Source: Clostridia bacterium (GTDB lineage: Bacteria > Bacillota > Clostridia > TANB77 > UBA1234). From it: DNA of 64,000 bases. The notes under the pieces are model-generated. The model saw only the letters and a program-made list of their open reading frames with translations. It was not told the DNA's origin and did not search any database. Positions 1 through 64,000 of the stretch are shown piece by piece (within the stretch, counting starts at the first letter, position 1; each line of letters starts with the position of its first letter). Where the stretch lies: assembly GCA_017521465.1 (NCBI GenBank), contig JAFXCN010000025.1, positions 35,330-99,329 of the forward strand, written 5' to 3'. A program made the position numbers and the translations under genes.

Positions 1-3000
1 ACGTTATCTTCGAATATTTGATTTCTATATGCTGCATATGTTTTTGCAAAACATATTACTTGCATACTTCCATTTAAGTCTTCAACTGTTAATATTGCCA
101 TTATATCATTATTCTTTGTAACTCTTGTTCTTATTTCTGAAATCAATCCAACAAATTTTACATTTTGTCCATCTTGAATATTTTCCACTTTATATGAACT
201 TTGTATATTTTCTTCTTCCATCTCACCTATCAAAGATAAACTAGATATGTTTGAATAGCTTTCTATCATTTTCTTATATTCATCAAGTGGATGACCAGAA
301 ATATATAATCCAAGCATTTCTTTTTCTTGTGATAAAATTTCTTTTTTAGGAAGTTCTTGCTTAGGTACCAAAGTATACAGTTGCTCTGATACTGCTTCTG
401 AATCTCCAGCCGCATCAAACATCGTAACTTGTCCTGAAAGTGCTTTTCGTCTATCAGAATTTATCATCTCTAAAATTTCTTCAAATGATGAAAGTAATGT
501 GTTTCTAGTGTATCCCAAACTGTCAAATGCACCAGCTTTTATCATGCTCTCAATACATTTCTTATTAACATCTTCACTCGAAACTCTTTTGCAGAAATCA
601 ATAAAGTCTTTATATTCGCCATTTAATTCGCGCTCTTCTGTAATAGAATTTACCGCACCTTCACCGACATTTTTTATTGCTGCAAGCCCAAATCTAATAC
701 TATCACCATCAACAGTAAATCTTGTAAAGCTCTTGTTTATATCTGGTTTTTTAACTTCAATTTCAAGTCGCTTACATTCATTAATATATTCAGGTATTTT
801 ATTTTGCGAACCAATAAAACTGTTTAATAATGCTGCCATAAATTCAGTTGGATAATATGCTTTTAGATATGCTGTACGATACGCTACTACCGCATAACAA
901 GCAGCATGTGATTTATTAAATGCATATTTTGCAAACTCTGACATTTCATCAAAAATTTTATTGGCCGATTTTTCATCAACACCATTTCTTATAGCGCCTG
1001 GAATTTTTACTTCACCATTTTCATCGACAACACCATAGATAAAATTCTTTCTTTCCTCTGCCATTACATCAAGTTTTTTCTTACCCATAGCACGTCTTAC
1101 TAAATCAGCTCGACCAAGCGAATAACCTGCTAAGTCACGAACTATTTGCATTACTTGTTCTTGATACACCATACATCCATATGTTACATCTAGTATAGAT
1201 TTTAACGAATCGTGAGTATATTCTGTTTGCTCTGGATTGTTTTTTCCTTTTATATATCTCGGAATTTGATCCATAGGTCCTGGACGATATAACGAAACGC
1301 CAGCAATTAAATCTTCTAAGCAATCTGGTTTTAATTCCTTCATAAACGAAGTCATTCCACCACTTTCGAATTGAAATATTCCACTTGTAGTTCCATCCGC
1401 CCAAAGTTTATATACTTTAGGATCGTTCATATCTTTGTCATATTCAACATCAATATTTTGATTTTCTTTAACCATATCTATTGCGTCTTTAATTACTGTC
1501 AATGTTCTTAATCCCAAAAAGTCCATCTTTAAAAGCCCTAATTCTTCAAGAATTGTCATGGTATATTGAGTTGAAATTAAATTTTCATTTTTATATAAAG
1601 GTACGTACGTATCAACAGGATCTTTTGTAATAACTACACCTGCAGCATGTGTTGAAGCATGTCGAGGTAACCCTTCTAACTTTTTAGAAATATCAATAAC
1701 TTGTCTAACTTCAGGATCTTCATCATACATTTCTCTAAGTTCAGGATTCATTTCTACAGCTTTTTCAAGTGTCATATGAAGTTCCATTGGTACTTTTTTA
1801 GATATAGAATCTGCTTTGGCATAAGGCACATTTAAAACTCTAGCAACGTCTCTGATAACACCACGCGCTGCCATCGTACCAAAAGTAATGATTTGCGCAA
1901 CATGGTCGTTGCCATATTTTCTACAAACATAATCAATAACTTCTTGTCTTCTCTCATAACAAAAATCTATATCAAAATCCGGCATACTTATTCTTTCAGG
2001 ATTTAAAAACCTTTCAAAAATTAAGCTATATTTTATAGGGTCAATGTCTGTAATACCAAGACAATATGCCGCAATACTTCCCGCACCGCTTCCACGACCT
2101 GGTCCAACCGGAATATCATTATCCTTAGCATATTTTATAAAATCCCAAACAATTAAGAAATAATCTACATATCCCATCTTTTTAACAACAGAAAGTTCAT
2201 ATTCAAGTCTTTCAACTATTTCATCTGTTTTTTCAGAATATCTTCTCTCTAAACCTTTATAACATTCTTGTCGCAAAAATTCATAGTGATCCATGTTGTT
2301 TGGTGTGTCGAAATTAGGTAATATTGTATGACCAAATTCGAAATTCACATTACATCTATCTGCTATCTTAACTGTATTTTCAAGCACTTCAGGCATATTT
2401 TTAAAGTTTTCATACATTTCATCAGGAGTTTTAATAAAAAACTCATCACTTCCAAAACGCATTCTATCTTCGTCTATCATCTTTTTACCTGTTTGAACAC
2501 AAAGCAAAACTTCATGACTATAGCTATCTTCTCTATTTAAATAATGAGCATCATTAGTAGCAATTACAGGCACTCCAAGTTCTCTAGCAATTTTCAAAAG
2601 ACCTTGATTTGCAGCAATTTGCTCTTGAATTCCATTATGTTGAATTTCAATATAAAAATTATCTTTACCAAAAATATCAATATATTCTTCAGCTGTTTTC
2701 TTGGCTTTTTCAAAATCATTATCTAAAATAGCACGACTAACAAAACCTGCTAGACATGCACTTGTACAAATAAGCCCTTCACTATGCTGTCTCAAAAGCT
2801 CTAAATCAACACGTGGTTTATAATAATATCCTTCTGTAAAAGCACTAGAAACAATCTTTATAAGATTACTATATCCCACATTATCTTTAGCAAGTAAGAT
2901 AAGATGGCCAATCTTATCATCAATTCCCGACTCTTTATCAAAACGAGTACGAGGTGCCATATAAACTTCGCATCCAATAATCGGCTTAATTTCATTCTTT

Positions 3001-3170
3001 ATACATTCTTTATAAAACTCAATTGCACCATACATAACACCGTGGTCAGTAATAGCAACCGCTTTCATGCCACTATCTTTAACCTTTTTAACTAAATCTT
3101 TAATTCTATTCGCACCATCTAGCAAACTATACTCCGTATGCACATGCAAATGAACAAAATCAACGCTCAT
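1..3170 (-). CDS. dnaE: DNA polymerase III alpha subunit, C-terminus missing
   Basis: Catalytic subunit of the replicative DNA polymerase (C-family). My translation of the minus strand gives about 1056 residues running off the left edge; full-length DnaE is usually about 1150, so roughly the last 100 residues are missing. The N-terminus carries the PHP-domain motif HLHVHTEYSLLDG. The polymerase core has GPGRGSGAGS and the catalytic aspartate motif PDFDIDF. A stop codon lies just upstream at 3180-3182, so the start is one of three consecutive ATGs. I chose the last, at 3170, because the Shine-Dalgarno AGGTG (3177-3181) touches the first ATG but is 6 nt from the third. The gene is divergent from dxs. 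Confidence 0.95.
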   Translation of the reverse strand, partial: MSVDFVHLHVHTEYSLLDGANRIKDLVKKVKDSGMKAVAITDHGVMYGAIEFYKECIKNEIKPIIGCEVYMAPRTRFDKESGIDDKIGHLILLAKDNVGYSNLIKIVSSAFTEGYYYKPRVDLELLRQHSEGLICTSACLAGFVSRAILDNDFEKAKKTAEEYIDIFGKDNFYIEIQHNGIQEQIAANQGLLKIARELGVPVIATNDAHYLNREDSYSHEVLLCVQTGKKMIDEDRMRFGSDEFFIKTPDEMYENFKNMPEVLENTVKIADRCNVNFEFGHTILPNFDTPNNMDHYEFLRQECYKGLERRYSEKTDEIVERLEYELSVVKKMGYVDYFLIVWDFIKYAKDNDIPVGPGRGSGAGSIAAYCLGITDIDPIKYSLIFERFLNPERISMPDFDIDFCYERRQEVIDYVCRKYGNDHVAQIITFGTMAARGVIRDVARVLNVPYAKADSISKKVPMELHMTLEKAVEMNPELREMYDEDPEVRQVIDISKKLEGLPRHASTHAAGVVITKDPVDTYVPLYKNENLISTQYTMTILEELGLLKMDFLGLRTLTVIKDAIDMVKENQNIDVEYDKDMNDPKVYKLWADGTTSGIFQFESGGMTSFMKELKPDCLEDLIAGVSLYRPGPMDQIPRYIKGKNNPEQTEYTHDSLKSILDVTYGCMVYQEQVMQIVRDLAGYSLGRADLVRRAMGKKKLDVMAEERKNFIYGVVDENGEVKIPGAIRNGVDEKSANKIFDEMSEFAKYAFNKSHAACYAVVAYRTAYLKAYYPTEFMAALLNSFIGSQNKIPEYINECKRLEIEVKKPDINKSFTRFTVDGDSIRFGLAAIKNVGEGAVNSITEERELNGEYKDFIDFCKRVSSEDVNKKCIESMIKAGAFDSLGYTRNTLLSSFEEILEMINSDRRKALSGQVTMFDAAGDSEAVSEQLYTLVPKQELPKKEILSQEKEMLGLYISGHPLDEYKKMIESYSNISSLSLIGEMEEENIQSSYKVENIQDGQNVKFVGLISEIRTRVTKNNDIMAILTVEDLNGSMQVICFAKTYAAYRNQIFEDN

Positions 3171-3277
3171 CATCATCACCTAGTGGCATTATATAACATA
3201 CTAGATATAAATTGCAATCCGTATCTCTTTTTCAGCACATACACTTTCAAGTCATATTTGATTATCATTCCAAACAA

Positions 3278-3375
3278 GTGTAACGCAGTTCGCTTCCGCA
3301 GACGGCCGCTACGCGGGTGGCAATTCGCCTTCTTCCGTCAGCGGAAATGCTTCCTTCGGAAGCTTTGATACGCAC
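3278..3375 (+). repeat. 98-bp palindromic repeat, copy R1
   Basis: Begins GTGTAACGCAG and ends GATACGCAC like the other full copies. Outer stem TTCCGC-A-GACGG pairs with CCGTC-A-GCGGAA; a second hairpin is GCTTC-CTTCG-GAAGC. The preceding bases ATCATTCCAA are shared with copy R4, so the unit may extend about 20 bp further 5'. It lies between divergent dnaE and dxs, 23 bp before the dxs -35 box. Confidence 0.9.
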
Positions 3376-3398
3376 GGGAGTTCGAAAAACATCGCCAC

Positions 3399-3427
3399 TT
3401 GCATATTATGTCACTTTGTGTTATAAT
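3399..3427 (+). promoter_or_regulatory. dxs promoter
   Basis: TTGCAT (3399-3404), 17-bp spacer, perfect TATAAT (3422-3427). The expected transcript start is about 10 nt before the dxs Shine-Dalgarno, giving a very short leader. The same -35 sequence and spacing occur at 14004-14032 and at 63211-63239. Confidence 0.8.
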
Positions 3428-3443
3428 GGCGCCGGTGAAGTCT

Positions 3444-5300
3444 ATGTATAGTATTTTAGATAAGGTTAACAATATAAATGATTTAAAAAAATTGAATACA
3501 AAAGAACTTCCTGACCTATGTAGCGACATTAGGTCTTTTCTTGTTGATAAAATTTCTAAAACTGGTGGACATTTAGCTCCAAATTTAGGTGTTGTTGAGC
3601 TTACTGTAGCTCTTCATTATATTTTTAATTCGCCTAAAGATAAGGTTATTTTTGATGTTGGACATCAGTGCTATGTCCACAAAATATTAACAGGAAGGAA
3701 AAATAAGTTTAATACTCTTAGAAAATTGAATGGGCTTAGCGGTTTTCCTAAAACTCGCGAAAGTCTTCATGATATTTTTAATACAGGTCATAGTAGTACA
3801 TCTATTTCTTCTGCAATTGGTGTTGCTGTCGCAAATAAGTTAGATAAAAAAGATGATTATACTATTGCGGTTATTGGTGACGGAGCTCTAACTGGTGGAC
3901 TTGCTTTTGAAGGATTAAATAATGCTGATATTAAAGATACTAATTTGATTGTAATTTTAAATGATAATCAAATGTCTATCTCGCCTAGTGTTGGTGGATT
4001 ATCAAATTATTTAAATAGAGTTCGTTCTAACACATTTTATACAGATAGCAAAAAGAAAATTAAAAATCTTTTGAATCGTATCCCTATAGTTGGAAAGTGG
4101 ATTTCTCTAGGAATTGAATGGATAAAAAGATCTTTTAAACATATTTTCTTACCAAGCAGTGTTTTATTCGAACAGTTTGGTTTTACATATCTTGGCCCTG
4201 TTGACGGCCATAATATCGATGATTTGCTTGATTTTTTAGAAAGAGCTAAAAAGCTAAAAAAACCCGTATTAGTTCATGTTATTACTAAAAAAGGAAAAGG
4301 ATATACTCCTGCTGAAGAAAATCCAAATGCATTTCATGGTATTAGTCCTTTTGATAAGATAACAGGTAAACCATTAAAGAATAATAAAGCTTCATATTCA
4401 GAAGTTTTTGGCGAAACTATTTGTTCTCTCGCTAGACAAAACGAAAAAATCGTAGGCATAACCGCTGCAATGCCTTCTGGCACAAAGCTTACTGATTTTG
4501 CAAAAAAATATCCAGATAGATTTTTTGACGTTGGAATTGCAGAAAGTCATGCTGTAACTTTTGCATCTGGTCTTGCAAGACAAGGTTATATTCCTGTATT
4601 TGCAGTATATTCTACTTTTTTGCAAAGAGCTTACGACCAAATTCTTCATGATGTTGCGCTTCAAAATTTACATGTAATTTTCGCAATTGACAGAGCTGGA
4701 ATTGTTGGTGCTGATGGAGAAACTCATCACGGATTATTTGATTTATCATTTCTTTCGCATATACCAAACATGACAATTTTATCTCCTAAAGATGGTATAG
4801 AGTTACAGCAAATGCTTAAGTTTGCTGTTGAGCATAACGGACCTATTGCTATTAGGTATCCACGTGACGGATATGTTATGACTCTTGCAGATACCAACCC
4901 TATTGAACTTGGAAAAGCAGAAATTATTTCAGAAGGTTCTGATATTTCAATAATTTCTACTGGTAAGTCACTGACAACTGCTTTAGAAATAGCTGAGGAA
5001 TTAAAAAAAGTAAGCGTTTCTGCTGATGTTATAAATGCTAGATTTATAAAACCTTTTGATAAAAATACTGTTATTAAATCTGTTGCCAAAACTAGACGAG
5101 TTATTACGATTGAAGATAATATTATAAATGGCGGATTAGCAAGCGCCGTGCAAAAAACAATTATAAATTTAAATGGTGTACAAAGTATGTATTTCGCATA
5201 CCCTGATGAATTCATAGTACACGGAACATCAGAAGAAATAGAAAAGTTGTATGGATTAGATTCAAAATCGATACTGGAGAAAATAGCGAAAATGTTTTAA
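3444..5300 (+). CDS. dxs: 1-deoxy-D-xylulose-5-phosphate synthase
   Basis: First step of the MEP isoprenoid pathway: ThDP-dependent condensation of pyruvate and glyceraldehyde 3-phosphate. The 618-residue product has the family N-terminus with the GGHLAPNLGVVEL stretch, the ThDP-binding GDGALTGG motif and the transketolase-type pyrimidine and C-terminal domains, close to the normal 620-630 length. The reading frame is open from 3399, but the -10 box at 3422-3427 lies inside that extension, so translation must start later. ATG 3444, with GGTGA 5 nt upstream (3434-3438), is the best start. It is a single-gene transcript ending in a terminator at 5301. Confidence 0.95.
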   Translation: MYSILDKVNNINDLKKLNTKELPDLCSDIRSFLVDKISKTGGHLAPNLGVVELTVALHYIFNSPKDKVIFDVGHQCYVHKILTGRKNKFNTLRKLNGLSGFPKTRESLHDIFNTGHSSTSISSAIGVAVANKLDKKDDYTIAVIGDGALTGGLAFEGLNNADIKDTNLIVILNDNQMSISPSVGGLSNYLNRVRSNTFYTDSKKKIKNLLNRIPIVGKWISLGIEWIKRSFKHIFLPSSVLFEQFGFTYLGPVDGHNIDDLLDFLERAKKLKKPVLVHVITKKGKGYTPAEENPNAFHGISPFDKITGKPLKNNKASYSEVFGETICSLARQNEKIVGITAAMPSGTKLTDFAKKYPDRFFDVGIAESHAVTFASGLARQGYIPVFAVYSTFLQRAYDQILHDVALQNLHVIFAIDRAGIVGADGETHHGLFDLSFLSHIPNMTILSPKDGIELQQMLKFAVEHNGPIAIRYPRDGYVMTLADTNPIELGKAEIISEGSDISIISTGKSLTTALEIAEELKKVSVSADVINARFIKPFDKNTVIKSVAKTRRVITIEDNIINGGLASAVQKTIINLNGVQSMYFAYPDEFIVHGTSEEIEKLYGLDSKSILEKIAKMF

Positions 5301-5334
5301 AAAAGAACTGAGGCAAAGCCTCAGTTCTTTTTTT
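5301..5334. terminator. bidirectional intrinsic terminator dxs/ftsW
   Basis: Stem AAGAACTGAGGC / GCCTCAGTTCTT with an AAA loop, flanked by A and T runs, between the convergent dxs and ftsW genes. It works on paper for both strands. Confidence 0.9.
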
Positions 5335-5365
5335 GACACAGCTAATTGCTGCTTTTCATGCGTTT

Positions 5366-6499
5366 TTACTTTCTTGACTGGCGAGAGACGCTCAACAATA
5401 TTCCCACACAAGAAAGCAATATAACCAATGCTGTTCCACCATAACTAAAGAATGGTAATGGTATTCCTGTTACTGGCATTGATGATGAAACAACCGCAAT
5501 ACTAAATATCGCTTGTATTCCTATCATTACTGTTACTCCTGTTGCTACTAATGAGCCAAACATATCCGGAGCCTTTAACGCAATTGTTATTCCACGCCAA
5601 ATAAAAATTCCAAATAATAATATTACTAAAATTACTCCCAAAAGTCCCATTTCTTCTGACCATATTGCGAATATAAAATCATTATGTGGTTCTGGTATGT
5701 ATAAATATTTTTGAACACTTTTTCCAAGTCCAACCCCAAATAGTCCGCCCGAACCTATTGCATATAATGATTGGATTATTTGATATCCATCGCCTCTGGC
5801 ATCTTGCCATGGATCTAAAAATATCATTACTCTCTTCCATCTATATTCTGATGTATATGCAAGTATAATCGCACCTATTACCCCAACAAGTCCTATTGGT
5901 ATTAAGTGACTAAATTTCGCCCCCGCTACAAATATCATTGCAATTGCAATTACAGCAATAATAATTGTTGCACTCATATGCGGTTCTAATAACAATAGGA
6001 CCGCTATTGCTCCTATTAATACAAGATATGGAACAAACCCTGACCAAAATTGTTTTATCTTTTTCGGATTTTTAGAAATTGTAGTTGCTATAAAAAATAT
6101 CATTGCTACTTTCATTATCTCTGATGGTTGAAATTGAAATCCCGCTATGTTAATCCACCTGGTTGCATCGTTTCTCGTTACCCCTATTCCCGGCACGAAA
6201 ACAAGACAGAGCATAATAAATGCAATTCCTAAAAGCACATATGAAATTCTGCTATTTAAAATTCTATAATCAATCCTCGATATAATTAGCATACTAATTA
6301 TCCCAACAACAGCAAATAACAATTGTTTTTTTACATAAAAGTAACTATCGCCTTCTGTTCGAAGCGAATAATGTGCACTAGCACTTAACACTGTTACTAA
6401 TCCGATTGCAAGCAGCACAAGAACTACAATTAACAATCCATAGTCCAACGATTTATTTTTTACTATAAGTGATATTTTATTATCTTTACTCGTAGCCAT
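5366..6499 (-). CDS. ftsW: FtsW-type SEDS peptidoglycan glycosyltransferase
   Basis: Polytopic membrane protein of the SEDS family (377 residues, about ten hydrophobic segments), which polymerises lipid II with a partner class B PBP. Visible signatures include PEPHNDFIFAIWSEE and the C-terminal PLPFFSYGGTALV. Its place at the end of the division cluster, with a SpoVD/FtsI-like PBP upstream, favours FtsW or SpoVE over RodA. The start ATG at 6499 follows a GGAGGA ribosome site. The gap to mraY is 21 nt, so they are probably cotranscribed. Confidence 0.88.
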   Translation of the reverse strand: MATSKDNKISLIVKNKSLDYGLLIVVLVLLAIGLVTVLSASAHYSLRTEGDSYFYVKKQLLFAVVGIISMLIISRIDYRILNSRISYVLLGIAFIMLCLVFVPGIGVTRNDATRWINIAGFQFQPSEIMKVAMIFFIATTISKNPKKIKQFWSGFVPYLVLIGAIAVLLLLEPHMSATIIIAVIAIAMIFVAGAKFSHLIPIGLVGVIGAIILAYTSEYRWKRVMIFLDPWQDARGDGYQIIQSLYAIGSGGLFGVGLGKSVQKYLYIPEPHNDFIFAIWSEEMGLLGVILVILLFGIFIWRGITIALKAPDMFGSLVATGVTVMIGIQAIFSIAVVSSSMPVTGIPLPFFSYGGTALVILLSCVGILLSVSRQSRK

Positions 6500-6520
6500 T
6501 GTTCCTCCTATTTTAGCAAA

Positions 6521-7474
6521 TTAAAGCATATATGCACCTAGTACGCATAAAATTATTGTTGTTATCCAAAATGTTGTTACTATACTTGTCTCTTTCCAGC
6601 CAGATAATTCTAAGTGATGATGTATTGGCGCCATTTTAAATAATCTTTTTCCTTTAGTTGCTTTGAAGTAACTTACTTGAAGTATAACCGAAATTGTTTC
6701 TAATACACATACCCCTGCAACAACAATTAAAATTAATGGTATTTTTAATAATAGCGCTACACCACAAAAAGCACCACCAAGTGCAAGTGAACCAGTATCA
6801 CCCATAAAAACTTTCGCAGGATGCAAATTAAATATTAAAAATCCAATACTTGTTCCGGTAACAATTGCTGAAAATATACTCATTTCTTTGCTTCCGAATG
6901 TTAACGCTATAAAAGTAAAGAATATCATAATAATTGCATTTACCCCTGCTGCCAGTCCATCTAGTCCATCTGTTAAATTCAAACTATTAGTACATGCAAG
7001 CATTATAAATACCGCACATGGTATATATGCCCACACTGGTAATGGTATATATGTTTTAAAAATTGGTAAATATGTTTCTGTTGTGAAACCTGTTGAAATT
7101 AAATAAACAATAAAACTTACTGATATGATTATTAGTCCAAACATTTTATAGCTTGGTTTTAAACCTGTCGGATTTTTTAAAACTAATTTTATAAAATCAT
7201 CTACAAATCCAACAAATCCATATCCGAGCGTCAATAGTGCAACTGGCAATATTGCTGGATACTTTGTAGCAACAACTGCTGAAACCGCAATTATTACTAA
7301 TAACATTATTATTCCGCCCATAGTTGGCGTTCCACTTTTTTTCAAATGACTTTGTGGTCCATCATCTCTTACTACCTGACCAACTTTTAATTTTTTTAAA
7401 ATTGGTATTGCAATAAATCCTAAAATTAATGTTCCAATAAATGATGCTAATAAAGCTTTAATTTGTATGTTCAT
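6521..7474 (-). CDS. mraY: phospho-N-acetylmuramoyl-pentapeptide transferase
   Basis: Makes lipid I from UDP-MurNAc-pentapeptide and undecaprenyl phosphate at the inner face of the membrane. The 317 residues contain the family motifs KSGTPTMGG, NLTDGLDGLAAG (Mg-binding aspartates), FMGDTGSLALGG and the MAPIHHHLELSGW triple-histidine loop, with about ten membrane segments. It lies 23 nt downstream of murE, inside the division cluster. Confidence 0.97.
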   Translation of the reverse strand: MNIQIKALLASFIGTLILGFIAIPILKKLKVGQVVRDDGPQSHLKKSGTPTMGGIIMLLVIIAVSAVVATKYPAILPVALLTLGYGFVGFVDDFIKLVLKNPTGLKPSYKMFGLIIISVSFIVYLISTGFTTETYLPIFKTYIPLPVWAYIPCAVFIMLACTNSLNLTDGLDGLAAGVNAIIMIFFTFIALTFGSKEMSIFSAIVTGTSIGFLIFNLHPAKVFMGDTGSLALGGAFCGVALLLKIPLILIVVAGVCVLETISVILQVSYFKATKGKRLFKMAPIHHHLELSGWKETSIVTTFWITTIILCVLGAYML

Positions 7475-7497
7475 ATCTCACCTCTTGTATTTTTTAC

Positions 7498-8982
7498 TTA
7501 CCATGCATATATATCATCATTTTTTGATTCTGGTAACTTCTTTAAAGATTCTGTTGCAACTTCTTTATCATCAAAATGTTTCTTCTCGCCATTTATTTCT
7601 TGATACGTTTCATGACCTTTTCCAGCAATTAAAACTATATCATTTCTTTTGGCTTGACGTATTGCATGATCTATAGCTTTCGCTCTATCTACTATTACAG
7701 TATATTTTCCTTTTGTTTTTTTCATTCCTTCTTCTATTTCATCAATAATTGCTTTTGGTTCTTCGCTTCTAGGATTGTCAGAAGTTATTACAGTATATGC
7801 AGCAAGTTTTCCTGAAATTTCTCCCATCATAGGTCTCTTAGCTCTATCTCTATCTCCACCGCATCCAAACACACAAATTACTCTACCTTTTGTATATGCT
7901 TTTACAGCTCTTAAAATACTTTCTAAACTTGCTGGTGTGTGTGCATAATCCACCATTACAGTAAGATTTCTTGTATTAGGCACAATTTCTGATCTTCCAG
8001 GAACCATAACTTGTTCTAATCCTAATATCATCTCTTCAACACCACAACCAAGTTTCGCACATACACATATGGCTGCAAGCGCATTATATACAGTATATCT
8101 TCCTGGTATTCCTACTTTTATTTTTTGCATCATCCTATTAAATGACATTTTAAATTCTGAATAACTATTTGTAATTATTATATCTCTTGCAGAAACGTAT
8201 GGGTTATTATCTATTCCATATGTTGTTATAGGACATGTTGCTTGTTCCATTAGTTTTCTAGAATACATATCATCGCAATTTACAAAACCTTCTTTACACA
8301 TTTTAAATAATTTTGCCTTTGCATCCAAATAATTGTCAAATGTTTCGTGAAAATCTAAATGATCTTGTGATAAATTTGTGTATACTCCCATATCAAAACT
8401 ACATCCTAAAACTCTATCTAACGCTAATGAATGTGAAGAAACTTCCATCACAACAACATCACATTTTTCATCTGCCATTTCTCTAAATAACTTTTGTAAA
8501 TCACAGCTTTCTGGCGTAGTTCTACTTGCTTCAACTGATTTGTCACCAATCATATTAGCAATAGTTCCAATCAGTCCAACTTTTTTTCCTGCTTTTTCTA
8601 ATATGGTTTTAATCATATATGTTGTTGTTGTTTTTCCTTTTGTTCCAGTAACTCCAACTAATTTGAAATCACGTGATGGATGAGAATAAAAATTGCAAGA
8701 TGCTAACGCCATTAATTGTCTTGTGTTTTTACAAGATACCACAGTTACGTCATCTGGGATTTCTGGTAGTTGCGCATTTTCTTCTACACATACAACTTGT
8801 GCTCCATTAGCTATTGCACTTTCTAAATACATATGACCATCTGTTTTAAATCCAACAACTGCGATAAACATATCTCCCGCTTTTACACTTCTAGAATCAT
8901 ATGCAATCCCCAAAATCTCTCTTTCGCTCTCACCTTTGATGTCAATTCCTTCAATTCCTTTTAAAACTTCTACTAACTTCAT
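7498..8982 (-). CDS. murE: UDP-MurNAc-tripeptide synthetase
   Basis: Adds the third amino acid to the peptidoglycan stem peptide. The 494-residue protein has the Mur ligase P-loop GVTGTKGKTTTTY near residue 110 and the substrate motif DNPR (within SDNPRSEEP), which in this family indicates meso-diaminopimelate rather than lysine. It is preceded by GGAGGA and by two inverted repeats at 8996-9063. murD, murF and murG are not in this cluster. Confidence 0.96.
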   Translation of the reverse strand: MKLVEVLKGIEGIDIKGESEREILGIAYDSRSVKAGDMFIAVVGFKTDGHMYLESAIANGAQVVCVEENAQLPEIPDDVTVVSCKNTRQLMALASCNFYSHPSRDFKLVGVTGTKGKTTTTYMIKTILEKAGKKVGLIGTIANMIGDKSVEASRTTPESCDLQKLFREMADEKCDVVVMEVSSHSLALDRVLGCSFDMGVYTNLSQDHLDFHETFDNYLDAKAKLFKMCKEGFVNCDDMYSRKLMEQATCPITTYGIDNNPYVSARDIIITNSYSEFKMSFNRMMQKIKVGIPGRYTVYNALAAICVCAKLGCGVEEMILGLEQVMVPGRSEIVPNTRNLTVMVDYAHTPASLESILRAVKAYTKGRVICVFGCGGDRDRAKRPMMGEISGKLAAYTVITSDNPRSEEPKAIIDEIEEGMKKTKGKYTVIVDRAKAIDHAIRQAKRNDIVLIAGKGHETYQEINGEKKHFDDKEVATESLKKLPESKNDDIYAW

Positions 8983-8995
8983 TTTTTCCTCCTTC

Positions 8996-9063
8996 TTAGA
9001 TACCTACAATGTATCTAAATAAAATTTAAAATTTATATCGTTTTGTAATTACAAATTCGATAT
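8996..9063. other. two inverted repeats in the spoVD-murE gap
   Basis: TTAGATAC (8996-9003) pairs with GTATCTAA (9011-9018). ATATCG (9035-9040) pairs with CGATAT (9058-9063) around an internal TTTGTAATTACAAA palindrome. Neither has a T-run, so they are not obvious terminators. They could be RNA processing or protein-binding sites in the polycistronic message. Confidence 0.5.
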
Positions 9064-9096
9064 GTTTATGTATATGCATTTTTTTGCAATTACATA

Positions 9097-11280
9097 CTAC
9101 TCTACATCAATTCCTGCAGGTCTAAATTCAACTTTAACAATTGTACCTTGTTCAACAGTTGTTTTAGCTGGTGGCGACTGAAGTATTGCTACACCTGTTC
9201 CAGAAACTTTTATATTTAGATTTGATTCTGCAAGTTTCTTAGATGCAGTTGTAATATCCATTCCTCTTAAATCTGGAACCGTAGTACCAAATCTCGTATC
9301 ATTTCCCTCTGTAAATATTTTTACTAGAGACTTCTTCGTTAATGTTTCACCTGCTACAGGCATTTGTGAAACAACTCTCACATTATCGTCTGCTTCATCT
9401 ACGCTATATTTTAGCCCAATATTAGTTAAGGTTTTCTTGGCTTCAGCTAAAGTTCTATTTGTAACATCAGGAACAACTACTGTATTTTTGGTATCTTCTT
9501 GATATTCATAATCCTTTGGAACTTCTAAATTTTCCAATATTTCACTTAAAATGTTACCAACAACAGGCGCGCAAATTCCTCCACCTTGATGTCCTCTTTC
9601 ACTTTGTGGATTATATAAGTTAAATATAACAGCAACTTCCGGGTCGTCTGCAGGAGCCATTCCAACAAATGATGCTACAAATTTTTTATTTGCTCCTCTT
9701 CCTTGTTCAGCTGTACTTGTCTTTCCCGCAATATAATATCCCTTTACCTGTGCATAACGTCCAGTCCCATCAGAAACAACGCTCTCCATCATATCTAAAA
9801 CTTTATCTGAAGTTTCTTCTGATATAACTTGTTTTATAACTTTTTTTTCTATATCTTTTACTGTATTTCCTTCATTATCAATTATCTTTTTTACTATTCT
9901 TGGTTGCATAAGTTTTCCATCATTTGCAATTGCACACATAACGTTTAGCATGTTAAGTGGTGTCAAAGTAAATCCTTGACCAAAAGCAGCTGTAGCAATT
10001 GTTGAACCAGTAACGTCTTTTACATCATGTATTATTCCAGATGTTTCACCTATAAGATCTGAACCTGTGTTTTTTGAAACGCCAAATGCTTCTAAATATT
10101 TATAAAAGTTTTCCGGTCCAACTTTCATAGCTACATTCATAAAAACAGGATTACATGAATTCATAAGCCCCATTCTCAAACTTTGTGTTCCATGTGGATT
10201 ATAACTTCTCCAACATTTTATGTCCCAGCCTTCAACTTTTAATTTTCCAGTGCACGAAAAATTAACTGCATCAACATTAGATACTATTTTTTCTTCTAAT
10301 GCAATTGCCGATGTAACAACTTTAAATACTGAGCCAGGCTCATATGTATCCGTAACAGCTCTATTTCGCCACATTTCCTGTCTAGCTTTTGTTTTTTCAG
10401 ACGTTGTAAGCGTATCCCATTTTTCTGCAATTTTAGGATCTGTTACTGTAAAAGGATCGTTCGGATCATAATCTGGTGCTGTCGCCATCGCAAGAATATC
10501 TCCATTTTTAGGATTCATAACAACACACACGCCATATTCTACTGGTGCATTGTCTATCATTGCTTGTTCTAAGTGTTTTTCAACTACATGTTGCACTCTT
10601 TCATCTATAGTCAACACAAGATTTAATCCATCTTCTGGCGGAATGTAACTATCGTCTGTTATAGGAATTTCTTTTCCTGTCGCATCAGTAGATAAAATCC
10701 ATTGGCCCGGTACACCTTTTAATACACTTTCATATTTTGCCTCTATCCCATCCAATCCTTGATTATCGGTTCCACAAAAACCTAAAACTTGGGCCAAAAA
10801 GCTCCCTTTTGGATATGCTCTTTTAGTATCTTCATAGATATTTATCCCTTTTATTTCTTCTTCTAAAATCCATTCTCTTACTTTATTTGTAACTTCTTGA
10901 TCAAGCTTCTTTGCAATTACTTCTTCACTAGTATTTTTGCTAACTTTTTCTAGAATAGCTTCATATTCTAGTCCTAATATATCTGAAAGTCCTTTTGCTG
11001 TTTTTTCTTTCTCTTTAACATTCTTTGGAGTTACACTTATTGTTTCCACATTAACACTTCGCGCAAGTGTTACCATATTGGTATCATAAATTACTCCTCT
11101 TTTAGGACTTATAATTCTATTTTTTGTTTGTTGAGAATAAGCTAATTTCTGTAAATCACTAGCTTTAACAATTTGCCAATAAAACATTCTACATATCAGT
11201 GCAAACAACACTAATAGCAAAACGGCTAACATAAATAGCATTCTTTTTTTTATGGCAATATTAGTTTTAGACATATTCAC
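9097..11280 (-). CDS. spoVD: class B penicillin-binding protein with two PASTA domains
   Basis: Peptidoglycan transpeptidase, 727 residues: one N-terminal membrane anchor (about residues 13-30), a dimerisation domain containing the ISPKRGVIYD motif, and a transpeptidase domain with catalytic S317-x-x-K320, S375-C-N and K520-T-S. Two PASTA repeats follow (each opening VPD, from about residues 605 and 670). The PASTA pair and the dcw position match SpoVD or the division PBP2B/FtsI of Firmicutes. Which role applies cannot be told from sequence alone. The probable SEDS partner is the FtsW product further down the cluster. Confidence 0.9.
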   Translation of the reverse strand: MNMSKTNIAIKKRMLFMLAVLLLVLFALICRMFYWQIVKASDLQKLAYSQQTKNRIISPKRGVIYDTNMVTLARSVNVETISVTPKNVKEKEKTAKGLSDILGLEYEAILEKVSKNTSEEVIAKKLDQEVTNKVREWILEEEIKGINIYEDTKRAYPKGSFLAQVLGFCGTDNQGLDGIEAKYESVLKGVPGQWILSTDATGKEIPITDDSYIPPEDGLNLVLTIDERVQHVVEKHLEQAMIDNAPVEYGVCVVMNPKNGDILAMATAPDYDPNDPFTVTDPKIAEKWDTLTTSEKTKARQEMWRNRAVTDTYEPGSVFKVVTSAIALEEKIVSNVDAVNFSCTGKLKVEGWDIKCWRSYNPHGTQSLRMGLMNSCNPVFMNVAMKVGPENFYKYLEAFGVSKNTGSDLIGETSGIIHDVKDVTGSTIATAAFGQGFTLTPLNMLNVMCAIANDGKLMQPRIVKKIIDNEGNTVKDIEKKVIKQVISEETSDKVLDMMESVVSDGTGRYAQVKGYYIAGKTSTAEQGRGANKKFVASFVGMAPADDPEVAVIFNLYNPQSERGHQGGGICAPVVGNILSEILENLEVPKDYEYQEDTKNTVVVPDVTNRTLAEAKKTLTNIGLKYSVDEADDNVRVVSQMPVAGETLTKKSLVKIFTEGNDTRFGTTVPDLRGMDITTASKKLAESNLNIKVSGTGVAILQSPPAKTTVEQGTIVKVEFRPAGIDVE

Positions 11281-11310
11281 CCCTCCACGATAAATTATAT
11301 CATAAATAAT

Positions 11311-11340
11311 ATAAAAACATGCAATAAAATTGCATGTTTC
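11311..11340 (-). terminator. intrinsic terminator between ftsL and spoVD
   Basis: On the minus strand AAACATGCAAT-TTT-ATTGCATGTTT is followed by TTTAT. It would partly terminate messages leaving ftsL before spoVD, implying either attenuation or a separate spoVD promoter. Confidence 0.6.
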
Positions 11341-11356
11341 TTATATCTTTTTCATA

Positions 11357-12091
11357 TTAATCTAATATTTTTCTAACTTCTTCATATAACAATTCAAACC
11401 AGCCTTTATTTGTGTCATCTTCTATAGTTATAGGTGTAAGAATTTTATCTTTGTTTTCAATAGTAACATATTTTTTTTGCGAATCAGAAGGTTTTTGCAT
11501 CCCTAATTGGTATTTCGCATAATTTTCGATATAAGTTAAATCTGTCTTACTTTCTATTTCAGCTTCAATTTGTTCATTTACTGTTTGCATATTTGTATAT
11601 TCTTTCTTTACATTTTTTAAAGCAATAAACTCTTCGTTAATTAAAGAATATCTATAACAAATTGCAAATGCAATTGCAAAAAACACAATTACACCAAATG
11701 TTTTTGATAAAGCATCTTTTAATGTTTGTACTGACTTTTTAGTTTTTGGTTTTTTTAATGTCATTTCTTGTGGCTTATTTACTATTTTGCTAGATGTCTT
11801 TATTGGTATATCAATATTATGATTTCTTTTTCTAGCTACTTGCGTTACATTTTTTTTAGTCGTAGTTGTTTTTGTCGCATTTTTTTTAGTAGAATTTGTC
11901 GTTCTTTTTACTGGTGCAGCTGTAGTAGCTCTTCTTGTAGTAGTTTTTCTTGTTTGAGGTGTTGCAGCAATAGTTTTTTTTGTTTGTGTAGTAGTATGTC
12001 TTTTAGCTGGTGCTGCTGTATATGAAGTTTTGTTAACTCTACGACCATTAGTATATTCATAATAGTCGTAATCATAACTTGCTAATGGCAT
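11357..12091 (-). CDS. ftsL: FtsL-like septum protein with long basic N-terminus
   Basis: Bitopic division protein, 244 residues. Residues 1-125 are a low-complexity Thr/Lys/Arg-rich cytoplasmic tail. A single membrane helix lies near 131-150, then a short coiled coil, then YIENYAKYQLGMQKP, the family C-terminal signature. Position between rsmH and the PBP is the standard ftsL slot. Classical FtsL is about 100-130 residues, so the extra length is all in the N-terminal tail. Assignment rests on topology, motif and synteny. Confidence 0.8.
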   Translation of the reverse strand: MPLASYDYDYYEYTNGRRVNKTSYTAAPAKRHTTTQTKKTIAATPQTRKTTTRRATTAAPVKRTTNSTKKNATKTTTTKKNVTQVARKRNHNIDIPIKTSSKIVNKPQEMTLKKPKTKKSVQTLKDALSKTFGVIVFFAIAFAICYRYSLINEEFIALKNVKKEYTNMQTVNEQIEAEIESKTDLTYIENYAKYQLGMQKPSDSQKKYVTIENKDKILTPITIEDDTNKGWFELLYEEVRKILD

Positions 12092-12113
12092 ACCCTACTT
12101 CCTCCTTCGTAAA

Positions 12114-13037
12114 TTATATCCTTCTTTCAAAAACTCTTAACTTTGCACTTCTTGAACGAGAGTTAAATTCTTGTTCTTCCTCTGACGGTACAATCGCCTT
12201 TCTAGTAATTACTTTCCCTAAAGATTTGTATCCACATACACACATTGGAAAATCTTTTGGGCAAGTACATTTACCTTCTGCATCTGCAAATGCGTTCTTT
12301 ACAATTCTATCTTCTAAAGAATGGAATGTTATTATACAGATTCTACCACCATCGTTTAATAGTTCAATAGAATCGCTAATTGCATTTCGCAACTCTTTTA
12401 ATTCTCCATTTACTTCTATTCTTAACGCTTGAAATATTCTTTTAAAAGAATCTACTGCATTTTTTCCAACTGCACTTCTAATAATATCTGCAAGTTCATA
12501 TGTGGTAGAAATTTCTTTTTCTTTTCTGGCATCCAGAATTTTAGAAACTATTTTCTTTGAAAATTTTTCTTCACCATATTCAAAAAAGATTTTTTCAAGC
12601 TCTTCTTTTTCATATCTATTCACAATATCTTTTGCTGTAATTCCTTGTGAAGCATCCATTCTCATATCAAGATCAGCATCTTTCGTATAACTAAATCCTC
12701 GTGTTGGTTCGTCTATTTGATAAGATGAAATTCCTAAATCTAAAAGAATTCCATCAACTTTCTCAATTCCTAAATTATACACATGTTGCTTAATCTCTTC
12801 ATGTCTTCCCCACACAAACTTAACATTTGGATAAGATGATAGTCTCTTCTTTGATACCGTTAATGCTTCTTCATCTCTATCAATACCAATTAATATTCCA
12901 TTTTCATTTAATCTTTCAACTATTCTCGAAGAATGTCCTGCCCCGCCAATAGTACCATCTATATAGATGCCATTTGGTCTAATCTTTAGATTTTCTAAAC
13001 ATTCCTTAAGCATAATTGGTTCATGTTTAAACTCCAT
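12114..13037 (-). CDS. rsmH: 16S rRNA (cytosine1402-N4)-methyltransferase
   Basis: SAM-dependent methyltransferase (MraW/RsmH), 307 residues. It has the N-terminal HEPIMLKECLENL, the SAM-binding GTIGGAGHS loop, LLDLGISSYQID and the C-terminal FHSLEDRIVK motif. It is the second gene of the division cluster. It is separated from mraZ by an unusual repeat-rich 250-bp spacer. Confidence 0.97.
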   Translation of the reverse strand: MEFKHEPIMLKECLENLKIRPNGIYIDGTIGGAGHSSRIVERLNENGILIGIDRDEEALTVSKKRLSSYPNVKFVWGRHEEIKQHVYNLGIEKVDGILLDLGISSYQIDEPTRGFSYTKDADLDMRMDASQGITAKDIVNRYEKEELEKIFFEYGEEKFSKKIVSKILDARKEKEISTTYELADIIRSAVGKNAVDSFKRIFQALRIEVNGELKELRNAISDSIELLNDGGRICIITFHSLEDRIVKNAFADAEGKCTCPKDFPMCVCGYKSLGKVITRKAIVPSEEEQEFNSRSRSAKLRVFERRI

Positions 13038-13057
13038 ACCTTACTCCCAAAATTTAA

Positions 13058-13082
13058 AGGCGGACGAAACGCCCGCCCCAAA
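13058..13082. other. GC-rich hairpin before rsmH
   Basis: GGCGG-ACGAAACG-CCCGCC forms a short stem just upstream of the rsmH ribosome site in an otherwise AT-rich spacer. There is no clear U-tract on the minus strand; role unknown. Confidence 0.4.
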
Positions 13083-13110
13083 TTTACTTTTTGTGCTAGT
13101 GCACCTTTGT

Positions 13111-13255
13111 CTTTTGTAATTTAAATTTTCTTCTTTTGTACTTTTAATATTTTTTTCTTTTGTAAATAAAAACTTTTCTTTTGTAATCCTCGTAAATTTT
13201 TCTTTTGTTAAAATAAAAACTTTTTCTTTTGTACTTTAATTTTTTATCTTTCGTA
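13111..13255 (-). repeat. array of seven TACAAAAG-like 8-mers
   Basis: On the + strand CTTTTGTA or a one-base variant starts at 13111, 13133, 13157, 13178, 13202, 13226 and 13248, giving intervals of 22, 24, 21, 24, 24 and 22 bp. Spacers are AT-rich and not identical. Read along the mraZ-rsmH transcript the unit is TACAAAAG. It fills most of the gap between the two genes. It has no CRISPR-like spacer structure. Confidence 0.8.
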
Positions 13256-13287
13256 ATTATTAAACTAGACCCAACTACTGTCTAAAA

Positions 13288-13725
13288 TTAAATTCCTAGC
13301 ATTGACATCTTCTCAGCAATATCATCTGAATCTTGTTCACTATTATATTCTTCCCATTTAGATTTGCTCCAAATTTCAATTCTACTTGAAACTCCAATAA
13401 CAACAACTTCTTTTTGAAGCTCTGCAAAATCTCTAAGAATTTGTGAAATCAAAATTCTACCTTGAGAATCTATCTCGCATTCGATAGCACTTGAAAAGAA
13501 GAATCTAGTGAAATTTCTAGCATCTTTTCCAGTAACAAGTGGCAAAGTTTTAATCTTTTCTTCAATAGATTTCCACTCGTCAAGCGAATAACCATATAAG
13601 CAACCATCGAAACCTTTTGTAACGATAAATCTTTCTCCAAGCTCTGTTCTAAACTTTGCAGGCACTATAAGTCTGCCTTTTGCATCAATAGAATGAGCAT
13701 ATTCGCCTATTAGCATTCGCTTCAC
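13288..13725 (-). CDS. mraZ: transcriptional regulator MraZ
   Basis: AbrB-like DNA-binding protein that regulates the division and cell-wall cluster; 145 residues, the usual size. Two SpoVT-AbrB repeats are visible: [20 protein letters not shown] near the N-terminus and a second around residues 75-95 with [14 protein letters not shown] 13725 has a strong AAAGGAGGTG site. The likely operator is three 10-bp-spaced repeats just upstream. Confidence 0.97.
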
Positions 13726-13743
13726 CTCCTTTTAGGAAATCTA

Positions 13744-13769
13744 CCACTTCCCTCCACTTTCCACCACCT
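13744..13769 (-). promoter_or_regulatory. putative MraZ operator
   Basis: Three direct repeats with exact 10-bp period: + strand CCACTT at 13744 and 13754 and CCACCT at 13764 (minus AAGTGG, AAGTGG, AGGTGG). MraZ binds short GTGG-containing direct repeats of about this spacing upstream of its own gene in other bacteria. The site lies between the promoter and the ribosome site. Confidence 0.75.
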
Positions 13770-13776
13770 TGATACC

Positions 13777-13805
13777 ATTTTAATACACAAACATAGTAAA
13801 AGCAA
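13777..13805 (-). promoter_or_regulatory. mraZ promoter
   Basis: Minus-strand TTGCTT (13800-13805), 17-bp spacer, TAAAAT (13777-13782), immediately upstream of the operator repeats. Confidence 0.6.
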
Positions 13806-13901
13806 GCGTTTTTCAAAAGTTTTTTAAGATTTTTCAAGATTTTTCCTCGCGTATATCAACGTACTTTTTCGCACTATTCGTTATTCACGCTTTACTATCT
13901 T

Positions 13902-13956
13902 GATTCGCCCCTTTCCAACAGCGAAAAAGCTTCCATCAAGAAGCTTTGATACGCAC
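13902..13956 (+). repeat. 98-bp repeat, 3' fragment R6
   Basis: Contains only the right half: GATTCGCCC, then CAGCGAAAAA, hairpin GCTTC-CATCAA-GAAGC and the terminal GATACGCAC. The stem of the second hairpin is kept although its loop differs. The 5' half is replaced by sequence containing CACTATTCG, also found near R2 and R7. The remaining bases between 13806 and 13901 show no other feature. Confidence 0.75.
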
Positions 13957-14003
13957 ATAAAGATGAAAAAACTTTTGTGTCTGATACAAAACGCATGGAA
14001 AGC

Positions 14004-14032
14004 TTGCATTTTATGTAAATTAATGGTATAAT
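14004..14032 (+). promoter_or_regulatory. promoter of the 14066-16052 gene pair
   Basis: TTGCAT (14004-14009), 17-bp spacer, perfect TATAAT (14027-14032), 34 nt before the first ATG. Identical boxes and spacing to the dxs promoter. Confidence 0.8.
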
Positions 14033-14065
14033 AAGTATGTATATAACAAATGAGGAGGAGTTTTT

Positions 14066-14209
14066 ATGAATGACGAAAATAAAGTTAACGAAGCTATCAA
14101 AAAAATTGATCAACTAATTGACGAAGGCGCTATACAAAATCTTTCTGATGATCAATTATCAAAAGTGTCTGAACTAATAGCTGAAATACAAAAAAAATTG
14201 AGTGAATAG
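14066..14209 (+). CDS. 47-residue hypothetical protein
   Basis: Small acidic, helix-rich protein (starts MNDENKVNEAIKKIDQLI). The ORF has a consensus promoter at 14004-14032, a GAGGAGG ribosome site 7-8 nt before ATG 14066, and is followed 22 nt later by the next gene. No membrane segment and no cysteine. I do not recognise the family; it lacks the SxxLDxLI motif of Spo0E peptides. Confidence is high that it is a gene, because of the promoter and ribosome site, but function is unknown. Confidence 0.75.
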   Translation: MNDENKVNEAIKKIDQLIDEGAIQNLSDDQLSKVSELIAEIQKKLSE

Positions 14210-14231
14210 GAATAAAAAAGGAGGAATTTTT

Positions 14232-16052
14232 ATGCCTAGAAGTAAAGAAGAAAAAATGGAATTAAAAGAACAAGTTGATTTAATTCTAGATAGAATTAAA
14301 CATGCTGAAAGCACGAAAGATTTTGATTTAATCGTTTCTAATTTAGCAGTTTTAGACGCTTTTGCCGAAGAATTAAAAAAACCTGAAACCAAAGAGTTAT
14401 TTAATAAAGTCAAAATGTGCGCTCGTAGGTTGGAATACTCTGCAAAAAAAGAAGAGGATAGAAGAGCCAAAATTAAAGAAGCCGGTCAAAAATATGAAGA
14501 AGCAAGTAAAAAACTCGAAAAATGCGATGAAGCAACTATGTCATATGATGAGGTTCTTAATAGTCCAACAGCATCATCTTTTTCATATGACTCTTTATCA
14601 ACTCCACCGACCCTTGAAGAAGAAGTGTTAGTCGACTACTTTAACATTATAGCTGATGCACTAGGTGTAAGTCATGGTACTTATAAAACATTGGCTGAGT
14701 TAAATACCGCAATTGCTCAAGTTGAGATTGAGATGGACGAATGTGCTTTTACGATAAATAGTCTAAACGGAATTTATGATCCAGAAGTTCTGTCTGCAGA
14801 TTTAAAAAGAGCTGAAGAACTTAATAAAAAATTAACAGCGCCTGATAGAATTGCAGAATTGAAAAATATTCTTAGCAGCACTAATAAAAGTATGTTTAAC
14901 AAAATATCTAAAAGTGGTAATATAGATATGACTAAGTTAAAAAATCAAATTGCTGCTCTTGGCGTACCTCGAGATGAAGCAACTCGTGAACTTTTAGCTC
15001 AATTAAAAGAATTAAAAGAATTGAAAGAATTGCCTCCTCTTAATACAAGCCAACAAACACTTCTTGATAACGAATTACGTGGAATTTTAGCTAAGTATAA
15101 CGTTTCATCTTTTGACGATTTAAAAGCTCTTACAAGAAATACTGATTTAAATGTTTCACAAGAATCAATTTCTCCTTTTGCGGCATCAACTTTAAAAAAC
15201 ATAGTAAAAGATTCCCGTCCTAACGTTTCTTTAGAAAAACCTACAAGAAGAATTGGTACTGCTATAGATGTGATTAGCGTTGAAGAAGCTAAAAAGAATA
15301 ACGCGCCTGAAACAGCTACAGGTAGTGATATTGATAGTATGACTAAATACTTGCAACAAGCATATGGTTATACTCCTATGGTTGGAAGAAACTCTATTGT
15401 TTATGCTAAACCTATTTATAAAGAAGGGTTGTTTGGCCGAAAAACAAAAAAATTAAAATCTATGGAAATCGTAGAAGAATCTATAGCTTCGATAGCAGAA
15501 TCTCCATACATTTCATTTGAAACAGCTTTAGATGAAGCAAACTTCAAACGTAAATCAATGGGATTAGAACCTTTAAATAAAAAAGATTTATTGACAAAAT
15601 TCCGTGAATTGCTACATGATGCAATTCCAGGCAAAAGGGGAATTAGTGTTGATTCAGGAAAAATGGATGAAGCTATACAACGTATATTAATCGTTAAAAG
15701 TTCTAATTCAAAAGCAGAACTAAATGCTCTAGAAAGCTTATTTAAAGATCCAAAGTTTCCTGGTGGTCCAGAAAATTATGATGCACCAAAAATTACAGCT
15801 TCAAAGAGATTATATACAGTTAAAACCAACAATCCTGGATTTATCACAAAAAGATTAGGACTTGACATAGCTATGAAAACAGAAATTGATACTAGCGAAC
15901 CTAGTGAATGTTTTAAAGATGTCGAAAAAGAAAAACCATTATATTTAATATACAATTCTGGAAATCGTGGCAAAGCACCTGCTGTTGCAAGAGATTCTAG
16001 ACATGTTGTTAAAGATAGAACTCATTATAAAGACGAAAGAGACGACAGATAA
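14232..16052 (+). CDS. hypothetical helical protein, 606 residues
   Basis: Unrecognised soluble protein. Residues 1-100 are charged and helical, followed by a Ser/Thr-rich linker (about 105-125), a long helical middle with a short LKELKELKEL stretch near residue 262, and a more mixed C-terminal region from about 340. The tail is highly charged (about the last 20 residues). No signal peptide, membrane segment or nucleotide-binding motif is visible. The frame is open from 14202, but AAGGAGGAA precedes ATG 14232, which I use. It follows the 47-residue gene in one transcript and ends at a strong terminator. Confidence 0.8.
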   Translation: MPRSKEEKMELKEQVDLILDRIKHAESTKDFDLIVSNLAVLDAFAEELKKPETKELFNKVKMCARRLEYSAKKEEDRRAKIKEAGQKYEEASKKLEKCDEATMSYDEVLNSPTASSFSYDSLSTPPTLEEEVLVDYFNIIADALGVSHGTYKTLAELNTAIAQVEIEMDECAFTINSLNGIYDPEVLSADLKRAEELNKKLTAPDRIAELKNILSSTNKSMFNKISKSGNIDMTKLKNQIAALGVPRDEATRELLAQLKELKELKELPPLNTSQQTLLDNELRGILAKYNVSSFDDLKALTRNTDLNVSQESISPFAASTLKNIVKDSRPNVSLEKPTRRIGTAIDVISVEEAKKNNAPETATGSDIDSMTKYLQQAYGYTPMVGRNSIVYAKPIYKEGLFGRKTKKLKSMEIVEESIASIAESPYISFETALDEANFKRKSMGLEPLNKKDLLTKFRELLHDAIPGKRGISVDSGKMDEAIQRILIVKSSNSKAELNALESLFKDPKFPGGPENYDAPKITASKRLYTVKTNNPGFITKRLGLDIAMKTEIDTSEPSECFKDVEKEKPLYLIYNSGNRGKAPAVARDSRHVVKDRTHYKDERDDR

Positions 16053-16062
16053 TAAATATATT

Positions 16063-16096
16063 AAAAGACTTGTACCAAAAGGTACAAGTCTTTTTT
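16063..16096. terminator. bidirectional intrinsic terminator
   Basis: AAAAGACTTGTACC-AAAA-GGTACAAGTCTTTTTT between the convergent hypothetical gene and the Spo0E-like gene. Confidence 0.92.
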
Positions 16097-16101
16097 GACT
16101 T

Positions 16102-16239
16102 TTATACTTGCTCTTTATAATATTTTATAATTAGTTCATCTAATTCTTTACTTACTTCATATATTAGTTCAGGTTGTTCTCCGTTTTTTACCATGGTATT
16201 TAATTTGTCACGTAATTTATTGATATCATCATTTATCAT
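16102..16239 (-). CDS. Spo0E-like aspartyl-phosphate phosphatase
   Basis: A 45-residue product too short for most gene finders. It begins MINDDINKLRDKLN and contains VSKELDELIIKYY, matching the Spo0E family signature (SxxLDxLI..Y) in a two-helix protein. Family members dephosphorylate Spo0A~P and delay sporulation. The ATG at 16239 has a GAGGAGG site 8 nt upstream and a TTGACA/TAAATT promoter at 16283-16311. No other sporulation regulator is in the window, so the role in this organism is inferred. Confidence 0.8.
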   Translation of the reverse strand: MINDDINKLRDKLNTMVKNGEQPELIYEVSKELDELIIKYYKEQV

Positions 16240-16282
16240 AATAAAACCCTCCTCTTACTAATGTCATCTTTAGTATATATAA

Positions 16283-16311
16283 AATTTACCATATTTTAAC
16301 ATTTTTGTCAA
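16283..16311 (-). promoter_or_regulatory. promoter of the Spo0E-like gene
   Basis: Minus-strand TTGACA (16306-16311), 17-bp spacer, TAAATT (16283-16288). The -35 box overlaps the stop codon of lgt. Confidence 0.65.
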
Positions 16312-17111
16312 TCCTTATTTGCTTTTTTGGTTTTCCAGTGAGTTTTCAACAACATTACTCCAAATACAACAGTAAATATCAAAGCTAATACTTGTGATAC
16401 TCTAAATCCAAATAAATATAACGAATCACTTCTATACCCTTCTACTACAAATCTTGCTATTCCATATAATGTCATATATAGATAAAATATTTCACCTGAG
16501 AATTTTTTATTGTGCCTATAAGAGTATAATATACAAAATATTATGAATGTACAAATTGATTCATATAAAAATGTCGGCTGTACATATATGTATTCACCTA
16601 TGACGTCATTAAATATTCCCATTTTTAAAAATGAATCTGTAACTTCTCCATAGGCTTCTCTATTTGCAAAATTCCCCCATCTACCAATCGATTGGCATAA
16701 CGCTAAATACGGAGCACAAAAGTCACATAAATCTAAAAATTTTATTTTTCTTTTTTTACAAAAGATAATTGCTGTGATAATCCCACCAATTATTGCTCCA
16801 TATATTGCAATACCACCATTCCATATCTTTATTATTTCAGACAAATTATTTTTATAATAATCCCATTCAAATACTACATAATAAAATCTAGCACATATAA
16901 TTCCAACTGGTATTGCTATAAATGCAAAATCCGTCAAAGTATCCCACGAAATTCCATATGTGTCTCTATTTTTCCATGCTAGAATAAGTGCTAAAACTAT
17001 TCCAAAAACAATTATTATTCCATACCAATAAATATCTCTTCCCAAAACGTTAAATGCCACAGGATTTATATCTAATTCTAAACCTAAATTAGGAAATGTA
17101 ATTGGGTGCAT
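16308..17111 (-). CDS. lgt: prolipoprotein diacylglyceryl transferase
   Basis: Transfers diacylglycerol from phosphatidylglycerol to the lipobox cysteine of prelipoproteins. The 267 residues have about seven membrane segments and the Lgt signature GRWGNFANREAYG near the middle, plus the N-terminal HPITFPNLGLELDINP. The GGAGGAAA site precedes ATG 17111. It follows the yfmH-like gene by 11 nt. Confidence 0.96.
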   Translation of the reverse strand: MHPITFPNLGLELDINPVAFNVLGRDIYWYGIIIVFGIVLALILAWKNRDTYGISWDTLTDFAFIAIPVGIICARFYYVVFEWDYYKNNLSEIIKIWNGGIAIYGAIIGGIITAIIFCKKRKIKFLDLCDFCAPYLALCQSIGRWGNFANREAYGEVTDSFLKMGIFNDVIGEYIYVQPTFLYESICTFIIFCILYSYRHNKKFSGEIFYLYMTLYGIARFVVEGYRSDSLYLFGFRVSQVLALIFTVVFGVMLLKTHWKTKKANKD

Positions 17112-17122
17112 AACCTTTCCTC

Positions 17123-18421
17123 CTATTTATTTGTTTGAATTATTGAAATTGCCATTTTATTAAAATCAAAATGTTTGTCTAAAACGTCTTTTGCATATTC
17201 TTTTGTTACGTCTTTATATGCATCGATATAATCAAATGAATTTATTCCTTTAAAGTAATCATTTATAAATACTCTCGCACAAGAACTTACACTGTCAAAT
17301 ATTTTTATATATGAACCATAAAGCATTCTCTTTGTTCTATTAAATTCTGCTTCATCTAATCCATTTTGTTTTAATTCCTCTATTCTATTTTTTATTCTGT
17401 CAATTACTTCTTCAACATTATTTGATTCACACGAAATACTACTATACGCATAATCTTCCTCAAATGTATAATCTACACCAAGCTCTTTTGTAACTAAACC
17501 TTCATTATATAAATCTTCATATAGCTTCGTACTTTTTCCAACAAGCATTTCTAATAAAATTTCCATAGCAACATGTTTTAACACTTTATCAAAATTATTA
17601 ACTTCATATCCGCTATCAATCATCTGCATATTCTCTGTATCTTTAAATCCGATGATAGCCATTGGAATGCTAACATCCATTTTTTTCTCTACACGATTTT
17701 TATATATGCCTTCTCCTACTTCTCCGTAATATCTTTCTATTTTTTCCTTTTCAGGAACATCCTTAACACTGCTTCTTATTTTTTCTAACACTTTGTCTGT
17801 ATCAATATTACCTGCAACGCAAATAACCATGTTAGATGGATCGTAAAAAGTATTATAACATTTATATAATATTTCTGGAGTTATTTCTGCAATTGTATCG
17901 ACTGTTCCCGCAATATCTTTTGTTATTGCATGATCTTTATATAGACAATTTAAAAAACCAAAGAATAATTGCCAATCCGGATCATCATCATACATATTTA
18001 TTTCTTGACCAATTATCCCTTTTTCTTTTTCGACATTTTCTTCTGTTAAATAAGGATTTTGTACAAAGTTTAATAGCGCATCAAAAGCTTCATCGAACTT
18101 ATCTGTACAACTAAATAGGTATGCCGTATGATTAAAACTTGTATACGCATTTGCATTAGCGCCAAGCTTTGAAAGTTTATCAAGCGCATTTATGCCATCT
18201 TCTTCTTCAAAAAGTTTATGCTCTAAAAAATGTGCAACTCCATCTGGGACAGTTGTTATTTCTTCTTCACCAGGCACTTTAAATTTATAATTTAATGAAC
18301 CAAAATGCGTTGCGTACATTGCATACGTTCTTACAGCATCTTTTTTAGGAATTAAAATAACATCAAGTCCATTATTCAAATGCTCTACTATAACTTTTTC
18401 ATTTATCTTCTCTTTAATCAT
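17123..18421 (-). CDS. M16 family peptidase, YfmH-like
   Basis: 432 residues with the inverted zinc motif HFLEH (within VAHFLEHKLFEEE, about residue 65), typical of active M16 metallopeptidases, and a second downstream domain. In Bacillus the YmfF/YmfH (YfmF/YfmH) pair has been linked to EF-P modification, but the substrate here is unknown. It overlaps the upstream paralogue by 8 nt, so the two are probably coupled and act as a heterodimer of one active and one inactive subunit. Confidence 0.85.
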   Translation of the reverse strand: MIKEKINEKVIVEHLNNGLDVILIPKKDAVRTYAMYATHFGSLNYKFKVPGEEEITTVPDGVAHFLEHKLFEEEDGINALDKLSKLGANANAYTSFNHTAYLFSCTDKFDEAFDALLNFVQNPYLTEENVEKEKGIIGQEINMYDDDPDWQLFFGFLNCLYKDHAITKDIAGTVDTIAEITPEILYKCYNTFYDPSNMVICVAGNIDTDKVLEKIRSSVKDVPEKEKIERYYGEVGEGIYKNRVEKKMDVSIPMAIIGFKDTENMQMIDSGYEVNNFDKVLKHVAMEILLEMLVGKSTKLYEDLYNEGLVTKELGVDYTFEEDYAYSSISCESNNVEEVIDRIKNRIEELKQNGLDEAEFNRTKRMLYGSYIKIFDSVSSCARVFINDYFKGINSFDYIDAYKDVTKEYAKDVLDKHFDFNKMAISIIQTNK

Positions 18422-19700
18422 TTTCGCCTTCCTCCTTGCCTGTCAAAAAATAAGTTAGTTGCAATTCTATTTTATTAGCTATTTTTATAACATCTTCTTT
18501 AGTTACTGCATTAATTTTAGCAATGCATTCATCTATTGAATCTTCATTATTTAAAAGTGTTTGCCCCATATCAAAATTAATTATTGCAGCTTGCTCGTCA
18601 TAAAACGATTTATAACTATTTGTTAAATAACTTTTTGCATCTTTTATTTCCTCTTCTGTTATTTCTCCATTCTTAATATCTTCAACTTGTTTTAAAATTA
18701 ACGAATAGGCTTCGTCATATTTGTCAATTTCAATACCAGCTGCAATCATAAGGATGCCTTTGTGCTTAACATATATAGAACGTATTGTATATGCCAAACT
18801 CGCTTTTTCCCTGACGTTTTGGAACAGTTTAGAACCAGGTGTACCACCTAGTATAGTTGCATATAACACAACGTCTTGTAAATCTTTTGAAATGTCTATT
18901 TCGTTTAATCTATATCCTAAAACTAATTTTCCTTGAGTTATATCTTGTCTTTCTATTACTTCTCTATTTTCATATTCGTTTTCTGGAATATAAGTATTTA
19001 TAGATTTATTTTTATATACTCTTTCTATAGCAGAAAATCTATTCTTGAATTTTTCTATAATTTCACCTTTATTAAATAATCCAGATAAATATATATGAAT
19101 CTCAGATGTAGAAAGTAATCTTTTATATTGTTCGTATAAATTTTTAGAATCAATTTTTTCTAAATCTTCCACATATCCAAATTTGTATAATCCGTAAGGC
19201 TCGTTATTACACATTTCTTCTACGCATCTAACCATTGAATATGAACCTTTATCATTTATTTTCGCTTCGATCAATTCACGTAATGTTTCTTTTTCTCCTT
19301 TTACATACTCTTCATTAAAATGTCCATTTTCTAGTTTAGGATTTAAAATTATATCGCAAAGCAAATCTATAGCTTCACCTTGAATATCCATTGAATCAAG
19401 AGCATAGTTGTTATTAAGTGAATTTATATAAAATTGTACAACTTGTCTATCGCCCAATTTGTCACTGCTTGCATCAAGCACACTTCCGTACATATCTTCA
19501 AGTTTTATAGAAATATCTTTCATCGTTTGTAATTTTTCAGTTCCTCTTCTTAAAACGGCTGGTATAAGAGCGTTCTTTGTTACATTTTCCATGTTTAACT
19601 CTGTTATAAAAAAAGTCGCAATTAAATCTGTTTTAAATTTATCTGTATTGACAAAGTGCAAGTTTATGCCATCAAATATTTTTATTATTTCTTCGTTCAT
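18414..19700 (-). CDS. M16-like protein, YfmF-like, probably inactive
   Basis: 428 residues with the M16 fold (NALIPAVLRRGTEK in the N-terminal part, GGTPGSKLFQNVREKASLAY in the second domain) but without the HxxEH zinc-binding motif at the expected place. This matches the non-catalytic partner in YfmF/YfmH pairs. ATG 19700 follows AGGAGGA. A promoter is visible at 19745-19772. Confidence 0.83.
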   Translation of the reverse strand: MNEEIIKIFDGINLHFVNTDKFKTDLIATFFITELNMENVTKNALIPAVLRRGTEKLQTMKDISIKLEDMYGSVLDASSDKLGDRQVVQFYINSLNNNYALDSMDIQGEAIDLLCDIILNPKLENGHFNEEYVKGEKETLRELIEAKINDKGSYSMVRCVEEMCNNEPYGLYKFGYVEDLEKIDSKNLYEQYKRLLSTSEIHIYLSGLFNKGEIIEKFKNRFSAIERVYKNKSINTYIPENEYENREVIERQDITQGKLVLGYRLNEIDISKDLQDVVLYATILGGTPGSKLFQNVREKASLAYTIRSIYVKHKGILMIAAGIEIDKYDEAYSLILKQVEDIKNGEITEEEIKDAKSYLTNSYKSFYDEQAAIINFDMGQTLLNNEDSIDECIAKINAVTKEDVIKIANKIELQLTYFLTGKEEGEND

Positions 19701-19744
19701 GTTTTCCTCCTAAATCAATCTAAAATATAGTATCTCTAATAATG

Positions 19745-19772
19745 ATTATAATATTCAATCATAAAAAATCAA
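19745..19772 (-). promoter_or_regulatory. promoter of the yfmF-yfmH-lgt group
   Basis: Minus-strand TTGATT (19767-19772), 16-bp spacer, perfect TATAAT (19745-19750). Confidence 0.6.
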
Positions 19773-19807
19773 GAATATTATATCATAAGAAACTAGATGT
19801 AACAAAT

Positions 19808-19842
19808 AAACGGATTTGCCTTGATCGACAAATCCGTTTTAT
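19808..19842 (-). terminator. terminator of the pilus locus
   Basis: AAACGGATTTG (19808-19818) pairs with CAAATCCGTTT (19829-19839). On the minus strand it is followed by ATTTGTT, about 10 nt after the end of pilC. Confidence 0.65.
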
Positions 19843-19850
19843 ATTTTTTA

Positions 19851-21207
19851 TTATACACCATAAGCGTCAAATAAGAATGTACCCATGTATACTTCCATGA
19901 TTGGTTTTAAGATGATTAATACGAATCCTACAAGAATTACACCCATGATAATATTACCAACTTCAGGTAATACCTTAGTAATTCTTGCGATTGTGATTTC
20001 AATATCTTCTTCTAAGAATTCTAATATTTTATCAATCATCGTTGTCATATCTGTTTCCATACCAATTCTTAACATCTCAAGTGTCATTGTTGGGAAGAAA
20101 GACATGTTTTCAAATGGTTCAATCCATGAACCTCCGACTGCCAAGTTAGCCTGTGATGTTTCTAATGCAGCAATCAAAACATAGTTTCCGCACAACGTTT
20201 TTACTTACTTCTATCGCTTCTTGTAACCTTGCATTATTCGCTAAATTTATCTGCATTGCCTTAAAGAATTTCTGCAAATTCAATCTTAATATCAATTGTC
20301 CAAATATAGGCATTCGAAGCTTGAACATATCCCAAGAGTATCTTCCACGAGGTGTGTTTTTCCATGCAATAAATAATCCTGCAATAGCTCCTATAATTGC
20401 TAAAACTATATACCAGTAATCACCACACCAATATATAATTTCAGCAAATTTCATTGTTAGTTCTGGAATTTGATCTTCCATTCCAAATTGCGCATACATA
20501 TCTTGCATTATCGGAATACCAAAAATAACAGCAACTATACCACCTATTAAAAGTCCTCCCGATTGAAGCAAAGGTCCAGTTAAGGCTTTCTTTACTTTCT
20601 TCTTTATGGCTGTAGAGTCTTGAATATATTTCATCGCTTGTTCAAGTGAAGTTGCAAGTGAACCAGATAGTTCTCCAACCTTTATGATGTTTATGTATAT
20701 CGGTGGGAATATCTTATTATAGTATTCAAGTGTTGTATATATGTATTGTCCAGCTTCTAAACCATTTAATATATCTTCTATAATATTTCTCATAGCAGCA
20801 TTTTTAGTATTATTAAGCATAGTAGTAAGCGCTCTCATGTTTGTAAAATTAGCTCTTTTTAATAATAATAACATCTGAGTAAATGCAATAACATCTTCTG
20901 TAGTAACTCTGTCTAAAAAAGATAAATCAATATCGGCACTTAAATCCTTCTTGCGCTCTTTTTTTGCATTATTTTCAGCCGCCGTCTTAGCCAATGTTTC
21001 ATTAACAACAATCGCAACTGATTGGTTCTTCTTTTCTTTTTGACCTGGGCTTAAGATTGAAGCTACTTTTAATTCTTTTTTGATAGATATAGGTGTTAGT
21101 CCTTGTTGTTTTAATCTACGAGCAACATTTTCTTCGCTTTCATCACTCATTTTGTTTTTAAATATTTGTCCTGTTTTACTAACAGCCTTATAACTATACA
21201 TTGCCAT
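19851..21207 (-). pseudogene. pilC: PilC/GspF inner-membrane platform protein, one frameshift
   Basis: Two reading frames (21207-20146 and about 20200-19851) encode consecutive parts of one GspF/PilC protein: N-terminal FKNKMSDESEENVARRLKQQ, two GspF domains and three membrane segments. The first frame diverges into an unrelated tail after VSKN. The second resumes with CGNYVLIAALETSQANLAVGG. Removing one base from the A5 run (+ strand TTTTT, 20198-20202) restores a continuous EVSKTLCGNYVLIAA. So either the platform gene is broken, the site is a slippery programmed frameshift, or the base is a sequencing error. All other parts look intact. Confidence 0.85.
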
Positions 21208-21230
21208 AAGCGTTTCTCCCTTCTGCTTTT

Positions 21231-22880
21231 CTAGTAAGCCAATTTATTTCTAACCTCCGCAACAGTAGTTATACCCTGAAGAACTTTTTCAAAAGCATCA
21301 ACAACCAAAGGTCTATAGCCACTTTCAAAAGCTGCTTTTCTAATTGTACTAGCTGATTTATCTTCAATAATTAAATCTCTTAAATTATCATCAACACTTA
21401 AAATTTCAATTGCAGCAATTCTTTCATAAAAACCTGTCTTGTTACATTTTTCGCAACCAACTGGTTCATATGTATGCTTACCTTCTAAATTAAATTCATG
21501 ATTATATCTCTTTCCAATTGTTTTAAATTCTTCTATTTCTTCTGGTGTGAATTCTCTTTCTTTAGCACAATTTGTGCAAATTCTTCTTATTAATCTTTGT
21601 GCTATACAAGTTGCTAAAACACTTCCTACGTCATATGCTGAAACTCCAAGTTTTTTAAGTCTTGTTATAGCTTCGATAGAGTCAACAGTATGGATTGTAG
21701 ATAAAACGAAGTGTCCCGTTTGTCCAGCTTGTATTGCTATTTCAGCAGTTTCTTTATCTCTTATTTCTCCGACAAGAACGATATCAGGGTCTTGTCTTAA
21801 GATAGTTCTTAATGCATCAGCAAAAGTTTCATTCGGAGTAACTTCAACTTGGTTTAAGCCTGGAACTCTTATTTCTACTGGGTCTTCAATTGTTGTTATA
21901 TTTATTGTAGGTTTTGATAAGAATTTCATAACACTATATAGGGTTGTTGTTTTACCTTCACCAGTAGGAGCAGCAACTAAAGCAATACAGTTTCTCTTGT
22001 TGAAACACTTATTAAGGATTGCTTCATCGTTTGGAAATCCTAAATCAAAAAGACCTTTAATATTCGCGTTTTTCTTTAATAATCTTAAAACGAATTTTTC
22101 TCCATGTATATTTCTCTGTGAAGATACACGGATGTTATAGTCTGGATATGATACAATTCTACCATCTTGTGACTCTTGTTTTTCTTGGTGCATGTTAGAA
22201 ATAGCTTTTAATCTACCAACTATAACTTGTTGTTTATCTTTATCAATAGAAGCAACTTCTATTAATTCACCATCTATTCTAAATCTAATTCTCATTCTAT
22301 TATCCATAGGTTCAAAGTGAATATCACTTGTTCTCTTTGACATGGCTGAACGAATAATATTATCAACTAATTGTGTAGTATCTTGACCGTAAACATCATA
22401 AACCTCTGCTTTACCAGCTTTTCTATCCATCTCTTGAATCATTTTGTCTATGTATGATCCAAATGTAAGATAACGATCTAATTTTAATCCTTTATTTAAT
22501 AATATAAGATTAACCATCTTTATTACACTAGTATCTTCTGGGTCAGCAAACGCAACTTTAAGTCTATCTTCTTCGATACCAAATGGAACTACTTTGTGTT
22601 GTCTTATAATATCAAGAGAGATATATTGTGAACAATTAAACTTTTCAAATATTAATGGATCAAGCTGAACATATTTAACGCCTAATCTTTCTGCTAAAGC
22701 TTTTAGCAAATCTTCATCTCTACATAAATTTAATATATGAAAAATTTCTCCAAGTCTTTTTTCTGGATGTTCTTTTTGATATGCAAGCGCCGTATCAATA
22801 TCTTTTTCTGAGATTAAGTTCTTTCTAATTAAATAAACTCCCAATGGCACTTTCTTTGCTGAATTATCAAATATTGCCAT
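21231..22880 (-). CDS. pilB: type IV pilus assembly ATPase PilB/GspE
   Basis: Hexameric ATPase that powers pilus extension. The 549 residues have an N-terminal MshEN-like domain (KVPLGVYLIRKNLISEKDID), Walker A APTGEGKTTT with Lys about 310, the Asp-box region DPVEIRVPGLNQVEV, Walker B DIVLVGEIRD, and a CxxC...CxxC zinc site (CTNC and CEKC). The frame opens at 22907, but GAGGAGGAG stands before ATG 22880. It lies upstream of pilC with a 23-nt gap. No PilT retraction ATPase occurs in the window. Confidence 0.93.
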   Translation of the reverse strand: MAIFDNSAKKVPLGVYLIRKNLISEKDIDTALAYQKEHPEKRLGEIFHILNLCRDEDLLKALAERLGVKYVQLDPLIFEKFNCSQYISLDIIRQHKVVPFGIEEDRLKVAFADPEDTSVIKMVNLILLNKGLKLDRYLTFGSYIDKMIQEMDRKAGKAEVYDVYGQDTTQLVDNIIRSAMSKRTSDIHFEPMDNRMRIRFRIDGELIEVASIDKDKQQVIVGRLKAISNMHQEKQESQDGRIVSYPDYNIRVSSQRNIHGEKFVLRLLKKNANIKGLFDLGFPNDEAILNKCFNKRNCIALVAAPTGEGKTTTLYSVMKFLSKPTINITTIEDPVEIRVPGLNQVEVTPNETFADALRTILRQDPDIVLVGEIRDKETAEIAIQAGQTGHFVLSTIHTVDSIEAITRLKKLGVSAYDVGSVLATCIAQRLIRRICTNCAKEREFTPEEIEEFKTIGKRYNHEFNLEGKHTYEPVGCEKCNKTGFYERIAAIEILSVDDNLRDLIIEDKSASTIRKAAFESGYRPLVVDAFEKVLQGITTVAEVRNKLAY

Positions 22881-23033
22881 ATTTTCTCCTCCTCTTTCGT
22901 ACTTCAAACCACCTTAGTAATAAGGGAAAATAAAACTCCCATTTAACAAAATATTCTATATATTATTTTATTACTTTTACAAAATAAGTCAATATAAAAC
23001 CTTTATTTTCAAACAATTGCATAATGTTACAAA

Positions 23034-23255
23034 TTAATCCACTTCTATAATTTCTCCACCATTATCAACATATATTTTTGCTAATCCATCTGCAGCAAAA
23101 TTATTACCATAAACTTCTGTAATGACTTTAATTGCTTCTCCTTGCACTTTATATCTTCTTGCAGCATTACTACACAAAAGTACACCATACAAAGCAAATA
23201 ACAACATTGCCGAATATGCCATTAATGCAACTGAACCTTTTGTTGATTTAAACAT
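23034..23255 (-). CDS. small pilin-like membrane protein
   Basis: 73 residues. N-terminal FKSTKGSVALMAYSAMLL resembles a prepilin leader (basic stretch ending KG) followed by a 20-residue hydrophobic helix, then a short soluble part with no cysteine pair. The size and its position at the end of the minor-pilin group suggest a minor pilin or PilX-like accessory. Glu5 is absent, so processing by the prepilin peptidase is uncertain. Confidence 0.65.
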   Translation of the reverse strand: MFKSTKGSVALMAYSAMLLFALYGVLLCSNAARRYKVQGEAIKVITEVYGNNFAADGLAKIYVDNGGEIIEVD

Positions 23256-23266
23256 AGTATCACTCC

Positions 23267-23737
23267 TTAATATCCTCGTCCTATTTTATATGTTCCATTT
23301 TCAATCCATTCATAATCACCATTTTTAAATGTAAGTGAAAACGTTACTGTGTTGCTAAGAAAATCATAGTCAAATGCAGGTGCTGAACCTTCTGCACTAT
23401 TTGTTATCCCTTCACAGATTTTTACATTATCTCTATAAATAGCATAATTACTATAGTCTTCTTCTTTTTCTTCCATAACTTTAATTTCATAAGTTACATT
23501 ATTTAAAAATTTAATTCTTGTTGCACTATATTCTACAACTTTTTCACTATTCTTTGCATCTTTTAAAAACACAGAAACAAATTTTAAGTGTTCATTTATT
23601 ATTTCTGTTTTTTCTGTTAAATCTGAAATTTTTGAAAAAAAGTTTGCATTCATAAATGTTAGTATACCAACAACTATAGCTGCAACAATTACATATACAG
23701 ATAGTGATACCAATGATATTCCTTTGTTAGATTTCAT
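23267..23737 (-). CDS. minor pilin / pseudopilin-like protein
   Basis: 156 residues beginning MKSNKGISLVSLSVYVIVAA: a short basic leader, a KG|I cleavage site and a hydrophobic helix, then a beta-rich soluble region. The +5 residue is Val rather than Glu. It overlaps no neighbour and lies 11-12 nt from the genes on each side, so all three small pilin genes are likely cotranslated. Confidence 0.75.
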   Translation of the reverse strand: MKSNKGISLVSLSVYVIVAAIVVGILTFMNANFFSKISDLTEKTEIINEHLKFVSVFLKDAKNSEKVVEYSATRIKFLNNVTYEIKVMEEKEEDYSNYAIYRDNVKICEGITNSAEGSAPAFDYDFLSNTVTFSLTFKNGDYEWIENGTYKIGRGY

Positions 23738-23749
23738 GTTATACCTCCC

Positions 23750-24286
23750 TTATGATTTAGTAACTTTTAGTGCACCAATTTCATATGACATTATATCTTC
23801 TTTAGCAATTTCTTTTCCTGGTATTTGAGGTTTTATGGTATATTCTACTAAAACCGAAATATTTATAAGGGTATTGTCATATGCATCGTCGCCATCTGAT
23901 GGCACTCTTCTAACTTTCGTTGTAATTCTCATATTATTAGTTTCAGGCGAATCAATAAAACCCCCTTCAACAATATCATCTGGCACACTATATTCTCCAG
24001 CTGCTAACTTCTTTCTGCCTTCTTCAGTTGTTCTTAATGATTTAACAATATTTATTAGTTCTTCTTCCGATGCTGGATCTGGCAACAGCTCATCCGCATT
24101 CTTTTGCAACATCTCTTCAACACGTGAAATAGCGTGACTCACAACATAGTTTTTTTGTTGTATTGCACGATATATATTGAAGCAACCATTAAAAAGTACT
24201 GTGCTGCATGAAAGCAGAACAGTTATAATCAATATTCCTACACCAATTTCAATTAATGAATATCCCTTTTGTGATTTCAAATTCAT
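23750..24286 (-). CDS. prepilin-like protein with Glu5
   Basis: 178 residues. The leader MNLKSQKG|YSLIEIGVGI has the classical N-methylation site with Glu at +5. Apart from this leader the protein is a helix plus an acidic soluble domain. The frame is open to 24346, but GAGGAGGGAAA before ATG 24286 fixes the start. It is the first of three minor-pilin-like genes. Glu5 usually marks pilins that must enter the growing filament, so this could be the tip or initiating pseudopilin. Confidence 0.82.
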   Translation of the reverse strand: MNLKSQKGYSLIEIGVGILIITVLLSCSTVLFNGCFNIYRAIQQKNYVVSHAISRVEEMLQKNADELLPDPASEEELINIVKSLRTTEEGRKKLAAGEYSVPDDIVEGGFIDSPETNNMRITTKVRRVPSDGDDAYDNTLINISVLVEYTIKPQIPGKEIAKEDIMSYEIGALKVTKS

Positions 24287-24344
24287 ATCTTTTTCCCTCC
24301 TCAACGCACTTGTGCGTTGTACTTTCAGCGAAGCTGTACTCTTC

Positions 24345-24366
24345 ACTATTCACTCTTCACTATTCA
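24345..24366 (+). repeat. TTCACTATTCACTC short tandem repeat
   Basis: CTTCACTATTCACT occurs twice in a row directly before copy R2. Related CACTATTC sequences are found near R6 (about 13873) and after R7 (about 52100). Confidence 0.6.
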
Positions 24367-24375
24367 CTCACTTAT

Positions 24376-24473
24376 GTGTAACGCAGTTCGCTTTCGCAGA
24401 CGGCCGCTGCGCGGGCGGCGATTCGCCCTTTTCCGTCAGCGAAAGTGCTTCCTTCGGAAGCTTCGATACGCAC
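24376..24473 (+). repeat. 98-bp palindromic repeat, copy R2
   Basis: GTGTAACGCAG to GATACGCAC. Outer stem TTTCGC-A-GACGG / CCGTC-A-GCGAAA; inner GCCGC / GCGGC; second hairpin GCTTC-CTTCG-GAAGC. It lies between the prepilin peptidase and the minor pilin genes, and is antisense to their transcription. Confidence 0.92.
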
Positions 24474-24481
24474 ATATTTTT

Positions 24482-25279
24482 TTACACTATTATAAAGTTT
24501 ATTATCTCCAATACTTCTGTGATGTGCGGTAATATGATTATTGTGATTGCAGTTGCGATTGATAGATAGTAACCGAACGGTATTTCTTTTATTCGTTTTA
24601 TTATTAAATATAATAGTGTTACTAATAATGAAATTAGCATTGCAACCACTTGTCCACTAAAACCTAAGAATAATCCTATTACTGCTATATATTTTATATC
24701 TCCCATTCCAAATGGAAGTTTGTTTTCGTTTTTAGTTATTAGTTTTACTAATAAATTTATGATGGTAAATAGCAATGGTATTGCTAATAAACCGACTATG
24801 TTGCTATATACAGAAACTTTATTAAATATTTTAAATGCTATATATCCAAAACCAACGACTAATTCATATATAATTAATCCGTTTGGTATTATTAAATTTT
24901 CTTTATCTATTCCACCTATTATAAATACTCCACATAGGAATAAATATATAAATGATATTTCTATAAATTCGTATAACGAACTTTCTATTCCAATATTATG
25001 TGATAATGCTACTAGTAAAAAAATCAATCCTGAAAAAATTTCTAATAATAAATATCTTGGTCTAATTTTATCTTTGCAATATCTGCATTTTCCCCCTAAA
25101 AAAATGTAACTAAGTACAGGTATTAAATCAAAACCATATAACTTATGATTACATTTAGGACAATATGATCTAACATATGTTATGTTTTCATTTCTTGGTA
25201 TTCTATGTACTGCTAATGTAAAAAAACTTCCAAAAACAGTACCTGATATTAAGATTGTAAGTAATATAATTACATCCAC
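24482..25279 (-). CDS. pilD: prepilin peptidase (A24 family)
   Basis: Cleaves the prepilin leader and usually N-methylates the new N-terminus. The 265-residue polytopic protein has the N-terminal methylase-type domain with two CxxC pairs (CPKCNHKL and CRYCKDKI) and the catalytic aspartate region LPFGMGDIKY. I place the start at GTG 25279 because AAGGAG sits 6 nt upstream; the frame upstream to 25309 has no ribosome site. It is needed for all pilin-like genes of this locus. Confidence 0.9.
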   Translation of the reverse strand: MDVIILLTILISGTVFGSFFTLAVHRIPRNENITYVRSYCPKCNHKLYGFDLIPVLSYIFLGGKCRYCKDKIRPRYLLLEIFSGLIFLLVALSHNIGIESSLYEFIEISFIYLFLCGVFIIGGIDKENLIIPNGLIIYELVVGFGYIAFKIFNKVSVYSNIVGLLAIPLLFTIINLLVKLITKNENKLPFGMGDIKYIAVIGLFLGFSGQVVAMLISLLVTLLYLIIKRIKEIPFGYYLSIATAITIIILPHITEVLEIINFIIV

Positions 25280-25300
25280 TTTTTTCTCCTTATATATTAC

Positions 25301-25334
25301 ACAAGGCATATACAGCTTTGTGCATATGCCTTGT
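25301..25334 (-). other. hairpin between pilin gene and prepilin peptidase gene
   Basis: ACAAGGCATAT (25301-25311) pairs with ATATGCCTTGT (25324-25334). No U-tract follows on the minus strand, so it is more likely an mRNA 3'-end stabiliser or processing site that uncouples pilin from peptidase levels. Confidence 0.5.
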
Positions 25335-25361
25335 ATGTATTCTTATTAATATAAACTAATA

Positions 25362-26015
25362 TTAGCCAGCTGGATCTGGATCTGGAGTAGCTGGTGTTAC
25401 TGTGTTTACACTAGCTTTTTCTTCAGCACCCTCTGTAAGAGCTGTTTTTGTAGCTAAATCATCATGAGCTTCATTTGAAAGATAATATGTATCAGCTGTA
25501 ATATACATTCTGTATTCTTCATCAACTGTTCTTGGGAATCCAGGTATTGTAAATACTACACCTTTTTCTGTAACATAGTGTTGTTCTGTTCCTAAGTTAT
25601 CACCATAGAATTTGTGATTATCTTCATATCCAGCAACGTTTGAATCTGTGATTAAGTAACATTTCATTTCAGCGTCTAACATATCAGGATTTCCACCTTT
25701 TAAATCACCAATAGCTGCTAAAAGTTTACCAGCTGGAACTAACACACCTGCTGCTGGAGCTGTTCCTGTAGCTGCTTCATAGTATAATTGAGCGTCTGTT
25801 TTTGTTATTCCGTCAACACCATATTTTTCTCTTAAATCACCAACTGTGTCTGCTTTAAAGTTTAATGCGTAGTCACCAAATTCTTGAGCGAACCCAGAGA
25901 ATTGTGCTCCACCTGTTGCATCGTCCATTCCTACGAATGCGATAGCTGCTAAGATAATTATTACGATGATTGTAATAATTAATGTGATCATTGATACACC
26001 TTTTTGATTTTTCAT
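25362..26015 (-). CDS. pilA: major type IV pilin
   Basis: 217-residue prepilin with leader MKNQKG|VSMITLIITIIVII, a long hydrophobic helix, then an acidic globular domain rich in Ala, Gly and Asp and ending in a Pro/Asp tail (TPATPDPDPAG). The +5 position is Thr rather than Glu. Its size, a strong AAGGAGGA site and a separate structured leader suggest that it is the abundant subunit. No cysteines are present. Confidence 0.85.
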   Translation of the reverse strand: MKNQKGVSMITLIITIIVIIILAAIAFVGMDDATGGAQFSGFAQEFGDYALNFKADTVGDLREKYGVDGITKTDAQLYYEAATGTAPAAGVLVPAGKLLAAIGDLKGGNPDMLDAEMKCYLITDSNVAGYEDNHKFYGDNLGTEQHYVTEKGVVFTIPGFPRTVDEEYRMYITADTYYLSNEAHDDLATKTALTEGAEEKASVNTVTPATPDPDPAG

Positions 26016-26044
26016 AATAAAATCCTCCTTAAAATTTAAAAAAT

Positions 26045-26148
26045 ATTTCTTGCCTAGTGCTCTAGGACTTTAGTTGCCTGATTAATCAGGACTTTATATT
26101 CCTAGAGTTTAGCGCTAGGCCGGTATATTGCCTGTGCTACTTCTAGGT
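26045..26148 (-). promoter_or_regulatory. hairpin chain in the major pilin 5' leader
   Basis: On the transcript strand four short units follow one another: CCTAGAAGTAGCACAGG-CAA (weak), CCTAGCGCTAAACTCTAGG-AA, CCTGATTAATCAGG-CAA and CCTAGAGCACTAGG-CAA. The last two are embedded in the same AAAGT...GGCAA frame. The outer arms can also pair with each other. This ends about 25 nt before the pilin ribosome site. I do not match it to a known riboswitch. Confidence 0.7.
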
Positions 26149-26152
26149 TTTT

Positions 26153-26183
26153 AATTAGATTAATGGTATATATTAATCTAATT
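26153..26183. other. 12-bp inverted repeat upstream of pilA
   Basis: AATTAGATTAAT (26153-26164) and ATTAATCTAATT (26172-26183) with a 7-bp loop. It lies between the pilP-like gene and the pilin leader; it could be a weak terminator or an operator. Confidence 0.5.
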
Positions 26184-26211
26184 AATTACAAAGTTATACA
26201 ATTTATATATA

Positions 26212-26715
26212 CTACTCTAATGACGATTCTCCTGCCGTTTCATTTGTTTTTGCAACAGATGGTTCAACTACAGTACCGTCTGGTTTTGTAATGATTGTAT
26301 CTTTTGTACCATCAGGAGCAACAGTTGTAGTAACTGTATTTCCATTTTCATCCGTAGTAATTGAAACATAGAAACCTCCACTCAAACTGCCTATTACTGT
26401 TTCAGTAGGAATATCAGATACAGATTCAATTGGATTGAACGGATCAAATCTTCCTGGTGATACTATCTTTTCAGTAAGATACGATTCTAATTGTGATGAA
26501 GATGTTTCAAACGTTTGTGTAGCACTTGCTTGATCTTCCACATTCCCTCTTACATTATAGTCATCTTTATTTATACGAGTATATTTTACAGAATCAGGTA
26601 CTTTTTTGCCAAATGGAACTTTGTCATAGAATGCAAACGCTAAAGCGCCAAGTATAAGTAGCAAAAATAATAACGCAATGCCAAGTTCTTTTAATATTCT
26701 CATAAAAATTTGCAT
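26212..26715 (-). CDS. PilP-like pilus assembly lipoprotein/anchor
   Basis: 167 residues: N-terminal membrane segment (about residues 10-30), then an acidic extracellular part with GRFDPFNPIESVSD. The R-x-DPF pattern is typical of PilP/GspC-type alignment-complex proteins. No lipobox is seen, so the hydrophobic helix is the probable anchor. It is placed directly downstream of the PilO-like gene. The C-terminus is low-complexity (Thr/Gly/Asp-rich). Assignment is by synteny and one motif. Confidence 0.55.
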   Translation of the reverse strand: MQIFMRILKELGIALLFLLLILGALAFAFYDKVPFGKKVPDSVKYTRINKDDYNVRGNVEDQASATQTFETSSSQLESYLTEKIVSPGRFDPFNPIESVSDIPTETVIGSLSGGFYVSITTDENGNTVTTTVAPDGTKDTIITKPDGTVVEPSVAKTNETAGESSLE

Positions 26716-26746
26716 CTTATCCTCCCCTTCGATTCATTCCATTTCA

Positions 26747-27325
26747 TTAAGACTCAGTCGTAATAACATTTATACCGCTTACAGAAAATTTAGCTTTTGT
26801 ATTTGAAAGATTGCTTGTACCTTCCATAATTATATTGTTTACATTAAAACTAAGTTCTGAATCATTTTCTAAATCATATATAAAATTTATAATAGATATA
26901 TATGGTCCGCTAACATCAAAATCAATAACCGAAGAAAATGGTGATGGGTCTATTAAAACTTTAATGTTATTTGCATTTGCATAATTACCAATCTTTATCC
27001 ATAAATAATCTAACAAAATTTCTTCTCTCTTGTTTGCTTCTGCTATTTCAGTTGCTGAAGCACTTGCTGCTAAAGCGTCATATTCTTTTTTTGATCTATT
27101 AAATTGTTGTCTTGCACTTTCTAATTGTCTCTTTATAGAATCATATTGTGTTCCATTCAAACTCTCTAATTCATCAATTTTTGAATTTAATGTAGAATTT
27201 TTACTTTTTATTTTTGCATAAGATAATGCATCGACACTTCCAAAGGCTAATCCATTTTTATATACATTATACGTTGCAAATATAAAAATACACGTTATAA
27301 TCAATAATCCTAATTTTTTAATCAT
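26747..27325 (-). CDS. PilO-like pilus alignment protein
   Basis: 192 residues: a membrane helix at about 5-22, a coiled coil (about 38-75) and a ferredoxin-like C-terminal domain, the PilO/GspM arrangement. ATG overlaps the PilM-PilN stop by 4 nt (ATGA), so translation is coupled. It would pair with the PilN half of that fusion on the outer face of the membrane. Confidence 0.75.
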   Translation of the reverse strand: MIKKLGLLIITCIFIFATYNVYKNGLAFGSVDALSYAKIKSKNSTLNSKIDELESLNGTQYDSIKRQLESARQQFNRSKKEYDALAASASATEIAEANKREEILLDYLWIKIGNYANANNIKVLIDPSPFSSVIDFDVSGPYISIINFIYDLENDSELSFNVNNIIMEGTSNLSNTKAKFSVSGINVITTES

Positions 27326-29079
27326 GGCAATACCCCATTTATATTAATTTTTATTGAAGATGTATCCATGCTTACAACTTCCATATTAACATCTTCAAGA
27401 ATACCCTCTAGTTTTAATCTTGAAACAAAGTAACCTAATTGAGCATATCTACCAGATTCTGCAGAAATTTTTACTGTATCACTCTCGTCATAAATTCTAA
27501 CAGAAGTAACTTTTACTTCTTCTGGAATTGAGAACATCAATCTGCTTAACAAATTCGGAATATCAAATGATCTTTCTTCTTTTGTTTTAATTGTTTCTAA
27601 TATTCTTTGCAACTTCTCAGTTTTTGCGTCATAGTCTTCTTTTTGAGCACCAATATAAGTAATGTCATTTTCAACAAGTTTGATTTCCTTTTGAGAATCA
27701 GCAATTCTTGTATTGGCTACAGAAATCTTTTCATCTAAAAGTTGACCTGTATAATGAGATACTCCAGCATAAGCTGCAAATGCCACAAACGCTGATATTG
27801 CAATTCTTGTTAGCCATTCTTCAAACGGATCATAATATTCATCTGAACTACTATCTGCTTCTGCTTTAGGCATCTCTCCAGCTCCACCTAACTGATCAAG
27901 TTGTTCAACCTCATCATCAAAAGCAATAGAATTACGTCTGTCTTTAGATTTAACTTTTCGTTTCATTTTGTTGTCTACATTTGTCATCCACTCGTTAGCA
28001 ACATTCATTATATCTTTCATCGAAATTTGTTTCTTTAACTTGTTTTTGTTAGCCTCGTTTTTTAAGTATCCACCACTAGCAAAGAAATCGGTTTCTTTAT
28101 TAACACCATCAACACCATACGCTGCTATAGCTAATGCATTATTTACTTCAAGCACATCTTTGATGCTTGTTCTATCTCTGTTTATAAAGTATGGAATTAA
28201 AACTTCACACTTGGCTCCCGTAAAAGCGTCTTCAAAGTATAGGTCAATGTTATTTATTATTACACCAGTTCCAGTAATATAAAGATTTCTAAGTGTATCT
28301 TTATATTGATACAACGCTGCGATTATTCTTTGTTTTAAATCGTATAATATCGGTAATAATATTTCATTTATTTCTTTTGTATCTTCATCCATTGAATAGC
28401 TTGTATTCGCATATACATCAACACCTTTGCAAGCATCGTATGCTCGTGAATATGAATTATATTTTTCAGAAACACGTGCAAATATTTCGTCCATTCCTAA
28501 TGGAATAGTAATCAATTCTGCAATTTCACCATTATTAAATACTGTTATTTTTGTATCATCTTCTATATTAACAATTGCTGATTTTTCACCAACACCTTTA
28601 TTTTTTAACAAATGTGCATTTGCAAGACCAACAGATGTAATACCAGTAAGTTTATATTGACCAAAAACTTGTCCTAAATTTGTAAGTTCCGTTTGATGAG
28701 CAGCGATACAAATAGCCTTATATGTATCTTGATCACCTGTGTTTCTAACCAATATATATCTCATGTCTAACACTGCACTGTTAACATTTTTTTCTTCACA
28801 TATTGAATTAAAGTTTGTAGTAACCAAAGATTTTACATCTTTTGAACTCAGTTTACTAAACACATTCACAGATGTATAATCTTCTGTATTTAATCCAACA
28901 CATATTGGAGTATTTTCACTTTGTGTTTCAGAAATAATTTCTCTAACAGTATCAGCCAAAGAATCATAAAATTTTATGCCAAAAGAATTAAGCGTAGTAA
29001 GAGAAGAAGATTTATCTTTGGTCAATTTTGCATATTTAATTAGATTTTTCTCAATGCATATTCCTAAGCAACTTGGCAT
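27322..29079 (-). CDS. PilM-PilN fusion protein
   Basis: 585 residues. Residues 1-350 are an actin-like PilM domain (starts MPSCLGICIEKNLIKYAKL; nucleotide-binding type ICVGLN). A charged linker follows (about 350-415), then one membrane helix at about 421-443, a coiled coil, and a PilN-like ferredoxin domain. In most bacteria PilM (cytoplasmic) and PilN (membrane) are separate and bind via the PilN N-terminal tail; here they are covalently joined. It is coupled to the PilO-like gene. Confidence 0.82.
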   Translation of the reverse strand: MPSCLGICIEKNLIKYAKLTKDKSSSLTTLNSFGIKFYDSLADTVREIISETQSENTPICVGLNTEDYTSVNVFSKLSSKDVKSLVTTNFNSICEEKNVNSAVLDMRYILVRNTGDQDTYKAICIAAHQTELTNLGQVFGQYKLTGITSVGLANAHLLKNKGVGEKSAIVNIEDDTKITVFNNGEIAELITIPLGMDEIFARVSEKYNSYSRAYDACKGVDVYANTSYSMDEDTKEINEILLPILYDLKQRIIAALYQYKDTLRNLYITGTGVIINNIDLYFEDAFTGAKCEVLIPYFINRDRTSIKDVLEVNNALAIAAYGVDGVNKETDFFASGGYLKNEANKNKLKKQISMKDIMNVANEWMTNVDNKMKRKVKSKDRRNSIAFDDEVEQLDQLGGAGEMPKAEADSSSDEYYDPFEEWLTRIAISAFVAFAAYAGVSHYTGQLLDEKISVANTRIADSQKEIKLVENDITYIGAQKEDYDAKTEKLQRILETIKTKEERSFDIPNLLSRLMFSIPEEVKVTSVRIYDESDTVKISAESGRYAQLGYFVSRLKLEGILEDVNMEVVSMDTSSIKININGVLP

Positions 29080-29109
29080 ATTATCTTTTGCTCCTTCTAA
29101 ATATTTTTA

Positions 29110-29937
29110 TTATATTTCTGTAGTATCACTTTCTTCTGTTTCTTCTACTTCCTCAATTACAGGATTAAAATCATATATTTCAAATCTATACAAGAAAGTT
29201 AACATTTCAGAATATGTTATTTGTTTGTCTAGCATTAAGTCTGATTGGTATCCAAGTAAAACACCAGCTTCATTAAAGCTTGTAATTATTTCGCTTTCAG
29301 TTAAACCTTGAGAAGATAGCAAATCAAACATTAATAACAAAAATTCTTTTCTTGTAACCTCTCCTGCATATGGAATTATACCATAGTTAAATATTTCTGC
29401 ATTTCTAACTCTTCCCAAACGTGAAAGAGCAAGTTCTCTATATTCTCTATCATTTATAATGGTAGCAGCTTTGTATTGAGATAGTCTCAAATACAAGTCT
29501 ATATTTTTTACACTATTTCTAACCAAATAATTTTTATATTGTTCAAAAGTTCCTCTTGCATGTTCAACATAACTTTCGACTTGTCTATATTCGTCAGGCG
29601 TTAATGATGGTTTTGATATATACGTATTAATTAATCCAAATAAACCAGCAACAACATTATTTAAATAAGTCATATCATCTACATGATGTGCTAATTTCCC
29701 TTCTGGTTGTACGCCTTTCAAATCTAAATATTTTAATATTATAGAATAAAAATCTGAATGGGTTACAACTTGGTTTAATTGTGATCTAGATTTAACAGAA
29801 GTAAGTCCTCTTGTTAATCCCCATTCATAACCAGGAGTTGCCCACCAGGCAGCAAACGATACATTAGATGTGAACAATACAATTGTTAACAATAAAAACG
29901 CAATAATTTGTTTTGAACTTTTAAAATGTTTTTTCAT
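29110..29937 (-). CDS. exported SLH-like protein
   Basis: 275 residues with a clear Sec signal peptide (MKKHFKSSKQIIAFLLLTIVL, ending near AAWWA). Near the C-terminus are S-layer-homology-like segments, for example EVTRKEFLLLMFDLL followed by ITYSEMLTFLYRFE. An acidic tail follows (VEETEESD). SLH domains bind pyruvylated secondary cell-wall polymers, so it may anchor or guide the pilus through the wall. It is the first gene of the pilus locus and lies 30 nt before pilM-N. Confidence 0.65.
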   Translation of the reverse strand: MKKHFKSSKQIIAFLLLTIVLFTSNVSFAAWWATPGYEWGLTRGLTSVKSRSQLNQVVTHSDFYSIILKYLDLKGVQPEGKLAHHVDDMTYLNNVVAGLFGLINTYISKPSLTPDEYRQVESYVEHARGTFEQYKNYLVRNSVKNIDLYLRLSQYKAATIINDREYRELALSRLGRVRNAEIFNYGIIPYAGEVTRKEFLLLMFDLLSSQGLTESEIITSFNEAGVLLGYQSDLMLDKQITYSEMLTFLYRFEIYDFNPVIEEVEETEESDTTEI

Positions 29938-30129
29938 TTTTTCACACCTTTTCCATTATAATCTTTTCGTTAGTATTTCTATTTATTTATTAAATATACT
30001 ATTTTTTGCAACATTAATCGGCAATATCCCTAATCATTTACCTGTATTTTATCTTTTAATATAATCCTTTGCAATACTTGTTGGTGAAATGTAATATTTT
30101 TGTAATATTTCTGTAACAATTGTCGTTTT

Positions 30130-31278
30130 TTATTTCTTTAATTTGCGTAATTTGTTTACGTTTTCAGCAATTTTTTCTACGATATACTCCAAATCGGATT
30201 TAGAGCTATTTTCACCAAACGTGACTCTAAGCGTAGCATTAGCAAGTTCATCTGATAACCCTATCGCTTTTAACACATGCGAAGGTGTAGCAAGCCCCGC
30301 CGTACAAGCCGACGCACTTGAAACATATATTTTATCTTCGGACAACATTAAAAGTAACGAGGCACCGCCCACACCCTCAAACGATATATTCGCATTCCCA
30401 GGTAACCTTTTCGTTTTATCGCCATTCAATCTAACATTAGGAACTCTCTCAAAAATTTTTTCAATATATTCATCGCGTACATTAATTAGTTTTTCAGCAT
30501 GTTCTTCTAAATTGCTCATTGCCAGCTCAATAGCTTTTCCCATTCCAACAATACCCGGTAAATTCTCAGTTCCAGCTCGCTTATGCTTTTCTTGATGACC
30601 GCCAGATATTATTGATTGAAAATTATATTTCTTTCTAATATATAATGCGCCAACTCCTTTAGGTCCGTAAAACTTATGTGCAGAAAGTGACAAAGCACCT
30701 ATATCCATTTTTTTAACATCAATTTTTAAATTTCCTACAGCTTGGACTGCATCTGTGTGAAAAAGAACACCATTTTGCTTTGCTATTTTTGCAATCTCAT
30801 CAACTGGTTGTATCGTGCCAATTTCATTGTTTGCAAGCATAATAGAAATCAAAAGTGTTTGTGAATTTACGCTTTGCTTTAATTGTTCCAAATCAACAAA
30901 GCCATTTTCGTCAACATCCAAATAGGTAATTTCAAAACCTTCTTTTTCTAGCATTTTGCATGTTTCTAAAACAGCCATATGTTCAATTTTGCTCGTAATA
31001 ATATGATTACCTTTATCCTTATTTGCCCTCGCATACCCCTTAATAATCAAATTATCTGCTTCCGAACCACCAGACGTAAAATAGATTTCATCCGCATCAG
31101 CGCCAATTGCCTTAGCCACTTGTTCTCTTGCGTGTTCTACAGCTTCGCGAGAATCTTTTGCAATCTTATACATCGAAGAAGGATTTGCAAATTTATCACA
31201 AAAGAACGGCAACATAACATCTAGTACTTCTGGCTTAACATATGTTGTGGCTGCATGATCTAAATAAAACTCTTTCAT
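30130..31278 (-). CDS. cysteine desulfurase
   Basis: PLP-dependent class V aminotransferase of the NifS/IscS type, 382 residues: LDHAATTYVKPEV at the N-terminus, the Schiff-base lysine K202 in LSAHKFYGPKG, and catalytic cysteine C325 in SSASACTAGL. It provides sulfur for Fe-S clusters or tRNA thiolation. No iscU or mnmA is next to it. The SD AGAGGTG precedes ATG 31278. Confidence 0.92.
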   Translation of the reverse strand: MKEFYLDHAATTYVKPEVLDVMLPFFCDKFANPSSMYKIAKDSREAVEHAREQVAKAIGADADEIYFTSGGSEADNLIIKGYARANKDKGNHIITSKIEHMAVLETCKMLEKEGFEITYLDVDENGFVDLEQLKQSVNSQTLLISIMLANNEIGTIQPVDEIAKIAKQNGVLFHTDAVQAVGNLKIDVKKMDIGALSLSAHKFYGPKGVGALYIRKKYNFQSIISGGHQEKHKRAGTENLPGIVGMGKAIELAMSNLEEHAEKLINVRDEYIEKIFERVPNVRLNGDKTKRLPGNANISFEGVGGASLLLMLSEDKIYVSSASACTAGLATPSHVLKAIGLSDELANATLRVTFGENSSKSDLEYIVEKIAENVNKLRKLKK

Positions 31279-31351
31279 AAAACACCTCTTTCGTCAAAAT
31301 CTCTACAATATACTATGTATTTTTAACCAAAAAAGATACTTTTATTTGTCC

Positions 31352-31373
31352 TATTTTTGCACGCCACTTTTCA
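31352..31373 (-). repeat. degenerate Y1-transposase-associated repeat
   Basis: TATTTTTGCACGCCACTTTTCA matches the reverse complement of the unit at 33069-33095 with few changes. It lies alone between the thymidylate-kinase-like and cysteine-desulfurase genes. Confidence 0.6.
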
Positions 31374-31407
31374 TAACAAAATGTTATATTTTTACCTTGC
31401 TAACAAA

Positions 31408-32082
31408 TTATAAATATTTCTTTATTTCATTATATATTTCAGAATGAATATTTTCTATCGTTCTTATATTATTCTCTTCATCGCAACATTTAATATGATT
31501 CCAATTATATTTTTTTGCAACATACATACCAGCATCATATGCCGCTTCCAAATGTTCTTTATTGCTTTCATGAATATCTTTTTGTGTTTCATTATTAATT
31601 TTATTTAATCTATTTTTCATAAGTTCTTCAGATTTTTCTATAGGCATATCCAAGAAGAAAACTTCTGTAGGTATAGGAAGTCCTAAATCTTTAAATTCAA
31701 AATTATATAGCCAATCTAAAAACTTATCGCGTTCTTCAATGTCTTTTATCTTTCCTGCTTGATGAACCATATTAGCAGTAGTATACCTATCCAAAATAAT
31801 AACCTTACCACTTTCAATGGCTGCTTTCATTTCTTGCATATAACATGCGTATCTATCAAGTGCATAAAAAGTAGACGCTGTGTACGGACTAATTGCTTGC
31901 GCATCCGTACCAAATTCTCCACCTAAATACATTTTTACCAATGATGATGACGGATTATCATATCTTGGAAAACTAAATTTTGCATACTCAATATTTTCTC
32001 TATCAAACGCCTCACACAACTTCTCAAGTTGTGTCTGCTTACCGCTTCCATCAGTTCCATCTATAACAAAAATTTTATTCAT
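31408..32082 (-). CDS. thymidylate kinase-like protein
   Basis: 224 residues, P-loop DGTDGSGKQTQ at residues 8-18, DRY motif (ALDRYACY and LDRYTTANM), and a lid region with many Asn/Lys. dTMP kinase phosphorylates dTMP to dTDP. The length and residue pattern differ somewhat from canonical Tmk, so another (deoxy)nucleoside monophosphate kinase of the same family is possible. Its ATG overlaps the transposase stop (ATGA) and its ribosome site GGAGGTG lies inside the transposase reading frame. Confidence 0.75.
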   Translation of the reverse strand: MNKIFVIDGTDGSGKQTQLEKLCEAFDRENIEYAKFSFPRYDNPSSSLVKMYLGGEFGTDAQAISPYTASTFYALDRYACYMQEMKAAIESGKVIILDRYTTANMVHQAGKIKDIEERDKFLDWLYNFEFKDLGLPIPTEVFFLDMPIEKSEELMKNRLNKINNETQKDIHESNKEHLEAAYDAGMYVAKKYNWNHIKCCDEENNIRTIENIHSEIYNEIKKYL

Positions 32083-32945
32083 AACAGCACCTCCGAAAAC
32101 ATGTTATCACAACAAATTTTCTTTGTCACTATCAATGTATTATTTTTGCCCCGCCACTTCACGCCAGTTTTTCCGGTATTTTTACCCCGGTCATTTTTTT
32201 CTTTCGCAAGTATTTCACTAATATATTTAGGACTAACATTAAAAATTTCTGCCATTTTTATACAACTTATTCTCTTTTCTTTTCTTAAATATACAACCAG
32301 CTTATTTCTTTTTTCTACAGGTAATTTATATATTTCATATAAATTTTTAAGTCCTGTATATTCTTTCATACACTCAACAGCATATTCTGTGCTTCTAAAA
32401 AATAATTCATCCGAATTATTCTTTACCTTCAATACCTGCGCAGAATCAAATTTGCATTCATCTATTGGAAAATATTCTAAGAAGATACTCCTATCAACAT
32501 ATTTTTCCCTTTTAAAATATTCATTATAACTGCTCCAACGATATTGGCTCGGATGCGAAACAATATTAGCTTTCACAGGATTATTATGCACATATAATAT
32601 TGCATTCAACAGATATTTTTCATCTTCGATATTTTCATTATGAAATTTGGCACGAAACAAAGCATTCTGCCTATGATATTTCTCGTTGTACCACTTTGCA
32701 TAATGTCCTGCAACTTTCATAATTAATTTTGAAATTTTTTGAGGATCTCTTTCTTTTAGAATTAAATGAACATGATTTTTCATAAGAACATAAGAAATTA
32801 GAATTGTAGATGCTTCTTGTTTACTTCGAAGCAGATTTAGAAAAAATTTACAATCTTCAGGACTATTAAAAATAGTCATCTTATTATTGCCTTTCAATAC
32901 AATATGTTCAATCCCCCAAGAACTAAAAATTCGTTTCTTTGACAC
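32079..32945 (-). CDS. REP-associated Y1 transposase (RAYT-like)
   Basis: 288 residues. The IS200-like HUH domain has NHVHL (within MKNHVHLILKE, about residue 57) and a downstream Tyr-containing HRQNALFRAKF helix, followed by NNPVKANIV and a C-terminal helix-turn-helix-like segment (SCIKMAEIFNVSPKYISEIL). Proteins of this group act on short palindromic repeats. The last ~35 residues (GKNTGKTGVKWRGKNN) are encoded by a repeat unit at 32143-32191, so the natural end was probably earlier. Repeats of the same type flank the gene on both sides in opposite orientation. Confidence 0.85.
   Translation of the reverse strand: MSKKRIFSSWGIEHIVLKGNNKMTIFNSPEDCKFFLNLLRSKQEASTILISYVLMKNHVHLILKERDPQKISKLIMKVAGHYAKWYNEKYHRQNALFRAKFHNENIEDEKYLLNAILYVHNNPVKANIVSHPSQYRWSSYNEYFKREKYVDRSIFLEYFPIDECKFDSAQVLKVKNNSDELFFRSTEYAVECMKEYTGLKNLYEIYKLPVEKRNKLVVYLRKEKRISCIKMAEIFNVSPKYISEILAKEKNDRGKNTGKTGVKWRGKNNTLIVTKKICCDNMFSEVLL
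32143..32191 (-). repeat. transposase-associated repeat, inside the transposase 3' end
   Basis: + strand TTTTTGCCCCGCCACTTC then ACGCCAG, followed by a partial unit TTCCGGTATTTTTACCCCGG. It is the reverse complement of the units upstream of the gene. Confidence 0.75.
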
Positions 32946-33042
32946 AATCTCAACTCCTTGAATGGATATTTTAATTTTATTATATATACTCTTCTTCTCT
33001 TTTCAACATATTTTGAATGACAAATTTCGACAAAAACATATC

Positions 33043-33167
33043 TGCCCTGGGCAAAAAAGGTAAGATTTCCGGTGAAAAGTGGCGGGGCGAAAATACCGGA
33101 AATTCTGGTGTGAAGTGGCCGGGCAAAAAAGCCTGAAAAGCTGGTGTGAAGTGGCCGGGCTAAAATG
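33043..33167 (+). repeat. three and a half transposase-associated repeats
   Basis: Partial GCCCTGGGCAAAAAAGG (33044), then units at 33069-33095, 33103-33131 and 33140-33167. The core is GGTGTGAAGTGGC(C/G)GGGC followed by AAAA. Spacing is about 35 bp. They are on the 5' side of the transposase gene and read opposite to the unit on its 3' side. Confidence 0.8.
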
Positions 33168-33203
33168 CACGAAAAAAAGACGGGGATTACTCCCCATCTT
33201 TCT

Positions 33204-36200
33204 TTAGCATACTATTAGTTTTACTTTTATTTTTTCTCCGTTTATGTCTAGTTCTGTTCCGTCATTTTCTTTTGATTCGATTTTGTCTGACAATGTTTCA
33301 TCTGCTATTTGTGCTTTGTTGTTTTCGATTATTGTAGCTAATTTGTCATTTCCTTCATAGTACATTTCGATATGATTTTGCACTTCAAAGCCTGAATCTT
33401 TTCTTAGGTTTTGGATTTTTGAGATGTATTCTCTTACATATCCTTCTTCTATTAGTTCTGGTGTTAGTTCTATATCAAGCACTACTGTTACTCCATTTTC
33501 TTGACTTGATACGTATTTTTCTGATTTTGTTGTTTCTACTAATAGATCTTCTTCTAGCAATTCAACTACTTCGTCTCCTACATTTAATGTTACTTTTCCG
33601 TTTGCTTTTAATTCTTTTACAAATTCTGTTCCATTTCCGTTTCGTAAAATTTCATTTATTTTTGGTAGTGATTTTCCGTATTTTGGTCCTACTGTTTTTA
33701 AGTTTGGTTTTACATTGTATGATACGAATTCACTTGCATCTTCTACAAATTCTATTGCTTTTACGTTTAATTCTTCTGTTATTATGTAGTAGTATGCTTC
33801 GTCTAATTTTCTCTTTGTTCCTACATATGCTTTTGATAGCACTTGTCTGTTTTTGATGTTTGATACATTTCTGCACGCTCTTCCTTGTGTTACTATTTCA
33901 AGTACTAGTTCCATGTTTTCTTCTAGTTTTTCGTCTATGTAGTTTGAATCTGCAACTGGGAAGTCGCATAAGTGGATACTTTCTGGTGCGTTCTCATCTA
34001 CATTTCTAACTAAGTTTTGATATATTTCTTCTGTCATGAATGGTACGAATGGTGCACATACTTTTGATAAGGTTACTAAGCATGTGTATAATGTCATGTA
34101 TGCATTTATCTTATCTTGTTCCATTCCTTTTGCCCAGAATCTTTCTCTACATCTTCTTACATACCAGTTGCTTAATTCATCTACGAAGTCTTGTATTGCT
34201 CTTGATGCTTCTGTTATTTTGTATTCTGTCATTGATTCGTCAACGAACTTTATTAATGAGTTTAATTTTGACAATGCCCATTTATCCATTTGTGATAATT
34301 TTTCATACTCCAATTTATATTCCATCGGATTGAATTGGTCTATGTCTGCATATAGCACATAGAATGCATATGTGTTCCAAAGTGTTCCCATGAATTTTCT
34401 TTGATATTCGCTTACCGCATCATCATAAAATCTTGTTGGTAACCATGGTGATGAGCTTGCACAGAAATACCATCTTACTGCATCTGCACCTTGTTTGTCT
34501 AATACTGACCATGGATCTACTACGTTTCCTTTATGCTTACTCATTTTTAATCCATCTTTATCTTGTACATGTCCTAGCACTAAACAATTTTCGAATGGTG
34601 ATTTATCAAATAGCAATGTTGATATTGCCATAAGTGTGTAGAACCATCCTCTTGTTTGGTCTATCGCTTCACTAATGAATTGTGCTGGGAAATGTTTTTC
34701 AAATAATTCTTTATTTTCAAACGGATAGTGGTATTGTGCAAATGGCATTGAACCAGAGTCAAACCAACAGTCTATTACATATGGTACTCTGTGCATGTCT
34801 TTTCCACATTCATCACATTTAATTGTTATTTCGTCTATGTATGGTTTGTGTAATTCTATATCATCTGGAACATCGTTTCCTAATTTCTTTAATTCTTCTA
34901 TGCTTCCTATTGTGTGATAATGTCCGCATTCACATTCCCATACTGGAAGTGGTGTTCCCCAATATCTTGAACGAGATAATCCCCAGTCTATTACATTTTC
35001 TAAGAAGTTCCCAAATCTTCCTTCTTTGATGTTGTCTGGCATCCAATTTACTGTATTATTGTTTTTTACTAATCTATCTCTTAATTCAGACATTCTTATA
35101 AACCATGTGTCGATTGCATAGTATAGAAGTGGTGTGTCACATCTCCAACAGAATGGATATGAGTGTTCATATGGAAGTGCTGCAAATAATAGTCCTCTTT
35201 CTTCTAAATCATTTAAAACTAATTTATCTGCATCTTTTACAAATGTTCCTGCCCATTCTCCTGTTTCTTTAGAGAAGTTTCCTTGTTCATCTACTAATTG
35301 TACAAATGGCAATTTGTTATCTTTTCCAACTCTTGAGTCGTCTTCACCAAATGCTGGAGCTATATGTACGATACCTGTACCATCAGTAAGTGTTACATAG
35401 TTGTCTGCAACAACATACCACGCTTTTTCTTCTGGTTCTACAAAGTGATATAATGGTTCGTATTGCATTCCACAAAGTTCGTCTCCTAACCATTCTTTTT
35501 CTTGTTCGTATTCACCATCGATTACACTTGGTATTAACGCTTCAGCTAATATGTATCTTTCTCCATTTTCTACTTTTATTTGCACATATTTATCTTTTGG
35601 ACTTACACATAATGCAACGTTTGAAGGTAATGTCCATGGTGTTGTTGTCCAAGCTAATAAGTATGTATTTTCTTCATTTACTACTTTGAATTTTGCTATA
35701 CATGATGTTTCTTTTACATCTTTATATCCTTGTGCTACTTCATGTGATGAAAGTGATGTTCCACATCTTGGGCAGTATGGTACTATCTTGTGACCTTTAT
35801 ACAAAAGACCTTTATCTGATATTGTTTTTAATGCCCACCATACTGATTCGATATAGTTGTTTTCATATGTTACATATGGATGTTCCATGTCAGCCCAGAA
35901 TCCAACTCTGTCGCTCATTACTTCCCATTCGTGTTTATATTTCCAAACACTTTCTTTACATTGTTTGATAAATGGTTCTACACCATATTTTTCTATTTCT
36001 GGTTTTCCATTTATTCCAAGTAGTTTTTCAACTTCAAGTTCTACTGGAAGTCCATGTGTATCCCAACCAGCTTTTCTTGGAACTTCGTATCCCTTCATTG
36101 TCCAAAATCTAGGCACAACGTCTTTGAATACTCTTGTTTCGATATGTCCTATATGTGGCTTTCCATTAGCTGTTGGTGGCCCATCATAAAACATAAATGT

Positions 36201-36365
36201 TTGATGTCCTTCTCTAGCTTTTATACTCTTTTTGAAAATGTCATTTTTCTTCCAAAATTCTACTACATTTTTTTCTCTTTCAACGAAATTTAAATCTGTT
36301 GAAACTTTGTTGTACAATTTTTTCACTTCATTTGTAACTTCTCCATGTGCGCATTCTTTACACAT
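33204..36365 (-). CDS. ileS: isoleucyl-tRNA synthetase, type 2
   Basis: Charges tRNA-Ile. 1053 residues, class I: HIGH motif in NGKPHIGHIETR (about residue 70) and LKMSKHKGN in place of KMSKS. The N-terminal FVEREKNVVEFWKK, the KMSKH form and the length match the eukaryote-like type 2 enzyme rather than the shorter zinc-containing type 1; members of type 2 are known to be poorly inhibited by mupirocin. Expression is controlled by a T-box leader with an isoleucine specifier. AAGGAGG precedes ATG 36365. Confidence 0.95.
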   Translation of the reverse strand: MCKECAHGEVTNEVKKLYNKVSTDLNFVEREKNVVEFWKKNDIFKKSIKAREGHQTFMFYDGPPTANGKPHIGHIETRVFKDVVPRFWTMKGYEVPRKAGWDTHGLPVELEVEKLLGINGKPEIEKYGVEPFIKQCKESVWKYKHEWEVMSDRVGFWADMEHPYVTYENNYIESVWWALKTISDKGLLYKGHKIVPYCPRCGTSLSSHEVAQGYKDVKETSCIAKFKVVNEENTYLLAWTTTPWTLPSNVALCVSPKDKYVQIKVENGERYILAEALIPSVIDGEYEQEKEWLGDELCGMQYEPLYHFVEPEEKAWYVVADNYVTLTDGTGIVHIAPAFGEDDSRVGKDNKLPFVQLVDEQGNFSKETGEWAGTFVKDADKLVLNDLEERGLLFAALPYEHSYPFCWRCDTPLLYYAIDTWFIRMSELRDRLVKNNNTVNWMPDNIKEGRFGNFLENVIDWGLSRSRYWGTPLPVWECECGHYHTIGSIEELKKLGNDVPDDIELHKPYIDEITIKCDECGKDMHRVPYVIDCWFDSGSMPFAQYHYPFENKELFEKHFPAQFISEAIDQTRGWFYTLMAISTLLFDKSPFENCLVLGHVQDKDGLKMSKHKGNVVDPWSVLDKQGADAVRWYFCASSSPWLPTRFYDDAVSEYQRKFMGTLWNTYAFYVLYADIDQFNPMEYKLEYEKLSQMDKWALSKLNSLIKFVDESMTEYKITEASRAIQDFVDELSNWYVRRCRERFWAKGMEQDKINAYMTLYTCLVTLSKVCAPFVPFMTEEIYQNLVRNVDENAPESIHLCDFPVADSNYIDEKLEENMELVLEIVTQGRACRNVSNIKNRQVLSKAYVGTKRKLDEAYYYIITEELNVKAIEFVEDASEFVSYNVKPNLKTVGPKYGKSLPKINEILRNGNGTEFVKELKANGKVTLNVGDEVVELLEEDLLVETTKSEKYVSSQENGVTVVLDIELTPELIEEGYVREYISKIQNLRKDSGFEVQNHIEMYYEGNDKLATIIENNKAQIADETLSDKIESKENDGTELDINGEKIKVKLIVC

Positions 36366-36417
36366 TTCCTCGTTCCTCCTTTAAATTATATTAATTTTCT
36401 ATGTTAGTTTTATATAT

Positions 36418-36640
36418 ACAAAAAGTTTCGCCCTATATATCTAGGACGAAACTTGAAATTCGCTATACCACCTACATACTAACATATGGATTTCCTATAA
36501 CGTGGAAAATTCGTTAAATCTTACTAAAGTTTCAGATTTAAAACTCAAAGGTGATTTTCAATGCATTTTCCGTTCTTGGGCTTCCACCATCCCCAATTCG
36601 CTATAACTTCCACATACATCTACTGTCCTTTTCAAAGTCT
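36418..36640 (-). ncRNA. T-box leader, isoleucine specifier
   Basis: Read on the minus strand: the distal loop GGTGGAAGCCC, then AAAATCACC with specifier ATC (36553-36555), the T-box AGGTGGTATAGCG (36461-36473) and a terminator hairpin AGTTTCGTCCT...AGGGCGAAACTTTTT (36418-36455). Uncharged tRNA-Ile would pair with ATC and the T-box bulge and favour the antiterminator. It directs ileS. Confidence 0.93.
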
Positions 36641-36657
36641 TTATATTCATGTTAATT

Positions 36658-36685
36658 ATTATAACATATTAATTTCATTTGTCAA
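36658..36685 (-). promoter_or_regulatory. ileS T-box promoter
   Basis: Minus-strand TTGACA (36680-36685), 16-bp spacer, perfect TATAAT (36658-36663), starting just past the RNase G stop codon. Confidence 0.8.
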
Positions 36686-36688
36686 TTG

Positions 36689-37846
36689 TTAGTTAGCAGA
36701 ATGCACCTTTTTTCTTGTCATTTCTACTAAATTTAATTTCGTAAATTCATGTATGCTTACTCTACTTCTATCTTTTTTAGCTTCTTTTCTTAATATATCT
36801 AGTATTTTTTCTTTGTGCTCTTCTGATTTCATATCGATAAAGTCTATCACTATTATTCCGCCAATGTCTTTTAGTCTTAATTGTCTCATTATTTCAATTG
36901 CCGCTTCTGAATTTACCTTAAATATTGTTGTCTCCAAATCTTCTTTTCCTGTATATTTTCCCGAATTAATATCAATTGCTGTCAATGCTTCTGTCTTATC
37001 TATTACTATTTGACCTCCACATTTTAGCCACACTTTTCTATCTTCGATTCTACTATATTCTGTATGTAATCCAAATTTTTCTAACAAGTCTTCTTCATAA
37101 AATTCAGCATCTAATTTTGTTAAATTATCTCGTATTTTTTCAAACATTGTTTTATCGTTTATATATAATTTATTCGTATTTTTATCAACTAACTCTCTCA
37201 TTATAAAGTCTATAATTTCATATCCTGAATATATTAATCTAACCGAATCATCTTTTTCATATTGATTTTTGATTTCTTGCCACAATTTAAATAATGCTAC
37301 TATATCTTCTTTTATTAGTTCTACATCAATATTTTCCGCTTCCGTTCTAACAATTGCTCCATAATTTTTTTCTAAGTTGCTTTTTACTATTTCTTTTAAT
37401 CTTTGTTTTTCACTTTCATTTTCTATTTTTTGCGAAATCGTAATAATGTTTGTTTCTGGCATTAATACGATATATTTTCCAGGCAACGTTATATGTGTAG
37501 ATATTCTCGCCCCTTTTTCGTCTGTAGGTTCTTTTTTTACTTGTACAAGTAACGGTTGACCTTCTTTTAGCACAAATGACATTTTATCATTTTGCAATTG
37601 TTTTTCCGTTACAACGTCTATTTTAGGCAATGCATCTTTTACAGATATAAACGCTCTTTTTTCTGTGCCTATATCTACAAAAGCAGCTTGCATTCCATCA
37701 ATAATTTTGTCTACTCTACATGCATATATATTACCTAATATGCTATTTGTATATTCTGTAAAAATATATCTTTCCGCTATTTTTTCATCTTCTAACACAC
37801 AAACAATTAATTGTTCTCCTTTTTTATTTACAAGTACAGATTTCAT
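36689..37846 (-). CDS. rng: ribonuclease G/E family protein, short
   Basis: 385 residues: N-terminal S1-like domain (NIYACRVDKIIDGMQAAFVDIG), then the RNase H-like catalytic part with GGIIVIDFIDMKSEEH (catalytic acidic residues) and ending LVEMTRKKVHSAN. The family normally continues with a CPxC zinc-link that builds the tetramer; here the protein stops before it. It is 15 nt from pth. A regular endoribonuclease of the RNase G type seems the best call, but oligomerisation may differ. Confidence 0.85.
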   Translation of the reverse strand: MKSVLVNKKGEQLIVCVLEDEKIAERYIFTEYTNSILGNIYACRVDKIIDGMQAAFVDIGTEKRAFISVKDALPKIDVVTEKQLQNDKMSFVLKEGQPLLVQVKKEPTDEKGARISTHITLPGKYIVLMPETNIITISQKIENESEKQRLKEIVKSNLEKNYGAIVRTEAENIDVELIKEDIVALFKLWQEIKNQYEKDDSVRLIYSGYEIIDFIMRELVDKNTNKLYINDKTMFEKIRDNLTKLDAEFYEEDLLEKFGLHTEYSRIEDRKVWLKCGGQIVIDKTEALTAIDINSGKYTGKEDLETTIFKVNSEAAIEIMRQLRLKDIGGIIVIDFIDMKSEEHKEKILDILRKEAKKDRSRVSIHEFTKLNLVEMTRKKVHSAN

Positions 37847-37861
37847 TCTATTTCCTTTCGA

Positions 37862-38419
37862 TTAATTAAATTGATTCATCACTTTTAACAGACCATTTTT
37901 TATTATCTCTACAGCTGCATCGGCCGCATTCTTTATGCTGTTTTGTATAATTTTCATTTCTTCTTCATCAAATTGTGATAACACAAACTCATATAGTTGT
38001 TGTCCATCTTTCGGCCTTCCTGCTCCAACTCTTATTCTTGGAAAATTTTGAGTTTGTAATCTTTCTGTGATATTTCTCATTCCATTATGCGTTCCTGGAC
38101 TTCCATTTGGTCTTATTCTAATTTTTCCAAATTCTATATCTATATCATCATAAATCACAACTATATCTTCTGGATTAACTTTGTAAAATTTAGCTACTTC
38201 TTGAACGCAAGTTCCGCTAAGATTCATAAATGTTTGTGGTTTAACAAGTATTATTTTCTCACCATTATACATGCCTTCTCCGACTAAGCCATTAAATTTG
38301 TTTTTATTTATATTTATATCCATAATTTCTGCTAATTTTTCTACCGCCATAAAGCCAATATTATGTCTTGTTTTTTCGTATTCTTTTCCAGGATTTCCCA
38401 ATCCAACAATAATTTTCAT
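37862..38419 (-). CDS. pth: peptidyl-tRNA hydrolase
   Basis: 185 residues, starts MKIIVGLGNPGKEYEKTRHNIGF (catalytic His in RHNIGF), contains IYDDIDIEFGKIRIR and GSPGTHNGMRNI. It rescues peptidyl-tRNA dropped by ribosomes. The frame is open to 38479, but GTGGAGGTATAC stands before ATG 38419, so the 20-residue extension is discarded. Confidence 0.96.
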   Translation of the reverse strand: MKIIVGLGNPGKEYEKTRHNIGFMAVEKLAEIMDININKNKFNGLVGEGMYNGEKIILVKPQTFMNLSGTCVQEVAKFYKVNPEDIVVIYDDIDIEFGKIRIRPNGSPGTHNGMRNITERLQTQNFPRIRVGAGRPKDGQQLYEFVLSQFDEEEMKIIQNSIKNAADAAVEIIKNGLLKVMNQFN

Positions 38420-38462
38420 GTATACCTCCACCCCTACGCAAATTAACATAAGTTTTTTGCTT

Positions 38463-38508
38463 AAAATGAGCAAAAACACTTGTCTTTTTGCTCATTTTAT
38501 AGGATAAT
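38463..38508. promoter_or_regulatory. inverted repeat with overlapping divergent promoters
   Basis: AAAATGAGCAAAAA (38463-38476) and TTTTTGCTCATTTT (38485-38498) form a perfect 14-bp inverted repeat. A + promoter TTGTCT (38480-38485) - 17 bp - GATAAT (38503-38508) starts in its loop. A possible minus promoter for pth is TTGCTC (38468-38473) - 17 bp - TATGTT (38445-38450). No transcript arrives here from outside, so it is more likely an operator than a terminator. Confidence 0.55.
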
Positions 38509-38553
38509 ATATATGTTATCTTTTGTCAATATTATGACTATTAGGGGGTAAAA

Positions 38554-41142
38554 ATGTTAACTAAAATTTTAAATTTAATAGTAACTCCATTTGAAGCAAT
38601 GCTAAAGCCATTTAAAATTAACCTTAACGAATTCTTTGCTTATATTTTTTCTATAATCTGCGTTTATCTCGCAGTCGATAGACTTTTTGAATTCGGACAT
38701 GTTTTTTTAACTGGTGAATTTGTAAATTATTGGTCTATGTGGGCATATATATTAGCAATAGCGTGTCCAGTAATTGGATTCCAACTTCTATGTGGTTCGC
38801 CTAAGAACAATACTTTAAAAGCTCCCATGCACTTTTTTGTGTTTTACTCACTTTGTCTATATGTTATTGTCATATCAATGATTTCACAATGGTCAAATGA
38901 AATAATATGGTTTCTTTTAATGCAATTAAGAAACTTTAGATATATAGCAACCAACTTACCAGAAACAATAACACCTGCTGTTGGATGTCTTTCTATCTTA
39001 GCTGCGGTTTCTACTTTTAGAACAGCTTGGGGATATTATATTGGTAATGTCGTTGATGGAGATTCAGAATGGATTGAATCTTTTGAAGAATACCCAGGTT
39101 ACAAACTAAAATCTGCAAAAAGTCAAAAAACTACTCCAGCTGCATTCTTATGCGACGCTCCAATATGTGTTGATGACAAACTTGGTGAGCTTATCTATAT
39201 TCCAGAAAAGAAAAGATTTGAAGCTATCCTCGTAGAAGGTGCTACTGGTACTGGTAAAACTGCTACAATCGTTGAACCAATGTGTGCTAACGATATTGAA
39301 AGAAAATATTTCTTTAGAGAATTAAGTAAAAAATTAGGTTATAATGCATTACAAGCTGGGCTTGCAACACTTAAAGTTCCATATAGCAATGACTTCTTAA
39401 ATAGAAACTTTACTCTATCTTTCTTAAAAGCTAGAGATAATAGAATTAACGATTACAAAGACTATGTTAAAGATATGCTTAAATATACGGATCCAGAAAC
39501 AAAAGATATGTATTACAGAGATTTAGGTTTTACATTAGTTGCTCCTGACAACGCATGTATAGAAAGAGTTAGAAAAGTTGCCGCTGCTTATAGCATGGAT
39601 GTTAGAGTTATTGATCCAATGGATCCATACTCATATGGTATAAATCCATTCATAGGAAAAGACCCTGCAAAAGTTGCAGCCATCATTTCTACAGTTTTAA
39701 AAGGTATGTATGAAGCTGATGGCGGTGGCGGAGATAATATATTCTTTGCTAGCGTTTCGCAACAGGCTTTTGAAAACTTAGCGATTTTATTAAAATTAGT
39801 TTATCCAAAAGTTCACGGCGGTGAAATCCCTACTCTTGAAGATATGCTTGATATTCTTAACAACTTTGATAAAGCTGAAGAACTTTGTGAAATTTTAAAG
39901 AAAGATCCTGAACTTGCAGAAGATTATAAATCATTAATAGGATATTTTGAGAAAAACTTCTACAAACCTCCTGTTAATATCCATGGATATGAAATTGCCT
40001 CTACATATGGTAGTGGTAGAAAAGAAACTGAAAAGTTTGTTTATGGTGCTATTACTCAATTAGATAACTTCCTTAGAAATCCTGGTATTAAAAGAGTTTT
40101 ATGCAGCAGAAATAACAATATAGATTTAGATGCTGCTCTTCAAAATGGTGAAATCATTACAGCTTGTACTAGACAAGGTGACCTTGGTGAAATACATCAA
40201 AAAGCATTTGGTATGTTTGTTATTTTGTCATTTAAAGATGCCGTACTTAGAAGACCTGGTGTTGAAGATTCTAGAACACCACACTTTATATATATAGATG
40301 AATTTCCTCTATATGTTAATAAGGATACAGAAGCATTCTTTACATTGTTTAGAAAATATCGTTGTGGAACATTAATTACAATACAGAACTTATCACAATT
40401 AACTAAAAATTCTTCACTTGCCTACTTCAAAGATGTTATTGTTACTAATACAAAAACTCAAATCGTATTTGGCGACTTAACTGCTGAAGAAAGCGAATTC
40501 TGGTCTGCAGAACTTGGTGAATACAAGAAATGGGATTATAAGGCGAAAAAGATTTATGATACTCATTCTGATGATGGAGATAAAGCACAAACTGAAGCAT
40601 TGATGGCAGAAAAGAAAGTTTCAGAAAGACATTATAAGGCAGGTAAAATATTCTCGCTTAAATTTAAACAATGTGTTTACAAGACAAAAAATGCTAGCGG
40701 AAAAACCATTGTTGGTAGAGGTAATACAGACTTTATAAAGAGTTCTTATTACGAAGAACACAAATGTGCTAAATATAATTTCGAAATATTTGGTAATTCA
40801 TCAGAAAATAATGATAAAACTACAGAAGCAATAAATACTAATAACACTTTCTTTAGTGGAAATGATATGCCAGAATCAATGGTATTATCAAATGATCAAA
40901 ATGTTATCGATGTTACAGGAAGCAAAGTTTCAGCAGATGGATTCGGAGAATTAAAAACAACTTCTTCCTCTACTTCTGATACTGATATCTTTATTGATTT
41001 GAATAATGATGGAATAAATGATCTTTCTTATGCTAAAACATTAAAGAAAAATTCTGGTACTGATGATGATTCAAATTCTAGCGGAATATTTAAAATCGAT
41101 GATGTTTCAGATGGTGATTCAATAATTATAGAATATAAATAA
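38554..41142 (+). CDS. VirD4/TraG-type P-loop ATPase, stand-alone
   Basis: 862-residue membrane-anchored ATPase. Four or five hydrophobic segments lie in residues 25-170. Walker A GATGTGKT is at 229-236 and Walker B in HFIYIDEFPLYV with D582-E583, followed by QNLSQLTKNS typical of the type IV coupling-protein motor. The C-terminal 120 residues are Ser/Thr/Asn-rich with a calcium-loop-like DLNNDGINDL at 815-824. No relaxase, VirB4, VirB6 or integrase is near; the gene stands alone between pth and a convergent coaB-like gene. It has AGGGGG before ATG 38554. Substrate unknown. Confidence 0.85.
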   Translation: MLTKILNLIVTPFEAMLKPFKINLNEFFAYIFSIICVYLAVDRLFEFGHVFLTGEFVNYWSMWAYILAIACPVIGFQLLCGSPKNNTLKAPMHFFVFYSLCLYVIVISMISQWSNEIIWFLLMQLRNFRYIATNLPETITPAVGCLSILAAVSTFRTAWGYYIGNVVDGDSEWIESFEEYPGYKLKSAKSQKTTPAAFLCDAPICVDDKLGELIYIPEKKRFEAILVEGATGTGKTATIVEPMCANDIERKYFFRELSKKLGYNALQAGLATLKVPYSNDFLNRNFTLSFLKARDNRINDYKDYVKDMLKYTDPETKDMYYRDLGFTLVAPDNACIERVRKVAAAYSMDVRVIDPMDPYSYGINPFIGKDPAKVAAIISTVLKGMYEADGGGGDNIFFASVSQQAFENLAILLKLVYPKVHGGEIPTLEDMLDILNNFDKAEELCEILKKDPELAEDYKSLIGYFEKNFYKPPVNIHGYEIASTYGSGRKETEKFVYGAITQLDNFLRNPGIKRVLCSRNNNIDLDAALQNGEIITACTRQGDLGEIHQKAFGMFVILSFKDAVLRRPGVEDSRTPHFIYIDEFPLYVNKDTEAFFTLFRKYRCGTLITIQNLSQLTKNSSLAYFKDVIVTNTKTQIVFGDLTAEESEFWSAELGEYKKWDYKAKKIYDTHSDDGDKAQTEALMAEKKVSERHYKAGKIFSLKFKQCVYKTKNASGKTIVGRGNTDFIKSSYYEEHKCAKYNFEIFGNSSENNDKTTEAINTNNTFFSGNDMPESMVLSNDQNVIDVTGSKVSADGFGELKTTSSSTSDTDIFIDLNNDGINDLSYAKTLKKNSGTDDDSNSSGIFKIDDVSDGDSIIIEYK

Positions 41143-41181
41143 GAAAAGAACTTAAATATAATTTTCCTATTATAAAAAATA

Positions 41182-41221
41182 AAAACCTGATAAACTTTTA
41201 GATTTATCAGGTTTTATTTTT
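41182..41221. terminator. bidirectional terminator after the VirD4-like gene
   Basis: AAAACCTGATAAA (41182-41194) / TTTATCAGGTTTT (41203-41215) then ATTTTT, between convergent genes. Confidence 0.88.
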
Positions 41222-41263
41222 AATATCATATTAATAAATATTAATTCTTACGATGCTTCTAAA

Positions 41264-42031
41264 TTAAAACAAAATATTCGTCAGAGACTCTGCAATTTCT
41301 TTTTTAGTATTACATTCTGTTACTACTCCATTGCTATCTAAAATCATCGCCCAATGCTTACCGTTACCAATCTTAGACAAATCGTTGGCAACGATATAAT
41401 TAGCATCATTTTTAACTCTAAGCCTGGTTGCAACTTCGTTTAGTTCGTTCTTATCGACACCATCCAGCAACTTAAATCCTACCAGTGTTACATCAGGAGC
41501 CATTTTTTTGATAAGTCCGATAACCTTTGGCGTAAGCCCTAGCATAGTCATCAAATGTGGCTCATAAGAAGAAATTTTCGTATCATTGTTGCAAACCGCA
41601 CTTGGGTTTTCAAAAATTTTCAAGAGTCTTTCTTTAGTAATGTCTTCTTTGCACGCAGCAGTTTGAATGGTTTCAAAAATTTCATCAATCAAATCTTCAG
41701 CCCTAATTACATATTTACCCAAATAGTCACCAACTGCAGCAGAATGAATCATAATATGAATCTCTTGTTCAGAAAAAATTTTTCTAAGTGCATCAATCAA
41801 ATCTTGCGTAGATTCAACAGTTACATATACAATCTTGTCGCTTTCAATTCTAGGTTTACGCGTCATCTTTGTAGAGATATAGAAAATAGTTCCAATCTCA
41901 TCAAATTTTCTCTCCAACAAAGTTTCACCAATAATACTTCCAAGCGCACCTGTAGACATGTTTGTAATCTTCATTACAGAATCAATTCGTTCATTGGTAG
42001 GCCCGGCAGTGATGATAACATTTTTCTTCAT
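41264..42031 (-). CDS. coaB: phosphopantothenate-cysteine ligase-like (CoaB)
   Basis: 255 residues beginning MKKNVIITAGPTNERIDSV, with ITNMSTGALG (nucleotide-binding loop), IHSAAVGDY and VGFKLL. This is the CoaB fold of coenzyme A synthesis: coupling of 4'-phosphopantothenate and cysteine. It resembles the stand-alone streptococcal form; no CoaC decarboxylase is fused. The start lies 2 nt downstream of the nitrilase-like gene stop, so the two are one operon, opposite a LysR regulator. Confidence 0.8.
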   Translation of the reverse strand: MKKNVIITAGPTNERIDSVMKITNMSTGALGSIIGETLLERKFDEIGTIFYISTKMTRKPRIESDKIVYVTVESTQDLIDALRKIFSEQEIHIMIHSAAVGDYLGKYVIRAEDLIDEIFETIQTAACKEDITKERLLKIFENPSAVCNNDTKISSYEPHLMTMLGLTPKVIGLIKKMAPDVTLVGFKLLDGVDKNELNEVATRLRVKNDANYIVANDLSKIGNGKHWAMILDSNGVVTECNTKKEIAESLTNILF

Positions 42032-42033
42032 TG

Positions 42034-42900
42034 TTATTCCCTCCTTATATCTTCCACAACGATATCTCTTGGATTGTTTAAGTAACTATCGCTTCTACCA
42101 AATCTACTTAATTCTTCAGCAAATACAAATTTACCAAAAAGAAATTGAGCCTTCACATCTGACATTGATAGAATATGAGATACATTTTGTTTTGACTCTA
42201 TATTTTGTTCTCTAAGCCATTCTTTTTCATGAATTGAAACAGGCCCATAAATATAACTTTTTCCATCAGCATATTTTTTACCTTGGTAAGTTCCTACACA
42301 GTTCAAAACAAAAGTATATATTCTTTCATTGTGATTATGAATACATACTGTCTCTTCTTCAAAAACTCTAGTGTTCGAATTAGAGCAAATTGCAAATATT
42401 CCAAACAAACCATTATTAAGTCCTCTATTCCTCGCAATATAATATGCAGCATGATAATATTCCATGCAATTCAAAATATAGATTTTCTTTCCTTTAATCC
42501 AAAAAGAATGTTGTTCCAATTGTTCACTAATAAATTCTTCAGGCGGACAAAATGAAATTTTTCTAGCCATCGGTTCTGCACCAGATGCATATCCTTTTGC
42601 GATTTCATACTTCATTCCATCCGCGAACACCACTGTAGTATTAATGCATTCTTTGTAAAAACTGCCCGCCACAATTATTCTAGTTCTTGATAGTTCTTGA
42701 TATTCTTTTTCAAATTTAGGCACATATGTCATCTCTGGAAACAAACTAATATCAGGACCATATTCTCTTATTACCTCTAAACAATTTTCTATTTGTTTTA
42801 AAGCTTCATTCGTTTCAACTAAATATTCCTCTCGACTATCACATTTTAATTCTACACTCAGTTGAAACATTGCAACTGATAAATAGTTATTTACCAGCAT
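42034..42900 (-). CDS. nitrilase-superfamily carbon-nitrogen hydrolase
   Basis: 288 residues. The catalytic triad of the superfamily can be placed: Glu56 in SLFPEMTYV, Lys102 in YEIAKGYA, Cys145 in ILNCMEYYHA. Members hydrolyse amides or nitriles (amidases, beta-ureidopropionase, pantetheinase and others). The substrate is not evident. Being joined to a CoaB-like gene suggests a pantothenate or pantetheine-related amide, but that is inference only. AGGAG stands 7-9 nt before ATG 42900. Confidence 0.7.
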   Translation of the reverse strand: MLVNNYLSVAMFQLSVELKCDSREEYLVETNEALKQIENCLEVIREYGPDISLFPEMTYVPKFEKEYQELSRTRIIVAGSFYKECINTTVVFADGMKYEIAKGYASGAEPMARKISFCPPEEFISEQLEQHSFWIKGKKIYILNCMEYYHAAYYIARNRGLNNGLFGIFAICSNSNTRVFEEETVCIHNHNERIYTFVLNCVGTYQGKKYADGKSYIYGPVSIHEKEWLREQNIESKQNVSHILSMSDVKAQFLFGKFVFAEELSRFGRSDSYLNNPRDIVVEDIRRE

Positions 42901-42928
42901 ATATATTACTCCTTTCTTTATTTGATAA

Positions 42929-42961
42929 TTGAATTATATAGCGTTCTATGATATAATTCAA
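42929..42961. promoter_or_regulatory. palindromic overlapping divergent promoters
   Basis: TTGAATTATAT (42929-42939) and ATATAATTCAA (42951-42961) are perfect inverted repeats 11 bp apart. On both strands they read TTGAAT - 17 bp - TATAAT, so each arm holds the -35 of one promoter overlapping the -10 of the other. One serves the LysR gene (+), the other the nitrilase-coaB genes (-). Confidence 0.85.
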
Positions 42962-43001
42962 ATATATATTATTTATATTAATTATAACTGGAGGTTATAA
43001 C

Positions 43002-43892
43002 ATGGAAATTAATTACGAAGCATATAAAATATTCTACGCTGTAGCAATTCATGGTAGTATCAGCAAAGCAGCCGATGCTTTATATATTTCTCAGCCCGCA
43101 ATCACAAAATGTATTCAAAAACTAGAATCAGAGCTTGAAATAACTCTATTTAACAGAAGTCCAAAAGGTGTTACTTTAACTGAAAACGGAAAGGTGTTTT
43201 TCGATTTTATAAAAAATGGAGTTGAAAGTTTTATGAACGGCGAACACAAACTATCTTCACTAAAAAATTTAGATTCCGGTGTAATTAAAATAGGCGCAAG
43301 TGCTACCGTTACCAAATATTTTTTGCTTCCCTTTATTGAAAAATTTCATAATCTATATCCAAATATAGACATTTCAATTACTAATCATTTAACACACACT
43401 TTAATTTCTTTGTTAAAGAACGGAAGTCTTGATCTTTTAATTGTCAATCTTCCAACTGAAAGCGATAACACATTACAAATCACTCCTTGTTGTACTTTAA
43501 ATGATTGCTTTGCAGGAAATATAAAATATAAGAATCAAATTAATAAAAAAATTTCTATAGGAGAATTGGTTGAAAAGTATCCTATTATCACTCAAAAAGA
43601 GCCATCAAATACTAGAAGATTTTTAAATTCAATAATGACAAAGAATAATATAAATTTTCATCCTAAGTTTGAGATTGTCAGCTATGGATTAGTAAAAGAC
43701 TTCGCAAAAATTGGTATGGGGATTTCCTATATCACAAAAGAATTTGCCACAGATGAACTTGAAAATAAACTTCTTTTCGAAATTCCTACAAAAGAAAAAA
43801 TCCCTCAAAGAGGCTTGGGCCTAGTCGTTCCCAAAAACACAATTACAAGTTTTGCTACTCAAAAATTAATTGATTTAATTTTAAAAAAATAA
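43002..43892 (+). CDS. LysR-type transcriptional regulator
   Basis: 296 residues: N-terminal winged helix MEINYEAYKIFYAVA...SISKAADALYISQPAIT (helix-turn-helix about 18-38), then a co-inducer-binding domain of the PBP2 type. It is divergent from the nitrilase-coaB pair, the usual LysR arrangement. Control of itself and these genes through the palindrome at 42929-42961 is likely but not proven. TGGAGGT precedes ATG 43002. Confidence 0.9.
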   Translation: MEINYEAYKIFYAVAIHGSISKAADALYISQPAITKCIQKLESELEITLFNRSPKGVTLTENGKVFFDFIKNGVESFMNGEHKLSSLKNLDSGVIKIGASATVTKYFLLPFIEKFHNLYPNIDISITNHLTHTLISLLKNGSLDLLIVNLPTESDNTLQITPCCTLNDCFAGNIKYKNQINKKISIGELVEKYPIITQKEPSNTRRFLNSIMTKNNINFHPKFEIVSYGLVKDFAKIGMGISYITKEFATDELENKLLFEIPTKEKIPQRGLGLVVPKNTITSFATQKLIDLILKK

Positions 43893-43904
43893 ATATATGC
43901 AAAA

Positions 43905-43941
43905 AGCGATACAAAATTTAATTTTGTATCGCTCTATTTTT
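43905..43941. terminator. bidirectional terminator
   Basis: AGCGATACAAAAT-TTA-ATTTTGTATCGCT then CTATTTTTT, between the LysR gene and the convergent winged-helix gene. Confidence 0.9.
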
Positions 43942-44883
43942 TTACTTAGCTAGCAAAGGTATTTGAATTATTTCTAATTTATATCTATTTGTTGTTTCGT
44001 CTAATCTAAATGCAATTAACGTTTTATCTAACTCCTCTTCTAATTGTTTTAAATCAGTCGTATAATATACTTCAATTCCTTTAAGTTCAGCATTTATTTT
44101 CTTATATGCTTTAAATATTTCTATTAGATGTTCATCATCTTCTCCAATGATAATTAATTGAGGTTTTTTATCAAATCCACAATCTTTAGCTTGGAAGTTC
44201 TCATAGAAGTCTTCATACAATTTTATTTTTTCCATGAACTTTTCTTCCCACTTATCATTTCTTCTAACAACTTCAAAAACAATATCTATTTTAATGTCGT
44301 TTTTTACTAGTACAACTTGTCCACCAGACGCTTGGAATTTTGTGTTTTGTCTCTTCGAAAACAATGTAGGATTTGAAACATATCCTTTGTATGCACCTAC
44401 CTTTTGCATATATGCTATTACAGCTTGATTTCCCGCCAATTTTCTCTTAATCATATATACAGGTTTCGTATTATCCGTAGGTTGCCAATTGGTTTTAATA
44501 CCACGAGAGTTTAACAAATATTTTCCTATTTTATCTAAACAATACACTCTATATATTCCTTTTCCTTCACTACTTGAAAAGTAATATCTAGTAATTATTT
44601 TACTCTTTATCATATCTTCTAACTTCTTATTAACTTTGTCTTGCGACTTAATATCTATGCCTCTATATTTTAATAATTGAAAAATTTGTCTAGAAGTTAT
44701 AAATTCAAAATCATTAATCATTTCCATTATTTGAAAATGAATTTCATTGATATATCCCATATCAATTTTGTATACAACAGTATTAATTGATGCATACCCA
44801 TCTTTTCCATCAAAAACTTTGATTTCATTTTCCCTCATCGCAAAAGGTGATTTAGGTGCTTTAACTTCATTATCTTCTACCAT
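43942..44883 (-). CDS. winged-helix protein, replication-relaxation-like
   Basis: 313 residues. An N-terminal winged helix (about residues 45-130: MEMINDFEFITSRQIFQLL, then two strands and IYRVYCLDKIGKYLL) is followed by a mixed alpha/beta domain with VVLVKNDIKIDIVFEV and KKPQLIIIGEDDEHL, which looks like a restriction-nuclease-like fold with an acidic strand. This layout resembles replication-relaxation family proteins, often found with conjugative or integrative elements. It is 20 nt downstream of the S1-domain gene. Function not known. Confidence 0.5.
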   Translation of the reverse strand: MVEDNEVKAPKSPFAMRENEIKVFDGKDGYASINTVVYKIDMGYINEIHFQIMEMINDFEFITSRQIFQLLKYRGIDIKSQDKVNKKLEDMIKSKIITRYYFSSSEGKGIYRVYCLDKIGKYLLNSRGIKTNWQPTDNTKPVYMIKRKLAGNQAVIAYMQKVGAYKGYVSNPTLFSKRQNTKFQASGGQVVLVKNDIKIDIVFEVVRRNDKWEEKFMEKIKLYEDFYENFQAKDCGFDKKPQLIIIGEDDEHLIEIFKAYKKINAELKGIEVYYTTDLKQLEEELDKTLIAFRLDETTNRYKLEIIQIPLLAK

Positions 44884-44902
44884 TTTTATTCCTCCTTAAA
44901 AA

Positions 44903-45409
44903 TTAATCCAGAATGACTAGTTTAATCTTGTGACGTTCAGGCAATATTTTTTTCACCTTAACCTCTACTTCTTCTCCATATGATACGCCACTTTCGTATT
45001 CAGCCAAGCCAATTAGGTTTGGCATTAACTCTATAAAAATTCCATTCTTTTCTTTATCTCTTACAATTCCCTTTACAATATCACCTTCATTAAAGTTTTT
45101 GATGTTTTCTTCCCATGTCCCCAAAAGTTCCTTGTGAGATAATATAATTCTTCCCGTATCAAAATCTATTTTTTTAACAACAACTTTGATACTTTGACCT
45201 ACTTTAAATCTCTCAGCTGGATGCCTTATTCTTCCAATCGATATGTTTTCGATATGTAATAAGCCAACTATATCTTTTTGAAGTTCAACAAACACACCAT
45301 ATGGCTGAATCGATTTAACTTTACCTTGTAGGATCTTTCCCGCTTTTACTTTTGAATAAAAATTCTTGTTCAATTCAAGAACTTCATTTTCAAGAAGTTT
45401 ATCATTCAT
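44903..45409 (-). CDS. protein with two S1 RNA-binding domains
   Basis: 168 residues. Two S1 motifs: residues 20-90 (GKILQGKVKSIQPYGVFVEL, then VGLLHIENIS) and 105-165 (GDIVKGIVRDKEKNGIFIEL). Similar to short ribosomal S1-like or general stress proteins (YugI/GSP13 type). It has its own promoter and precedes the winged-helix gene. RNA or ribosome binding is likely, target unknown. Confidence 0.8.
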   Translation of the reverse strand: MNDKLLENEVLELNKNFYSKVKAGKILQGKVKSIQPYGVFVELQKDIVGLLHIENISIGRIRHPAERFKVGQSIKVVVKKIDFDTGRIILSHKELLGTWEENIKNFNEGDIVKGIVRDKEKNGIFIELMPNLIGLAEYESGVSYGEEVEVKVKKILPERHKIKLVILD

Positions 45410-45456
45410 AAATCCTAACCTCCATCTAACATCCTGTATCTATCACATACATATAT

Positions 45457-45485
45457 ATTATAGCAAAAGAAAAAACAAACTGCAA
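45457..45485 (-). promoter_or_regulatory. promoter of the S1-domain gene
   Basis: Minus-strand TTGCAG (45480-45485), 17-bp spacer, perfect TATAAT (45457-45462). Confidence 0.75.
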
Positions 45486-45525
45486 GTTTTTATGTGGACA
45501 TTTATTTCTGATGTAAATTCCGTAT

Positions 45526-45553
45526 AAAAAAAGAGGCTTACGCCTCTTTTTTA
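45526..45553 (-). terminator. terminator of the ribosomal alpha operon
   Basis: AAAAAAGAGGC-TTAC-GCCTCTTTTTT on the minus strand, immediately after the rplQ stop codon with which the stem base overlaps. Confidence 0.92.
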
Positions 45554-46072
45554 TATTAATTGAAGTACAACTTCTTCAGCTGCGTCTCCTCTTCTTTTTC
45601 CTATTTTGATTATTCTTGTATATCCACCTTTTCTGTCAGCATATTTTTCTGCTATTTCACCTAACATTTTTCCAGGTAAATCTACATTGTTTCCGTTAGA
45701 ATCTTTAACTTTGTTTAAGTTTTTGATTAAAGTTCTTCTAACTGCTAATCTAGATGGTTTGTCTTTTTTTACAGTTTCCATTTTTTCTTCTTTTACTACT
45801 TTATCAAATGTTTTACCATTTTTGCTTGTAGCTTTTTCTGTAACTTTATTTCCATTTTCATCTAATTTAGCTTTTATAACTTTTTGTTCAACTTCTTCAT
45901 AGTTGTCTTTTTCTTTAATTGCAAGTGCTATTAAGCTATCTACTAAGCTTTTTACTTCTTTAGCTTTTTGCTCCGTAGTAACTATTTGTCCGTGCCAAAT
46001 AACTTCTGTTACTTGGTTTTTAAGCATTGCCATTCTATGATCAGCTGTTCTTCCCAACTTTCTAATTGCCAC
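45551..46072 (-). CDS. rplQ: ribosomal protein L17, with insertion
   Basis: Large-subunit protein bL17. Begins MAIRKLGRTADHRMAMLKNQ and ends GKRRGDAAEEVVLQL. At 173 residues it exceeds the usual 110-130: a charged Lys/Glu stretch of about 45 residues (roughly 55-110) sits between the helical N-terminal part and the RRTLIKNL region. It is last gene of the alpha operon, 29 nt after rpoA. Confidence 0.95.
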   Translation of the reverse strand: MAIRKLGRTADHRMAMLKNQVTEVIWHGQIVTTEQKAKEVKSLVDSLIALAIKEKDNYEEVEQKVIKAKLDENGNKVTEKATSKNGKTFDKVVKEEKMETVKKDKPSRLAVRRTLIKNLNKVKDSNGNNVDLPGKMLGEIAEKYADRKGGYTRIIKIGKRRGDAAEEVVLQLI

Positions 46073-46101
46073 TTTGTTTCACCTTCCTTAAATTCTGTTT
46101 T

Positions 46102-47049
46102 CTACTCTTCACTAGGTGTAAAGTCTAATCCTAATGAGTGTAATTTATTTGTTACTTCTTCAAGAGATTTTCTTCCCAAATTTCTAACTTTCATCATCTC
46201 ATCTTCTGTTTTATTTGTTAAGTCTTCTACGTTAACAATTCCAGCTCTCTTTAAACAGTTGTATGATCTTACTGATAAGTCTAATTCTTCTATTGCCATT
46301 TCAAGCACTTTTTCTTTCTTCGATTCTTCTTTTTCTACCATTATTTCTGTATTTCTTGTTGCTTCAGATAAATCTATGAATAAGTCTAAATGCTCTGTCA
46401 TAACTTTAGCAGCTAAACTTAAAGCTTCATGTGGTAATAAACTTCCATCTGTCCACAATTCTATTGTTAATTTATCGTAGTCTGTTATTTGACCTACTCT
46501 AGTATTTTCAACATAGAAATTAACCTTTTTAACTGGTGTATAGATAGAATCTATAGCAATAACGCCTAAAGGTTGATCATCTTTTTTGTTTTTTGTAGAT
46601 GGATTATATCCTCTACCACGATTTGCAGTAAGTTCCATATGTAGGCTTCCACCTTCAGCTATTGTAGCAATATGTAAATCTGGATTTAACACTTCAACAT
46701 TGCTATCTCCAACAATGTCTCCAGCTTTTACTTCGCCAGCACCATCGACGTCAATTCTTAGATTTTTTTCTTCATTATCGTGAATTTTTAATCTAACTGC
46801 TTTTAAGTTTAATATGATTTCTACAACATCCTCAATTATATTTGGTATTGTTGTAAATTCATGTTGAACTCCGTCAACTTTAATGCTAGTGATTGCTGCA
46901 CCTGGCAAAGAAGATAACAAAATTCTGCGTAGTGAATTACCTAAAGTAATTCCATATCCTCTTTCTAATGGTTCGCATACGAATTTTGCATACATATTAT
47001 CATTGTCAACTTTCAAACATTCGATCTTTGGCTTTTCGAATTCAATCAT
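46102..47049 (-). CDS. rpoA: RNA polymerase alpha subunit
   Basis: 315 residues. The N-terminal dimerisation domain has [22 protein letters not shown]; the C-terminal domain ends [22 protein letters not shown]...LGRKSLEEV, the DNA/activator-binding helices. Normal length. In the alpha operon between rpsD and rplQ. Confidence 0.99.
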
Positions 47050-47095
47050 TCTTTAACCTCCTAAATATTTTAAATTTTATTACAATTAATTATTT

Positions 47096-47725
47096 CTATT
47101 TAGAATATAACTCAACTATCAAATGCTCTTGTACTGGTAAATCAATTTCTTCTCTTGCAGGTACTGCAACTATTTTACCAGTTCTTCCTGCTAAGTTTGA
47201 TTCTAACCATGCTGGAACAGGTCTTCCTTTTTCGTTTTCTTCAACGATTTGTTTGAAGATTTCATTATTTGCACTTGCTTCTTTTACTTTTATTTCATCG
47301 CCAACTTTTGTTAAGTATGATGGAATATTAACTTTTACTCCATTTACTGTAAAGTGACCATGTCTAACTAATTGTCTAGCTTGTGCTCTTGATGTAGCAA
47401 ATCCTAATCTATATACTACATTGTCTAATCTGCTCTCTAATATTTGAAGTAAGTTTGTACCAGTTACACCCTTTCTTCTAGAAGCTTCCTCAAAGTATTT
47501 TCTGAATTGTGATTCTAAAACACCATAAAATGATTTAGCTTTTTGTTTTTCTCTTAATTGCATACCATATTCTGATTGTTTCTTTCTTTTTTGTCCATGT
47601 TGTCCTGGTGCATATGCTCTTCTTGTAATTGCGCATTTGTCAGTATAACATCTAGAACCTTTTAGAAACAATTTTTCGCCTTCTCTACGGCAAACACGGC
47701 ATGACTCTCCTGTATATCTTGCCAT
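47096..47725 (-). CDS. rpsD: ribosomal protein S4, zinc-binding form
   Basis: 209 residues (uS4). The N-terminus keeps four cysteines ([10 protein letters not shown] and RCYTDKC), the zinc-containing C+ form. The S4 RNA-binding domain is [30 protein letters not shown]4 often represses its own operon, but no leader is evident directly in front of this gene. Confidence 0.98.
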
Positions 47726-47764
47726 TTATTTATTCATTCCTTTCTATTTTGAACTAATATTATC

Positions 47765-48166
47765 CTATACTCTTCTTCTCTTTGGAGGTCTACATCCATT
47801 GTGAGGAATTGGAGTAACATCTTTAATCATACTGATTTCTAATCCTGCTGTTTGAAGAGCTCTAATAGCTGCTTCTCTACCAGAACCAGGTCCTTTAACG
47901 AATACTTCAACTGATTTTAAACCATGTTCCATTGCTGCTTTAGCTGCTGTTTCAGCTGCCATTTGAGAAGCGAATGGAGTACTCTTTTTAGAACCTTTGA
48001 ATCCTAATTCTCCAGAACTTGCCCAAGAAATAGCATTTCCTTGAGTATCTGTGATTGTAACGATTGTATTATTAAAACTAGAGTGAATATGAGCTTGACC
48101 TTTTTCTATATTTTTACGCTCTTTTCTTCTTCTAGTTGTTGTTTTTTTAGCTTGTACTTTAGCCAC
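47765..48166 (-). CDS. rpsK: ribosomal protein S11
   Basis: 133 residues (uS11), with [21 protein letters not shown] and the C-terminal [18 protein letters not shown]. Normal size; 16 nt after rpsM. Confidence 0.98.
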
Positions 48167-48182
48167 TATATTTCACCCTCCT

Positions 48183-48551
48183 TTATTTTTTCTTACCTGC
48201 TACTAGTTTTCTTGGACCTTTTCTTGTTCTAGCATTTGTTTTTGTTCTTTGTCCTCTTACTGGTAGATTTTTTCTGTGTCTTAATCCTCTGTAACAACCA
48301 ATTTCCATTAATCTTTTAATGTTTAATGCTTGTTCTCTTCTTAAGTCACCTTCTACTTTATATTCTTTATCGATAACTTCTCTTATTTTTATAACTTCTT
48401 CTTCTGTTAAATCTTTAACTCTAGTATCTGGATTTACTCCAGTTTTAGCTAAGATTTCATTTGATTTTGTTCTTCCTATACCAAAAATATAAGTTAATCC
48501 AATTTCAACTCTTTTTTCTCTTGGTAAGTCAACTCCTGCTATACGAGCCAT
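48183..48551 (-). CDS. rpsM: ribosomal protein S13
   Basis: 122 residues (uS13): [26 protein letters not shown] and the C-terminal [23 protein letters not shown] 169-bp spacer separates it from rpmJ. Confidence 0.98.
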
Positions 48552-48597
48552 CTAAAAAATACACCTCCATAAAATTTCATTAATTTTTAGTATGTTT

Positions 48598-48662
48598 GTA
48601 ATTACCTAGTGACGTAAGTAATTACTATATGTAAATATCACTTGGATCTAGATTAATCTAGA
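48598..48662. other. palindromes in the rpmJ-rpsM spacer
   Basis: GTAATTAC occurs at 48598-48605 and 48618-48625. TCTAGATTAATCTAGA (48647-48662) is a perfect 16-bp palindrome. GTTAG...CTAAC follows at about 48698-48713. The 169-bp spacer could be a leader for S4 or S13 autoregulation or hold an internal promoter. Confidence 0.5.
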
Positions 48663-48720
48663 CAGCCGCCCATAATGACATTTATAACAATTTTTTGTTA
48701 GCTTTGAACTAACTTTCAGA

Positions 48721-48834
48721 CTAACCTTGACGTTGTTTGTGTTTTGGATTTTCGCATATAACTCTAACTACGCCTTTTCTTTTGATTACTTTGCATTTGT
48801 CGCAAATTTTCTTTGCTGATGGTCTTACTTTCAT
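48721..48834 (-). CDS. rpmJ: ribosomal protein L36
   Basis: 37 residues, [21 protein letters not shown]...[13 protein letters not shown], with the C-x2-C-x12-C-x4-H zinc ribbon of bL36. Too short for many gene finders. GGAGGGAAAGAA stands before ATG 48834. Between infA and rpsM, the usual place. Confidence 0.97.
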
Positions 48835-48910
48835 TTCTTTCCCTCCTTAGGTTTAATACCAGTTTATATATATAATATATACGTCTTATTCAGACGTTGC
48901 CGCGCTTTGT

Positions 48911-49129
48911 TTATTTACCACGCCATGTGATACGCCCTCTATTTAAGTCATATGGTGAAAGTTCTATTTTCACTTTATCTCCAGGTAATATTCTTATAAA
49001 GTTCATTCTTAATTTTCCAGAAATATGTGCGTGTAATTTATGTCCATTTTCTAGTTCAACAATAAACTCCGCATTTGGTAATGCCTCTACAACAGTACCG
49101 TCAACTTCAATTATATCTTCTTTAGACAT
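48911..49129 (-). CDS. infA: translation initiation factor IF-1
   Basis: 72 residues: [22 protein letters not shown] and the C-terminal [14 protein letters not shown]-fold factor that occupies the A site of the 30S subunit. Standard length. Confidence 0.98.
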
Positions 49130-49151
49130 ATTATAACTTCCTCCATCTCAC

Positions 49152-49424
49152 TTAAATTTCCCTTAAAAATCTTTTTACTTCTTGATTTGTTATTTTTCTT
49201 TTCTTGCCAATTCTATCTGCTAGATTTTGATCATAGTAGTTTGTTAACTCTATATGCTTGATTTTCTTTCTTTTTGGATTTTCAACTTTTCTTACGTCTC
49301 CATCCACTAAATAAATGTAATTTTCATCATCATCAATACCTACAACCACAAACAAATTTCCTTTATCTCGTCCAGCTATTGATTTTACTACATTTCCCAG
49401 TTCTATACCGCACTTATTTATCAA
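49152..49424 (-). CDS. KOW-domain RNA-binding protein
   Basis: 90 residues from TTG 49424. A KOW/L14e-like segment: GNVVKSIAGRDKGNLFVVV, then DGDVRKVENPKRKKIKH. A reading frame exists from 49475, but its start lies upstream of the likely transcription start of promoter 49467-49495, and AAAGG with a 4-nt gap leads to TTG 49424. Such small proteins often sit between map and infA in Firmicutes. Role in translation unknown. Confidence 0.75.
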   Translation of the reverse strand: MINKCGIELGNVVKSIAGRDKGNLFVVVGIDDDENYIYLVDGDVRKVENPKRKKIKHIELTNYYDQNLADRIGKKRKITNQEVKRFLREI

Positions 49425-49466
49425 CCTACCTTTTAAACTTATTTTTTGCCTTAATCTAACCAGTAA

Positions 49467-49510
49467 ATTATACAATAAAGTGCTTAAAATGTCAACATTT
49501 TAAGCACTTT
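49467..49510 (-). promoter_or_regulatory. promoter inside a 15-bp inverted repeat
   Basis: Minus-strand TTGACA (49490-49495), 17-bp spacer, TATAAT (49467-49472). AAAGTGCTTAAAATG (49477-49491) and CATTTTAAGCACTTT (49496-49510) form a perfect stem with a 4-nt loop; the -35 box covers the loop. The stem may also end the map message. Confidence 0.8.
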
Positions 49511-49522
49511 TTATGTTTTTAT

Positions 49523-50281
49523 TTAATTTAAAGTTAATATTATTGGTCCACTCTTTGTTATTACTATTGTGTTTTCATAATGAGCTGATAACTTTCCGTC
49601 TTCTGTAACTATCGTCCATCCGTCGTCAAGTTCTTCTATTTCAGGGCTTCCCTCGTTTATCATAGGTTCAATAGCAAGCACCATTCCTTGTTCTAATCTT
49701 GGTCCTCTACCTGGTTTACCAAAGTTAGGAACTCCTGGATCCTCATGCATAGCAAAACCTACTCCATGCCCTTGAAATTCTTTTACAACCCCATATCCAT
49801 TTTTTTCTGCATACTCTTGTATGGCATGCGACATGTCTGAAATACGCTTACCTACTTTAGCTAATTTTAACGCTTCCCAAAAACATCCTTCTGTTATTTG
49901 AATAAGTTTTTTAGCTTTTTCATTTTTGCCAACTATATAGCTTCTGGCTGCATCTGCAAAATATCCATCTTTATCAGCAACAATGTCAACACTAACTAAA
50001 TCACCATCTTTTAGTATTCTATCACTTGGAATTCCATGTATAATTTCATCGTTTACAGAAATACAGCAAGTTGCTGGAAAAGGATTGCTAGATCCTTCTG
50101 GATATCCTTTGCATGATGGAACAGCACCATGTGATATTATTAAATTTTCTGCAATTTCATCTAGTTCTTTTGTTGTAATTCCTGGTTTTATCGCCTCTTT
50201 TACAGCTTCATGCGCTAAAAAAACTATATGACCAGCTTCTCTGATTTTTTGTATTTCCTTGTCATTTTTTAATGAAATCAT
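49523..50281 (-). CDS. map: methionine aminopeptidase
   Basis: Type I enzyme, 252 residues, removing the N-terminal Met. Visible metal ligands: Asp in SVDIVADKDGYFAD, and the later His and Glu residues in GHGVGFAMHEDPGVPN and AIEPMINEG. The frame extends to 50416 only because it runs through repeat R3; GAAAGGAAAAAAGT stands before ATG 50281. Confidence 0.97.
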   Translation of the reverse strand: MISLKNDKEIQKIREAGHIVFLAHEAVKEAIKPGITTKELDEIAENLIISHGAVPSCKGYPEGSSNPFPATCCISVNDEIIHGIPSDRILKDGDLVSVDIVADKDGYFADAARSYIVGKNEKAKKLIQITEGCFWEALKLAKVGKRISDMSHAIQEYAEKNGYGVVKEFQGHGVGFAMHEDPGVPNFGKPGRGPRLEQGMVLAIEPMINEGSPEIEELDDGWTIVTEDGKLSAHYENTIVITKSGPIILTLN

Positions 50282-50303
50282 ACTTTTTTCCTTTCTATTA
50301 TAA

Positions 50304-50397
50304 TGTAATGCAATTCGTTTTTCCAGACCGCCGCTGCGCGGGCGAAACCATTTTTTCGGTCTGAAAAAATGCTTCCTTCGGAAGCTTCGATGCGCAC
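50304..50397 (+). repeat. 98-bp repeat, divergent copy R3
   Basis: 94 bp. It keeps the ends (GTAATGCAATTCG; GATGCGCAC) and the second hairpin GCTTC-CTTCG-GAAGC. The outer stem is changed on both sides to CAGACCG / CGGTCTG plus TTTTT / AAAAA. Lies within the adk-map transcription unit. Confidence 0.8.
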
Positions 50398-50455
50398 AGA
50401 AATGCCATAAAGACATTCACTCGTACACCGATAATTTGAGCATCATTCCAATTAA

Positions 50456-50553
50456 CTGTAACGCAGTTCGTTTCCGCAGACGGCCGCTGCGCGGGCGGCG
50501 ATTCGCCCTTTTCCGTCAGCGGAAATGTTTCCTTCGGAAACTTCGATACACAC
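50456..50553 (+). repeat. 98-bp repeat, copy R4
   Basis: Tandem neighbour of R3, 58 bp apart, same orientation. Outer stem TTTCCGC / GCGGAAA. The second hairpin is GTTTC-CTTCG-GAAAC, changed on both sides relative to GCTTC/GAAGC. Ends GATACACAC. Confidence 0.9.
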
Positions 50554-50574
50554 ATAACTAAGAAAAAGACAGTT

Positions 50575-51231
50575 TTATTTCTCTAGTTCTGCTTTTACTA
50601 ACTTAATTGTATCTTCTAATAGCACTTGTCCTACTACTGTTGATAATTTTCCTTGTTCAGAATAGTATTTGATAAGTGGTTCTGTTTGTGTATGGTATAC
50701 TTCTAATCTTTTTGATACTGTTGCTTCATTATCATCATCTCTTACAAACAAAGCGCTTCCACATTTGTCACAAACATTTTCTACTTGCGGAGCATTGTCT
50801 CTTAAATTGTATATTTCTTTACAAGCAGGGTTGCTACATGTTCTTCTGTTTAATGCTCTTGCCATTATTTCTTCATCTGGTACTTCTATATTTACTACTC
50901 TATCTAATGATATTCCATTTTCTTTTAAATATTCATCTAAAGATTCAGCTTGTTCTACTGTTCTTGGGAATCCATCTAGTAAAAAACCTTTCGCTTTGCA
51001 ATCTTCTTCGTCTAATCTTGCTTTTAATAACGCAATTACTAATTCACTAGGAACTAATTCTCCTTTATCCATATATGATTTTGCTTCTACGCCTAATGCT
51101 GTACCATCTGCAATATTTTTTCTCAAAATATCTCCTGTCGAAATATGTGGCACATCATAATCTTTTGTTATCCATTTGCATTGTGAACCTTTTCCACTTC
51201 CTGGTGCTCCTAGTATTACTAATCTTTTCAT
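50575..51231 (-). CDS. adk: adenylate kinase, zinc-lid form
   Basis: 218 residues, starts MKRLVILGAPGSGKGSQCKWI (P-loop). The lid has four cysteines (RRTCSNPAC and VCDKCG), the zinc-binding Gram-positive type. Interconverts ATP+AMP and 2 ADP. In the usual secY-adk-map order, but with an extra gene between secY and adk. Confidence 0.97.
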   Translation of the reverse strand: MKRLVILGAPGSGKGSQCKWITKDYDVPHISTGDILRKNIADGTALGVEAKSYMDKGELVPSELVIALLKARLDEEDCKAKGFLLDGFPRTVEQAESLDEYLKENGISLDRVVNIEVPDEEIMARALNRRTCSNPACKEIYNLRDNAPQVENVCDKCGSALFVRDDDNEATVSKRLEVYHTQTEPLIKYYSEQGKLSTVVGQVLLEDTIKLVKAELEK

Positions 51232-51242
51232 TTTTTTCCTCC

Positions 51243-51857
51243 TTAAATTTTATTGTATAAATTGTATAATTTATTAGCTCGTCTTAATATATTATTAGAT
51301 TTTTCAAATTCTGGCATAACATACGAATCCATATTATTTATTGTATGTATCAATTTGCCATTTGAAAAATAATACTCTATATTTCCTCCAACGGTATTAG
51401 ATATAGATACATATAATTTCAAATCCCCATTGGAATCAAAGAAAAACATTTGGTTATCTAGAAAGTCTAACATTGGTATGATTGTTATATATAGAGCACC
51501 TTTATTCTCCATTTTTTGTATGTTAACAAACATTTCGTCTACTAAAATAAATTTCGAAAACTCCTCTGCTCTTTCTCCTAAAATTACACTATCAATATAC
51601 GTATCATACATTTCAATTTTTTCTAGTTCTTTAAATGTATCAACAAATTCATTAATTCTTATAACTTCGTCTTTATATTCATCTATTGGTTCTTTAGATT
51701 CTGTATATGAATCGTTAATTTTACTTTCTTCTATATTTTCTAACGGACTTAAAGGAATCACTTTTCTTTGGCCGTCTGTTGTCACTACATAATATATTGT
51801 TACCACAATAATTACAAGTACAAAAATTACAACAAAAAACCTTGTTAATGCTTTCAT
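51243..51857 (-). CDS. membrane-anchored hypothetical protein
   Basis: 204 residues from ATG 51857 (GTAGGAGGTCACC upstream; the frame to 51878 has no ribosome site). One N-terminal membrane helix (FFVVIFVLVIIVVTIYYVV), then an acidic extracytoplasmic domain with no cysteine and no recognised motif. It is 11 nt before adk and has its own promoter. Not part of a standard spc operon. Confidence 0.8.
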   Translation of the reverse strand: MKALTRFFVVIFVLVIIVVTIYYVVTTDGQRKVIPLSPLENIEESKINDSYTESKEPIDEYKDEVIRINEFVDTFKELEKIEMYDTYIDSVILGERAEEFSKFILVDEMFVNIQKMENKGALYITIIPMLDFLDNQMFFFDSNGDLKLYVSISNTVGGNIEYYFSNGKLIHTINNMDSYVMPEFEKSNNILRRANKLYNLYNKI

Positions 51858-51890
51858 ATGGTGACCTCCTACGCACATTTTTCTAGTTAG

Positions 51891-51919
51891 ATTATAATAT
51901 AAAATACGTATATTAGCAA
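51891..51919 (-). promoter_or_regulatory. promoter of the hypothetical-adk-map unit
   Basis: Minus-strand TTGCTA (51914-51919), 17-bp spacer, perfect TATAAT (51891-51896). Confidence 0.75.
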
Positions 51920-51981
51920 TAGAAAAACCACTAGTTTGACATATAAAAAGTCATTTTGTAACAGACTGAAGTCGCCAATAA

Positions 51982-52003
51982 GTGTAACGCAGTTTCTTTT
52001 CGT
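51982..52003 (+). repeat. 98-bp repeat, 5' fragment R7
   Basis: AGTGTAACGCAGTTTCTTTTCG matches the first 20 or so bases, then diverges. Followed at 52034-52073 by an imperfect AAGTG...ACAAAATCGATTTTGT...CACCT hairpin resembling the one after R5. Confidence 0.65.
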
Positions 52004-52122
52004 ATTAATCTCTCATAACCATTCGGCATGCAAAAAGGAAGTGCGACAAAATCGATTTTGTTTCACCTCCTGTTTTGCTGCCTCTTACTCTTCATTTTTC
52101 ACTATTCGTTCTTCACTAGATT

Positions 52123-52152
52123 AAAAAAACTGCCCATATGGGCAGTTTTTTT
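52123..52152 (-). terminator. terminator after secY
   Basis: AAAAAAACTGCCC-ATAT-GGGCAGTTTTTTT. Lies at the secY stop and separates S10-spc from adk-map. Confidence 0.9.
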
Positions 52153-53506
52153 AATCTAAGAATCCTTTGTAATGTCTTACTAACATTTGAGATTCTAATT
52201 GTTTTATTGATTCTAGTGCAACACCTACTACGATTAATATTGCTGTTCCTCCAAATGATATTTGAAGACCTGCAAATTGTGCTAGTATAGGTAATATTGC
52301 TATTATTCCTAAGAAGATCGCACCGAATATTGTTATGCTATTTAATACATTTTTCAAATATTCTTCTGTTTTCTTACCAGCTCTTATTCCTGGTATAAAT
52401 CCAGCATTTTTCTTCAAATTATTCGCTACTTCTATTGGATTAAATATCATCATTGTATAGAAGAATGTAAATCCTACTATCAATAATAAATATATTAAAC
52501 TATGAATTAATCCATAAATTAGCATTCCATCTGCTGTTCCTAAGCTTGAGAATGCACATACTTTATACACTCCAGCCCAGAATCCTGTTGATGTTGCTAC
52601 ATTTGGATTTATTAGTTGGATAATCATTGCTGGGAACTGCATTGCAGACATAGCAAAGATTACTGGTAAAACTCCCGCCATACTCAACTTAAGTGGAATA
52701 TGTGTATTTTGTCCACCATACATTTTTCTTCCAACTACTCTTTTTGCATATTGTACTGGTATTCTTCTTTCAGCTTCTGTTACCCATACAACTCCGGCAA
52801 TTAGTATTATTGCACCAGCCAAGACTGCTAATGCAAGTATTAATCCAATAAGACTAAATGCGCCTTCTGCTGTATAACACAATGAATATAAATACATAGC
52901 TGCTTGTGGTAAACCAGAAATAATACCTGCAAATATTAGTAATGAAATACCATTTCCGATTCCTCTACTTGTTATTTGATCTCCAATCCACATTAATAAA
53001 GTTGAACCTGCTGTTAATGATAAAACAAACATCAATGGTACCATTATACCCTCAGATATAAAACATTGAATTAATGTTCCATCTTCTAGCATATAAAGTT
53101 GTCCTCTATAAGCTAAATATATTCCAAATGCTTCTATTGCTGCTAAAAATACAGATAAATATTTTGTATATCTTGCTAATTTTCTTTTTCCTTGTTCGCC
53201 TTCTTTAGACAAGTTTTCTAAATAAGGTATCGCAACAGCCAACAGCTGAATTACAATTGATGCTGTAATATATGGGCTAATTGACATTGCAAATATAGAA
53301 AGTTGTGAAAAAGCTCCACCTGTTATTACATTAACCGTTTGCAAAAGTGGTGATGCTGAATTTTGTAACGCTTCTAATGCCACAGCATTTACACCAGGTG
53401 CAGTAATGTATGAACCTAGTCTAAATAATACTAATAATAATAATGTATATAAAATCTTATTTCTTAATTCTGGAACTTTCCAAGCTTTTCCTAGTGTTTT
53501 AAACAC
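52151..53506 (-). CDS. secY: protein translocase subunit SecY
   Basis: 451 residues with ten membrane segments; SecYEG channel. Visible: GVNAVALEALQ, PYITASIVIQLLAVAIPYLENL, and a C-terminal KQLESQMLVRHYKGFL. Normal length. It starts one base after the rplO stop. Confidence 0.98.
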   Translation of the reverse strand: MFKTLGKAWKVPELRNKILYTLLLLVLFRLGSYITAPGVNAVALEALQNSASPLLQTVNVITGGAFSQLSIFAMSISPYITASIVIQLLAVAIPYLENLSKEGEQGKRKLARYTKYLSVFLAAIEAFGIYLAYRGQLYMLEDGTLIQCFISEGIMVPLMFVLSLTAGSTLLMWIGDQITSRGIGNGISLLIFAGIISGLPQAAMYLYSLCYTAEGAFSLIGLILALAVLAGAIILIAGVVWVTEAERRIPVQYAKRVVGRKMYGGQNTHIPLKLSMAGVLPVIFAMSAMQFPAMIIQLINPNVATSTGFWAGVYKVCAFSSLGTADGMLIYGLIHSLIYLLLIVGFTFFYTMMIFNPIEVANNLKKNAGFIPGIRAGKKTEEYLKNVLNSITIFGAIFLGIIAILPILAQFAGLQISFGGTAILIVVGVALESIKQLESQMLVRHYKGFLD

Positions 53507-53959
53507 TTACACCACCTCTATCTTTCCGCCAGCAGCAACAATTTTTTCTTCTGCACTCTTTGTTACTCTGCTTGCTTTTACAGTTAGTTTCTTTGTTAAT
53601 TCACCATTTCCTAATACTACGATTCCATCATTAACTTTTTTGATTATTCCATTTGCTTTTAAGCTTTCAGCTGTAACTTCAGTTCCGTTTTCTAATTTTT
53701 CTAACATAGCTAATGTTACTTCTGTATATACTTTTGCATTTCTATTTGTAAATCCTCTTTTTGGAAGTCTTCTAAATAAAGGCATTTGACCACCTTCAAA
53801 TCCTGGTCTAACTCCACCGCCTGATCTAGCGTTTTGTCCTTTATGACCTTTACCAGATGTTTTTCCAAGTCCAGAACCAATACCTCTTCCAACTCTTCTT
53901 CTAGTTGTTTTTGATCCTGGTGCAGGTCTTAATTCGTCAAGTTTCATTGTACTTTGCAC
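53507..53959 (-). CDS. rplO: ribosomal protein L15
   Basis: 150 residues (uL15): [22 protein letters not shown] after a four-residue extension MQST; Gly/Arg-rich N-terminus, C-terminal [13 protein letters not shown]. It follows rpsE directly; rpmD is not between them. Confidence 0.98.
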
Positions 53960-53988
53960 CTCCCTTAAATTGTTTTCTTTATGTTATC

Positions 53989-54480
53989 TTATATTATTTC
54001 ACTTACTTTTTTTCCTCTTAATGCAGCTACTTGTTCAACTGTTCTTAAATCACTTAATGCTTTAATTGTTGCATATACTGCATTTCTTGGATTGTTTGAA
54101 CCTAAGTTTTTAGTTCTAATATTTTTATATCCAGCAAGCTCCAATACTGATCTTGTTGCTCCACCAGATAGAAGTCCAGTACCTTCAGCTGCTGGTTTTA
54201 ATAATACTTTTCCAGCACCGAAGCTTCCTATAATCTCATGAGGTATTGTTGTATCAACAATAGGTACTTCAACAAGATTTTTCTTTGCGTCATCAATAGC
54301 TTTTTTAATAGCATCTGGAACTTCAGCTGCTTTACCATTTCCTACGCCTACATGACCTTCTCCGTCTCCAACAACAACTAATGCGCTAAATCTAAAAGTT
54401 CTACCACCTTTAACAACTTTAGCAACTCTGTTAATTGCAACAACTTTTTCTTTAAGGTCTAATGTACTTGCATCTATCAT
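53989..54480 (-). CDS. rpsE: ribosomal protein S5
   Basis: 163 residues (uS5). Contains [19 protein letters not shown] and the [13 protein letters not shown] and [14 protein letters not shown] segments. Normal length. In the standard spc order between rplR and (missing rpmD) rplO. Confidence 0.98.
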
Positions 54481-54502
54481 TTATATTTCCCTCCTTAATC
54501 TC

Positions 54503-54862
54503 TTAAAATTCTAAACCTGCTTCTCTAGCAGCTTCAGCTAGTGCTTTTACTTTTCCGTGATATATGTATCCGCCTCTATCAAATACAACTACTTTGATTC
54601 CAGCTTTTACGGCTCTTTTAGCAACTAATTCTCCAACTTCTTTTGCTGCTTCTATATTACTAGCTTTTGTTTTAACTTCTTTATCTAAAGTTGATGCAGA
54701 AACTAATGTTTTTCCTTCAACGTCATCTATGATTTGAGCATAAATTCCTTTGTTGCTTCTAAAAACGCTTAGTCTTGGACGTTCAGTTGTTCCACTTATT
54801 TTTGAACGAACTCTTACATGTCTTCTAACTCTTAAGTCATTTTTTGCCTCTTTTTTAATCAC
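54503..54862 (-). CDS. rplR: ribosomal protein L18
   Basis: 119 residues (uL18), with [24 protein letters not shown] and [11 protein letters not shown] at the end. A 156-bp spacer with an inverted repeat separates it from rplF. Confidence 0.98.
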
Positions 54863-54880
54863 TGTTTTTCTCCTTTCTGA

Positions 54881-55018
54881 TTGAGAAGTAAGATGTGAGA
54901 AATGAAAGTTTTTAACTAAAGCTTTCTTCTACTCTTATTTCGCTCCCCAATTATTTTTATGGTGTCAAGAGAATGTAGAGCTTTTTCATCTCTCACATCT
55001 CACCTTTTCACCTCTCAA
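54881..55018. other. long-range inverted repeat between rplF and rplR
   Basis: TTGAGAAGTAAGATGTGAGA (from 54881) and TCTCACATCT (54991-55000) plus CTCTCAA (55012-55018) can fold the whole 138-bp spacer into one hairpin. AATGAAAG / CTTTTTCAT extend the inner stem. Unusual inside the spc operon. Confidence 0.65.
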
Positions 55019-55555
55019 TTATTTTTTACCTACTTTTCCTTCTTTTCTGATGATTCTTTCACCAGCATATTTAATACCTTTACCTTTATATGGTTCTGGT
55101 GGTCTTACCTTTCTTATTTCGGCACTTAATTGTCCAACTACTTCTTTATCGATTCCTTTAACAATTATACTTGTTTGTGATGGCACTTCAATTGTAACAT
55201 CATCTCTATCTTCAAATTCTACAGGATGTGAAAATCCCATATTTAAAACTAGCTTGTTACCTTGTTTTTGAGCTCTGTAACCAACACCGTTTATTTCAAG
55301 CTCTTTTTGGAATCCTTCTGTTACACCTATAATCATATTGTTTAATAATGTTCTTGTTAATCCTTGTAAATTGTTTTGTTCAGGATTTTTTATTTCAACA
55401 TTTATTACACCAGCATCTAATTTAATTATCATATCTTCATGAAGTTTTTTAGTAAGAGTTCCTTTTGTTCCTTTTACTGTTACTAAATTTCCTTCTTCGA
55501 TTTTTATTTCAACTCCTGCTGGAACAGTTATAGGTTGTTTACCTATTCTAGACAT
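55019..55555 (-). CDS. rplF: ribosomal protein L6
   Basis: 178 residues (uL6): MSRIGKQPITVPAGVEI and the C-terminal PPEPYKGKGIKYAGE. Normal length. Confidence 0.98.
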   Translation of the reverse strand: MSRIGKQPITVPAGVEIKIEEGNLVTVKGTKGTLTKKLHEDMIIKLDAGVINVEIKNPEQNNLQGLTRTLLNNMIIGVTEGFQKELEINGVGYRAQKQGNKLVLNMGFSHPVEFEDRDDVTIEVPSQTSIIVKGIDKEVVGQLSAEIRKVRPPEPYKGKGIKYAGERIIRKEGKVGKK

Positions 55556-55595
55556 CTTTTATTTCTCCTTCCTCAAATATTCAATATATTGCATA

Positions 55596-55991
55596 TTACC
55601 AAACAAATGCTAAAACTTCTCCTCCTACGCCTTCTTGTCTAGCCAATTTGTCTGTCATTATACCTTTTGATGTAGATATTAATGCAGTACCAATTCCGCC
55701 TAACACTCTTGGTAATTCTTCTTTATTAGCATATACTCTTAATCCTGGTTTGCTTATTCTCTTTAAACCAGTAATAGCTTTTTGTTTATTAACATATTTA
55801 AGAGTAATTCTGATAATTCCTTGTCCGTTGCCTTCTATTTCTTCAAATGACTTAATGTATCCTTCTGCTAATAATATTTCAGCAATAGTCTTTTTCATTT
55901 TTGATGATGGGATATCAACAGTTTCGTGTCTTTGTGCATTTGCATTTCTAATTCTTGTTAGCATATCTGCTATTGGATCAGTAATATTCAT
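55596..55991 (-). CDS. rpsH: ribosomal protein S8
   Basis: 131 residues (uS8): [25 protein letters not shown] and the end [18 protein letters not shown]. In many bacteria S8 represses the spc operon. Preceded by a 90-bp gap. Confidence 0.98.
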
Positions 55992-56081
55992 TTACTTACT
56001 TCTCTCCTTTCGTTCTAAATATTTGAACTTATTTCTAAATTCATTTATGTATATTGTTAAGCTATTTGCTTAACTTTGCTC

Positions 56082-56267
56082 TTACCAGCTCGCTTTTTTA
56101 ACACCAGGTATTTGTCCTTTATGAGCTAATTCTCTAAAACATATTCTGCAGATACCAAATTTACGAATGTAAGCGTGTGGTCTTCCACAGATTTTACATC
56201 TATTATATTGTCTTGTGCTAAATTTAGGAGCTAGCTTTTGTTTTGCTATTAATGATTTTTTTGCCAT
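56082..56267 (-). CDS. rpsN: ribosomal protein S14, short zinc form
   Basis: 61 residues, uS14 type Z: two CxxC pairs (CKIC and CRIC) and the C-terminal [11 protein letters not shown]. Matches the zinc-dependent, C+ form. Confidence 0.98.
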
Positions 56268-56279
56268 GGTTCTCCTCCT

Positions 56280-56819
56280 TTATTTTGAAAATGGCATTCC
56301 AAGAAGTGTTAACAACTCTTTAGCCTCTTCATCAGTATTAGCTGTTGTTACAAATATAATGTCCATACCTCTAACTTTATCTATTTTATCGTATTCTATT
56401 TCTGGGAATATTAATTGTTCTTTAACACCCATTGTATAGTTTCCTCTTCCATCGAATGAATTTGGAGATAATCCTTTGAAATCTCTAACTCTTGGAAGTG
56501 CTACGCTAAATAATTTGTCTGCAAAATCATACATTTTATCAGCTCTTAAAGTTACTTTACAACCGATTTCCATTCCTTCTCTAATTTTAAATCCAGCAAT
56601 TGATTTTTTTGCTTTCGTTGCGATTGGTTTTTGTCCTGTTATTATTGATAAATCTCTCATTGCAAATTCTAATGCTTTAGAGTTATCTCTTACATCACTT
56701 ACACCCATGTTTATAACTATTTTTTCAAGTTTTGGTGCTTGCATTACTGATTTGTAGTTAAATTTTTTAACAAGTTCAGGAACAACTTCATTTTTATATA
56801 ATTCTTGTAATCTTGTCAT
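56280..56819 (-). CDS. rplE: ribosomal protein L5
   Basis: 179 residues (uL5): [27 protein letters not shown] and C-terminal [21 protein letters not shown]. Binds 5S rRNA. Confidence 0.98.
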
Positions 56820-56838
56820 GTTAACGATTACCTCCTTT

Positions 56839-57159
56839 CTACTTTATTTCTGTTCCACATTTAGCACATGCTCTTACCTTAGAACCATCCTTCTTAACTA
56901 GAGCTTTAGTTCTAACACCTTTTCCGCATTTGCTGCATAATGGATTTACTTTAGATGCATTAATTGCAACTTCTGTTTTTATAATTCCACCTGGTTCACC
57001 AGCTTTTTTAGGTTTAACGTGTTTTGTTCTCAAATTAACACCTTCAACAAGTACTTTGTTTTCCTTTGGAAAAGCTTCTAAAACTTTACCTTGTTTACCT
57101 TTGTCTGCACCGGCGTTAACTACTACTGTATCACCTTTTTTTACGTGTAAATTATTCAT
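56839..57159 (-). CDS. rplX: ribosomal protein L24
   Basis: 106 residues (uL24), KOW motif [20 protein letters not shown] and [15 protein letters not shown]-terminal CxxC pairs (CSKC and CAKC). Confidence 0.98.
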
Positions 57160-57197
57160 CTCTATTTAACACCACCTTTTATTTTATTCTTGCTCTT

Positions 57198-57566
57198 TTA
57201 TAATACTTCTGGAGCTAGAGAAAGAATTTTCATATATTCTTTATCTCTTAATTCTCTAGCAACAGGCCCAAATATACGAGTTCCTCTTGGGTTTTTATCT
57301 TCTCTTATTATAACTGCAGCGTTGTCATCAAATCTGATGTAAGAACCATCTGGTCTACGTTTACCTTTTTTGCTTCTTACGATAACAGCTTTAACAACGT
57401 CACCTTTTTTAACCATTCCTCCTGGTGCAGCGCTTTTTACTGAAGCTACTATAACATCACCGATGTTAGCAGTCTTTCTAAAAGATCCACCTAGGCATCT
57501 GATACACATTAACTCTTTAGCACCAGTGTTATCTGCTACTCTTAGTATTGATTGTTGTTGTATCAT
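57198..57566 (-). CDS. rplN: ribosomal protein L14
   Basis: 122 residues (uL14): [23 protein letters not shown]. Normal length. Separated from rpsQ by a 197-bp gap that holds an inverted-repeat element. Confidence 0.98.
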
Positions 57567-57616
57567 GTCATTTTCTCCTTCCTAATAATTTGTGTTTACA
57601 AATTTTATCATCTCTA

Positions 57617-57737
57617 ATTCGTATCAAAATTAGTATATTGCAAGGCATTTGAATTGTGAGGCGCGGAGGCGTACGATGGTACGTTGAGCACCGAAGCAAT
57701 TCAAATAACGCAGCAAGATGCTGATTTTCATACGAAT
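57617..57737. mobile_element. 121-bp inverted-repeat element (MITE-like)
   Basis: Ends ATTCGTAT (57617-57624) / ATACGAAT (57730-57737) with AAAAT/ATTTT next. ATTTGAATTG and CAATTCAAAT pair further in, and a central CGTAC-GATG-GTACG hairpin is flanked by GAGGCGCGGAGG and GAGCACCGAAG. GC-rich core against the AT-rich surroundings. No transposase in it; no clear target duplication at the edges. Class assignment is by structure only. Confidence 0.65.
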
Positions 57738-57763
57738 GTCTCCCGATTTTCATTTGGTTATGA

Positions 57764-58021
57764 TTATTTAGCTTTTTCTGTAATCTCAACAACTCTCCAT
57801 CTCTTATCTTTAGATAATGGTCTTGTTTCCATTACTTTAACTGTATCGCCAATTCCACATTCATTGTTTTCATCATGAGCTTTTAATTTAAATGTTCTTT
57901 TCATGATTTTTCCATATAGTGGGTGTTTGTATCCTGTTTCAACAGCAACTACAACTGTTTTGTCCATTTTGTCGCTTACAACTTTACCAACTCTAGTTTT
58001 TCTTAAATGTCTTTGTTCCAT
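57764..58021 (-). CDS. rpsQ: ribosomal protein S17
   Basis: 85 residues (uS17): [23 protein letters not shown] and the C-terminal [12 protein letters not shown]. Normal length. Confidence 0.98.
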
Positions 58022-58065
58022 TTCTTTTCTCCTTTCTATAGGATATTTTTGAGCTATTTTCTAAC

Positions 58066-58272
58066 TTATTCTTCTTTTCCTAGCTCTCTTGCTCTTATTA
58101 CTGTTTTAATTCTAGCAATATCTTTCTTTATATTTTTTATTCTCATCGGATTTTCTAAAGTCCCATTATTTGTAGCAAGTTGAAATCTTAATTTGAATAA
58201 TTCTTGTTTTAATTCAACTAACTCTTTATTTAAATCCGATGAAGTTGATTTTCTAATTTCACTAAGCTTCAT
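58066..58272 (-). CDS. rpmC: ribosomal protein L29
   Basis: 68 residues (uL29): [21 protein letters not shown] and [10 protein letters not shown]. The frame is open to 58308; AAGGTGGTGAAAAC stands before ATG 58272, which overlaps the rplP stop by 11 nt. Confidence 0.97.
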
Positions 58273-58702
58273 CGTTTTCACCACCTTCATTTTTATTAGC
58301 AAAAACAAATTTAGTTTTTACAGGTAATTTATGAGCAGCTAATCTTAATGCTTCTCTTGCAATTTCTTCTGGTACTCCAGCCATTTCGAATAAAATTCTT
58401 CCTGGTTTAACTACCGCTACCCAATATTCTACTGAACCTTTACCACTACCCATACGAGTTTCTGCAGGTTTCTTTGTGATTGGTTTGTCTGGGAATATTT
58501 TAATCCAAACCTTACCACCTCTTTTAATAAAACGTGTCATTGCTATTCTGGCAGCTTCGATTTGATTTGATGTAATCCATCCAGCTTCAACAGCTTCTAG
58601 ACCAAATTCACCATATGCAACAGTATTTCCTCTTGTTGCTTTTCCTCTATTTCTGCCTTTCATCATTTTTCTATATTTTGTTCTTTTTGGCATTAATGGC
58701 AT
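58262..58702 (-). CDS. rplP: ribosomal protein L16
   Basis: 146 residues (uL16): [22 protein letters not shown] and [19 protein letters not shown]. Starts one base inside the rpsC stop. Confidence 0.98.
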
Positions 58703-59361
58703 TATTTTCTACCTCCTTCTGCTGTTTTCTTTGCAGGAAGTACTTCACCTTTATATATCCAAACTTTTACACCTATTTTTCCATAAGTTGTGTTTGCTTC
58801 ATAGAATCCATAATCTATATCAGCTCTTAAAGTTTGTAGAGGTATTGTTCCCTCTCTATAAAATTCTGATCTAGCTATTTCAGCTCCTCCAAGTCTTCCT
58901 GAAACTTGTGTTTTTATTCCTTTTACGCCAGCTTTCATAGCTTTTGCCATACATTGTTTCATAGCTTTTCTGTACGAAATTCTTCTTTCTAATTGTCCAC
59001 AGATGTTTTCTGCAACCAATTGAGCATCCATATCTGGATTTTTAACTTCTACTATATTTACGTTAATTTCTTTTCCGAATTTTTTTGATAATTCTTCTCT
59101 TAATTTATTAACGATTTCTCCGTTCTTACCTAACGCAAGTCCTGGTTTTGCAACTAACACATTAACTCTCATGCTATTAGCTGTTCTTTCAATTTCTACT
59201 TTTGCAATTCCTGCAACAAATAATTTTTTCTTAACGATTTCACGAATCTTATAATCTTCTACTAATTTATCTGAAAAGTCTTTTTTGTCTGCATACCATT
59301 TTGAGTCCCAATCTTTTATAATTCCCACTCTTAAACCATGTGGGTCCATTTTTTGTCCCAT
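58702..59361 (-). CDS. rpsC: ribosomal protein S3
   Basis: 219 residues (uS3): [26 protein letters not shown] domain, and the C-terminal [13 protein letters not shown]. Normal length. Confidence 0.98.
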
Positions 59362-59381
59362 GAAATAATTCCTCCTTTCTT

Positions 59382-59717
59382 CTATTCTCTCTCTTTTAAT
59401 ACAACTTCTATATGAGAAGTTCTTTTTCTTATTCTGTTAGCTCTTCCTTGTGTTGCTGCTCTAACTCTTTTCATTGTTGGTCCTTGGTTAGCAAAAATTT
59501 CAGCAACATACAATTTATCAGCTTTCATATCATGATTGTTTACAGCATTTGCAGCGGCTGATTTTACTAATTTTTCAACCAATGGAGATGCTGCTTTTGG
59601 TGTATATTTTAATATAGCTAATGCTTCATCAACTGATTTGCCTCTAATTAAATCTATAACTATTTGCACTTTTCTAGCTGATATTCTAGCATATTTTAAG
59701 CTTGCTCTAGATTCCAT
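59382..59717 (-). CDS. rplV: ribosomal protein L22
   Basis: 111 residues (uL22): [22 protein letters not shown] and [17 protein letters not shown]. Lines the exit tunnel. Confidence 0.98.
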
Positions 59718-59745
59718 TTTTAGGTTTCTCCTTCCTTTTTAAATC

Positions 59746-60024
59746 TTATTTTACTTTAGATGTTTTGTCTCCTGCATGTCCTTTGAATGTTCTTGTAGGA
59801 ACAAATTCTCCTAATTTATGACCTATCATTTCATCTGATATATATACTGGAACATGTTTTCTTCCGTCATGAACAGCTATTGTGTGACCTACCATTTGTG
59901 GGAATATTGTTGATGATCTAGACCATGTTTTTAATACATCTTTTTTATTTTCAGCATTCATTTTTTCAATTCTTGCTAATAATTTCGCATCAACATAAGG
60001 TCCCTTTTTTATTGATCTTGACAT
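59746..60024 (-). CDS. rpsS: ribosomal protein S19
   Basis: 92 residues (uS19): [19 protein letters not shown] and [17 protein letters not shown]. The frame opens at 60045; ATG 60024 follows GAAGGAGGAAA and gives the conserved N-terminus. Confidence 0.98.
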
Positions 60025-60066
60025 GTTTTTTCCTCCTTCTTTCAAGTTTACAACTAAGCAAATTTA

Positions 60067-60900
60067 TTATTTGCTATTTCTTCTCTTTACGATAAACTTG
60101 TTGCTTGCTTTCTTCTTATTTCTTGTCTTATATCCAAGAGCTGGTTTACCCCAAGGAGTAACTGGTCCTGGTCTACCAACTGGTGATTTACCTTCACCAC
60201 CACCATGAGGGTGATCGTTAGGATTCATTACAGAACCTCTAACTTCTGGTCTCTTACCTAACCATCTGCTCTTACCTGCTTTACCAAGTTTAACATTTTC
60301 ATGTTCTGTGTTTCCAACTTGACCGATAGTAGCTGTACAGTTAACACTTACTAATCTCATTTCTCCAGAAGGTAGTCTTACGTGTGCATATTTTCCTTCT
60401 TTAGCCATAAGTTGCGCACTGTTTCCAGCACTTCTAACCATTTGAGCACCTTTACCTGGTTTTAATTCGATACAATGAATTAATGTACCAACTGGGATGC
60501 TTGATATTGGTAAATTGTTACCTGGTTTAATGTCTGCGTTTGGTCCAGACATTATAACGTCATTTACTTTTAATCCGATTGGTGCTAAGATATATGCTTT
60601 TTCTCCATCTTCATATTGAATTAAAGCTATATTTGCACTTCTGTTTGGATCATATTCTATAGCAATTACAGTTGCTTTTACATCAACTTTCTTTCTCTTA
60701 AAGTCGATTATTCTATATTTTCTTCTTGAACCACCACCATGATGTCTAACTGTTATTTTACCATATGAGTTTCTACCAGCGTTTTTCTTTAATACTGTTA
60801 CTAAAGATTTTTCTGGAGTTGACTTTGTAATCTCATCGTTAGTTAAAACAGTCATACCTCTTCTTGATGGAGTTGTAGCTTTATATTGTTTAATACCCAT
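60067..60900 (-). CDS. rplB: ribosomal protein L2
   Basis: 277 residues (uL2), with [15 protein letters not shown] and the conserved [16 protein letters not shown]-type loop (here [18 protein letters not shown]) near the peptidyl-transferase centre. Normal length. 87 nt after rplW. Confidence 0.98.
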
Positions 60901-60987
60901 TTTATTTTTTCACTCCTTAATATTTGAGAATTTATTTTATCAGGTTACTCCGCTCTCACTACGAAAGCAACCTATAATTATTAATTA

Positions 60988-61332
60988 TTAAACATTCATT
61001 TCTTCTATTGAAGTTTTGAATTTTTTGCTTGATGTAGCTTCTATTCCGCCTTTTTTTAAGAATTTCTTTTCTGTTGGATTTGTATCTATTGTAACAACAG
61101 CTTTTTTCCAATCTGAAGTTTTACCATCTTGGTAACCTCTTCTTCTTGTTTTACCAGTCATATTCATAGTTGCTACATCTTTTACTTTTACTTCAAATAA
61201 TTTTTCAACAGCATTTTTGATATCTATTTTTGTTGCTTTTTTATTAACTTCGAATGTGTACTTTCCTTGTGTTTGTGCCATTATACTTTTTTCAGTAATA
61301 ATTGGTCTAATTATGATATCCTCTGCAACCAT
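60988..61332 (-). CDS. rplW: ribosomal protein L23
   Basis: 114 residues (uL23): DIIIRPIITEKSIMAQTQGKYTF. At the tunnel exit; docking site for SRP and trigger factor. Overlaps the rplD stop by one base (TAATG). Confidence 0.97.
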   Translation of the reverse strand: MVAEDIIIRPIITEKSIMAQTQGKYTFEVNKKATKIDIKNAVEKLFEVKVKDVATMNMTGKTRRRGYQDGKTSDWKKAVVTIDTNPTEKKFLKKGGIEATSSKKFKTSIEEMNV

Positions 61333-61952
61333 TATGCGTACACCTCCTCTATTTTTTCTACTGCTTCTTTAGTAACAATAAGTGTTTCATATTTTAATAA
61401 GTCATATGTATTTATTGTATTTACAGATGCAGTTTTTACATTAGGGATGTTTCTAGCTGATGCTTGAACATTAACATCCTTATCTAATATAACGATTAAA
61501 GCTTTTTCAGCTTTTAAGTTTTCTAAAACTTTAGCCATTGCTTTAGTTTTGATTGCTTCAAGTTTTAATTCGTCTAATACGATAATTTGATTTTCTAAAA
61601 CTTTTGAAGAAAGAGCTGACTTTAATGCAAGTCTTCTAACTTTCTTATTTAATGTATATTTGTAAGATCTTGGTTTTGGTCCTAAAGCTATACCACCTTT
61701 AATCCATTGTGGAGCTCTAATACTACCTTGTCTTGCTCTACCAGTACCTTTTTGTTTCCAAGGTTTTCTACCACCACCACGTACTTCACTACGTGTTTTT
61801 GTAGATTGTGTTCCTTGTCTTTGGTTAGCTAAGTAGTTAACTACAACTTCATGCATAACGTCTTCATTTACTTCAACAGCAAATACGCTTTCTGCAAGTT
61901 CAATATCGCCAACCTTTTTTCCTTCCATATTTAATAAATCTACTTTAGGCAT
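61332..61952 (-). CDS. rplD: ribosomal protein L4
   Basis: 206 residues (uL4): [21 protein letters not shown] extended-loop signature. In many bacteria L4 represses the S10 operon via the leader; a structured leader is present at 63003-63205. Confidence 0.98.
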
Positions 61953-61972
61953 TTTACGTTTCCTCCTTCCTA

Positions 61973-62608
61973 TTATTTAGCGCTTCTAGCTGTATTTTTG
62001 ATTCTTACTAAAGAGTTTTTGCGTCCTGGAACAGAACCTTTAATTAATATTACGTTCTTATCCATATCTACTCTTACTACTTCTAAGTTTTGAACAGTAA
62101 TTGTGTCCTTACCTGTATGTCCTGGTAATTTCTTACCTGGGAATACTCTTCCTGGTGAAGATGTAGGACCCATTGAACCTGGTCTTCTATGATACATAGA
62201 ACCATGTCCTTTTGGTCCAATGTGTTGTCCATGTCTCTTAATAACACCTTGGAATCCTTTTCCTTTTGAGATTCCTTGTACATCTACTAATTCACCAGCT
62301 GCAAAAATATCAGCTTTTAGTTCGTCACCAACATTAATAGATTCGATGTCATCTAATCTTAATTCTCTTATATATTTTTTATAAGCTAATTTTAATTTGT
62401 CGAATTGACCTTTTTCTGCTTTGTTTAAATGTTTTTCTTTTACTTCGCCTGTTGCAACTTGAATTGCATTGTAACCATCAGTTTCAACTGTTTTCTTTCT
62501 AATTACTACGCAAGGTTCAACTTCAACAACTGTTACTGGAATTACTAAACCTTCTTCTGTGAAAATTTGAGTCATTCCTAATTTTTTACCATAAATTCCT
62601 TTTTTCAT
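61973..62608 (-). CDS. rplC: ribosomal protein L3
   Basis: 211 residues (uL3): [20 protein letters not shown] and [12 protein letters not shown]. Normal length. Confidence 0.98.
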
Positions 62609-62663
62609 TTTTATACCTCCTTGGTTATTGGTTCATCATGATGAACATGACCATTCGTAATTA

Positions 62664-63002
62664 TTATTTGTTAACTTTCATTTCTGCTTCTACACCAGCT
62701 GGTAGCTCTATTTTCATTAAAGCTTCTGCTGTTTTTGATGTTGGATAAAGAATATCAATCACTCTTTTATGCGTTCTCATTTCAAATTGCTCTCTTGAGT
62801 CTTTGTACTTATGAGGTGATCTCAATATTGTGATTACTTCTTTTTTAGTAGGTAGTGGAATTGGACCTGAAACTTGTGCTCCAGTTCTTTTAGCAGTATC
62901 TACTATTTTTTGAGCAGACTGATCTAAAATAACATGGTCGAAAGCTTTCAATCTAATTCTGATTTTTTCCTTTCCTACTTCTGTCGTTTTTGTTTTTGGC
63001 AT
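62664..63002 (-). CDS. rpsJ: ribosomal protein S10
   Basis: 112 residues (uS10; usual about 103): [21 protein letters not shown] and the C-terminal [12 protein letters not shown], preceded by a short [12 protein letters not shown] extension. First gene of the S10 operon. AAGGAGG before ATG 63002. Confidence 0.97.
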
Positions 63003-63205
63003 CGTGTTTACCTCCTTATAAAAATTCCTACCGACAAGTTATCCACGCACCCGGGTGTTTCGTTTTTACCCATATTTAAACCCAGGATTTGGCCTGGGGA
63101 AAGTGCTTTTTTACCCTTGTCGCCCGGTTTAAAATCGGACATACTCCGTGAAAGTTCCCTGCCCGTATGGCAGCCACATTCCACATCATCGCAATATCAC
63201 AGCAA
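63003..63205 (-). promoter_or_regulatory. structured leader of the S10 operon
   Basis: About 200 nt of untranslated leader, more GC-rich than the surroundings. On the transcript strand: GGCTGCC-ATAC-GGGCAG, CCCAGG-CCAAAT-CCTGGG and CACCCGGGTG stems, followed by the AAGGAGG of rpsJ. Consistent with an L4-type autoregulatory leader, but I cannot match a defined family. Confidence 0.6.
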
Positions 63206-63210
63206 TAGAT

Positions 63211-63239
63211 ATTATAAAGCCTACGGAAGCATAATGCAA
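63211..63239 (-). promoter_or_regulatory. S10 operon promoter
   Basis: Minus-strand TTGCAT (63234-63239), 17-bp spacer, perfect TATAAT (63211-63216), as at dxs and 14004. Confidence 0.82.
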
Positions 63240-63323
63240 GTGTTTTTTGAAAAAAATTTGCATTTTTTCAAAAAACTAAAGAATATATCCTTTCACCGTA
63301 AATTCGAGTATCATGGCAAATCA

Positions 63324-63421
63324 GTGTAACGCAGTTCGTTTTCGCAGACGGCCGCTGCGCGGGCGGCGATTCGCCCTTTTCCGTCAGCGAAAAAGCTTCC
63401 TTCGGAAGCTTTAATACTCAC
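63324..63421 (+). repeat. 98-bp palindromic repeat, copy R5
   Basis: GTGTAACGCAG to AATACTCAC. Outer stem TTTTCGC-A-GACGG / CCGTC-A-GCGAAAA; second hairpin GCTTC-CTTCG-GAAGC. Lies about 85 bp beyond the S10 promoter and just before the terminator of the DUF368 gene. Confidence 0.92.
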
Positions 63422-63445
63422 GGAATTTTCTACTAGACGGTATGA

Positions 63446-63501
63446 AAAATGGAGGTGCACAAAACTCGATATAAAAATCGATTTTTGTGCACCTCCATTT
63501 T
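63446..63501 (-). terminator. long terminator of the DUF368 gene
   Basis: AAAATGGAGGTGCACAAAA (63446-63464) / TTTTGTGCACCTCCATTTT (63483-63501), a 19-bp perfect stem with an inner TCGAT/ATCGA, followed on the minus strand by TTTC. A related hairpin follows R7 at 52034-52073. Confidence 0.75.
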
Positions 63502-63511
63502 ACACACCTTT

Positions 63512-64000
63512 TTACATTTTAGATAGTCTATCTGCAACTACATATCCTATCGCAAATGTGATTATACTTATTATTATTGATAGTGCTGTTATACTCGCAG
63601 TAGAGACTCCTATTAAAATTGCAAATGGAGAAGCTACTATTAATCCTATTATTCCCCACATTGTTGTATTTGGATATCTCTTTAAAAAGAATCCAATAAG
63701 TTTAGCCATTACAAATATTCCTATTACTACCCCTACTCCATACGGAATTAATATTCCTGCATTTAACAAAACTCCATTTATATCAAATTTTACCAATGCT
63801 GTTACAATACCACTTATGGCATTATTCAAATATTCATAATATCCAAATAACATCAAAAGCATTGACCCACTTACGCCTGGTACTACCATAGCTCCAGCCG
63901 AAAGCATTCCCATAAATACCAAAACTATTATACTAAGCAGATTGAAACCTGTTAATGGTTCTACCCCTAATGAACCTGCATATATCGCTGGCACAATTAT
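63512..64000 (-). CDS. DUF368/PopT-type membrane transporter, N-terminus missing
   Basis: About 162 residues of the C-terminal part; the 5' end runs beyond the right edge. Signature VPGVSGSMLLMLFGYYEYL and repeated hydrophobic helices identify the DUF368 family. Members (PopT) recycle undecaprenyl phosphate across the membrane, which fits the murein genes elsewhere in the window, but this assignment is by homology to the family only. The GTG that starts the frame at 63994 is internal, as the frame continues upstream. Confidence 0.85.
   Translation of the reverse strand: MIVPAIYAGSLGVEPLTGFNLLSIIVLVFMGMLSAGAMVVPGVSGSMLLMLFGYYEYLNNAISGIVTALVKFDINGVLLNAGILIPYGVGVVIGIFVMAKLIGFFLKRYPNTTMWGIIGLIVASPFAILIGVSTASITALSIIISIITFAIGYVVADRLSKM

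Follow-up and report, generated by a model that had tools for sequence, protein, structure and literature searches.

What is a complete coupling ATPase of the VirD4/TrwB type (T4CP) doing in a housekeeping region of a Clostridia chromosome? The gene in question lies in a 64,000-nucleotide stretch of contig JAFXCN010000025.1 (assembly GCA_017521465.1, order TANB77), which was analysed at its full length and is called the window below. T4CPs are hexameric ATPases, stimulated by DNA or protein, which recruit substrates. To our knowledge, work on the type IV secretion systems (T4SSs) of monoderm bacteria has nearly always treated them as components of mobile elements. A literature search for type IV secretion in order TANB77 found none, and the papers searched contained no experiment in the order. 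An earlier note on this DNA, made from the letters alone, had proposed that the gene encodes a motor working on its own, and we have followed up this proposal by analysing the protein, its neighbourhood and its relatives.

The T4CP carries the marks of its class (Table 1). In a comparison of 36 sequences, the Walker A residues G229, G232, G234, K235 and T236 were invariant, as was D582 of Walker B, and E583 was present in at least 90% of them. Hydropathy peaks were found at residues 22-45, 62-80, 92-122 and 135-153 and the structural model has four long helices in this N-terminal region (residues 22-167), which indicates a transmembrane segment. Pfam matches to TraG-D_C (3.9e-6) and T4SS-DNA_transf (1.4e-4) were both just above the curated cut-offs, and a profile search against the PDB sequences matched no solved structure. 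An AlphaFold model was built with 36 homologs (mean pLDDT 78), in which the acidic C-terminal tail is of low confidence. Foldseek returned Helicobacter Cag-beta (8dol, 1.3e-10) as the top match among solved structures. Comparison with TrwB (1e9s) aligned 385 of the 427 TrwB residues, including the all-alpha domain, with a Z of 24.7 and an rmsd of 3.7, and the model fits Cag-beta and TrwB better than HerA or FtsK. The open reading frame, both Walker motifs and the membrane helices thus stand as the earlier note had read them, by sequence, hydropathy and model, and the coupling-protein pattern that it had recognised is found again in the Pfam matches above cut-off and in the TrwB/Cag-beta fold of the structure prediction. 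By its predicted fold, the product is a real, intact T4CP.

Table 1. Position of the T4CP gene, its sequence features and the accompanying winged-helix/S1 module in the window.
Feature	Position	Strand	Basis
VirD4/TrwB-type coupling ATPase (T4CP), 862 aa	38554..41142	+	Pfam, predicted fold, order-core distribution
Ribosome-binding site AGGGGG, 5 nt 5' of the T4CP ATG	38543..38548	+	Sequence reading
T4CP N-terminal membrane segment, residues about 22-153	38617..39012	+	Hydropathy and long model helices
T4CP Walker A GATGTGKT, residues 229-236	39238..39261	+	Sequence, 36-sequence alignment
T4CP Walker B D582-E583 (in FIYIDEF)	40297..40302	+	36-sequence comparison
Bidirectional terminator, T4CP gene / convergent coaB-like gene	41182..41215		Position between both genes
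Replic_Relax-like winged-helix protein; its C-terminal alpha/beta domain is PD-(D/E)XK-like	43942..44883	-	Pfam (sub-threshold), model, distribution
S1-domain protein, upstream of and co-directional with the winged-helix gene	44903..45409	-	Pfam S1 (1e-23, two stretches)

Some weaker resemblances may be recorded here. The gp27.4 protein of SPO1-like Bacillus phages and its homologs match the T4CP weakly (26% over 34% of the query), and the match to phrog_5156 spans T4CP residues 491-642. PADLOC gave weak mad8 and HTH_IX matches, which we interpret as a shared ATPase or HTH fold.

Relaxase, VirB4, VirB6 and integrase genes had not been seen near the T4CP gene from the sequence alone, and indeed none of them was found near it in the window, nor any tRNA gene. 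The convergent CoaB-like gene (41264-42031) scores 192 bits against an NCBIfam equivalog cut-off of 265, and the following 288-aa ORF (42034-42900), situated between the coaB-like and LysR genes, has no family match above cut-off. Further away, the minus strand carries a type IV pilus cluster (20146-29937) encoding PilC-like protein, PilB-like ATPase, minor pilins, prepilin peptidase, pilin and PilM/N/O-like proteins; its PilC-like ORF (353 aa) is possibly truncated.

Protein searches in the same family and order recovered full-length T4CP homologs in 52 of 57 genomes, with about one copy per genome. At class level, a profile search was positive in 12 of 291 genomes, 11 of these being within the order. 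When 84,980 species genomes were scanned, at least 388 relatives came up; of the 80 that were retained, almost all have a title naming them as MAGs of Clostridia, Eubacteriales or Clostridium. Candidatus Merdicola faecigallinarum, which is among the carriers, has been assigned to order TANB77, family CAG-508 (PMC13106387), which points to TANB77 as the order of these genomes. In the 40 neighbourhoods that were read, the T4CP gene is surrounded by housekeeping genes, namely pth and RNase G in family f1, and pth, rplU, rpmA and obg in family f5; neither there nor among the ORFs of the window do integrase, relaxase and transfer genes surround it as one element. In a quick IQ-TREE phylogeny built from 36 sequences of the order and 10 from outside it, the latter with long branches, each of the five order families forms one clade with a support of 100, and the order stands apart from all plasmid sequences. 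The dN/dS ratio in close pairs is 0.03-0.06, corresponding to strong purifying selection. The presumption that this is a complete, conserved, chromosomal copy is therefore upheld by its distribution, contexts, monophyletic families and dN/dS, and the two situations that the earlier note had set against it, a place within an ICE in relatives and kinship with decayed conjugation modules, were not seen among these housekeeping neighbourhoods and order clades. Because the families are monophyletic and the neighbourhoods fixed, and judging by the T4CP tree itself rather than against a housekeeping species tree, the T4CP is an old, selected core gene inherited vertically. In family f2, two T4CP genes stand in tandem (L044:7844-12985, L045:6320-11206); as each copy clusters with the corresponding copy of the second genome, the duplicates diverged before the f2 genera split.

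The T4CP gene is accompanied by a small module. The winged-helix gene is found in 51 of the 57 order genomes, and its product is better conserved than the T4CP itself. When 80 named loci were considered, duplicates being left out, it was present in the T4CP flank at 42, always convergent to the T4CP, and at 33 of those 42 (33 of all 80) it is backed by the S1 gene, an arrangement also seen in the window. The earlier note had taken the winged-helix gene for the only other conjugation-flavoured gene of the region: it is such a gene, as an order-core partner of the T4CP, and it is not the only one, since the S1 gene belongs to the same module. Against Pfam Replic_Relax (PF13814), the winged-helix protein of the window scores 22.8 bits, under the cut-off of 25.3, and its counterpart on plasmid pPPM1a exceeds this cut-off with 27.3 bits. 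In the sole genome outside the order found by the class-level T4CP search (G251), a Replic_Relax gene (4e-9) adjoins the T4CP gene. The model of the winged-helix protein (pLDDT 90.8) contains a MarR/PadR-like domain at residues 31-130, with Z of about 10-11. FokI is the top Foldseek match of its C-terminal alpha/beta domain (3.8e-4), a weak resemblance with a low TM-score, and the order of the elements in the model suggests that this domain is PD-(D/E)XK-like. E204, R207 and R208 are invariant and the usual ExK motif is not formed; a role as a nickase is possible but unsupported. Both partners look like nucleic-acid-binding proteins.

A search with PF12846 (VirB4-like ATPase) led to a protein of 650-690 aa in most order genomes and, through it, to an operon with the parts of a secretion channel. 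Its constant genes encode tandem TrbC/VirB2 pilins, a PrgI/VirB3-like protein, a conserved protein that we call cluster-3 (420-610 aa), VirB4 (P-loop_TraG, 2e-15), one to several polytopic VirB6-like proteins, VirB8-like proteins and a large hydrolase of the cell wall, whose domains are of the amidase, glucosaminidase, NlpC or CHAP type. The VirB2-like pilin ORFs form tandem arrays of 2-7. The labels VirB6-like and VirB8-like were given from topology and position, with profile support in the case of VirB6-like (3.7e-16 to a protein of plasmid pSSII-1). In family f1, the operon contains several tandem giant VirB6-like proteins of 700-1,500 aa, and its 3' end, read in five genomes, encodes a conserved soluble protein of about 350 aa (SGKLxGTRTL). 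In f5 genomes, genes of the TraX family (the pilin-acetylase family) and the SSB family were observed beside the operon (L183:1483-3063, L197:1467-4273), the SSB-family gene adjoining it in several genomes.

The core VirB4, and with it a complete T4SS operon of monoderm type, is present in 43 of the 57 order genomes, including the closest relative of the source genome (G002), at a chromosomal site separate from the T4CP, and 38 of the 57 possess T4CP, winged-helix protein and core VirB4 together. Among the 291 class genomes, its orthologs (at least 64% identity) are confined to the order, with two outsiders at 29-34%. The channel operon of the f5 genomes has the S1 and winged-helix genes as its last genes on the 3' side, which ties the T4CP site and the channel site together. 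Relaxase PF03432, the one MOB family included in the genome-wide search, is not co-conserved with these genes: it was found in 20 of the 57 order genomes and not in the source genome (G000).

The source genome itself deserves separate attention. Protein searches for core VirB4, cluster-3 protein and VirB6 were all negative in its assembly, which is 98% complete; no broken T4SS genes were found at the contig ends read, and the core operon was not found in two syntenic regions either. The site syntenic to the G002 operon is rearranged. The gene truA borders the channel operon in G002, G008 and G011; among the f1 genomes tested, the source genome and G005 have neither truA nor the core VirB4, and the remaining 8 have truA. 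Since the operon is missing together with its neighbour truA, an assembly gap is likely, and a single unassembled stretch holding both is the simplest account. Contigs of other MAGs (G026, G027, G037) break inside the channel operon. However, 13-14 of the 57 order genomes have no recognisable core VirB4, which is more than would be expected if a core gene were missing through random gaps, and G010 and G012 have no VirB4 yet keep truA, so that real losses or other gaps must occur too. Two further T4SS genes were noticed in the source genome, encoding an ICE-type VirB4 (C15:10221-11828; 27% identity to the core VirB4) and a canonical VirD4 of 685 aa (C24:11069-13126) distinct from the T4CP of the window.

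Among 72,556 plasmids, the nearest relatives of the T4CP belong to large plasmids of Bacillota, almost all typed non-mobilizable. This search gave 77 records, of which 60 were listed, with a Sporosarcina protein as query; the window protein yields the same genera. When the core VirB4 was used as query, 2,065 plasmids matched, and 39 of the best 40 also appear in the list of 60 plasmids with a T4CP relative. The partners recur beside the plasmid T4CP, in the order T4CP-S1-Replic_Relax on pPPM1a, Replic_Relax-T4CP-S1-Replic_Relax on pSP10-266k and Replic_Relax-T4CP-x-S1-Replic_Relax on pG5.M11b_1. On the pBsph-like plasmid pSSII-1, an operon encoding PrgI, a cluster-3 homolog (1.3e-14), VirB4 (3.6e-96), VirB6 (3.7e-16) and an endopeptidase is located about 45 kb away from the T4CP gene. 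Several Bacilli plasmids with this T4CP (L273, L274, L276, L279) also have nearby genes annotated as SAF-domain/CpaB or 'ATPase, T2SS/T4P/T4SS family', which suggests a second, Tad-like machine on these plasmids.

Taken together, these results indicate that the T4CP of the window is quite probably the coupling ATPase of an ancient, order-wide secretion or conjugation machine, chromosomally fixed, split over several loci and devoid of a recognised relaxase. Such a machine would be encoded at two or more chromosomal sites, one with the T4CP, S1 and winged-helix genes and another with the channel operon. The T4CP would form an ATP-driven ring in the membrane, to which the winged-helix and S1 proteins, by binding a substrate nucleic acid or substrate complex, would present the cargo; VirB4 and the VirB6/VirB8 channel would then move it across the one membrane and through the wall, which the hydrolase would open, and a VirB2 pilus would probably contact another cell. 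We infer the cooperation of these parts in the present organism, the direction of transport and DNA as the substrate; DNA transfer in particular is to be read as presumptive because the relaxase is not co-conserved and no oriT is known. If this reading is true, an abundant and almost wholly uncultured gut lineage would have a fixed secretion or DNA-exchange trait operating without a recognised relaxase, and the T4CP/S1/winged-helix module would be a candidate for the missing DNA-processing step of the large 'non-mobilizable' plasmids of Bacillota.

Concerning the cargo, there is a substantial chance, although somewhat short of even, that the same machine does not transfer DNA and instead moves proteins or serves as a contact pilus or uptake conduit directed at other cells of the gut, a role that has been proposed for the essential T4SS of Saccharibacteria. 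The failure to find a conserved relaxase (PF03432) agrees with this, as do the small genomes of the order (0.9-2.2 Mb), the expansion of VirB6-like proteins up to about 1,500 aa and the tandem pilins, which parallel the six-pilin array of the essential T4SS of Southlakia (PMC12857230). On the other hand, the S1 and winged-helix partners have the appearance of nucleic-acid-binding proteins, the closest relatives of the system are on conjugative or presumed-conjugative plasmids, and an SSB-family gene lies by the operon in several f5 genomes. A bolder proposal, which we advance tentatively and consider rather doubtful, is that the relaxase-less machine, as part of the vertically inherited core genome, delivers chromosomal DNA into cells nearby, that the winged-helix and S1 proteins replace the relaxosome, and that chromosomal conjugation is a housekeeping trait of the order.

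The suggestion of a lone export motor, in which the T4CP would function in this organism without any VirB4 channel, now seems unlikely. It would agree with the negative searches in the organism's own assembly and with the 13 genomes that possess a T4CP and no recognised core VirB4, but a cognate VirB4-type operon is present elsewhere in most genomes of the order, the closest relative included, and the T4CP and VirB4 lineages co-occur on the same plasmids. Moreover, the absence of the operon coincides with that of truA, and contigs of three other MAGs end within it. Still less credible is that the species has lost its chromosomal channel and that the T4CP has come to work with the genome's ICE-type T4SS, whose VirB4 (C15) and canonical VirD4 (C24) provide the basis for this idea: the element brings its own VirD4, and the T4CP of the window is vertically inherited while the ICE-type VirB4s are patchy and different.

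A chromosome translocase like FtsK/SpoIIIE would also be a membrane-anchored DNA motor of RecA-like fold, and FtsK structures do match the model (Z about 18); we regard this as highly improbable, as TrwB fits better and over a longer stretch (385 residues, compared with about 224 for FtsK), and replacement of FtsK was rejected because nearly all genomes, including the source genome (C23), have a separate FtsK of about 800 aa. A remnant of a decayed conjugative element, which the distant homologs on plasmids might evoke, can be practically dismissed given the order-wide conservation, intact catalytic residues, low dN/dS and a context without integrase or att-like features.

The preferred reading, a chromosomally fixed machine with the T4CP as its coupling ATPase, can be compared with several known systems. 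The T4CP shares its fold, its Walker motifs and an N-terminal membrane segment with canonical VirD4, TrwB and TraG, and differs from them by its remote sequence, its longer acidic C-terminal tail and the lack of a linked relaxase. The rvh T4SS of Rickettsiales (PMC2653234) is a parallel in the way it works, being order-wide, vertically inherited and scattered in chromosomal islets with duplicated VirB6; in contrast, it is of the diderm VirB7-10 type, belongs to obligate intracellular Proteobacteria and is non-homologous at the family level. The essential T4SS of the saccharibacterium Southlakia (PMC12857230) is a parallel in gene content, a chromosomal monoderm system with VirB1/B3/B4/B6/B8/D4-like components and VirB2 pilins in tandem; its lineage likewise has small genomes and is difficult to cultivate, although it is from a different phylum. 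Its VirD4-like component is named within one T4SS locus (PMC12857230), whereas the T4CP of TANB77 is at another site in most genomes. The tip system of the large plasmid pXO16 of Bacillus thuringiensis, for which relaxase and oriT are unidentified, mobilises 'non-mobilizable' plasmids and chromosomal markers, and its T4SS has been described in a review as unlike known ones (PMC9673590); it is likened to the TANB77 system here by its published description.

The closest counterparts are the pBsph-type plasmids of Lysinibacillus sphaericus (pBsph, p1593, pSSII-1) together with pSP10-266k, pPPM1a and pMU3262, which have a homologous T4CP (about 23-31% identity) and VirB4 (about 30%). As in order TANB77, the channel genes follow the order PrgI-cluster3-VirB4-VirB6-hydrolase, the S1 and Replic_Relax genes are at the T4CP and this T4CP module is apart from the operon; a relaxase was not called by MOB-suite on these plasmids. 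One of them, p1593, transfers and mobilises IME8 (PMC13239906), and pBsph and pBsph-2 gave no transfer under the conditions of an earlier study (PMC4363355). A Tad/T2SS-like cluster is near the T4CP on plasmids, and no such link was seen in order TANB77. The main difference is that the plasmids are mobile, whereas the genes of the order are chromosomal, vertically inherited and order-wide. The gene of the window encodes a T4CP and represents the pBsph-type plasmid system in a chromosomal form.
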